Position numbers and translations under genes: made by a program
The notes under the pieces: model-generated
What the model was told of the DNA's origin: nothing
Seen by the model: only the letters and a program-made list of their open reading frames with translations
The model's database searches: none
From: a filamentous cyanobacterium CCT1
GTDB taxonomy: Bacteria; Cyanobacteriota; Cyanobacteriia; Phormidesmidales; Phormidesmidaceae
Direction of reading: 5' to 3'
Assembly: GCA_003017855.1 (NCBI GenBank)
Contig: PYER01000034.1
Span: 1-34,485, forward strand
DNA length: 34,485 nucleotides
Shown here: positions 1 through 34,485 of the stretch, piece by piece
Numbering within the stretch: position 1 is the stretch's first letter
Layout of the letters: each line of letters starts with the position of its first letter

Positions 1-74
1 GGTGGCTGAGTCTTCACGCTCAGGCAACCCCATCGCAGCTCTGTTACCCAAATTGCTGACTTTTTCAGCAAGCC

Positions 75-542
75 CTAGCTAAAGCGGACATCGCCAATCG
101 ACGCTAGCCGACCATTGGTGAAATAGCTAAAGCGAATGCCGTTAATACTGCTGATTTGTCCACCGCTGAAGTATTCAAAGCGAGCATCTCCGAGGGTGCG
201 GATGCGGCCATTGCTGAAGTAGGTAATCTCAGTCGTAAAGTCTCGCTGATCAATTGTCAGTTGACCATTGGCAAATACCTTAAGACGTGCCCCAGGAACC
301 GTAACAAAGGTACCCAGTACATTCCCAAGGGCGTCTATATAGATTGCCTGAAAGCCTTCCTCTCCTAGCTCAAGGGCATCATCTTGGTATTCAAAATTAG
401 CCTGGGTAGGGTAGTTTTGGTTGGCCTCGGCTTTACTACTCAGCCATGGGTTGAATAGCAGGTTCGAGCTAGCGCTGATTCCCACTGCTATTTGTGCACC
501 AGCCATACCTAGGGCCAAACGGGAAAAAAGGCGATATCTCAT
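75..542 (-). CDS. Secreted protein with short tandem beta-type repeats, function unknown
   Basis: I do not recognise this 155-residue protein. Residues 1-40 look like a secretion signal: RYR at the N-terminus, a hydrophobic stretch, then SSKAEAN as a plausible cleavage region. The C-terminal half is a run of about 16-residue units of the form F-x-Y-F-x-x-G-x-[IL]-x-x-[IL]-x-x-[IV]-R. Examples are YFSNGRIRTLGDAR, YFSGGQISSINGIR and YFTNGRLASIGDVR, with a weaker fourth unit (VFANGQLTI) before them. Such turn-rich repeats usually stack as beta-hairpins, as in MORN- or YwqK-like proteins, but that is analogy. The protein ends immediately after the last repeat. The start is the only ATG that gives a signal peptide; the ribosome site before it is weak. 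Confidence 0.7.
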   Translation of the reverse strand: MRYRLFSRLALGMAGAQIAVGISASSNLLFNPWLSSKAEANQNYPTQANFEYQDDALELGEEGFQAIYIDALGNVLGTFVTVPGARLKVFANGQLTIDQRDFTTEITYFSNGRIRTLGDARFEYFSGGQISSINGIRFSYFTNGRLASIGDVRFS

Positions 543-733
543 GGTGACAACTTCGATTTGTCTAGATTGGTCGAACGTCAGATTACCTAGGAGCTGTCAT
601 CAATTAACTGCCGATGGCTCAACAATCAACGCTTATAGCCCCTACCTGCTTTTGGTCGGGTATGGCAGCGCTGATGGGATCAGGATTTTGGCCAGAATTG
701 ATGGACACGCCCTAAGTTTTGGAGCAGCTAATT

Positions 734-761
734 CTCTCCTGGTGTAACTGCATCAGGAGAG
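734..761. terminator. Hairpin downstream of the tautomerase gene
   Basis: Arms CTCTCCTGGTG (734-744) and CATCAGGAGAG (751-761) pair over 11 positions with one G-T wobble around the loop TAACTG. The hairpin lies about 75 bases beyond the end of the minus-strand tautomerase gene. No clear T-run follows on either strand, so it is a weak terminator candidate or an RNA 3' end stabiliser. Confidence 0.35.
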
Positions 762-834
762 AGGACAGTAACCCACTTGAACAAGCAAGGTGCCCTCTAG
801 CTGCATCTACTTCCCAAGACAAAGACGTTTTCTT

Positions 835-1188
835 TCAACCAAAGGTGCCGCCGTTCCAGCCCCACATTGCGCCGGGGGCATCGGCAAACTCAATGTAGGT
901 GCGATTTTTGGGTACTCCCAGCGCCGTTTCAAGCTGGGAGCAAAACTCCTGGCTCATAGCGCGTGTTTTGGCACTGCCCATGGTGCCCACGCTTTTAATC
1001 TCGACGTAGCATACCGGATCGGTGGTGCCACCAAAGGTCATCGGCACATCGGCTTCAAAAGCCGTCATCACATAAGATTCGGGCTTGCCCAGGTGGCTGG
1101 CCAAACTGGAGGAGAGTACCTTCAGCAGGGTTTCAACCTGAGCGGGGTCGGGAGAGAGAACGGAGGTTTGAACTTTGATAAGAGGCAT
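835..1188 (-). CDS. MIF-like phenylpyruvate tautomerase
   Basis: The 117-residue product belongs to the macrophage migration inhibitory factor/tautomerase superfamily. It begins Met-Pro, so removal of Met exposes the N-terminal proline that acts as the general base in keto-enol tautomerisation. The family C-terminal signature is present as NRTYIEF followed by GWNGGTFG, and Lys occurs near residue 34 (GKPES), where the family places its second active-site residue. Length matches the usual 110-120. Members form homotrimers in the cytoplasm; bacterial substrates are mostly undefined. The next gene in the same direction (75-542) is unrelated and about 290 bases away, so this is probably a single-gene unit. 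The family is secure; the physiological substrate is not. Confidence 0.9.
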   Translation of the reverse strand: MPLIKVQTSVLSPDPAQVETLLKVLSSSLASHLGKPESYVMTAFEADVPMTFGGTTDPVCYVEIKSVGTMGSAKTRAMSQEFCSQLETALGVPKNRTYIEFADAPGAMWGWNGGTFG

Positions 1189-1216
1189 GGTGTTTAAAGA
1201 ATAAAAAATGTCAACC

Positions 1217-2071
1217 TTATTCTAAGTTCCAGGCTTTAAGCGTTGGTTCGTAGTAGGTTCCGTCACTTTCAACATTGGTTACGATGACAAGCCTTCTTCC
1301 TCCCGCTGTAGAAAGGATAAATCGACATTCGTCAATAATGTCATAGTCATCCCATGCACAGTCTTCAAAATGCGAAAACTCTTCCAAAAAACCATGAGAC
1401 TTCCCAGGCAACTCATCCTGCCTGTGCATTGGGTTGCGTATGTATGTTTGCCATCCTTCCGAGATCAAAAGCTGCTCTACTTTTCTATATTGAAGACCAG
1501 GCTTTAGTTGATCGACAACATCGAGAGTAGTCTTTGAAGGTTCAATATAGAAGCTGCTATTAAGAAAAAGCAAACTATAGCCATCAGAAGGCTGACCTGC
1601 AATAGTCACTTCAAGAGAACGGCCATCCTCCAACTGAAACTTTCCATCGCACAAGCCCAGTCCTGTGCCTTGGCAAGAAATTTCCGGGAAAGTTTCCCCC
1701 GTCGACATAGTTGTTTGGGAATCGATGAGTGCCTTATCTGCTTCAACTGGCATCCACCCAGAACTAAGAAGTTTGTTTCTCGCTTCTACATAATCCATGC
1801 CCTGTCGAAGGCTTAGGACTACATCAGCGGGCGATACTTTAGTCTCAGGTGAAGAAGCAGGAATGGGATGAGGCAAGCCATCTTGGGTACTAGGCGGCAC
1901 AGCCTGATCCTGCCTCAAAGAGCTGAATTGCTGTGACGAGGCAGTAAAGTAATGCTTAACCAAGTCAGGGAAGAAGCTCGGAAAGCCAAAGGCTGTTATA
2001 ACACCAGCACAAGCTGTTATAACAGCCGCCCATCCAGCCAAGTTGCTCTGTCCTTCTTTTTTATCAGTCAT
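1217..2071 (-). CDS. Membrane-anchored protein with two copies of a GW-motif domain
   Basis: Hypothetical protein of 284 residues. After a short polar N-terminus there is one transmembrane helix (about residues 11-34), then a Ser/Pro/Gln-rich linker to about residue 80. Two related modules follow, roughly 88-172 and 189-274. Each opens with [RP]-G-[ML]-x-Y-x-x-[AV]-x-x-L-L-x-x-[GE]-G-W and ends with a Cys-containing strand region: CQGTGLGLC then DGRSLEV in copy 1, DECRFIL then GRRLVIV in copy 2. I have seen this Y..AR..L...GW...C.G.G.C arrangement in uncharacterised exported bacterial proteins, without a known function. The start is uncertain. ATG at 2071 places a short tail before the helix; in-frame alternatives are ATG at 2110, ATG at 2122 and TTG at 2143. 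A+T content is higher than in neighbouring genes. Confidence 0.7.
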   Translation of the reverse strand: MTDKKEGQSNLAGWAAVITACAGVITAFGFPSFFPDLVKHYFTASSQQFSSLRQDQAVPPSTQDGLPHPIPASSPETKVSPADVVLSLRQGMDYVEARNKLLSSGWMPVEADKALIDSQTTMSTGETFPEISCQGTGLGLCDGKFQLEDGRSLEVTIAGQPSDGYSLLFLNSSFYIEPSKTTLDVVDQLKPGLQYRKVEQLLISEGWQTYIRNPMHRQDELPGKSHGFLEEFSHFEDCAWDDYDIIDECRFILSTAGGRRLVIVTNVESDGTYYEPTLKAWNLE

Positions 2072-2159
2072 CACCTTGCTATCCGGAGGCAGTACAAATT
2101 TACTGGCCATTCTAACGGACATTCTTGTGCACTCAGGTGACAAGCCTCAACTAAATTTT

Positions 2160-2663
2160 CTAGCCGCCGTAGTTCCAGCCGGTGCTCTCCAGCAGGAGGG
2201 GTTCGCCCTCGCGATGTACGGCAGCCCCAACGACCTCGCCCACAAAAACGGTGTGGTCACCGTGCTCTACAGTCCCAACGACACGGCACTCGACATAGCC
2301 CAGGGTATCTTTGATGATGGGGCAGCCGGTTTCGGGACCGGGGTAAAACTCGATGTCCTCAAACTTGTTGCCGACCCGGCGCAGGGGCTTAAAGAAGTTT
2401 TGGGCCAGCTCTTTTTGCCCTGCCTCTAGAAAGCTGATGGCAAATACGCCGCTCGCTTTGACCATCTCATGGGAGGTAGAGTCGTTTTTGACGCAGTTCA
2501 CCACCAGCGGCGGCTGAAAGGACGCCTGCATGACCCAGCTAGCGGTAAATCCGTTTAGCTCTTCCCCATTCTTAACGCCACAGATGTAGAGGCCGTGGGG
2601 AATTTTGCGCAAAAGCGTCTTTTTAGCCTGTTCATCTAGCACAACATGACCTGTGGAATGCAT
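2160..2663 (-). CDS. Flavin reductase-like FMN-binding split-barrel protein
   Basis: This 167-residue protein matches the flavin reductase-like family (split-barrel FMN-binding). The signatures are NGFTASWVMQAS near the N-terminus (flavin-contacting strand and turn), the PPLVVNCVKN strand, the FAISFL strand, and a late GDHTVFVGEVV motif typical of these barrels. Such proteins reduce free flavin with NAD(P)H or use FMN in electron transfer; cyanobacteria also fuse this module to flavodiiron proteins, but here it stands alone. A longer frame could begin at GTG 2729, but that codon lies inside the peroxiredoxin terminator hairpin, so ATG at 2663 is preferred. The gene lies directly after the peroxiredoxin gene on the same strand, separated by that terminator. 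Confidence 0.85.
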   Translation of the reverse strand: MHSTGHVVLDEQAKKTLLRKIPHGLYICGVKNGEELNGFTASWVMQASFQPPLVVNCVKNDSTSHEMVKASGVFAISFLEAGQKELAQNFFKPLRRVGNKFEDIEFYPGPETGCPIIKDTLGYVECRVVGTVEHGDHTVFVGEVVGAAVHREGEPLLLESTGWNYGG

Positions 2664-2716
2664 CTCTAGAGCGAGTTTAATACAGCGATCGCATTCCTCT
2701 CTACCCAATTGGGCAT

Positions 2717-2742
2717 AAAAAAGGCGCACCGCAGTGCGCCTT
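2717..2742 (-). terminator. Rho-independent terminator of the peroxiredoxin gene
   Basis: Read on the minus strand, the stem GGCGCAC-TGCG-GTGCGCC is followed by a run of six T (AAAAAA at 2717-2722 on plus). It lies about 25 bases beyond the peroxiredoxin stop codon and just before the flavin reductase start. Its place also argues against the GTG start of the downstream gene. Confidence 0.85.
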
Positions 2743-2765
2743 AGTTGTGAGTGATACTCAAAAAC

Positions 2766-3401
2766 CTACTTGTTGGGCTGGGGAGTCATACGCAGGTAGG
2801 GCTTGATTTCGGTAACGCCCTTAGGAAAGCGCTGCTTAGCCTCTTCGGTAGGAATGGCGGGGGAAACGACGACATCTTCGCCATCCTTCCAGTCCACGGG
2901 GGTCGCTACGCTGTAGTTGTCGGTGAGCTGCAGGGAGTCAATTACCCGCAAAATTTCGGCAAAGTTGCGTCCGGTGCTGGGCGGATAGGTAATGGTCAAC
3001 CGCAGTTTCTTGCTGGGGTCAATCACAAACACGCTGCGCACCGTTACCTTAGCGTTCGCGTTGGGGTGAATCATGCCGTAGAGGTCAGAGACCTTTTTGT
3101 CGTCATCGGCAATGATCGGGTAGTTGACCGAAACGCCCTGGGTTTCGTTGATATCGCCAATCCAGCCCTGGTGTGAGTCAGCGCTGTCTACGCTGAGGGC
3201 GATGACTTTAACGCCGCGCTTTTCAAACTCGGGCTTGAGCTTGGCTACGCTGCCCAGCTCGGTAGTGCAGACAGGGGTGTAGTCAGCGGGGTGAGAAAAC
3301 AGCACCACCCAGCTATCGCCAGCCCAGCTGTAAAAATCGATTTCACCCTCGCTGGTTTGCTGGGTGAAGTTAGGTACCTGATCGCCAAGTTGAAGCGCCA
3401 T
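2766..3401 (-). CDS. 1-Cys peroxiredoxin (Prx6 type)
   Basis: Peroxidase reducing H2O2 and organic hydroperoxides through one catalytic cysteine. The motif PVCTTE places the peroxidatic Cys at residue 45, preceded by FSHPADYTP, the Prx6-type form. No other cysteine occurs in the 211 residues, so the resolving thiol must come from a partner, consistent with the 1-Cys class. The long C-terminal region with VATPVDWKDG and MTPQP is typical of Prx6 proteins and forms the dimer interface. Length is normal. The start has GGAG about eight bases upstream. The gene has its own terminator (2717-2742), so it is probably transcribed alone, possibly from the TATAAT-like box at 3506-3511. Confidence 0.96.
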   Translation of the reverse strand: MALQLGDQVPNFTQQTSEGEIDFYSWAGDSWVVLFSHPADYTPVCTTELGSVAKLKPEFEKRGVKVIALSVDSADSHQGWIGDINETQGVSVNYPIIADDDKKVSDLYGMIHPNANAKVTVRSVFVIDPSKKLRLTITYPPSTGRNFAEILRVIDSLQLTDNYSVATPVDWKDGEDVVVSPAIPTEEAKQRFPKGVTEIKPYLRMTPQPNK

Positions 3402-3505
3402 CTCAAATCTCCGTTAGTCTGTGCAAAATACGTTGCCTAGCGTTTACTTACGCATTCTCCCATAAACCCCGGTATTCCGGTCGGAGTTTAGAGGATTATT
3501 TTAAG

Positions 3506-3511
3506 ATTATA
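3506..3511 (-). promoter_or_regulatory. Possible -10 box for the peroxiredoxin gene
   Basis: The minus strand reads TATAAT here, a perfect -10 hexamer, about 105 bases upstream of the peroxiredoxin ATG. I see no convincing -35 hexamer 16-18 bases upstream, which is common for regulated cyanobacterial promoters. This is position and motif evidence only. Confidence 0.35.
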
Positions 3512-3629
3512 GCGCAAGCCTTGTCGGTGGGGCGATTTGGCACTAGCACCAGGGTGACCTGGCGCCTGCGATGGCCCTTTTGGGCCGCTCTTTGACTATT
3601 GCGCCCTAGCCGCCAGTCTAATCACCAAC

Positions 3630-3655
3630 AAGGCACCCAGAAACCCAGGTGCCTT
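3630..3655 (-). terminator. Hairpin downstream of the Cys-rich membrane protein
   Basis: AAGGCACC (3630-3637) and GGTGCCTT (3648-3655) form a perfect 8-bp stem about 60 bases past the end of the minus-strand gene at 3713-4024. No T-run follows, so it may be a weak terminator or an mRNA 3'-end structure. Confidence 0.45.
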
Positions 3656-3712
3656 GGAGAGATTGTGATTTATCGGTAGCGATCGCAGTAGCTCAACTCG
3701 AGTTGCCCAGCT

Positions 3713-4024
3713 CTAAACCTGGCGATCGAACACTTTGGGCGCGTAGGCACTGCACCCATCGCAAGGGCCCATGGGATTCATGGCACAGCGCAGATAGGGC
3801 GATCGCGCATTCAGGTCGCAGGTAATGTCGCCAATCATGTAGCCCATGCCATCGACGTAGTGCAGATCACTATTGTTGTCTAGCAGCTTGGCCATGCTCT
3901 GCCCCAGTGCTGTTGGCACCGCAGTACTGCCGCACTTTTCGTTCCGGTCAGCGCGAACGCTCATCCACGCTGACACAATAGCTGGAGTGAGGCCGACCAC
4001 AAAAATTAAGACAATAACGAGCAT
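3713..4024 (-). CDS. Small membrane-anchored Cys-rich protein (DUF6464-like)
   Basis: Predicted 103-residue protein. Residues 1-20 are a hydrophobic helix, so it is probably anchored in a membrane. The C-terminal half has a conserved cluster: IGDITCDLNARSPYLRC, then NPMGPCDGC, giving four closely spaced cysteines that could bind a metal or form disulfides, plus one earlier Cys near residue 32. This SPYLRCA.NP.GPC.GC signature matches, from memory, the cyanobacterial family DUF6464, which has no assigned function. The start is the only ATG that includes the membrane helix. It lies upstream of and co-oriented with the peroxiredoxin gene but about 310 bases away with a hairpin between, so they are probably separate units. 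Confidence 0.75.
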   Translation of the reverse strand: MLVIVLIFVVGLTPAIVSAWMSVRADRNEKCGSTAVPTALGQSMAKLLDNNSDLHYVDGMGYMIGDITCDLNARSPYLRCAMNPMGPCDGCSAYAPKVFDRQV

Positions 4025-4806
4025 GAAACTGACATAGAAACTAGCAAGATCATCCTAACCTGATGACTTGGCTGGTCATCCGTCGGCAGCAGGGGATTGG
4101 TACATGCCGTTGCGTTACTTAGTCTTTCGCAATATTGGCAGCCAGCCGACTTTGCCTTGATTAGGCTGAAGGGTATGAGCTATGCGGCGATTTTTTGGAG
4201 TTAAGGAGCGACGGAAATAGCGTCTGGAAAGTTCCCAGCATAGATATTTTTTTGACAAATCTACGGTTGGGCTCTGCAAGAGAACGATTTTCGCTTCAGT
4301 TATCGACCAAAACAGGGCTGTTTACCCATCACCTGAACAAGGTCCTGAACTTTCCAGAACTTTCATGTATTGGCGGATTCTGTTCTATGACCGATTATCA
4401 AAACATCCTGTAGACTCGCGTGTGCTCCAAAGCTAAGACCGGGTAGGGCCACAGGACATTGTGGAGGTTCGCTCCTCAGTGATAGCGCCTTACCCGGCTT
4501 TTTATTTTTAAACTACCAACGCCGTCAGCCGTACTCCGTAAGGACTAGCCTGATCGCGCTGGCTCGGTGGCTTAAATAACATCCCCAACTGGTTAAGGGC
4601 AAACGACCGTTAGCTCCTGCGGGATACCTGTTGAGATCCAGAGCTTTAGAACATCTGTCAATCGCTGCAAAGCTAATCATTGAGACGCTACCCAGCACGC
4701 CAGTATCCCAATTAAATAGAAAACTCCCTACAAGCACTCGCCCCTTCTCTTGGCTGAAACCCTTCTAGCGCTGCCTCTCACCAGGCGGTTAATCGAGAGA
4801 ATCTGC
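4025..4806. other. Long intergenic region without a convincing gene
   Basis: About 780 bases lie between the small membrane protein and the DUF3122 gene. Reading frames of about 70 codons exist on both strands (4195-4413 plus, 4525-4737 minus), but neither has a ribosome site, domain or natural protein composition. The clear structure is the folded, T-run-ended segment at 4439-4509. Most of the rest reads as noncoding. Confidence 0.5.
4439..4509 (+). ncRNA. Candidate structured small RNA or strong terminator domain
   Basis: The outer stem CCGGGTA (4439-4445) pairs with TACCCGG (4491-4497), and extra pairs are possible inside with GGGC/GCGCC. Two inner hairpins sit within: CCACA-GGACAT-TGTGG (4449-4464), then GGAG-GTTCG-CTCC or the overlapping GAGG/CCTC (4463-4477). 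A T-rich tract (4499-4509) follows directly, as in an intrinsic terminator. No plus-strand gene follows: the next gene downstream is on the minus strand. This suggests the 3' end of a noncoding transcript starting somewhere in 4050-4430. I could not match it to 6S RNA, tmRNA, RNase P RNA, SRP RNA, the Yfr families or a riboswitch I know. Confidence 0.45.
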
Positions 4807-5337
4807 TCAGGCGGCTTCAGAGCCGTCTTTGAACGAGTAGACGTCCAGCCACTCCTCAACGATATAGGGCGCTACCACTAGCCTCGCAACGGTTCCGCTG
4901 GCCAAAGGCACAACCAGCGTTAGGGGTCCGGGGCGCTGAATGTGGCTCAAGATTGGGTCGATATCGTACTGAGCTACATTCTCTGGCAAGGTTTGGGTTT
5001 GAGAATCCAGTGAGGGCATCGCTGCCCACTGGGTTGCAGTACCGGTCTGTACCGAGAGGTCGCCCTGGCGATCGACCAATCCCTGGCCCGGAAATCCTAC
5101 CAGCCTCAGGTACACGCCCTCCAATTGCCCCTCTCTGTAGCGTTTAAAGACCGTTGCCTGCCACGCCACATCGTTTTGGTCGCGCAAACTCTGGCGTGAT
5201 CGATAGGTCGTTTGCCCTGGCTGTTCGTGGTAGGTGTGAACCGAGGCCATCGCTGGCTCAGCCAGGGCCAGCAGCAGCAGACAGCCCAGCAGCAGGGCCA
5301 GAATTGTGAGCCGCAGAGCGCGCCAGGGGTGGAACAT
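4807..5337 (-). CDS. Exported DUF3122-family protein
   Basis: 176-residue protein with a clear signal peptide: WRALRL, a leucine-rich core (residues about 10-27), then AEPAMA-SVH as the likely cleavage site. The mature part begins with HTYHEQPGQTTYRSRQSLRD and includes WQATVFKRY and LRLVGFPGQG, which match the cyanobacterial family DUF3122 as I remember it. No enzymatic motif is visible; it is rich in beta-strand patterns and likely resides in the periplasm or thylakoid lumen. The start ATG is set by the signal peptide. It lies downstream of the TPR gene on the same strand, separated by a 190-base purine-rich repeat, so co-transcription is uncertain. Confidence 0.8.
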   Translation of the reverse strand: MFHPWRALRLTILALLLGCLLLLALAEPAMASVHTYHEQPGQTTYRSRQSLRDQNDVAWQATVFKRYREGQLEGVYLRLVGFPGQGLVDRQGDLSVQTGTATQWAAMPSLDSQTQTLPENVAQYDIDPILSHIQRPGPLTLVVPLASGTVARLVVAPYIVEEWLDVYSFKDGSEAA

Positions 5338-5338
5338 G

Positions 5339-5525
5339 GGGCAGATGGAGATGGAGAGGATGAGGGTGGTGAGGAGATGAGGAGATGAGGAAGAGGGTGA
5401 GATTCTGGTGTTCCAGATCTCTTTATCTCACCACTTTATTATCCCTGCCTCCCTATCCTGCTGGAAGCCGTTCTGCATCTCCATCCCTTCATCTTCCCCA
5501 TTCCCTCATCCCCTCATCTTCGCCA
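5339..5525. repeat. Purine-rich GATGAGGA repeat with inverted partner
   Basis: The left part (5345-5400) is a run of degenerate GGAGATGAGG-type units, and the right part (5485-5522) has the complementary CCCTCATC/CCATTCC units. In the centre, GGTGAGAT-TCTGG-TGTT-CCAGA then ATCTCACC (5396-5432) forms a nested hairpin. Similar degenerate GAGGGGATG/GGGGAGAT units reappear just after the symporter gene (about 9431-9465). Intergenic repeats of this look are common in Leptolyngbya-like genomes. It fills the gap between two minus-strand genes and would form a long RNA stem if transcribed. Confidence 0.65.
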
Positions 5526-5530
5526 GCACT

Positions 5531-6994
5531 CTACAGTTGGCTCATCTGATTCAGCGTCTGCCGATACCCAGCGGCTTCGCCTTGCTGCAGGTAAAGCTGG
5601 GCGGCCTGCTCAAAGTCGCGACGAGCACCGGCATCGTCGCCGAGGCGAGCGCGCACAACCCCTCGGTTATAAAATAGCCCTGGGTCGGCACTGTTAGGAG
5701 CACTGACAATGGCCTGGGTGAGATCCTGGTAGGCATCTTGGGCCTGGTTCACCTGTAGGTAAGCCGCCCCCCGAGCAGAGTAAGCTTCCAGGTAATCGGG
5801 CTGTGCCTCTAAGGCCTGACTGTAGTCATCGATCGCGCCAAACACGTCCCCCGTAGCAAGGCGGGCATCGCCTCGGGCTTTCAGGGCAGCGGCATAGGTG
5901 GGATCGAGGATCAGGGCCTCGGTGTAGTCTGCGATCGCAGCGGTCGCATCCCCCGCCTGCAGCAGCGCGTCGCCTTTTTGCTTGTAGGCCATAGCCGAGT
6001 CAGGGTTGAGCTGCAGCACCCGAGCAAAATCTTGCTGGGCACCACTGAGGTTGCCCTGAGCAGCGCGAATCGTACCCCGGCTCATGTAGGCTTCGGTCAG
6101 GTCAGGGTTGAGTTCAATGGCGCGATCGAGGTCTTGCAGAGCGCGGGTAGGGCGCCCCTGACGATAGAACACATAGCTGCGGTTGAGATAGGCCCGAGCC
6201 ATACTGGAGTCGAGCTGTACCGCCTGGTTGAGATCATCGAGGGCGGCATCGTAGAGCCCCAGTTGGTAGTAGGCCACCCCCCGCCCCATGTAGGCTCTGG
6301 GTAGGTCGCCCTGTAGCTCAATGGCGCGGCTAAAGTCGGCTACAGCATCGCTGTAGTTATTGACCCGCTCTAGGGCAAAGCCCCGCAGCACGTAGGCCGA
6401 AGGATTGTCGGGGTCAAGCTCGATAGCGGTCGAAAAATCTTCTAGGGCCAGGTCATTGCGCCCCTGCTGCGAATCGATCAGGCCACGGTAGAGGTAGGCA
6501 TTTACCGCATCGGGGTTAGCCTCTAGAGCCGCATTAAAGTCAGCCTGGGCCTCGGTGGAGTTGCCCTGGCGATAGTAAACGCTACCCCGCGCAAACAGGG
6601 CGTTGGCGTTGGCAGGATCTAAATCTAAGGCCTGGTTTAGGTCAATTAGCGCCCGGTCGTAGTTATTTTGGTCAGCATAGATCAGACCTCGGTAGAGATA
6701 GGCACCAGCCAGGGTTGGATCTTTTTCGATGGCCATATCAAAGGCTTCGAGAGCGGCTTCGTAGTCGCCGCTGTTGTAGCGCTCAACCCCCTGGTTGTAG
6801 GCTTCGATCGCCGTCAAACCAGGCTCAGCTGCCTCAGGCTCGGCTTCGGCCTCAGCGTCGGTCTCGGGCTCGAGCTCGACGTCAGGTGCGACCATATCAG
6901 GCTCATTGGTCGGAGTTTGGGCGTAGACCCCCAGGGGCATTACCCCTGCTGCCATCCCCAGGCCCAACAGCACAGCTAAATATCGCAATTTCAT
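5531..6994 (-). CDS. Exported protein of twelve TPR repeats
   Basis: 487-residue protein. Residues 1-26 form a signal peptide (MKLRYLAVLLGLG ... GVYA-Q), followed by an acidic Glu/Ala/Asp linker to about residue 60, then twelve consecutive 34-residue tetratricopeptide repeats to the C-terminus. Each repeat has the A-Y-x-x-R-G ... G-x-x-x-A-A-x-x-D-F-x-x-A-[IL]-x-x-x-P pattern. TPR solenoids bind partner proteins; here the partner is unknown and would lie outside the cytoplasm or at a membrane face. A longer frame reaches 7075, but the ATG at 6994 is preferred because it has GGAGGGG upstream and starts the signal peptide. Repeats 2 and 4 are almost identical at their first helix (AYLYRGLI), suggesting recent internal duplication. 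Confidence 0.9.
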   Translation of the reverse strand: MKLRYLAVLLGLGMAAGVMPLGVYAQTPTNEPDMVAPDVELEPETDAEAEAEPEAAEPGLTAIEAYNQGVERYNSGDYEAALEAFDMAIEKDPTLAGAYLYRGLIYADQNNYDRALIDLNQALDLDPANANALFARGSVYYRQGNSTEAQADFNAALEANPDAVNAYLYRGLIDSQQGRNDLALEDFSTAIELDPDNPSAYVLRGFALERVNNYSDAVADFSRAIELQGDLPRAYMGRGVAYYQLGLYDAALDDLNQAVQLDSSMARAYLNRSYVFYRQGRPTRALQDLDRAIELNPDLTEAYMSRGTIRAAQGNLSGAQQDFARVLQLNPDSAMAYKQKGDALLQAGDATAAIADYTEALILDPTYAAALKARGDARLATGDVFGAIDDYSQALEAQPDYLEAYSARGAAYLQVNQAQDAYQDLTQAIVSAPNSADPGLFYNRGVVRARLGDDAGARRDFEQAAQLYLQQGEAAGYRQTLNQMSQL

Positions 6995-7261
6995 GGCTTC
7001 CCCTCCACCGACGGTGTTTGCAGATTGAGTAGATTGGTGCCGCCCCTCCGCAGGGGCCTCTGTCAGAGTACCCACAGAATACTCACCTACGTCTCTGGCG
7101 ATCTTGCCCTGGCGCTAATGATAGGCCAGCTTATTTAGGTTGAGAGACGGGTTTAAAGAGTTTTTTCTAGAATCGTAGGGGTAGGGTACCCGTTCTCACC
7201 CTGATCCATTCACAGCGCCTGATCCATTCATGCCCGAGGCGCGCCGCAGCAAGGAGATAGT

Positions 7262-7600
7262 ATGGCGATCGCACGTTGGTCTATTGGTCTTTTGCTGGGG
7301 GTCTTGCTGTGGCTGGGGCTAGGGCAGTACGTCGAGGCCCAGAGCGAGGCCCGCATCGACTCGCGGTTGAATCGCCTGGAGTCTGAACTCGGTCGGCTCA
7401 GGTCGCAGGTGAGACAGATAGAATCTCAGCTCTCCATTCCCAACCGTCCGGCCCCTAGCCTGCCCACCGTTACCCCACCCGCAGCGGAGCCTTCCCTCGA
7501 CGAGCAGTTCGACAACCTGGCTACGCTTGCGATCGAACTTAAGCAGCAGGTCAGACAGCTCGAAACTCGCGTCACTCAGCTCGAAAGAGCGACATCCTAG
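7262..7600 (+). CDS. Small exported coiled-coil protein
   Basis: 112-residue protein with a signal peptide (residues 1-26, ending VEA-QS) and two coiled-coil segments: about 30-58 (RLNRLESELGRLRSQV...) and about 85-110 (ELKQQVRQLETRVTQLE). They are separated by a Pro-rich hinge (NRPAPSLPTVTPPAAEP). Hydrophobic heptad positions are regular. AAGGAG lies seven to eight bases before the ATG, so the start is good. Its stop is 18 bases before the symporter start, which suggests co-transcription. No family name is recognised. It may oligomerise at the outer face of the membrane, perhaps with the symporter, but that is inference from gene order. Confidence 0.8.
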   Translation: MAIARWSIGLLLGVLLWLGLGQYVEAQSEARIDSRLNRLESELGRLRSQVRQIESQLSIPNRPAPSLPTVTPPAAEPSLDEQFDNLATLAIELKQQVRQLETRVTQLERATS

Positions 7601-7618
7601 TGTGGCAAGATAGCATCG

Positions 7619-9433
7619 GTGTTTGACGGGTACCCCGCTGTGATTTGGATTGACTGGGCCATTGTGGCCGTCTACATGGTCTTCAGCCTGGCTCTGGGCC
7701 TGTATCTTTCCCGCAAGGCAGCGGGCGGACTGGTGGATTTTTTTGTGTCGGGGCGATCGCTGCCCTGGTGGCTGGCGGGCACCAGTATGGCGGCGACTAC
7801 ATTCTCGATCGACACGCCGCTGTACATCGCTGGGGTGGTGGGTACCCGAGGCATTGCTGGCAACTGGGAGTGGTGGAGCTTTGGCATTGCCCACGTGGTC
7901 ATGATCTACGTCTTTGCCCGGCTGTGGCGGCGCTCTGAAATCATTACCGATGCGGAGCTCACGGAGCTGCGCTACGGCGGTGCGACGGCGGCCTGGCTGC
8001 GGGGCATCAAAGCCTTTTTGTTTGCGGTGCCAATCAACTGTATCGGCATTGGCTACGCCATGCTGGCCATGGTCAAAGTGATCGACGCCCTGCAAATCTG
8101 GCAGTCGGTCGGCATTGAGCCCGGCGAAAGTCTGAAGCTGCTGAGCGTGATTGGGGTCAGCGTGCTGGTGCTGGTCTATGCCGGTTTTTCGGGCCTGTGG
8201 GGGGTGGTGGCAACCGATTTTTTCCAATTCTTCTTAGCGCTGTTAGGAGCCGTGATCGTGGCGGTGGCGGCCGTGGTCAACCTGGGCGGCATGGGCAGCC
8301 TGATCGACCAGGTCAAGGCCACTGGAGGCACCGATTTGTTAGCCTTTGTACCCCTAGAGCGAGGAGCTAGTGGCTGGTACCAATGGAGCGAGACCGCCGG
8401 TATTTCGATCAGCACCTTTTTGGCCTACGTGACCTTGCAGTGGTGGGCCTTTCGCCGCAGCGACGGGGGCGGTGAATTTATTCAGCGACTGGCCGCCTCT
8501 AAAGACGAGGCCGAGGCCGAAAAAGCCGCCTGGTTTTTCAACATTTTGCACTACGTCATTCGCACCTGGCCCTGGGTGGTGGTGGCCCTGGCGGCGGTGG
8601 TGCTCTACCCCAACCTCGAAGACCGGGAACTGGGCTACCCCATGCTGATGCTCGACTTTTTGCCGCCCGTGCTGCTGGGGCTGGTGGTGGCTTCGCTAAT
8701 TGCCGCCTTTATGAGCACGGTCTCGACCCTGATTAACTGGGGCGCGTCGTACCTCACCAATGATTTGTACGGGCGCTTTTTGCGACCCGCCGCCACCGAG
8801 ACCGAACTGGTGCTGGCCGGGCGAATTGCCTCCGTGGTGGTGACGGGGCTGGGGGCGATCGCCGCCTTTTACTCCCAGGATGTGGCCACGGTATTTCGAC
8901 TAGTAATTGCGATCGGCACCGGGCCTGGGCTGGTGCTTATTTTGCGCTGGTTCTGGTGGCGCATCAATGCCGCCGCCGAGCTGGCTTCCATGCTGGCCGG
9001 ATTTTTGGTGGGTCTGGTTACCAGCGTCGTCCCCATTCTCACCATCGACGACTTTGGCCTGCGGCTGCTGGTCACTACCGCCATTACCACAGTAATTTGG
9101 GTTGCCACCATGCTGCTCACCGCCCCCGAAAGCGACGCCACGCTGGATACTTTCTACAGCAAAGTACGCCCTGGTGGTCCCGGCTGGGCTCGCCAGCGCC
9201 AGCGCACCGGCCTCTGGCCCGCCCAAGCCCTGGGCCGCGACCTGCTGCGGGCAGGCTTCGCCCTGCTGCTGCTGCTGGGAGCCATGCTCGGCGTCGGCGG
9301 CTTTTTGCTCTATCAACCCCTGACCGGCTGGTTTTGGCTAGTGGTAGCGGTAGCGGGCTGGGTTGGCCTGCGGCGCATGCGCAAGCCCGTGCCGCCCATG
9401 CCGATGCCTGGGATGGATGAGCCACCGGGATGA
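7619..9433 (+). CDS. Sodium:solute symporter family transporter
   Basis: 604-residue polytopic protein of the SSS (solute:sodium symporter) family. Early signatures are SGRSLPWWLAGTSMAATTFS then DTPLYIAGVVG, matching the family's GR..PWW..G.S..A..FS..T core that holds the Na+ site. About thirteen or fourteen hydrophobic helices follow, with TISTFLAY and SLIAAFMSTVSTLINWG as later conserved helices. The C-terminus ends in a Pro/Met-rich cytoplasmic tail (PVPPMPMPGMDEPPG). Members import sugars, amino acids, nucleosides or organic acids; the substrate cannot be read here. The start is GTG with a weak ribosome site, consistent with coupling to the preceding coiled-coil gene. Confidence 0.93.
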   Translation: MFDGYPAVIWIDWAIVAVYMVFSLALGLYLSRKAAGGLVDFFVSGRSLPWWLAGTSMAATTFSIDTPLYIAGVVGTRGIAGNWEWWSFGIAHVVMIYVFARLWRRSEIITDAELTELRYGGATAAWLRGIKAFLFAVPINCIGIGYAMLAMVKVIDALQIWQSVGIEPGESLKLLSVIGVSVLVLVYAGFSGLWGVVATDFFQFFLALLGAVIVAVAAVVNLGGMGSLIDQVKATGGTDLLAFVPLERGASGWYQWSETAGISISTFLAYVTLQWWAFRRSDGGGEFIQRLAASKDEAEAEKAAWFFNILHYVIRTWPWVVVALAAVVLYPNLEDRELGYPMLMLDFLPPVLLGLVVASLIAAFMSTVSTLINWGASYLTNDLYGRFLRPAATETELVLAGRIASVVVTGLGAIAAFYSQDVATVFRLVIAIGTGPGLVLILRWFWWRINAAAELASMLAGFLVGLVTSVVPILTIDDFGLRLLVTTAITTVIWVATMLLTAPESDATLDTFYSKVRPGGPGWARQRQRTGLWPAQALGRDLLRAGFALLLLLGAMLGVGGFLLYQPLTGWFWLVVAVAGWVGLRRMRKPVPPMPMPGMDEPPG

Positions 9434-9499
9434 GGGGATGCGGGGAGATAAGCGGTAAGATGAGAGAATCGGTTACATCCCTTCACACGCGATCGCCCT

Positions 9500-9730
9500 A
9501 TGTCGTTTTTCCGGTCTTACATTGCACCTTTGCTGATTGTGCTGATTTTTGCGGTGGCGATGCTGGCGGTGAGCGCCCGCATCTTTTTACCCAGCGATAT
9601 GATGGCCCCCGCGCCGATCGAAGAGCCCATATCAACGGTAAGTCCTGCACCGATCGCTCAGACCGATGGGATCATGCCAGAGCTGTCAGAGCTGATTCAC
9701 GGCCCCCAAAGCGATCGCGTTGCGGGCTAG
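9500..9730 (+). CDS. Small single-pass membrane protein
   Basis: 76-residue predicted protein: MSFFRSYIAPLLIVLIFAVA opens a single hydrophobic helix (about residues 7-27), followed by a Pro/Ile-rich polar tail. Codon use resembles neighbouring genes and the frame is open from ATG to TAG. The start lies three bases after a HIP1 octamer (9489-9496), and no strong ribosome site is visible. It follows the symporter by 66 bases on the same strand, across a purine-rich repeat. No family is recognised, and it could be spurious. Confidence 0.5.
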   Translation: MSFFRSYIAPLLIVLIFAVAMLAVSARIFLPSDMMAPAPIEEPISTVSPAPIAQTDGIMPELSELIHGPQSDRVAG

Positions 9731-10485
9731 CCTGAGTCCAGTAGGCGAGGGCATAACTAACAACGCTGACGCTTGCCGTGTAGCCAACTTCATTTAGCTA
9801 AAAGGGAACCCCCTAGCAGACATATTTGCCAGGGGGTTCTATGCGTAGACTTTATGTACCTTTTGCCTGTAACTTAACAACTTGCTAGCGGTGAAATAGC
9901 CTAAGCAAGATGCCTTTAGAAACGATTCGGAGACAGCAGCACTTTGACTGATTAACTTGAGATTTTTCCTCAAGAAAGTTCCGATAAATTAGAGATGTTT
10001 AAATGCCGTCGTAAAGAAACCATCGCGTGGGGTTTATAGCGTCTCTGGGCATTTCTTGCAGAGCTCTCAATCAGTTACAGAGAGGAAATATCAACAACCG
10101 AGTAAAGTGCTGCTGGTATTTGACGAAATAGATTCAGACGTTAAATCGATAACGTACCTCCTATTTAACAGGACTGAACTATTTGAACTGTCAGGGGAAT
10201 AAATCAGGTTTTTGTGTCAGGTGATTCACTTCCTTAATTACTAAGATACTCCCCGAGTTGGGGCATGGCTAGTGATGATACCAAAGTTTATGATTGGGTT
10301 AACAACTGCTCTCACAGCGTTGGAAAACCCAGAATTTCAACCCTACCCAGAACCGCCAAACTGCCGTTGACTAGAGCAGTGCGAGCCATATTGCAGGTAC
10401 GCTCAGACGCTACTATTGATAGGCGGCTATCTCGGTAGAGGTGGCCTGGTGGTAAGGCTACAGCCCAAGGTAAGGAGCGATCGCA
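9731..10485. other. A+T-richer gene-free region upstream of leuD
   Basis: About 755 bases with no credible reading frame. Besides the hairpin at 9806-9839 there are small stems, CTTGAG/CTCAAG (9956-9974) and CCCC-GAGTT-GGGG near 10251-10263. Base composition between about 9840 and 10320 is clearly more A+T-rich than the flanking genes. The last 100 bases should hold the leuD promoter. I see no tRNA and no known RNA; remnants of a decayed gene or mobile element are possible. Confidence 0.5.
9806..9839. terminator. Strong hairpin after the small membrane protein gene
   Basis: GAACCCCCTAGCA (9806-9818) pairs with TGCCAGGGGGTTC (9827-9839) at 12 of 13 positions, with loop GACATATT. On the plus strand TCTATG follows without a T-run; on the minus strand CCTTTTAG follows. 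It may end transcription of the symporter region on plus or block read-through in either direction. Confidence 0.55.
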
Positions 10486-11073
10486 GTGACGCAGATAGAA
10501 CAGATCACGGGAACCGGCATTCCTCTCAGAGGCAACGACATCGACACCGATCGCATCATCCCAGCTCGATTTCTGAAGTGCGTGACCTTTGACGGGCTGG
10601 GCGAGCAGGTGTTTGCCGACGATCGAGCCGCCCTGGAGGGCAGCCATGCCTTTGATCAGCCTCAGTATCAGGGCGCAACGATTTTGGTGGTGAACCGCAA
10701 CTTTGGCTGCGGCTCCTCGCGAGAGCATGCCCCCCAGGCGATCGCCCGCTGGGGAATCAAGGCGGTGTTGGGCGAGAGCTTTGCCGAGATTTTCTTTGGC
10801 AACTGCGTCGCGATCGGTATTCCCTGCCTGACGGCAACTTCGGAGGTGGTAGGCCAAGTACAGGCTGCTCTGGAGGCTGACCCCACCGCCCCTGTCACTC
10901 TTGATTTAGCCTCGCAAACCGTGCAGTTTGGCGCTAGAACCGAGACCATAGCCATGCCTGAGGGGGTGCGTCAGGCCTTTTTAGCCGGCACCTGGGATGC
11001 TTGCGGCCAGTTGGTAGCCAACGCCGGGGCCATCAGCGCCACAGCCGCCCAGCTGCCCTACGTGGCCTGGTAG
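10486..11073 (+). CDS. leuD: 3-isopropylmalate dehydratase small subunit
   Basis: LeuD, 195 residues, pairs with the iron-sulfur large subunit LeuC to isomerise 2-isopropylmalate to 3-isopropylmalate in leucine biosynthesis. Diagnostic motifs are [16 protein letters not shown] near the N-terminus and [15 protein letters not shown] in the middle, the swivel-domain substrate-binding loop of the aconitase family, followed by [12 protein letters not shown]. Length is normal. The start is GTG with TAAGGAG at 10471-10477 upstream; a HIP1 octamer lies between the ribosome site and the start. leuC is not in the window, as the two are often unlinked in cyanobacteria. Confidence 0.96.
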
Positions 11074-11179
11074 GGGTACAGCAGTCGCCCTACCCATAGA
11101 TTTGCAACGGCCTGTGGATTTTGCCGGAGAAATAGGCACTCTCTAGGGAGATCCCTCACCCCCGGCGCGGGCTGCTGCT

Positions 11180-12811
11180 ATGGTTTCATCCGCTGTGCGA
11201 TCGCTTACTCCCTGGTTGCCGTCAGAATCGGCGGCGCTGCCGGGCGCAACGGCCTCCACTCTGAGCAATACGGTGTGTCGCATGGCTCCTCTGGCCCTGG
11301 AGCGACCCGACCTGGAGCGAGTACCGTCGGTAGCAGCGGCGCTAAAGCAGCTGGTGGAGCAGAGCATGGTGCTGCGATCGCCCGCTGGCGGCTGGCCCGC
11401 CGACCTGCCTCAAACGCCAGAAAACCTTGGCGCTTACCTCAGCGAAGAGACCTGGGAACTTCTGGACGCCCTGGAAGCGAACCCACTATCTTCTCCAGCA
11501 TCAACAGCGCCAGGTATCGTCCCTATCACCGTTCTGGTACCCCACCTGCTGTGGATGCTGGCCAGCGGGGGCTACGAAATTATGCGCCTGATTGAGGGGG
11601 TCCAGGCCAGCGTTTTTGAACCGGATGGCTCAGGGACGGCACACATCGTGCGCCTGGTGCCAGTGCTGACGCTCACGATTGAAGAATCCCGCTACGCCCT
11701 CGATCTGGTTACCCAAACCGACCCAGTACCCTCCCTTCACCTGCCCGAGACGACTAGTCTTCGCCTGCTGGATAACGACCTGGACAACCGCTCCCGGCGC
11801 TGTAAAGACCTGCTGGAGCAGGTAGCCCAGATTCTGAGCTACGCCCAGCCAGGGCTGGCTACTTTACTGGGCGATCGCTGCTCTGTCGAAGCCCTCCGAC
11901 CTTTTCAGACCTGGCAGCCCGCTACCCTCAGCCTGCAGCTTCATCTGGCTCAAATGGATGCCAAGGCGCATCCTCGTCACTCGGGCAGAACCGGGGCTAG
12001 CCCCAACGCGCTTTACCTGCCGTCAGATGAAAAGCAACCCTCTAAAGCTGACACAGGCTTTACCCTCGACGACTTCGCTAGCACATTGATCGAAGATCCC
12101 GGCGATGCTACCGCTGGGGTGCTGGGCAACTGGCTGACCTTTACCAATGAGAGCTGGATTCAGGCTTTTCTCAATGTCTGCGCTCAGCGGATAGTTGCTC
12201 AAAACCTTCCCCAGATAGCGCCAGGTAACGGTGGAGAGAGCGCCACTTCCGAGCTGCTGCGCCAGCGCGAGGTCTTCTGCAACCTTGTTACCTACAGCGC
12301 TACCGACCTGGTGCAGGGGGTCAATGGCTTGTTTAAGCACACCTTCGTGCACGAGCCGGTGCTGGTAGCTGACCTATGGCCTCGGCTGCGCTGGTACCTG
12401 GCCCAAAGCTCAGAACGCGTGATGCAGCTGATGGGCGGAGTCTCAACCCAGGTGCTACCCCCCGGTCTGAGCTGGCAGCAGGGTAGCCTCTACCTGCGTC
12501 CGCTGATGCAGCTGACAACTGCGCAGCGCAGCTGGATTATTGACCTGAGCCGTGGACGCCTGCTGCCCACCAGCTCCCAGGCCCTACCCGCCGATGCCGC
12601 CGTAGACATAGCCGACGCACCCTGGCGTAACCCGCTTACCGTAGCCGAGCTAACCACCCTAATCGATCGCGACCTGAGCACCCATACCCCAGCCATTGCC
12701 GCTCTGCGCCAGGGCACGTCCATTCACCTACACAGGCTCGATGCCGAAGCAGGCTGCCAGCCGGGCCAGCTCACGCTCGACTGGTGTTTTACCCTACAGG
12801 CTTCTCTATAG
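11180..12811 (+). CDS. Unrecognised 543-residue protein built of two related halves
   Basis: No known family or motif is recognised. The protein is largely helical and probably cytoplasmic, with no signal peptide or membrane helix. It contains an internal duplication. Residues about 118-185 (LVPHLLWMLASGGYEIMRL ... GV ... ESRYALDLV) align with about 398-465 (LWPRLRWYLAQSSERVMQL ... GV ... QRSWIIDLS). The ends of the two copies also resemble each other: QPATLSLQLHL near 246 and QPGQLTLDWCF near the C-terminus. The second copy is preceded by a linker (about 265-300) rich in Ser, Pro and Gly. The ribosome site is weak, so the start may be later; Met at residue 35 is an option. The next gene, 180 bases downstream on the same strand, is a GvpL/GvpF protein. 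Confidence 0.75.
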   Translation: MVSSAVRSLTPWLPSESAALPGATASTLSNTVCRMAPLALERPDLERVPSVAAALKQLVEQSMVLRSPAGGWPADLPQTPENLGAYLSEETWELLDALEANPLSSPASTAPGIVPITVLVPHLLWMLASGGYEIMRLIEGVQASVFEPDGSGTAHIVRLVPVLTLTIEESRYALDLVTQTDPVPSLHLPETTSLRLLDNDLDNRSRRCKDLLEQVAQILSYAQPGLATLLGDRCSVEALRPFQTWQPATLSLQLHLAQMDAKAHPRHSGRTGASPNALYLPSDEKQPSKADTGFTLDDFASTLIEDPGDATAGVLGNWLTFTNESWIQAFLNVCAQRIVAQNLPQIAPGNGGESATSELLRQREVFCNLVTYSATDLVQGVNGLFKHTFVHEPVLVADLWPRLRWYLAQSSERVMQLMGGVSTQVLPPGLSWQQGSLYLRPLMQLTTAQRSWIIDLSRGRLLPTSSQALPADAAVDIADAPWRNPLTVAELTTLIDRDLSTHTPAIAALRQGTSIHLHRLDAEAGCQPGQLTLDWCFTLQASL

Positions 12812-12993
12812 GGAGTATGTCCATACCATCTGTTAATGCGGACGCTCAGACCAAGCTTTCTCCACTGCCACGACGGCTGTAGTGGTTTCAAGGCCGTAAG
12901 TTTTATGGCATTTTTACGAGATACCGCCCCGAGGTAAAGTTCAGATCGCCTAGAGTGAGATCGAACGTAGCGCATCCAAAGGCGTTTGATACC

Positions 12994-13686
12994 GTGTCTT
13001 CAGAGTTGACTCCAGGGCCCATCTACCTCTACAGCATTTGCCCCCGACCACAGCAGCCCCTAACGCTACCTCTGGGGCTGGCCGAACCCACCCAGCTAAT
13101 TGCTGTCGATAATATTGCCGCCGTAGTCGAAACCGGTGTTGATCTAGAAACCCTGCAAACCGACGAGCCGCGCCTGTTAAATGCCGTGCTCAGCCACGAT
13201 CGCGTCATCTGTGAGCTGTTTCAAACCACACCACTGCTACCCCTGCGGTTTGGCACCCAGATTGCCTCCCTCGACCATCTCAAGGCCCACCTGGCAACTC
13301 AGGGCGCCGACTACGCCGCCAAGCTGGAGGCCCTGGCCCACAAAGCCGAGTACCAGCTCAAGCTAGTTGCCCAAACGGTTGAGCTACCGCCCGTGGCCGC
13401 AGGCCTAACCGGGCGCGACTACTTTTTGGCCAAAAAACAGCGCCTCGAAGACCAAACCACCACCCAGGAACAGCAGCAGGCCGAACTCGCCCAGGTGCTC
13501 GACCACATCTACAGCGCCTACAGCGACTGCCTTGAGGCCGAAGGCCCGGCTGGGGAAGCCCGCGTCTACATCCTGGTCGATCGCGAGGACGAAACGTTAT
13601 TACAGCAGGTCGAAGAGTGGCGATCGCAGGCTCCCCACTGGACTCTCATCCTCAGCGAACCCCTCCCCCCGTACCACTTCGTCTAG
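12994..13686 (+). CDS. GvpL/GvpF-family gas vesicle protein
   Basis: 230-residue protein of the GvpL/GvpF family, the accessory proteins needed for gas vesicle assembly. Recognisable parts are GPIYLYSICP at the start, DRVICELFQTTPLLPLRFGT, the strongest family signature, and the KAEYQLKL and VYILVDRED strands. The frame is open from GTG 12955, but GTG at 12994 has AAAGG about ten bases upstream and starts close to the conserved N-terminus, so I prefer it. No gvpA, gvpC, gvpN or other gvp gene lies nearby. It is therefore either an outlying member of a cluster elsewhere or a repurposed relative, as GvpF homologues occur in strains without gas vesicles. Confidence 0.88.
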   Translation: MSSELTPGPIYLYSICPRPQQPLTLPLGLAEPTQLIAVDNIAAVVETGVDLETLQTDEPRLLNAVLSHDRVICELFQTTPLLPLRFGTQIASLDHLKAHLATQGADYAAKLEALAHKAEYQLKLVAQTVELPPVAAGLTGRDYFLAKKQRLEDQTTTQEQQQAELAQVLDHIYSAYSDCLEAEGPAGEARVYILVDREDETLLQQVEEWRSQAPHWTLILSEPLPPYHFV

Positions 13687-13689
13687 CAA

Positions 13690-13742
13690 TTTTGGATTTT
13701 GGATTCTCTCAGGTAACCCCAATCCAAAATCGCCAATCCAAA
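13690..13742. repeat. TTTTGGATT inverted repeat between convergent genes
   Basis: Direct units TTTTGGATT-TTGGATT (13690-13705) face AATCCAAAAT and AATCCAAAG (13721-13742), giving an imperfect stem around CTCTCAGGTAACCCC. Repeats built of TTTTGGATT are frequent between cyanobacterial genes. Here it separates gvpF (plus) from amt (minus) and may serve as a two-way terminator. Confidence 0.6.
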
Positions 13743-13746
13743 GTCC

Positions 13747-15192
13747 CTACTGTCCAACCTGAAACTCCGGATAGGCCTCCATCGCGTGTTCGCCCAGGTC
13801 AAGACCCTGAATTTCTTCGGCTTCAGAGACGCGAATGCCTATCGTTGCCCGCAGCGCCAACCAGCACACCAGACTAAAGGCCACCGTAAACGCCCCCACT
13901 ACGGCAATACCCAACAGCTGCACGAGCACCTGCTGAATACCGCCCCCCATCAACAACCCGGCCAGCGGGCCAGACTCCTGGTCATACCAGGGAAAACCGC
14001 CCGGGGTAACGCTAAACAGGCCCAGGGCTAGCGTGCCCCACACGCCACACACCAAATGTACGGAGACAGCTCCCACCGGATCGTCAATCTTGAGCCCGTC
14101 TAGCAGGGTGACCGAAAACACGACAATGACGCCCGCCACCAGGCCAATCAGCGCCGCGCTGCCCAGGGTGATGTATGCACAGGATGCAGTCACCGCGACC
14201 AGCCCGGCCAGCACGCCGTTGATAATCATCGACAGGTCGGGCTTGCTGAGATAGATCCAGGAGGTGACAGTAGCCGCCAGCCCCCCCAATGCAGCAGCAA
14301 TATTGGTCGTCACCACAATGTGGCTAATGGCCAAGGGGTCGGCGGCCATCGTAGACCCGGGGTTAAAGCCAAACCAGCCCAGCCACAAAATGAGACAGCC
14401 CAGAGCCGAAATACTCAGGTTGTGGCCAGGCATCGCCACCGGACGCGCCTGAAAGCGACCCCGCCGCGGCCCCAGCAAGATTGCCCCAATTAGCGCCGCC
14501 CAGCCGCCGACGGAGTGTACCACCGTCGATCCCGCAAAATCATAAAACCCCAGGTTGGCCAGCATACCGCCGCCCCACACCCAGTGGCCGGTAATGGGGT
14601 AAGAGATGCCCACCAGCAGCAGGCTAAAGATAAAAAAGGCCAAAAACTTAATCCGTTCGGCCACCGCCCCAGAGACAATAGTAGCCGCCGTGCCCGCAAA
14701 GGCCAGCTGAAAGAAAAATTTAGCGTTCAGGGGCACCCCGGCCCAGCTTAGAGCGTTAAAGGTGCCCCGATAGGCTTCACCGACGGCAGGGCTGTTGTCG
14801 GCCCCCTGCAGCAAAAACCCTGAGAACCCAAACAGGGGGTTGCCGTCGCCAAACATGAGGCCAAAGCCCACCACCCAAAACGCCAGCGTGGAAAGGCCGA
14901 ACACAATCAGGTTTTTGGCCAGCAGGTTGACGGCGTTTTTGCTGCGGCAAAATCCGGTTTCGAGCATGCAGAACCCGGCATTCATAAAGAACACCAGAAA
15001 CCCGGCCACCAGCACCCACACTGTATCTAGCGCTACTTGAAGATCAGCAGCGCTGGTCCCCTGGGCCAGAGCAGCGGGACAGAAAACGACCAAGCTGCCT
15101 AACGCTCCCCAGAGAGCGTAGTGCCAACGCCCCTCTGGCCTATGGAGGGGTTGCCAGCCCTCAGTAAGGGCTCTTGATTGTTGCTGGGACAT
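13747..15192 (-). CDS. amt: Ammonium transporter
   Basis: Amt/MEP/Rh-family channel, 481 residues. An N-terminal signal-like helix ([16 protein letters not shown]) precedes eleven transmembrane helices. Key features are [16 protein letters not shown] on helix 1, the pore histidines in [10 protein letters not shown] and [13 protein letters not shown], and the family signature [20 protein letters not shown]. The protein conducts NH3/NH4+ across the cytoplasmic membrane for nitrogen assimilation. The open frame extends to 15243, but ATG at 15192, with TTGGAG upstream, starts at MSQQQS and fits best. No glnB follows. The upstream region contains an imperfect NtcA-type site (15371-15384), consistent with expected induction under nitrogen limitation. 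Confidence 0.96.
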
Positions 15193-15621
15193 AACGACCA
15201 CGTGACTCCAATGGACTCTCTTTATAAGCCCATAGGTTGCCACGAATTGCTGTTACTGGTGCAAGTATTTATACTGCTTCCAGGTTGGCAGCGGGGCCGT
15301 AGTTATGGGTGTAGCTAACCGCTCTTACGCTAGAGACTGTTATAGAAGAGGTGCGAGTCAAGGATAGGCAGTAACAAATATCACCTCTGCAAAGTTTCCG
15401 TGAAATCCCCTAGAAGCGCTAGGCCCTGTGGAGAGGTCAGGTTAAAACTGGTTGCAGTGTAGCGTTTGGTTTGAGAAAACTCAACTATTGAGACATTGAC
15501 CAAGTTGAATTAGACGGCAAGTCTCCACCGAGACTGATCAGTCGTTCATCATCTACTGCCATCGCACTTCAGGGAGAGCTCTACCATTCATGATTCACCT
15601 TCTTTAAGGAATATCAAGCTA
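15193..15621. other. Divergent promoter region between amt and the PTPA-CTERM gene
   Basis: About 430 bases without a gene, serving both divergent genes. On the amt side there is a GTATTTATAC palindrome near 15265 and an NtcA-like site. On the other side AAGGA sits upstream of the PTPA-CTERM start. No complete -35/-10 pair stands out. Confidence 0.5.
15371..15384 (-). promoter_or_regulatory. Imperfect NtcA-like site upstream of amt
   Basis: The plus strand reads GTA-N8-CAC, one base off the GTA-N8-TAC palindrome bound by the nitrogen regulator NtcA. On the minus strand TATAAC lies 27 bases downstream, a little farther than the usual 22. The site is about 180 bases upstream of the amt ATG. 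Cyanobacterial amt genes are commonly NtcA-activated, but this match is weak and could be chance. Confidence 0.25.
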
Positions 15622-16227
15622 ATGGTAACTTCAACGATCACAAAAGCCTCTTTTATGGCTGCGGCAGGACTTGCAATCGGTACACTCAACCTGACTCTAG
15701 CCGAACCTGTTCACGCATTTGATTTCACAGGATCTTATACACCCGCTAATTTTACGCTAACCAACGAAAACGCAGATGGTTTTGTAGACACCTCAGGTGC
15801 CCCTGCATCTATCTCCATCACCGGTGGAGACAATGGTTCTTTTTTTTCTGGTTCGACCAAATTTTTAACCACTGCCGCTGCTGCTGGGTTGGTGAGTTTC
15901 AACTGGAATTACAGTACATTAGATGGTCCATTCTTTGATCCATTCGGTTTTAGTCTGAATGGAACTTTTACCCAGCTCACCGACAACAATGGGGGGCAGT
16001 TACAATCTGGAACAGCCTTATTTAATGTACTCCTTGGCGATGTCTTTGGCTTTGAAGTTCAGACAGTTGATAATATAATTGGTAGTGCAACTGCAACTAT
16101 TTCTAATTTCAGTGCTCCTGAGCCAATTCCTACCCCAGCACTTCTCCCTGGCCTAATTGGATTGGGTGTTGCTGCGTTGCGCAAGCGCAAAGGAGAGGCT
16201 CTAGCTGAGGTCTCTGAAGAAGCCTAA
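15622..16227 (+). CDS. Secreted PTPA-CTERM sorting-domain protein
   Basis: 201-residue exported protein. A signal peptide occupies residues about 1-31 (hydrophobic AAAGLAIGTLNLTLA, then VHA-FDF). The middle is Ser/Thr/Gly/Asn-rich beta-structure (about 32-165). The C-terminus has the tripartite sorting signal IPTPALLPGLIGLGVAALRKRK: a PTPA motif, hydrophobic helix and basic cluster, like PEP-CTERM proteins processed by an exosortase. The protein is probably released to, or anchored at, the cell surface or extracellular matrix. A 12-residue acidic tail (GEALAEVSEEA) follows the basic cluster. AAGGA lies 11 bases before the ATG. No exosortase is in the window, so processing would come from elsewhere. 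The gene is more A+T-rich than its neighbours. Confidence 0.88.
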   Translation: MVTSTITKASFMAAAGLAIGTLNLTLAEPVHAFDFTGSYTPANFTLTNENADGFVDTSGAPASISITGGDNGSFFSGSTKFLTTAAAAGLVSFNWNYSTLDGPFFDPFGFSLNGTFTQLTDNNGGQLQSGTALFNVLLGDVFGFEVQTVDNIIGSATATISNFSAPEPIPTPALLPGLIGLGVAALRKRKGEALAEVSEEA

Positions 16228-16238
16228 CCGATAGAAAG

Positions 16239-16324
16239 CTAGGGTCTGTTTTAAAACCTGCTGGAACCCTTGCTCTCTCGTATGAGAGAATGAGGAGTTG
16301 ACTGACTTTTAAAACACACCCTAG
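16239..16324. mobile_element. MITE-like element with 18-bp terminal inverted repeats
   Basis: The left end CTAGGGTCTGTTTTAAAA (16239-16256) and right end TTTTAAAACACACCCTAG (16307-16324) are inverted copies with a single mismatch. The 86-base unit has no room for a transposase. Its ends include CTAG at both sides, which may be a target-site duplication of the CTAG/TA type known for IS5-group elements, or part of the repeat itself. An inner hairpin TCTCTC/GAGAGA lies near 16272-16290. The pattern fits a small non-autonomous transposable element; the parent transposon is not in the window. Confidence 0.6.
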
Positions 16325-16337
16325 TACATCAAGGCTA

Positions 16338-16403
16338 AAACCCGGGTTTCTAGGGTGCAAAGCTAACAAGATTTAGAGCACCCTTGCCACAGAAGCCCGG
16401 TTT
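16338..16403. repeat. GAAACCCGGGTTTC-type inverted repeat
   Basis: AAACCCGGGTTTCT followed by AGGGTGC (16338-16358) faces GCACCCT, a six-base bulge, then AGAAGCCCGGTTT (16378-16403). It resembles the cyanobacterial agaaacccggtttct repeats. Placed between the convergent PTPA-CTERM and Uma2 genes, it could act as a terminator for both. It directly follows the MITE-like unit. Confidence 0.6.
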
Positions 16404-16434
16404 CTTCTTAACCAAATTTTATACAGCTAACACA

Positions 16435-16998
16435 TCAGCTTTTTGGGGAGAAAACCTTCGCTACAGTCAGCCTTAGCCCTCGAAACTGGGGTGAAGTCAA
16501 CACTGCCTCCCCCTGCGACTCCTGATCTTCGTATAGGCCATCTACCAGCATCAGCACAGTCACCTTCGCCTTAGCTAGGTCAACAATCCAATATTCTGGA
16601 ATGCCCCGTACCGCATAATCCGATCGCTTGTAGCGGTAGTCGCGGTCTTCGTTAACTTTGCCGGGAGACACTACCTCAACCACCAACAGTGGTGCGGGCA
16701 TATCCTCAGTAATGGTGCTACGGGAACGGCCATCTAAAGCGGTCACTAACTCTTCGCTCAGCACCATAAAATCTGGAATGCGCACTCGCCCGGCAACGAT
16801 CAGCTCCGTTTTGCCCTGCCGTACTTGCTCGAAGGGCAGAATCTCTAGGAACTGAGCAACTAAATAGCCGCCAATGACTACATTTTCTTCGTTCTCTGGC
16901 GGCATCTCCACAATCTTCCCATCCACAAACTCGCAGCGGGTCTCCGGGCCTGTATCCAGGCTCAGAAAATCAGCCAGAGAGAGCTTAGTGGCAACCAT
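16435..16998 (-). CDS. Uma2-family PD-(D/E)XK nuclease-like protein
   Basis: 187-residue Uma2 (DUF820) protein, a family widely expanded in cyanobacteria and related to PD-(D/E)XK restriction endonucleases. The expected core is present: CEFVDGKIVEMPP early; RIPDFMVL supplying the metal-binding Asp; PLLVVEVVSPG with the Glu; and DRDYRYKRSDYAVRGIPEYWIVD with the Lys and conserved tail. All putative active-site residues are retained, so activity is plausible, but biological roles remain unknown. ATG at 16998 begins MVATKLSLADFLSLD, typical of the family. It stands alone between aspS and the repeat region. Confidence 0.92.
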   Translation of the reverse strand: MVATKLSLADFLSLDTGPETRCEFVDGKIVEMPPENEENVVIGGYLVAQFLEILPFEQVRQGKTELIVAGRVRIPDFMVLSEELVTALDGRSRSTITEDMPAPLLVVEVVSPGKVNEDRDYRYKRSDYAVRGIPEYWIVDLAKAKVTVLMLVDGLYEDQESQGEAVLTSPQFRGLRLTVAKVFSPKS

Positions 16999-17078
16999 CG
17001 ATAACCCTAGGCAACCGTAGGGTGGGCATTGCCCACCAATAGAGAATTAGTCTGTGACCCCATCCCCTGCCTCCAATT

Positions 17079-18872
17079 CTACTCGTCTGCCTCGGGGTCA
17101 TAGGTGGAGGCGATGAACAACTCTTTGAGCTGAGCCTCATCCACGCTAGAAGGGGCCTGGGTGAGCAGACAGCGGGCCTGCTGGGTTTTGGGGAAGGCGA
17201 TCGCATCTCGAATCGACTCCTCGCCCGCCATCAGCATGACGATGCGGTCGAGGCCGTAGGCGATGCCCCCGTGGGGCGGGGTGCCGTACTCAAAGGCTTC
17301 GAGCAAAAAGCCAAACTTATCGCGGGCCTCTTGCTCAGACAGGCCAATAGTTTCAAACACCTGGCTCTGCACTTCGGGCTGGTAGATGCGGAGGCTGCCG
17401 CCGCCGATTTCGTAGCCGTTGAGCACGATGTCGTAGGCGATCGCGCGGGCGGTCTTGAGATCGTCAATGTCCTCGGGGTTGGGGGCCGTAAAGGGGTGGT
17501 GCAGAGCTTCTAGCCGCTGCTCGTCGGCGTTCCACTCAAACATGGGGAAGTCGGTAACCCACAGCAGGTTGAGCGCGTCTGCGGGGATCAAGTCCATTTC
17601 GCGGGCGATCGCCTGGCGCAGGCGATCGAGGGTGGCATTCACCGTCGCTGTTGGCCCCGCCCCAAACAGCAGCAGGGTGCCCTCGCTGGCTCCGGTGCGG
17701 CGCAGCAGTTCGGCCATTTGCTCTGCACTCAGGTTGTCTTTGATCGCGCCGATGGTATCCACCGCGCCATCGGCCCGCACCCGTACGTAGGCGAGGCCGC
17801 GAGCCCCGGCATCGGCGGCAATTTTGAACAGGTCGCCGCCCGGCTTAATTCGCACATTAGAGACCTGGTCGTTGCCGTTGGGGATGGGCAGCACTTTAAC
17901 AATGCCGCCGTCGGCGATCGCTCCAGAGAACACCTTAAAGCCGCAGTCTTTGACCAGGTCAGACACGTCGACCAGCTCCAGGCCGTAGCGGGTGTCGGGC
18001 TTGTCGCTGCCGTAGCGATCCATCGCCTCGGCGTAGGTGAGCCGGGGAAAGGGGCGGGGGATTTCAACGCCTTTGACTTCCTTAAAAATGTGCGCCACCA
18101 GCGCTTCATTGAGCGCCAGAATTTCGTCCTGGGTCATGAAGCTCATTTCCATATCGAGCTGGGTGAACTCGGGCTGGCGATCGGCCCGCAAATCCTCATC
18201 GCGAAAGCAGCGGGCGATCTGGTAGTAGCGATCGATTCCCGAAACCATCAGCAGCTGCTTGAACAGCTGGGGCGACTGGGGTAGGGCGTAAAACTCGCCG
18301 GGGTTGACCCGCGAGGGCACCAGATAATCGCGCGCGCCCTCCGGGGTCGAGCGAGTGAGAATGGGGGTTTCAACTTCGTAGAAGCCTTCTTGATCTTCTA
18401 GAAAGCGGCGAATGGCTTTGGTGACTTCGTGGCGAATGCGCATGTTTTGAGCCATGCGATCGCGCCGCAGATCCAGATAGCGGTACTTTAGCCGCAGGTC
18501 TTCGCGCACGGTTTCAGAATCGGCGGTGGAGACCTGGAACGGCAGCGGCTTGCGCACCGCGTTTAGCAGCTCAATGGTGTCAGCGAAAATCTCGACCTCA
18601 CCCGTGGACAGCTTGGGGTTAATGGAACCCTCCTGGCGCTGGCTGACCCGGCCCTGAACTTTGACCACGTACTCGTTGCGCAGCGGGTCGGCCTGGGGAT
18701 AAGAGGCCGGGGTGCGTTCGGGATCGCTGACAATCTGCACGACTCCGGTGCGATCGCGCAAATCAATAAAAATAACGCCCCCGTGGTCGCGGCGGCGATC
18801 GACCCAGCCGAACAGGGTAACGGTGCTGCCAATGTCGCTGGCCCGCAGGGTGCCGCAGTAGTGGGTGCGCAT
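17079..18872 (-). CDS. aspS: Aspartyl-tRNA synthetase
   Basis: Class II aminoacyl-tRNA synthetase charging tRNA-Asp; 597 residues, the normal bacterial length. Order: N-terminal OB-fold anticodon-binding domain ([10 protein letters not shown] ... [23 protein letters not shown]), catalytic motif 2 ([19 protein letters not shown]), the bacterial GAD insertion (about 290-430), and motif 3 ([15 protein letters not shown]) near the C-terminus. The open frame extends to 18974, but the ATG at 18872 matches the conserved start. Whether the enzyme also charges tRNA-Asn cannot be read. It is divergent from the HAD hydrolase gene, with only 75 bases between starts, so their promoters overlap. Confidence 0.97.
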
Positions 18873-18947
18873 AGTGAGACTTAGCTTATTTTTCAAAACC
18901 TTCCCATTATCTAGGATAGTGGGTGTGCTGAAAACGATTTTTTTTGT

Positions 18948-19697
18948 ATGGTGCAGATTCGCTGTGGGCCGCATCTGATTGCCGATATAGAGGCGATCGT
19001 CTTCGACAAAGATGGCACCCTGGCCGACTCGCGGGGGCTGCTGCAGCGCACGGCGATCGCCCGCGCCGAAGCCATTTCCACCGCCGTGGGAGGGGGGGAT
19101 AAACTCACGCTAGCTCTGCTAGACTGCTTTGGTGTTTCGGCCCACGGCATCGACCCCGACGGGCTGATGGCAGCGGGCACGCGCGAGGCCAATCGGCAGG
19201 GGGCCATAGCGGTGCTGGTGCAGTTGGGGTACGCCGCCGAGAAGGTGACGGATGTGGTAACGGAGTGCTTTGCGGCAGTTAATGCCGCCCGCAACGGCAA
19301 AGCTGCCTATACGCCGCCCTTTGAGGGCACCGCCGCGATGCTAAAGCGGCTGCACCACAGCCCCCTCAAACTTGGCGTGCTTTCGTCTGACAGCCCGGCC
19401 TACGTCGAAGAATTTCTGAGCTATTACGATCTCACGTCCTGGGTGGACGAGCTGCGGGGCACCGCGCCGGGGGAACCGCCCAAGCCCAACCCCACGCTGC
19501 TGATCGAGATGTGCGATCGCCTCCAGGTTTCCATATCCCGCACCCTGATCGTAGGCGATAGCTGGGCCGATCTGGCGTTGGCCAAACAGGCCCAGGCTGC
19601 AGGCTTTGTCTCGGTTTCAGAGCCCTGGGGGCGATCGCCCGTCCCCGGCGCTAACCTAATAATTAACCACTGGGATGACCTGACAGCAGCTGTCTGA
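18948..19697 (+). CDS. HAD-family hydrolase (phosphoglycolate-phosphatase-like)
   Basis: 249-residue haloacid dehalogenase-superfamily phosphatase. The four motifs are all visible: motif I DKDGTL (nucleophile Asp20, general acid Asp22), motif II LSSDS, motif III Lys in PPKPNP, and motif [13 protein letters not shown] for Mg2+ binding. A helical cap domain lies between motif I and II (about residues 30-130). The closest general type is Gph-like phosphoglycolate phosphatase, relevant to photorespiration, but the substrate cannot be fixed by motif. The start ATG lies within the region shared with aspS. The gene ends 45 bases before the DUF1802 gene on the same strand, so the two may be co-transcribed. 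Confidence 0.9.
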
Positions 19698-19742
19698 TCC
19701 CATTTAGATAGGCGCATCCCCAAACTACAGAGACTGTGAGCT

Positions 19743-20333
19743 ATGGTGTCGTGGGTTCTCAAGGAATGGCAGGTGGCCGTTACCGCCCTGCTTCAGGGGC
19801 AAACGATTTTGTTGCTGCGCAAAGGCGGCATCCGGGAGGCCAAGGGGCAGTTTTCGCTGGCGGCTCGCGAGGTGCTGCTGCTGCCCACCCTGGAGCACCA
19901 AAAGCTCGATCTGCTGAAGGATGAATTTCGGTCTCTGGCGAATTCAGAACAGCCTGATCAGCCAGACCAGGTGCGCTTTGAAGGCTGGGCCACCATTACC
20001 CATGCCTTTCTGCTCAGGGCCGAGACAGAGGTGGCCCCGCTGCTGCCCTACCTGGTGTGGAACGAGCAGTTTGTGGCCGAGCGGTTGAGCTGGCAGCCCG
20101 ATCGCCCCCTATATGCCCTGCTGCTGCGCGCCTATCGGTTCGAGTCGCCGCTGCTGCTGCCCCGCCACAAAGGCTACAGCGGCTGTCGATCGTGGGTTGA
20201 AACTGGTGAATCGGTAACGGTGGAGGGTAGCATTCCCGCCCTGACCGAGGCCGACTATACCGACCGAGTCAACGCCGTTTTGACCGCCTTGCCTTCGGCA
20301 ACACCGAACATCTCGCTAACCACCGGAGGATAG
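19743..20333 (+). CDS. DUF1802 family protein
   Basis: 196-residue protein matching the DUF1802 family: LKEWQVAVTALLQGQTILLLRKGGI at the N-terminus, LLPTLEHQKLDLLK next, and RYD-type C-terminal strands (ALLLRAYRF then LPRHKGYSGCRSWVE). The family is conserved in cyanobacteria and some other bacteria and has no assigned biochemistry. There is no signal peptide, so it is likely cytoplasmic. Its last 18 bases overlap the 3' end of the convergent unknown gene at 20316-20762. The short distance to the HAD gene suggests a shared transcript. Confidence 0.85.
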   Translation: MVSWVLKEWQVAVTALLQGQTILLLRKGGIREAKGQFSLAAREVLLLPTLEHQKLDLLKDEFRSLANSEQPDQPDQVRFEGWATITHAFLLRAETEVAPLLPYLVWNEQFVAERLSWQPDRPLYALLLRAYRFESPLLLPRHKGYSGCRSWVETGESVTVEGSIPALTEADYTDRVNAVLTALPSATPNISLTTGG

Positions 20334-20762
20334 CGACTTCGGTTCTTCCACCACTGCCGCTTCAGAGCTGTCGGCAAAGACGCTTTCGGAGACTACCCGG
20401 TTAGTGACCTCTTCTAGGTAGCTCCGCAGGGTCTGGTCGAGTTCTTCAAATTCGGGCCAGAGGGTTTCATCTACAAAGCTGCGGGGCACCTTGGCCATCA
20501 CCGTCGTGTAGCGCTGGCGATAATAGCGATAGGGCTCAATGCCGTAGCGGCGCAGCAGCGCCACAAATAGCTTGCGCGACCACATATCGCTTAGGGTAAA
20601 CCGATACTCGACGGGCGGGTCAGCCTGCCGGGCGGCTTCTAGGCGTTGGCGAATGCGATCGATCGCCTGGGCCGAGGCTTCTTTTTCCCCAGGAGTAGTC
20701 GCTCCAGAATGCAGCCGCTCGATACGCTGGAGCTTTTGAATCAGCTGTTGTTCGTCAATCAC
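20316..20762 (-). CDS. Unknown helical protein coupled to the acyltransferase gene
   Basis: 148-residue protein without a family I recognise with confidence. Residues 1-50 are charged and helical (IQKLQRIERLHSG ... AIDRIRQRLEAARQ). A conserved-looking central part includes YRFTLSDMWSRKLFVALLRRYGIEPYRYYRQRYTT (in three adjoining short blocks), rich in Arg, Tyr and aromatic residues. A Glu/Ser-rich tail follows. It starts at GTG 20762, overlapping the acyltransferase stop by eight bases (GTGATTGA), a typical translational-coupling arrangement with AGGACA upstream. The partner gene hints at a lipid-related role, but that is only context. Confidence 0.75.
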   Translation of the reverse strand: MIDEQQLIQKLQRIERLHSGATTPGEKEASAQAIDRIRQRLEAARQADPPVEYRFTLSDMWSRKLFVALLRRYGIEPYRYYRQRYTTVMAKVPRSFVDETLWPEFEELDQTLRSYLEEVTNRVVSESVFADSSEAAVVEEPKSLSSGG

Positions 20763-22218
20763 AAGGGCGATGTCCTGTAGCAGTAATCATTCCTTCCAAT
20801 GCCGCTTGCAGGTCGGCGGTGAGCTGGGCGACGGCCTGCTTGCGGTTGGCTTTGTAATCGGGGAAGCGATCGCTCACCGAGATCGGCTCCCCCACCGTGA
20901 GCACCGCTCGCTGTGGCCCCAGGTGAGGCCGAGGGAATGGGTTTTCGCCCTGAATTAAGCACACTGTGTCGCGCAAAATCATCACCGTTTCAGCAAAGCG
21001 CTCGGCGGAGGGGCGCTGCTTGACGTACTGCCCGGTGACGGCGACAAAGCTTTCGACCAGGCGCATGTGCCACATGCGCAGGCTGGCTTCTTCGGCTTCG
21101 CGATCGGCCAGGCCCCGCTCCACCGCCGACAGGGGCCGATCGTCCCTGATATCCTGGCGAAAGATGCGCTCCCACCCGGCCTGCTCAATGCGGCGACAGC
21201 GATCGATGGCGCTGCCCTTGGCGGGCAGCTTAAAGTAGGTTTCGGCTACCTGAAGCGCCGCATTCATGAGGGCCTGGAGTCGATTCGCGAAGCGTTTGGA
21301 ATCCGCCTTGAAACGAGAGTCCGTTTCGGCATCGCCTGAGGCATTGGTCGCTGACACATTGGCAGGGGTAGGGTCGGGCTGGCCCAAAGCCGCACCGTAA
21401 ACCCGGTTGTAGTAGCCCTCCACAAGCGTCAGCAGGTGTTCGCCTAGGGTATAAAGCCGCTGGTAGCGGTGCTCCATGGCACTGTCATTGGTATCACCAG
21501 CCCTGTAGGCGGTAGGAGTAGTCAGGCCGTTCTCCTGCTCCAGCCGGTCGAGCCAGCGATCGAGTTCTTTCCACGGTGGGGTGATATAGCAGTAGGCAAT
21601 GCCCAAAGGCGCGATCGCTACCCGCTCGGGCCGGCCCTGGCTCTGCATATCTTCCACGCACCAAAACCCCATCTGGGCCACCCCCGGCTCCAGGGGACTG
21701 ACGATTTCAGTGTGGCCGTTATTACCGCCTTCGGGAGCGGCAGCGAGGGGGAATTGACCGTTGGCGAACAGGTCGCGGGCCGACCTGAGCCCCTGGCGAT
21801 CGAGCTTGCCCCGCTGAATCGGGGTGCCCCCCAGACGGCTGTAAATCCACCCGACCCAGTTGCCGGCCCACAGGGGAATGCCGCGATCGTAGATGAAGTG
21901 GCTGTGAACCGGGCGCTTGAGTTCAATCCCGAGTTCTTTAGCCCGCTGGGGCACCGCGTACCACAGCAGATGGCCCAAACAGTAGGAGTCGAGCGGGCTA
22001 GGATGGCGGAAAGCTAGCAAAAATCTGGTTTCTTGAGCGTTGAACGCCTGCAGCAGGTGCACCAGCCCATCGGTATTGACCACATCCACCTGCTGAATCT
22101 GCTCGCGCCAGCGCATCCAGTAGGGCAGCCCTAGGCGCACCAGGGCCAGCACTCGCAGGTCTAGCGCGGGGGGAATGAAGTCCAGGGGCGGCTGGGCGCG
22201 GGTGGAGGGGTTGACCAC
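20755..22218 (-). CDS. PlsC-like glycerol-3-phosphate acyltransferase family protein
   Basis: 487-residue protein with a 1-acyl-sn-glycerol-3-phosphate acyltransferase domain. The catalytic H-x4-D motif is RHPSPLD (His72, Asp77), followed by the GGTPIQRG block and by AAPEGGNNGHTE in place of the usual FPEGT acceptor-binding motif. The family transfers acyl chains to glycerol phosphates in membrane lipid synthesis. It is longer than simple PlsC (about 240) because of a C-terminal 240-residue helical region of unknown role. No clear transmembrane helix is seen, so it may associate peripherally. The start is GTG at 22218. It is translationally coupled to the downstream unknown gene. Confidence 0.85.
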   Translation of the reverse strand: MVNPSTRAQPPLDFIPPALDLRVLALVRLGLPYWMRWREQIQQVDVVNTDGLVHLLQAFNAQETRFLLAFRHPSPLDSYCLGHLLWYAVPQRAKELGIELKRPVHSHFIYDRGIPLWAGNWVGWIYSRLGGTPIQRGKLDRQGLRSARDLFANGQFPLAAAPEGGNNGHTEIVSPLEPGVAQMGFWCVEDMQSQGRPERVAIAPLGIAYCYITPPWKELDRWLDRLEQENGLTTPTAYRAGDTNDSAMEHRYQRLYTLGEHLLTLVEGYYNRVYGAALGQPDPTPANVSATNASGDAETDSRFKADSKRFANRLQALMNAALQVAETYFKLPAKGSAIDRCRRIEQAGWERIFRQDIRDDRPLSAVERGLADREAEEASLRMWHMRLVESFVAVTGQYVKQRPSAERFAETVMILRDTVCLIQGENPFPRPHLGPQRAVLTVGEPISVSDRFPDYKANRKQAVAQLTADLQAALEGMITATGHRPCD

Positions 22219-22605
22219 AGGTCCATTCCAGGGACAAGAACACCCCGATGATATAGCAGAGCAGAAGCAAACTTCGCGGCGGCTCGGGAGTGATTAAAGC
22301 CTCTCAGTAAATTTGCGGATAAATCATAAAGCTTTTATAAGCAACCCCAGCCCGAGGATTGTGCAACCCGTGTAAACCCAGTTTAATGGCAGGAGCCAAA
22401 CCCGACCGGGCCAGGCGATCGAGAAAATCGTCGCGTGTCACGTACATATTCCCTAAGGAGTTTCTACAACGCGTTAGGCCAAAGCCCAGCGCGCAGGGGC
22501 ATAGACCAGGTACACCACAACCACTACAGCCAGGGGGCTACGGCCCAGGTAGCGGCAGTGGGTGCCTTTTCTAGAGACGTAGTTAGTGGTAGATGACGGT
22601 TCGCT
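22219..22605. other. Divergent intergenic region between acyltransferase and FHA genes
   Basis: About 390 bases without a credible gene. A+T-rich sequence near 22310-22345 (including TTTTATAAGC) may hold promoter elements. A CCTAAGGAGTTT segment at about 22451-22462 looks like a ribosome site, but no long frame follows it. The stretch 22525-22565 is G-rich with partly palindromic GCC/GGC units. Confidence 0.4.
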
Positions 22606-23190
22606 ATGGTTTCCTCACAGTTTTTTTCTGCCAACGCAGGGCGGCAATTCGCGCAGCAATCCGTACCGGCGTCGCCTGGTACAGCCCCCCAAAGTCTCGA
22701 TAGCAGCCCGGCGGCTTCTCCTCCCTGGATTTTAGACACCCTCTTTCGCAACCTGAGCTACGACCTAGAACAAGTAGCCGATGTCATCGACCCGATTTTG
22801 ACGGCCCAAAACCACTGCTACCGCACCGACTGGTACGTGCAGGGCATTGTGGCCGAAGACCGAGCCTTTCTCAGCACCAACATCAACGCCGATCGCGCTA
22901 TTCAGGTAACGCTCTGCGGTACTCGCTGGCTGCTGGGTCAGGGCGGTCGCTGCACGGTAGTCATGCCCGAGCCGGGTATTGCCGACTGCCATGCGGCCCT
23001 CAATTTTGACCCGCTGCGGGGCTTCTTTCTCACCGACTTAGGGACCGGCGGAGGAACCTGGGTGAATGGCCGTCCACTAGCTCCGGCCCAGCGTCACTAC
23101 CTGCAAGATGGCGACCTGGTGAAGCTGGGCAGCCTGCGGTTTGAGTTTTTGCAGCAGTGCTGCGACCAGCCCGTGTGGAATGACGACTAG
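22606..23190 (+). CDS. FHA-domain protein
   Basis: 194-residue protein with a C-terminal forkhead-associated domain (about residues 100-190), a phosphothreonine-binding module. Visible signatures are GQGGRCTVVMPEP near the first loop (family G-R-x-x-x-N/D), ADCHAALNF in place of the usual SRxHA, then LTDLGTGGGTWVNG and DGDLVKLGSLRFEF. The common R of the first loop is present; the S-R-x-H of the second is replaced by D-C-H, so phospho-binding may be altered. The N-terminal half is a separate helical segment (ILDTLFRNLSYDLEQ) with no match. It ends in CTAG shared with the convergent dprA stop. Confidence 0.88.
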   Translation: MVSSQFFSANAGRQFAQQSVPASPGTAPQSLDSSPAASPPWILDTLFRNLSYDLEQVADVIDPILTAQNHCYRTDWYVQGIVAEDRAFLSTNINADRAIQVTLCGTRWLLGQGGRCTVVMPEPGIADCHAALNFDPLRGFFLTDLGTGGGTWVNGRPLAPAQRHYLQDGDLVKLGSLRFEFLQQCCDQPVWNDD

Positions 23191-24353
23191 CCACGCTGGT
23201 AGCGCATCCCCGGCAGCTGGGTTACCAGGCCCAGCAGCTCTAGCTGCACCAGGGTAGCCAGCACCTCGCCGGTCGGCTGGGCGATCGCAGCCACCAGCTG
23301 ATCGAGGGTGGCGGGGTCGTCGGGGATGGCCACCAGCACCTGAGCCATTGCGGGCGACAGCGGCGGAGCGGGGCTATGGGAGGGGCGATTGCGCGATCCA
23401 TTGGTTCCACTGACCTCTAGCCCAGCGGGGCTGATCTGCGGCAGCTGTCCCAGGGCCGCAATCAGTGTCATATCGTTCAAAATCATTTGAGCACCCTGGT
23501 TGATCAGCTCCAGGCAGCCCTCGCTGTTGAGGTTGTCCAGCGAGCCCGGCACCGCAAATACGTCGCGGCCGTAGTCGTTTGCCAGCTGCGCCGTAATCAG
23601 TGCCCCCGAGCGGGCCGGGGCCTCGGTGACGACTACCGCTCGGCTGAGCCCGGCAATAATGCGGTTGCGGCGCGGAAAGTGCGCTCGCTCGGGGGGCGTG
23701 CCGTTGGGGTACTCACTGAGCAGCAGCCCCTGATGGGCAATACGGTCGTATAGGTCACGATTGATCAGGGGATAGACCTGGTCAACCCCAGTTCCCAACA
23801 CTGCGATAGTCAACCCACCACTATCTAGAGTTTGCTGATGGGCGTAGCGATCGACCCCTTTGGCTAACCCCGAAACCACGATCACATCGTGGTGGGCCAG
23901 CTGCTGGGTCAGGCGCCGCGTCCACCGCTGGCCGTAGTCAGACGGGTTGCGGGTGCCCACCACCCCTACCGAGGGCATCAGCTGCAGGGCGCTGGCCAGC
24001 TCCAGCCGCCCGCGATAGAAAATAATAGGCGGCGGGTCGTCAATTTCGTAGAGCAGGGTGGGGTACTCGGCATCCGCAGGTGTCCAAAAGTTGGGGTGCT
24101 GCTGCTCGTAGCGCGCCAGCAGCTCCGAGGGCGACACCCGCTGCCGGTACTCCACCAGGCCAGATCCCAGCCCCAGGCCAATGCCTTCGACCTCTAGCAG
24201 CTCGGCCCCGCTGGCGTGCCAGGCGGCACTGAGGGTGCCAAAATGGCTGCACAGTCGCTTCAACAAAATTGGGCCCAAGCCCTTAGCCTGAGCCCAGGCC
24301 AGCCAATACGCTCGTTCTACCATGCCGGGCGGTGAGGAATTGCTACCGCTCAT
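23187..24353 (-). CDS. dprA: DNA-processing protein DprA/Smf
   Basis: 388-residue DprA, which loads RecA onto incoming single-stranded DNA in natural transformation. Order: N-terminal helix-hairpin-helix/SAM-like part (LAWAQAKGLGPILLKRL), the Rossmann-like core with VGVVGTRNPSDYG, VVSGLAKGVDRYAH, PRRNRIIAGLSRAVVVTEA and RSGALITAQLANDYGRDVFAVPG, and a C-terminal winged-helix domain (about 320-385). Length is normal. The stop codon TAG shares CTAG with the FHA gene stop on the other strand. ATG at 24353 lies 26 bases after a small membrane protein gene, which is likely co-transcribed. Transformability of the strain is plausible but needs the other com genes. Confidence 0.96.
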   Translation of the reverse strand: MSGSNSSPPGMVERAYWLAWAQAKGLGPILLKRLCSHFGTLSAAWHASGAELLEVEGIGLGLGSGLVEYRQRVSPSELLARYEQQHPNFWTPADAEYPTLLYEIDDPPPIIFYRGRLELASALQLMPSVGVVGTRNPSDYGQRWTRRLTQQLAHHDVIVVSGLAKGVDRYAHQQTLDSGGLTIAVLGTGVDQVYPLINRDLYDRIAHQGLLLSEYPNGTPPERAHFPRRNRIIAGLSRAVVVTEAPARSGALITAQLANDYGRDVFAVPGSLDNLNSEGCLELINQGAQMILNDMTLIAALGQLPQISPAGLEVSGTNGSRNRPSHSPAPPLSPAMAQVLVAIPDDPATLDQLVAAIAQPTGEVLATLVQLELLGLVTQLPGMRYQRG

Positions 24354-24379
24354 TGTGCCCGTCTGCGGTTTGAGGGGCG

Positions 24380-24658
24380 CTATCGACGCGCTCGGGGTAG
24401 GCGCTGCGTGCTGCCACGCCTAAAGAAATTGCCCAGAGGCAGACGCCTGGGGTTGAGCTGGCGCAGCGGAGCCGGTAGCTCCAGGGTGGTGGTCGGTTCG
24501 CCGCCAGGGGTAATCCACCAGGCGTGAATGGTCCCCCCGGCGAACCCAGCAATCGCCCCCAACAGAATGCTGGGCACCACCTCGTAGCCCAACAGCAAGA
24601 ACACAAACAAAAAGACCAGCCAAATTCTCAGCGCTGATGGAATGATCTTGTCGGCCAC
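24380..24658 (-). CDS. Small two-helix membrane protein upstream of dprA
   Basis: 92-residue predicted protein: ADKIIPSALRIWLVFLFVFLLL then GYEVVPSILLGAIAGFAGG, giving two closely spaced hydrophobic helices. A basic cytoplasmic tail follows (RQLNPRRLP ... RRGSTQRLPRARR). A longer frame begins at GTG 24700; GTG at 24658 is preferred because AGAGAGGA lies just upstream. No family is recognised. Its stop is 26 bases before dprA, suggesting co-transcription, but a link to DNA uptake is only inference. Confidence 0.65.
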   Translation of the reverse strand: MADKIIPSALRIWLVFLFVFLLLGYEVVPSILLGAIAGFAGGTIHAWWITPGGEPTTTLELPAPLRQLNPRRLPLGNFFRRGSTQRLPRARR

Positions 24659-24731
24659 CGATTCGTCCTCTCTGGAACGGTAGTGAGGGAGGCCAAGCAC
24701 CAGTGCCAGCCCTATGCCCCTACTATAGCGA

Positions 24732-26261
24732 CTAAACTATAGCGGCTAATTGCGGCGGCACAGCCTGAGTGGTATCGATCGCCTGCACCAGCGGCTGCTC
24801 GCTTTCGGTAAAGGGCTCCATGTGCTGGCGCTGCAGTACGGCTACGGTGGCATCGGCAATATCGCCCGCGCGATCGCGCACCCGCTGCTCCAGCACCGCC
24901 GCCGGAGCCGTGCAGTGCAAAATAGTTAAGGGCAGCCCAGCCGCTTGAATCTGGGCGATCGCGTTCTGGCGCAGGCGGTTGCGATCGTACTTGGCATCGA
25001 GAATCACCGGGTACCCGGCCTGGGCCAGAGCTATACCCAGGGTGAGCAGGCGATCGTAGGTCTTCTCCGTCATCGCGGGCGTATACAAACTGTCATCTCC
25101 GCGCTGATCAAGCGGCACCCCGGCCAGGTGCTTACGCACGGCATCGCTGCGCAGGTGAATGGCGTTGATTTGCTGGGCCAAAACTTGGGCCGTGGTCGAT
25201 TTTCCCGCCCCAGACAGGCCAGCCATCATGTAAATGGCACCGCTGCGGGGCTGACACACTGACCAGGCCAGGCGATAGTAGCCCGCCGCCGTCTCAGCCG
25301 CCTGACGCTTGGTGTCCTGATCCACCCCAGGGTCGTTGAGCAAAAACGAGGTCACCTTAGCCCGCACGTAGGCCTGACGGCTGATGTAGAGGGGCAACAG
25401 CTGCACTCCTTCCCAGTCGCCCGTGCGCTCCACGTAATGATTCAGAAATACGTTAGCCAGGCCAGCGCAGTCCTTAGAGAGCAAGTCCATCACCACAAAG
25501 CCCACGTCGTACATGACATCGACGTAGCGAAAGGGTTCGTTGAACTCAATGCAGTCAAACAAGTAAAGCCGGTCGCGCCAGCGGCAAATGTTGTTCAGGT
25601 GCAGGTCACCGTGGCAGGCGCGAATCCAGTTTTGGGCCACCCGCCGCTCAAACAGTTCTGGGTGGGCGGCGAAAAAGCTGTCGGTATAGGCTTTGGTTTC
25701 GTCGAACTGGGCCTGGGTTTGGGGGCCACCGATATAGCCTTCGGTTTGGGCGTAGTTTTCGTCAAAGGCCTGACGAATTTGCTCTACCGCGCCAAAGGTG
25801 CGAATGTGGTCGCTGGTCGCGGCCCCCAGGTGAAAGTCGGCCACCGCCACCGCCAGGTCTTGCATCAGGGCATCAGTCAGCTCGCCGCGATCGTACAGGG
25901 CGCTGAGCAGCGTATCTTGAGGGAATTGCACCATCTTGACGGCGTATTCCGCTGGCGTACCGCTGCCCAACTGGTAGGTATCCCCTGCCTGGCCGATAGC
26001 AACCACTTCCAGGTAGAGCGGTCCCGCCCCGCGCTGGTTCAACCGCAGTTCTTCGTGGCAAAAGTGGTGCCGCTTCTCCAGGGTGGAATAGTCTAGAAAC
26101 CCAAAGTTCACCGGCTTTTTCACTTTGTAGGCGTAGTCGCCGGTCAGCAGCACGTAGGACACGTGGGTTTGCAGCAGCCGAATGGGTTCAGCCACCGGGT
26201 GGGGATAAAACCCTGGCTGACACATCTGCTGAATGAGATCAGGAAGCGCGGAAACAGCCAT
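24732..26261 (-). CDS. APH-like kinase fused to a P-loop ATPase/kinase
   Basis: 509-residue two-domain protein. The N-terminal part (about 1-335) resembles aminoglycoside phosphotransferase-type kinases: TGDYAYKVKKP (ATP-binding Lys), CHGDLHLNNI (catalytic loop, about 216-224), then LFDCIEFNEPFRYVDVMYDV (metal-binding Asp). The C-terminal part (about 340-505) is an AAA_33/zeta-toxin-like P-loop kinase with Walker A GLSGAGKST (348-356). This domain order is known in bacterial proteins of unknown substrate, often annotated as AAA-family ATPases. Both active sites look intact. The open frame reaches 26327, but ATG at 26261 fits; the ribosome site is weak (AGGTGG). A hairpin separates it from rplY. 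Confidence 0.85.
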   Translation of the reverse strand: MAVSALPDLIQQMCQPGFYPHPVAEPIRLLQTHVSYVLLTGDYAYKVKKPVNFGFLDYSTLEKRHHFCHEELRLNQRGAGPLYLEVVAIGQAGDTYQLGSGTPAEYAVKMVQFPQDTLLSALYDRGELTDALMQDLAVAVADFHLGAATSDHIRTFGAVEQIRQAFDENYAQTEGYIGGPQTQAQFDETKAYTDSFFAAHPELFERRVAQNWIRACHGDLHLNNICRWRDRLYLFDCIEFNEPFRYVDVMYDVGFVVMDLLSKDCAGLANVFLNHYVERTGDWEGVQLLPLYISRQAYVRAKVTSFLLNDPGVDQDTKRQAAETAAGYYRLAWSVCQPRSGAIYMMAGLSGAGKSTTAQVLAQQINAIHLRSDAVRKHLAGVPLDQRGDDSLYTPAMTEKTYDRLLTLGIALAQAGYPVILDAKYDRNRLRQNAIAQIQAAGLPLTILHCTAPAAVLEQRVRDRAGDIADATVAVLQRQHMEPFTESEQPLVQAIDTTQAVPPQLAAIV

Positions 26262-26293
26262 AACCCACCTGTAGAGAATCTCATCAATACTAA

Positions 26294-26351
26294 GCGGGGG
26301 CGGAGACATCCTCCCCACCCCCGCCAATTAAATGCTAAAACCGCTCAGCGG
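26294..26351 (-). terminator. Hairpins ending the purA-rplY transcript
   Basis: Read on the minus strand, a small stem CCGC-TGA-GCGG followed by TTTTAG lies at 26337-26351. A stronger stem GCGGGGG/CCCCCGC (26294-26324) with an inner GGAG/CTCC follows. They lie just after the rplY stop and before the kinase gene, consistent with termination of the purA-rplY transcript. Confidence 0.5.
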
Positions 26352-26376
26352 AATTAGCCCTAGGGCCAAGGTTGGC

Positions 26377-26997
26377 CTACTCAGCCGCCAGCGTTTCCGC
26401 CGCCGTCGCCGTGGGGCTTTCGCCGTCAGCGGTCTCGGCCATACGGCCTTGGAGTACGGTAGCAATGGTTTGAGTTTGGTCACCTGCCACCACAGCGCCC
26501 TCGGGCAGCACCAGGTCGGCCACGGTTAGCGAATCGCCGACGCCCAGACCCGACACATCGACGTCGATGGTCTCGGGAATGTCGATCGCCTTACACTTGA
26601 CGGTGACTTCGTTGACCTCGGTGTTGAGCACGCCGCCTTCGTTTTGAACGCCGGTAGGCTCACCTATAAAGTTGAGGGCAACGCCCACTTCGACCGCATC
26701 CTGCGCTTTAACCGCAAAGAAGCTGAGGTGGTACACCAAGTTTTTCCAAGGGTGCGACTGCACTTCCCGCAGCAGCGCCTTGCCATTCCACGACAGGTCA
26801 GGAATTTGCAGGTCAATCATGGTGTTGTTGACCGCAGCCTTGCGCAGCAGCATATCGGCCTCATGCTGGTCGACGGTTAGCGACACCGACTCAGTACCGT
26901 CGTGGCCGTACAGCACGGCGGGCAGCAGCCCCTGACGGCGCAGCGCATTAGGCTTGGCCTTCGGATCGCGCGATTTACATTCAATAGTCAGTTCCAT
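26377..26997 (-). CDS. rplY: 50S ribosomal protein L25 (Ctc/TL5 type)
   Basis: 206-residue L25 of the long bacterial form. An N-terminal 5S rRNA-binding beta-barrel (MELTIECKSRDPKAKPNALRRQGLLPAVLYG) is followed by the TL5/Ctc C-terminal domain (VEVGVALNFIGEPTGV to VLPEGAVV) and a short Ala/Thr/Glu-rich tail. The conserved LRRQGLLPAVLYGH sequence matches the family. The frame extends to 27027, but ATG at 26997, with GGGGGGA upstream, matches the known start. It follows purA by 57 bases on the same strand, and both are probably transcribed from the purA promoter. This gene pair recurs in cyanobacteria. Confidence 0.95.
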   Translation of the reverse strand: MELTIECKSRDPKAKPNALRRQGLLPAVLYGHDGTESVSLTVDQHEADMLLRKAAVNNTMIDLQIPDLSWNGKALLREVQSHPWKNLVYHLSFFAVKAQDAVEVGVALNFIGEPTGVQNEGGVLNTEVNEVTVKCKAIDIPETIDVDVSGLGVGDSLTVADLVLPEGAVVAGDQTQTIATVLQGRMAETADGESPTATAAETLAAE

Positions 26998-27054
26998 GGA
27001 AAATCCCCCCGTTGATAACTCATTCAAAAAGACAAACTTGACGACACCTCGGCT

Positions 27055-28389
27055 TTAAGCCACCTGAGGTTCACCATTCTCGTAGAGCAGCGCCCGCTTT
27101 GGCCCGTGGATGGGGTCTTCTACGATGATGGTCTGGTCGCGGCTGGCCCCCAGCGACACGATCGCGATCGGCACCTCCATCAGCTCGGCCAAAAACTTGA
27201 GGTAGTCCAGGGCGGCTTTGGGCAGGTCGCTGAGCGATCTACAGTGGTCGGTGGGCTGTTTCCAGCCGGGCATGGTTTTGTAGATCGGCTGGCAGCGGCT
27301 AAAGGCCTCGGCGCTGGCGGGGAGCTCTTCGCAGCGCTCCCCGTCGAGCTCGTAGGCCACGCACACCTCGATCTCGTCGACGTCGTCGAGCACGTCGAGC
27401 TTGGTGATGGCCAGGCAGTCAAGGCCGTTAATGCGCACGGCATAGCGACCAATGACGGCGTCGAACCAGCCGCAGCGGCGGCGACGACCGGTGGTGGTGC
27501 CAAATTCAGCGCCGCGATCGCAGAGCAGCTCGCCCACCCCACAGGTCAGCTCCGTGGGAAAGGGGCCTTCGCCCACACGCGTGGTGTAGGCCTTGGCCAC
27601 CCCAATGACGCGATCGATCACCGTGGGGCCAATGCCGGTGCCAATGCAGGCCCCACCCGCCACCGGGTTAGAGGAGGTGACGTAGGGATAGGTACCGTGA
27701 TCGAGGTCGAGCAGAGTGCCCTGGGCCCCCTCAAACAGCACGTTTTTGCGCTGGCGAATGGCCTGGTAGACGTGCAGCGAACTATCGATAATGTGAGGCC
27801 GCAGCCGCTCAGCGTACTCAATGTACTCATCAATAACCGCAGCGGGGTCGAGCGGCTCTAGATCGTAGAGCTTTTCGAGAATGCCGTTTTTGTACTGGAC
27901 TGTCCACTCTAGCTGCTTGCGCAGACGGGTGTAGTCCATTAAATCGATGACGCGAATGCCAATTCGCTCAGACTTGTCGGCGTAGGTGGGGCCAATGCCG
28001 CGCTTGGTAGTGCCAATTTTGTGATTGCCCCGGCGCTCCTCGGCCGCCTGATCGATCAGGCGGTGGTAGGGCATGGTGACGTGGGCCGCATTTGAAATGA
28101 AGAGGTTTTTGGACGAAATCCCTAGCTCGTCGAGCTTATCGAGCTCACCAATTAGCGCCTTGGGGTCGATCACGGTGCCACTGCCAATCACGCACTCGGT
28201 ATCGGGGTAGAGAATGCCAGAGGGAATCAGGTGCAGCTTGAAGGTTTGATCTTTAACGACGACGGTGTGCCCTGCATTAACCCCGCCCTGGTAGCGCACA
28301 ACTACGTCTGCCGAACGACTCAGCAAATCGGTAATTTTGCCCTTACCTTCGTCGCCCCACTGGGCCCCAATTACTACAACGTTTGCCAA
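27055..28389 (-). CDS. purA: Adenylosuccinate synthetase
   Basis: PurA, 444 residues, joins IMP and aspartate with GTP to make adenylosuccinate, the first committed step of AMP synthesis. Signature [14 protein letters not shown] (GTP-binding P-loop with catalytic Asp13), NAGHTVVV (His41 region), [23 protein letters not shown] spread over the middle, and [14 protein letters not shown] are all present. Length is typical (about 430-445). Start is ATG at 28389, about 27 bases downstream of a predicted transcription start from the promoter at 28424-28453. It heads the purA-rplY unit. Confidence 0.98.
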
Positions 28390-28722
28390 GGGAATTCAGC
28401 TTCTAAAGTTCACACAAATTCCCATTATCACTAAGCAAATGTAATTGTGTCAACTCAATTTTTCGCAGGGATGAACCAAGTCAACGCTCACTGAGGCCTG
28501 AACTACCAGCAAATTAAATGTATTTAACCTTATACCCAATTAGTAAAATATGCGGTAGAACAGATGGATACCGAATTTACATTTCTTTAGATTTCCTTCG
28601 GATTTGCGATAGTCACAAGACTAGCCCCTAAAAACAGCCCCAGAAGCGGGCCCTTAGAGCGAGCGGTCAAGCGGGCGATCGCAGACCCAACCAACCAAAA
28701 ATCTACTAAGGCGGAGGTTACC
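28390..28722. other. Divergent intergenic region between purA and the deaminase-like gene
   Basis: About 330 A+T-rich bases with the purA promoter at one end and a strong GGAGG ribosome site for the deaminase-like gene (about 28712-28716) at the other. A HIP1 octamer lies near 28676. No reading frame of note. Confidence 0.6.
28424..28453 (-). promoter_or_regulatory. Sigma-70-type promoter of purA
   Basis: On the minus strand TTGACA (28448-28453) is followed, 18 bases later, by GATAAT (28424-28429), matching the -35 and -10 consensus at six and five of six positions. Expected transcription start is near 28417, about 27 bases before the purA ATG. Confidence 0.75.
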
Positions 28723-29784
28723 GTGAGTCTATATGCTGAACTACACCGCCACCTAGGCGGTTCGGTAGTACCTAGAGTGCTGTGGCGCTATTTTGAGCGC
28801 AACCGCCCCGATCTCTCGGGTCAGTTTGCCGATTACCCAGCGTTTGAGCAGTTTTATACCCGCCCCCGCAACACATTGGCGGAGTACCTGGAGCTGCACA
28901 CCCTGGTTGAGAGCGTGCAAACCCACGAAGCGTTGCCTTATTTCATCTATCGTCTAATTCGTGGGGCGTACATTTTTGAGAACCTGGCCTACCTGGAGCT
29001 GCGCTACACCCCCTACCTGCGCACCCCCGAGCATTTGCCCCAAAACCAGCGCATTGAGGCAATGGCCGAAATTGTCGAGATCGTGGGCCGGGCCAGCCAG
29101 CAGCCCGAGTATCCGATTGTGACCAAGCAAATTCTCTGCATGCACTCGCGGCTACCCTATGAGGTCAATCGGGCGATTGTAGAGCTAGCCGGTCAGTACC
29201 CCGAGTACGTTTGCGCGGTGGATGTGGCCGGGGGTGATGCCAACTACGGCGATCGCATGGATGAATTCACCCAGCTCTATCAGCGCGCCCAAGACCTGGG
29301 CCTCAAGACAACCGGCCACCTCTACGAAACCGTCGACGGTGATCACCCGCAGCTGCTGCCCTACCTGATGCGCATTGGCCACGGCATTCAAATTCCGCTG
29401 CGGCACCCCGAGCTACTGCCCGAGATGGCAGCACGAGGCCAGTGCCTGGAGGTATGCCCCACCACCTACCTCAAGACCGGCACTCTGAATGACATTCACC
29501 AGCTCAAGGTAGTCTTCGATCGCTGCTTTGAGGCTGGAGTCGATATCGCCATCTGCACCGACAACGCCGGGCTACACAACGTGCGACTGCCCTTTGAGTA
29601 CGAAAACCTGCTTACCCACGACGTGATTGGCTTTGAGGAACTGCAGGCCTGCCAGGAAGCCGCCTTTCGCCACGCCTTTGCCTGGCCTCACAGTCTACCG
29701 CCTGCCGCTCTGCTAACGGATATGCTGCAGCTGCCCAGCAAGGCGCATCCGGTCGATAGTGAAGGGGTGCTAGCCCTGTCCTAA
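28723..29784 (+). CDS. Adenosine deaminase-like metal-dependent hydrolase
   Basis: 353-residue member of the adenosine/AMP deaminase family (amidohydrolase barrel). Metal and active-site positions: HRH at residues 8-10 (H-x-H), GHLYE with His199 and Glu202 (family HAGE), IGHGI with His220, and CTDN with Asp280 (family TDDP). The second Asp of the TDDP motif is Asn281 here, and the CPxSN motif reads CPTTYLKTG. In mouse ADA the second Asp contacts N7 of the purine, so substrate preference may differ. Zinc ligands are retained, so catalysis is likely. GTG start with GGAGG about seven bases before. An NTF2-like gene follows three bases after the stop. Confidence 0.88.
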   Translation: MSLYAELHRHLGGSVVPRVLWRYFERNRPDLSGQFADYPAFEQFYTRPRNTLAEYLELHTLVESVQTHEALPYFIYRLIRGAYIFENLAYLELRYTPYLRTPEHLPQNQRIEAMAEIVEIVGRASQQPEYPIVTKQILCMHSRLPYEVNRAIVELAGQYPEYVCAVDVAGGDANYGDRMDEFTQLYQRAQDLGLKTTGHLYETVDGDHPQLLPYLMRIGHGIQIPLRHPELLPEMAARGQCLEVCPTTYLKTGTLNDIHQLKVVFDRCFEAGVDIAICTDNAGLHNVRLPFEYENLLTHDVIGFEELQACQEAAFRHAFAWPHSLPPAALLTDMLQLPSKAHPVDSEGVLALS

Positions 29785-29787
29785 GGC

Positions 29788-30159
29788 ATGTCATCAACCC
29801 AGATGCAGGATTTGGCCGATCTTGAGCGGCAGGGCTGGCAGGCTCTCTCGACTGAAGGAGATGCGGGCCAGCAGTTTTACAGCCAGGTGCTACACGACAG
29901 TGCGATCATGCTGCTGCCGGGCGGCATGGTGCTACGGGGCAAAGCGAGCATTTTGGCCGCTCTAGCAGCTCAGCCGTGGCAGTCGTTTCAGCTGGAAGAC
30001 CTAGAGGTGATCGCGCTGTCGCCAGCGGCTGGAATCGTGACCTATCGGGTGAGCGCTCAGCGGGAAGGCAGCGCTCCCTACAGAGCGCTGGTTAGCAGCA
30101 CCTATGCGATCAGCGACGACGAATTTAAGCTGATGCTCCATCAGCAAACACCGATATAA
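29788..30159 (+). CDS. NTF2-like (SnoaL/DUF4440-type) protein
   Basis: 123-residue protein of the NTF2-like superfamily: an N-terminal helix (DLADLERQGWQALSTEGD), YSQVLHDSAIMLLPGGMVLRG leading into the cone-shaped sheet, a helix (KASILAALAAQPW), and four strands ending YRALVSSTYAI. Similar small proteins act as ligand-binding domains or enzymes such as ketosteroid isomerase-like hydratases; no catalytic pair is identifiable. The start is three bases after the deaminase-like stop, so the two are almost certainly co-transcribed and may act on related compounds. The pair ends at a strong terminator (30304-30341). Confidence 0.82.
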   Translation: MSSTQMQDLADLERQGWQALSTEGDAGQQFYSQVLHDSAIMLLPGGMVLRGKASILAALAAQPWQSFQLEDLEVIALSPAAGIVTYRVSAQREGSAPYRALVSSTYAISDDEFKLMLHQQTPI

Positions 30160-30303
30160 GTGTGTTGGGCGATCGCACCGCAAAGTCTGATTGTGGCTGG
30201 GGAACAGGTATAAATCTAAAATTCAATCTCCTCCACGGAGCAAACAGCCGGTTTGCCCTGCCTAAGCCTATGCCGCAGCTCAGCAACGCCCTCCTAGCCA
30301 TAC

Positions 30304-30341
30304 AAAAGGGGGTGCAGACAGCTCTGTCTGCACCCCCTTTT
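30304..30341. terminator. Perfect 18-bp bidirectional terminator
   Basis: AAAAGGGGGTGCAGACAG (30304-30321), loop CT, and CTGTCTGCACCCCCTTTT (30324-30341) form a perfect 18-bp stem. TTTT ends the stem on plus and AAAA starts it, giving T tracts in both directions. It ends the deaminase/NTF2 transcript and the convergent RRM gene. Confidence 0.9.
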
Positions 30342-30365
30342 AGGCTATTTGATCAGCGCTAGGGC

Positions 30366-30689
30366 TTAGTAGCCACCGCGAGAGAAGCTGTCACCGCCGC
30401 CGCGACGACCGCCACCGCCAAAGTTACCGCCGCCGCCGCTGCGATTTTCGCGAGGCTTGGCTTTGTTGACTTTGAGGTCGCGACCCATCCACTCAGCACC
30501 GTCTAGGGCTTCGATGGCGGCGTCTTCTTCAGCATCGGCACCCATTTCGACAAAAGCAAAGCCGCGCATGCGCCCGGTTTCACGATCGGTGGGTAGCTGA
30601 ACCCGCTTAACAGACCCATACTCTGCAAATACAGAGGTCAGGTCTTCAGCGGTAGCGTCATAGGACAGGTTGCCTACGTAGATTGACAT
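30366..30689 (-). CDS. RRM-type RNA-binding protein with Gly-rich tail
   Basis: 107-residue cyanobacterial Rbp-type protein. One RNA recognition motif (about 2-80) has RNP2 IYVGNL and RNP1 RGFAFVEM. A Gly/Arg-rich tail (ENRSGGGGNFGGGGRRGGGD ... FSRGGY) follows, as in cold-induced RbpA-like proteins. It binds single-stranded RNA, in the cytoplasm or near thylakoid membranes, and may stabilise mRNAs or help cold adaptation. The open frame extends to 30908, but the ATG at 30689, with GGAGACC upstream, is the conserved start. The long leader (30690 onward) is typical of cold-regulated rbp genes. Confidence 0.95.
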   Translation of the reverse strand: MSIYVGNLSYDATAEDLTSVFAEYGSVKRVQLPTDRETGRMRGFAFVEMGADAEEDAAIEALDGAEWMGRDLKVNKAKPRENRSGGGGNFGGGGRRGGGDSFSRGGY

Positions 30690-31020
30690 GGTTGGTCTCC
30701 AAAAGTTAAAGGACGTGTAGAGCAAAATTTTGGAGAGAAGTCTGTCAATGGAAAAACGGAAAAACTCGTTAGTACTAAAAACAAATACTGCTAACCAATC
30801 TCTATATCTCTGTGAGATACCGTAGCATGTTTGAAAAGAGGATGGTGCGCTGGAATGTAAAGCCTCTAAAAAACATGGCTCAAGATAATTAAACCCGGCC
30901 AAGACCATACTCCCGCGGGCACTCAGGGCTGGCGGTGCTATGTAAAGATTTGTGTTCTGTCATAGCCATGGCGCTGGGGCATCGCTGTGGGACAATGAGC
31001 GTTTAACTGAGACTTAACGT
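30690..31020. promoter_or_regulatory. Leader of the RRM gene and promoter region of thioredoxin
   Basis: 331 bases between divergent genes. The part next to the RRM gene is A+T-rich and includes the palindrome TATCTC-TGT-GAGATA (30805-30819) and T-rich tracts on the minus strand. Long 5' leaders control cold induction in cyanobacterial rbp genes, so part of this is probably untranslated leader. The last 110 bases, more G+C-rich, should hold the thioredoxin promoter. I cannot place its -35/-10 boxes. Confidence 0.5.
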
Positions 31021-31344
31021 ATGCCCGCCGCCTATATAGAAAACGAAACCGAGTTTGACGCGCTGCTAAGCGCAGAATCACTTTTTGTAGTGGACTGCAC
31101 AGCCACCTGGTGTGGCCCCTGCAAGCTGGTGGCCCCGCTGATGGATAAGCTGGCCGACGAGTACGGCGATCGCGTCAAAGTTCTCAAGCTAGACCTCGAC
31201 GCCAACCAGGCCATCGCCAAGCGCTATGGCATCCGCAGCATTCCCGCCGTGATGTTTTTTCAGCAGGGCGATGTGGCCGAAACCCTGGTTGGGGCCAAAA
31301 AATACGACGAGTACAGCGAAACCCTGAGTAAGTATCTGGGCTAG
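31021..31344 (+). CDS. trxA: Thioredoxin
   Basis: 107-residue thioredoxin. Active site WCGPC at residues 30-34 follows VDCTAT; the usual Phe before the last Thr-Ala region is replaced by Cys26, an extra thiol close to the redox pair. The cis-proline turn is SIPAVMF and the C-terminal strand/helix is VGAKKYDEYSETLSKYLG. It reduces disulfides in the cytoplasm with electrons from thioredoxin reductase or ferredoxin-thioredoxin reductase. ATG at 31021; no strong ribosome site. It is probably a single-gene unit ending near a hairpin at 31467-31491. Confidence 0.95.
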   Translation: MPAAYIENETEFDALLSAESLFVVDCTATWCGPCKLVAPLMDKLADEYGDRVKVLKLDLDANQAIAKRYGIRSIPAVMFFQQGDVAETLVGAKKYDEYSETLSKYLG

Positions 31345-31466
31345 GCGTCATTAAAGGTAAAGTGCTGCTCTAGGTTTTGCCAATGAATGGCTTGACTTCA
31401 GACAAGGAGCTTGCCTGCACCCTCACCGGACCCCGGCGGCAGCAACCGTCAGGGCCAGCAGCACCG

Positions 31467-31491
31467 CTTCCCTAACCAGGGCGAGGGGAAG
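31467..31491 (+). terminator. Possible terminator after thioredoxin
   Basis: CTTCCC (31467-31472) pairs with GGGAAG (31486-31491) around a 13-base loop, followed by TTTAAGGTTT. It lies about 120 bases after trxA and ahead of glgA. The stem is short. Confidence 0.35.
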
Positions 31492-31602
31492 TTTAAGGTT
31501 TCTGGATCCATGCTAAGGCAACACATTTCTACGATCTAGGCAGAACGTCCACACCCCCGTAGACTGAGGACAACCGATTGATCCAACAGCAGAGCGGGCG
31601 AT

Positions 31603-33087
31603 ATGGAAATTCTTTTTGTGGCAGCGGAGGCAGCGCCCCTGGCCAAGGTTGGCGGCATGGGCGACGTGGTGGGTTCGCTTCCCAAGGTGCTGCGCAAGAT
31701 GGGACACGACGTGCGCATTTTTATGCCCTACTACGGCTTTTTGCCCGACAAAGTCGACATCCCTGCCGATCCGGTGTGGAAGGGCACTGCCATGTTCAAC
31801 GACTTTGCGGTATACGAAACAACCCTGCCCGACTCTGACGTACCCGTATATTTGTTTGGCCACCCTGCCTTTGACCCCCGCAAGGTCTACGGCGGGGACG
31901 ATGAGGCCTGGCGGTTTACCTTTTTTGCCAATGGTGCCGCAGAGTTTGCCTGGAACTACTGGAAGCCCCAGATCATTCACTGCCACGACTGGCACACGGG
32001 CATGATTCCGGTGTGGATGCACCAGTCGCCCGACATTGCTACAGTGTTTACCATCCACAATTTGGCCTACCAGGGGCCGTGGCGTTGGGAGCTAGAGCGC
32101 ATTACCTGGTGCCCGTGGTATATGCAGGGGCACAACACCATGGCGGCGGCGGTGCAGTTTGCCGATCGCGTCAACACGGTGTCGCCCACCTATGCCGAGC
32201 AGATCAAAACTGCTGACTACGGCGAAGAGCTAGAGGGGCTGCTGTCGTTCATCAGCGGCAAGCTCAGCGGCATTCTCAACGGCATTGATATCGAGTCTTA
32301 CGACCCCTCCACCGATCGCTATATCGGCAAAACTTTTACCCCCAACAGCCTGGAGAATCGCCGCGCCAACAAGGTGGCGATTCAGGAAGAACTGGGGCTG
32401 GAGGTGAACTCAAAGGCCTTTTTGGTGGGCTTGGTGGGTCGTCTGGTCGAGCAGAAGGGGCTGGATCTGATTCTGCAAATTTTGGATCGGTTTCTGTCGT
32501 ACACCGACGCGCAGTTTATTTTGCTGGGTACGGGCGATCGCTACTACGAAACTCAGCTCTGGCAGATGGCCAGCCGCTACCGGGGCCGGATGGCCACCTA
32601 CCTGCTCTACAGCGAGGGGCTGGGTCGCCGCATCTACGCCGGGGCCGACGCTTTCTTGATGCCGTCGCGGTTTGAGCCCTGCGGCATCAGCCAGATGATC
32701 GCCATGCGCTACGGCTGCATTCCTATTGTGCGGAACACAGGCGGCCTGGTGGATACGGTGCACCACCACGACCCCGAACACCATACGGGCACGGGATACA
32801 CTTTTGACCGCTACGAGCCGCTGGACCTGTTCACCTGTATGATTCGGGCCTGGGAGGGCTATCGCTTCAAAGATGCCTGGCGTGAGCTCCAGCAGCGGGC
32901 CATGGCCCAAGACTTTAGCTGGGACAAATCGGCGGTGGACTACATCAAGCTCTACAGCGACATGCTGGGGTTAGATTTTAAGGATCAGCTTTCCCAGCCT
33001 CAGCCAGCTCCAGCGCTGGAAGCTCCAGCCCCGGCGGCGACGGCAACTATGGATGCCGCCCTTTCCCAATCTTCATTGCCCAAATAA
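31603..33087 (+). CDS. glgA: Glycogen synthase (ADP-glucose)
   Basis: 494-residue GT5 glycosyltransferase elongating alpha-1,4-glucan from ADP-glucose. N-terminal KVGGMGDV (Lys15; substrate-binding KxGG motif), HDWHTGMIP, the linker region around [11 protein letters not shown], and the C-terminal GT-B domain with [37 protein letters not shown] (donor-binding Glu in FEPCG) and a Pro/Ala-rich tail (about 462-494). The length is slightly greater than the usual 470-480 because of the tail. The ATG follows AGCGGGCGAT, a modest ribosome site. It is a central enzyme of carbon storage in cyanobacteria, distinct from the GlgP/GlgB genes, which are not here. Confidence 0.97.
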
Positions 33088-33204
33088 CTGAGGCCAGAGA
33101 GCTTGAGGAGCCAGAGGATAGAGGGCGCTGCTGTCTGTCACTTATGAGCGGTTTGCAGGGCGGAAAGTGTGCCAGATTAGTAGTTTCTGTTACACGAGGC
33201 ACCT

Positions 33205-34482
33205 ATGAGCGAGGGTAACGGTTCGGCAGCCGCCAGTGGATCCAAACGACGACATATCGTACTGACCTCGCACCCAACTCGATCGGGGTTGAAGGGAACG
33301 CCCATCCACTGGGGAGAGGGCGATCCGCTCAAACGGGGAGCGATCGTGGCGACGGTTAGCGATCCCAACCACCGCAACGCCATTGGCACCCACTCAGGCT
33401 CCTACGCGGTCTATCGCGCTCTAGCCGTGGCCAGCGGCGTGCTCCAGGCTGACCACCGGCCCGACTTTACCAATACCTCGCCGACAATCGCGATCGGCCC
33501 CCACCCGAGCTGGGCTGATCCCGAAAAGATTGTCTCCCTCGACCCTTTTGGCGCACTGGTGGGGGATGTGTACAAATCCCAGCTGGCAGAGGGCATCGAC
33601 CTTCGCCCATCGATCGCCGTCACCCGCGCCCACATTCAAATGCCGGAGCTGCTGGAGGCGGTGCGCCAGGGGCGGCTCAAAGAAGACGGCGAGATTGTGA
33701 AGCCGGGCGGCGACTTGGTAGTTACGAAAGCCGCTGTAGAGCCGGTGTGGTACCTGCCGGGGGTGGCCGAGCGCCTGGGGGTGAGTGAAGAGGACCTGCG
33801 CTACGCCCTGTTTGAGCAAACCGGCGGTATGTTTCCGGAGCTGGTGACGCGGTTTGATCTGAAGGTGTTTTTGCCCCCGATTGGCGGCATCACGGTGTAC
33901 ATTGTGGGCGACCTGGACGCAGTTACCGACCCGGCTCGGCCTCTGGCGGTGCGGGTCCACGACGAGTGCAACGGCTCTGACGTGTTTGGTTCTGACATCT
34001 GCACCTGTCGCCCCTACCTGGTGCACGGCTTGGAAGAGTGCATCGCTACCGCTCAGCAGGGCGGGGCGGGGATCATCGTCTACTTCCGTAAGGAGGGGCG
34101 AGCGCTGGGCGAGGTGACTAAGTTTTTGGTGTACAACGCCCGCAAGCGCCAGGAGGGAGGCGATCGCGCCGATGCCTACTTTGCCCGCACCGAGTGCGTC
34201 GCTGGGGTACAGGACGTGCGCTTTCAGGAACTAATGCCCGACGTGCTGCACTGGCTAGGCATTACCCGCATCGATCGCTTTGTGTCGATGAGCGACATGA
34301 AGTACAACGCGATTGTGCGATCGGGGATTGAGATCGTCGAACGGGTGCCGATCCCTGACGACCTGGTGCCGCCCGATGCGCGGGTGGAGATCGAGGCGAA
34401 GAAGGCGGCGGGCTACTATACCGATAAGGTCGCGCCGACGGAGGAAGATTTAGCCCAGATCAAGGGGCGGGGGTTGGAGTAG
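33205..34482 (+). CDS. GTP cyclohydrolase II-like protein of the URC1 type
   Basis: 425 residues, about twice the length of RibA, with a 190-residue N-terminal extension (HIVLTSHPTRSG ... TRAHIQMPEL) unlike RibA. The C-terminal half has the cyclohydrolase II zinc site, DECNGSDVFGSDICTC (Cys255, Cys266, Cys268), and YFRKEGRALGEVTK, matching the RibA YLRQEGRGIG region. It lacks the canonical TNNP block, which reads SMSDMKYNAI. This combination matches the URC1 subfamily from the uracil catabolism (URC) pathway; standard RibA would not carry the extension. The reaction is not settled, and it probably acts on a purine-like or pyrimidine nucleotide. GAGG lies six bases before the ATG. Partner genes (DUF1688, uracil phosphoribosyltransferase) would be expected downstream, beyond the window. 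Confidence 0.85.
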   Translation: MSEGNGSAAASGSKRRHIVLTSHPTRSGLKGTPIHWGEGDPLKRGAIVATVSDPNHRNAIGTHSGSYAVYRALAVASGVLQADHRPDFTNTSPTIAIGPHPSWADPEKIVSLDPFGALVGDVYKSQLAEGIDLRPSIAVTRAHIQMPELLEAVRQGRLKEDGEIVKPGGDLVVTKAAVEPVWYLPGVAERLGVSEEDLRYALFEQTGGMFPELVTRFDLKVFLPPIGGITVYIVGDLDAVTDPARPLAVRVHDECNGSDVFGSDICTCRPYLVHGLEECIATAQQGGAGIIVYFRKEGRALGEVTKFLVYNARKRQEGGDRADAYFARTECVAGVQDVRFQELMPDVLHWLGITRIDRFVSMSDMKYNAIVRSGIEIVERVPIPDDLVPPDARVEIEAKKAAGYYTDKVAPTEEDLAQIKGRGLE

Positions 34483-34485
34483 GGA

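Follow-up and report, generated by a model that had tools for sequence, protein, structure and literature searches.

A protein of four KGK-like units with a MazG-like N-terminal piece, encoded with gvpW, is probably an overlooked part of the gas-vesicle building machinery in cyanobacteria

The open reading frame at positions 11180-12811 on the forward strand of the window (the whole stretch of 34,485 nucleotides that was analysed) starts with ATG and encodes a protein of 543 aa, as the preliminary description had it. The product is referred to here as TWO. It lies between a gene which we take to be leuD, given its Aconitase_C match, and a gene of the GvpL/GvpF family. The features of the locus are as follows.

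10486..11073, + strand: leuD (Aconitase_C match), upstream neighbour conserved in the genus
11180..12811, + strand: TWO, 543 aa, MazG N-terminal piece and two double KGK-like copies; dN/dS 0.17-0.20
11324..11482, + strand: MazG piece, residues 49-101, with EExxE and without the ELGD (ExxD) part (hhalign, NCBIfam)
11504..11959, + strand: copy 1, residues ~109-260, first and second KGK-like unit (hhalign, shuffles, AF2)
12062..12076, + strand: TLDDF motif, residues 295-299, in the low-confidence linker (motif search)
12332..12802, + strand: copy 2, residues ~385-541, third and fourth KGK-like unit (hhalign, shuffles, AF2 of copy 2 alone)
12955..13686, + strand: GvpW, GvpL/GvpF family, start codon uncertain (PF06386, 120.8 bits; tree)
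13747..15243, - strand: ammonium transporter gene, right flank of the inserted or lost pair, a flank also present at the empty site L220

No tRNA, tmRNA or Rfam family was detected at gathering score in the whole window (1-34485). Purifying selection acts on the codons of TWO (dN/dS 0.17-0.20 in comparisons with three relatives); for comparison, the nearby genes gave 0.10-0.13 (gvpW), 0.03-0.11 (leuD) and 0.10-0.13 (ammonium transporter). Relatives of TWO were found at 14 loci, mostly in the Nodosilinea/Leptolyngbya group, thirteen at 66-88% identity and one at 46%, and more of them came from other genomes. Two-copy members encoded in one frame measure 498-1078 aa, and L096, whose frame is broken near its end, measures 484.

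The product of 12955-13686 exceeds the PF06386 cut-off of 23.6 bits severalfold and stays far below the GvpL and GvpF equivalog cut-offs. It matches the GvpW of a complete gvp cluster at 183 bits, and in a tree it groups with 23 other GvpW-type rows, apart from five GvpF rows, with a split support of 100/100. This neighbour had been named GvpF from the letters alone; by the 183-bit match and the tree split its sequence instead marks it as GvpW, the second GvpL/F-type protein of cyanobacterial gas vesicles, which the available part of PMC2963123 (where it is printed as GlpW) calls distantly related to GvpL/F. The distance from TWO, earlier given as 180 bases, is 143 when counted to the first GTG start of the downstream frame, the start of which is uncertain. 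That gene had also been called lone, which holds only for its place, because further gvp genes of the same genome lie on other contigs: gvpA (C528), gvpJ and gvpK (C263), and gvpF and gvpG (C268). Genomes with gvpA mostly carry two GvpL/F genes, GvpF at ~180-238 bits and a second, lower one mostly at 80-142 bits. Two complete clusters (L170, L171) have the order gvpA-C-N-J-K-F-G-V-W, with names assigned from position using PMC7204071, in the part available, as a guide; there gvpW lies a few kilobases from gvpF, as do many GvpW copies of other genomes.

Searches of TWO and its halves against Pfam and NCBIfam gave sub-threshold matches only, chiefly to MazG; the NCBIfam MazG model scored 22 bits (E 9e-5; cut-off 208). 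Aligned by hhalign with a profile of 17 MazG sequences, residues 49-101 matched over 53 columns with probability 98.9 and E 1.7e-17 (all hhalign E-values reported here are for single comparisons). The N-terminal piece is 45% identical to one cyanobacterial MazG and corresponds to the start of cyanobacterial MazG, the shared 53-residue stretch including LRSPxGGxPxDLxQTPxxLxPYVxEE, whereas the ELGD (ExxD) segment of MazG and what comes after it are unmatched in TWO. The metal site of MazG consists of EExxE plus ExxD, and MazG needs ExxD. In TWO the EExxE lies at residues 89-93 and ExxD is absent, leaving the site incomplete. EExxE-like residues persist in many members, and no ExxD was found within 60 residues past the EExxE region in 29 of the 31 members having the MazG piece; the exceptions are L009, with one directly after EExxE, and L049, with two in the stretch before copy 1. 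Because the EExxE stretch is retained and the ExxD part is missing, the piece appears to be catalytically incomplete, and TWO should not cleave nucleotides. A separate MazG-like match, in a frame of 293 codons, is present elsewhere in the window's genome (G000:C439). The AF2 confidence over residues 1-111 of TWO is very low (pLDDT <50), so the fold of the MazG piece in TWO is unproven.

The remainder of TWO consists of two diverged copies (residues ~110-262 and ~385-543 in the profile alignment) and the linker between them; the duplication had been recognised in the preliminary description. The halves are already alike by single-sequence BLASTP (58 aa, 33% identity, E 2e-7), and profiles of copy 1 and copy 2 built from 20 members align over 148 columns with probability 99.9, E 4.8e-33 and a score of 194.5, against 25.3 for the best of 60 column-shuffled controls. 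The paired stretches first proposed, residues 118-185 and 398-465, lie inside the copies and reach no further than the first part of each; QPATLSLQL and QPGQLTLDW, rightly matched as copy ends, close the second part. An AF2 model of the whole protein, built with 15 sequences, has a mean pLDDT of 57.3, the copies standing at block means mostly of 57-88. Both copies show the same predicted order, helix-helix-strand-strand-strand, strand, helix-helix-strand-strand, to which copy 2 adds a further short strand; this agreement between the halves had been put forward as a check on the duplication. In copy 1 the elements are H116-128, H132-139, E141-146, E152-167, E170-175, E193-196, H208-222, H224-231, E234-238 and E246-259. 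When copy 2 was modelled alone, with an alignment of both copies of the 15 proteins, the mean pLDDT was 82.3 and the pTM 0.77, and the order of elements was retained. Fold searches returned nothing significant for the full model (mean pLDDT 57; Foldseek best E 0.31, VIA-align best Z 4.1 in the linker region) or for copy 2 alone (pLDDT 82; Foldseek best E 0.13, VIA-align best Z 3.7), and no match to a solved Gvp structure reached significance. These null searches do not show a new fold. A kinship of the copies with GvpF/GvpL was considered and found no support, as the Gvp queries gave no match to TWO.

Each copy is itself double. The first and second halves of the joint copy profile are alike with E 4.4e-12 and a score of 56.3 (shuffled maximum 16.8). 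The repeat profile also matched small cyanobacterial frames, and in all six of those scanned Pfam reported KGK (PF08872), above the gathering cut-off of 25.6 bits. A profile of 28 KGK sequences aligned with the second half of a copy at E 8e-13 (score 60.5) and with the first half at E 2.7e-9 (score 47.8), the maxima of 60 column shuffles each being 15.9 and 17.7. This set included sequences first met through the repeat profile; a rerun with 19 sequences, which leaves these out, gave E 4.4e-11 and 4.3e-9 with scores of 53.5 and 47.7 (shuffle maxima 15.5 and 15.4). Each copy is thus composed of two KGK-like units, and TWO therefore holds four. Four of seven scanned relatives of TWO pass the Pfam KGK cut-off themselves (L047 38.5, L045 25.8, L098 39.1 and L097 40.1 bits), two of them with two matched stretches; L049 (12.3 bits) and L056 (15.7 bits) fall below it, and L101 and TWO of the window have no Pfam KGK match. 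It had been stated that no known domain is visible, which is wrong, since the MazG piece and the KGK-like units are detected with profiles and the KGK cut-off is passed in four distant relatives.

The KGK family and the copies of TWO share the pattern G[IV]xxxxLxPgxxWxxGxxrlxlxF, whereas the LDE[IL]R-like end of many KGK sequences is absent from the copy ends. KGK proteins are small, ~120 aa according to the available part of PMC5827413, in contrast to the 543 aa of TWO, in which four units form two fused double domains on the MazG piece. The same source, as far as available, describes the function of KGK as enigmatic, potentially mediating protein contacts, and places the KGK gene typically downstream of dynamin-like genes in one cyanobacterial clade.

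A variable linker of 85-621 residues joins the copies; in TWO of the window most of it is predicted with low AF2 confidence. Its TLDDF motif occurs once in L057 and once in each of the 21 sequences from the window's genus; in L047 the linker (residues 348-470) carries TL[DE][DE]F five times at a spacing of 28-32 residues. A looser linker pattern gave 29 matches overall, where 1000 shuffles averaged 0.15 and never exceeded 3; the motif was picked after viewing the sequences, 21 of which are not independent. The motif is absent in 14 of 17 distant TWO members.

The suggested pairing with a GvpL/F-type gene recurs in the neighbourhood survey. In 26 of 42 loci gvpW is the next gene after TWO and has the same orientation, and in none does it precede TWO; the 42 entries stand for at most 41 distinct loci, because L013 and L061 are the same stretch of one contig. 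The pair is found in 10 of the 18 genera having the two-copy protein (g1, g5, g9, g14, g15, g23, g26, g33, g35 and g72). Its surroundings differ among genera, and in six loci (L045, L046, L047, L048, L050 and L097) the two genes are separated by 9-38 bases or overlap. In L047 the order is gvpV-TWO-gvpW. The 16 loci where gvpW does not adjoin TWO include the single-copy loci L056 and L101 and the duplicate entries L013 and L061. In a survey of 22 representative loci, one per genus and three for the window's genus, the commonest neighbour by BLASTP was GvpW (9/22), followed by leuD (5/22). TWO was never inside the main gvp cluster in the loci read. A strict tie of TWO to a gvpW outside the gvp cluster was considered and rejected: G177 and G307 have TWO together with an in-cluster gvpW, and several genomes (G231, G333 and G376 among them) have a displaced gvpW and no TWO.

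One locus, L099 (genome G063, positions 7053-12781), carries on one strand, one after another, genes for a dynamin-like GTPase (Dynamin_N, 57.8 bits) and a KGK protein (90.3 bits), then a small ORF of HNH-like appearance (judged by eye), and finally TWO and GvpW, thereby joining the published dynamin-KGK pairing with TWO-GvpW.

In a sample of 57 genomes of relatives, repeat-bearing members were present in 36 of 42 genomes with gvpA and in 0 of 15 without it. Across the phylum, in a sample of 386 cyanobacterial genomes, the counts were 13/56 and 0/330 (Fisher p 3e-12, uncorrected for the relatedness of the genomes; six of the thirteen carriers are in both samples). Counted among the 36 and the 13 carriers are genomes with single-copy proteins (G052, G274). 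The phylum searches scored up to three, then up to ten candidates per genome and may therefore have overlooked weak members. Short matches covering only the MazG stretch, sorted by matched range (three were read), were excluded as members; eight phylum genomes with weak half-unit matches only (E 8e-4 to 6e-7) were left uncounted, and the one frame read among them, in G412, is a KGK match. Three genomes without gvpA that gave long matches or frames (G028, G051, G045) hold plain MazG over its length and no repeat, and GvpL/F-family pieces over the cut-off occur without TWO in G030 and G045, which also lack gvpA. When the 47 gvpA-bearing non-carriers of both samples were rescanned with the repeat profile, weak KGK-like half units appeared in G412 and G036 and none in the rest.

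Within the window's genus TWO is present in 23 of 23 genomes with gvpA and in 0 of 3 without it. These three (G005, G006 and G018; 85, 97 and 99% complete) have no gvpA, no GvpL/F gene over threshold and no TWO. In G005 (locus L220) only 13 bases separate the end of leuD at 1899 from the start of the ammonium transporter gene at 1913, and the TWO-gvpW pair and any repeat match are absent. The other two show no clean empty site, because the contig of G006 is only 3 kb long and G018 has other genes after leuD. Genomes with gvpA and without TWO number 6/42 and 43/56 in the two samples, among them those with GvpW in a complete cluster (such as L170 and L171), so TWO cannot be generally essential.

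In these samples TWO resembles the gas-vesicle accessory proteins GvpF, G, J, K, N, V and W in occurring only with gvpA and in being encoded with GvpW, and once also with gvpV; none of the Gvp or ArsA queries matched it. The ArsA-like ATPase, a link to gas vesicles already in print (PMC2963123, in the part available), matched strongly in 70 of 75 gvpA-bearing genomes examined, in contrast to TWO, which is present in only part of the gas-vesicle genomes.

Because its gene accompanies a gvp gene and is found only in species with gas-vesicle genes, TWO is probably an overlooked part of the gas-vesicle building machinery; a tie to gas vesicles as such we consider very likely. The whole reading, to which we give a probability of about one in two, is that TWO is a non-enzymatic accessory scaffold or adaptor acting with GvpW in assembly. 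The MazG piece would then probably be a docking or dimerising helical hairpin, and the two double KGK-like domains, with a variable linker that bears TL[DE][DE]F in some members, would make a two-headed adaptor. This would most likely hold GvpW, perhaps with other assembly factors, together in shell nucleation or chaperoning, since GvpL/F-family proteins elsewhere bind GvpA or gather accessory proteins. In haloarchaea all other accessory Gvp are drawn in by GvpL, and GvpF alone has been found as a partner of GvpA (PMC7688916, available part); in another system GvpF probably acts as a chaperone of GvpA2 (PMC11445434, available part). A protein that combines a hairpin lacking a complete active site with a long linker and two double KGK-like heads, and whose gene accompanies gvpW, would by analogy suit an adaptor for a GvpL/F-type complex. 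The analysis demonstrates the duplication, the domain make-up, the pairing with GvpW, the confinement to gvpA-bearing genomes in the samples searched and a single locus of a gvp-less relative from which the pair is cleanly missing; physical contact between TWO and GvpW, loss of enzyme activity and the scaffold role are inferred.

The main rival is that TWO is a regulator: a nucleotide would be detected by the MazG remnant and the signal passed through the KGK-like heads to GvpW, timing vesicle building. The good conservation of the MazG piece, the EExxE-like residues of many members and, in the loci read, a gene position away from the main gvp cluster speak for it; against it, the ExxD part that forms the other half of the metal site is missing, and the members scanned matched no DNA-binding or signalling family in Pfam or NCBIfam, which leaves this reading unlikely. 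The missing ELGD part also counts against the proposal that TWO is an active nucleotide pyrophosphohydrolase of MazG type carrying additional domains: significant as the similarity is (hhalign E 1.7e-17), only 53 MazG residues are matched, and the same genome has the other MazG-like match of 293 codons (G000:C439), so that we find it barely credible.

GvpW and TWO might also have been reused, for instance in membrane or organelle remodelling with KGK proteins and dynamin-like GTPases, the tie to gvpA being only historical. The dynamin-like gene, KGK gene and small ORF just upstream of TWO-GvpW in G063 (L099) are consistent with this, as is the order of dynamin-like and KGK genes in one cyanobacterial clade (PMC5827413, available part). 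Yet the full repeat occurs in 0/15 and 0/330 genomes without gvpA, the three genus members that lack gvpA and GvpL/F genes also lack TWO, and many GvpW copies elsewhere lie within a few kilobases of gvpF; we regard reuse as quite improbable. That TWO just sits in the leuD neighbourhood as a hitch-hiker unrelated to GvpW would agree with leuD adjoining TWO in the genus loci, even where GvpW is not nearby (L058-L062), and in L057. However, outside the genus TWO no longer adjoins leuD in most genera read, yet often still has GvpW beside it, and leuD is present where the TWO-gvpW pair is absent; such hitch-hiking is very improbable, and the leuD neighbourhood is probably local synteny only.

Should the adaptor reading be true, TWO would be a further assembly factor and would explain part of vesicle building in cyanobacteria with a displaced gvpW, a molecular process still called elusive in the available part of PMC11445434; gas vesicles are in use as ultrasound reporters. 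It would also give the KGK domain, enigmatic in the portion of PMC5827413 at hand, a testable biological setting. Its place away from the gvp cluster and its weak family matches make TWO easy to overlook. In open-licence literature, searched by title or abstract start, neither the TWO family nor a MazG/KGK protein with gas vesicles was found. Two co-occurrence studies, as far as their text was available, report a gas-vesicle module: in PMC5862535 it includes two ATPases and has unnamed members, and in PMC5464585 it has ArsA and two uncharacterised proteins, which may or may not include the TWO family. A broader conjecture, which we hold doubtful, is that KGK-like units are general cyanobacterial adaptors for large shells or coats, single units serving dynamin-like GTPases, and that TWO is a lineage-specific scaffold on a recycled MazG hairpin which, in many genomes whose gvpW no longer lies in the main cluster, joins GvpW in taking over some of the work of the gvp-cluster assembly machinery.

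Some further observations concern the ATPase and members of unusual form. The idea that TWO and the gvp-type ArsA ATPase exclude each other was considered and rejected: ArsA exceeded 290 bits in 28 of 28 carriers of TWO or a single-copy protein, in 42/47 gvpA-bearing non-carriers and in 0/4 genomes without gvpA. In L170, L171 and L174 gvpW is followed by a two-domain ArsA-like ATPase gene and an AAA-type gene (named by eye). At L046 (positions 8519-10038 of the one-contig genome G050) TWO is divided over two frames overlapping by 4 bases, one of 378 aa with the MazG piece and copy 1 and one of 128 aa with copy 2, through a frameshift, a sequencing error or a real split; the frame of L096 is likewise broken. 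Single-copy relatives are encoded at L056 (8507-9151, 214 aa) and L101 (8668-9327, 219 aa), and the MazG piece was detected in neither; they may represent an earlier stage of the TWO family. A KGK-like gene (9442-9810) adjoins the single-copy relative at L101.
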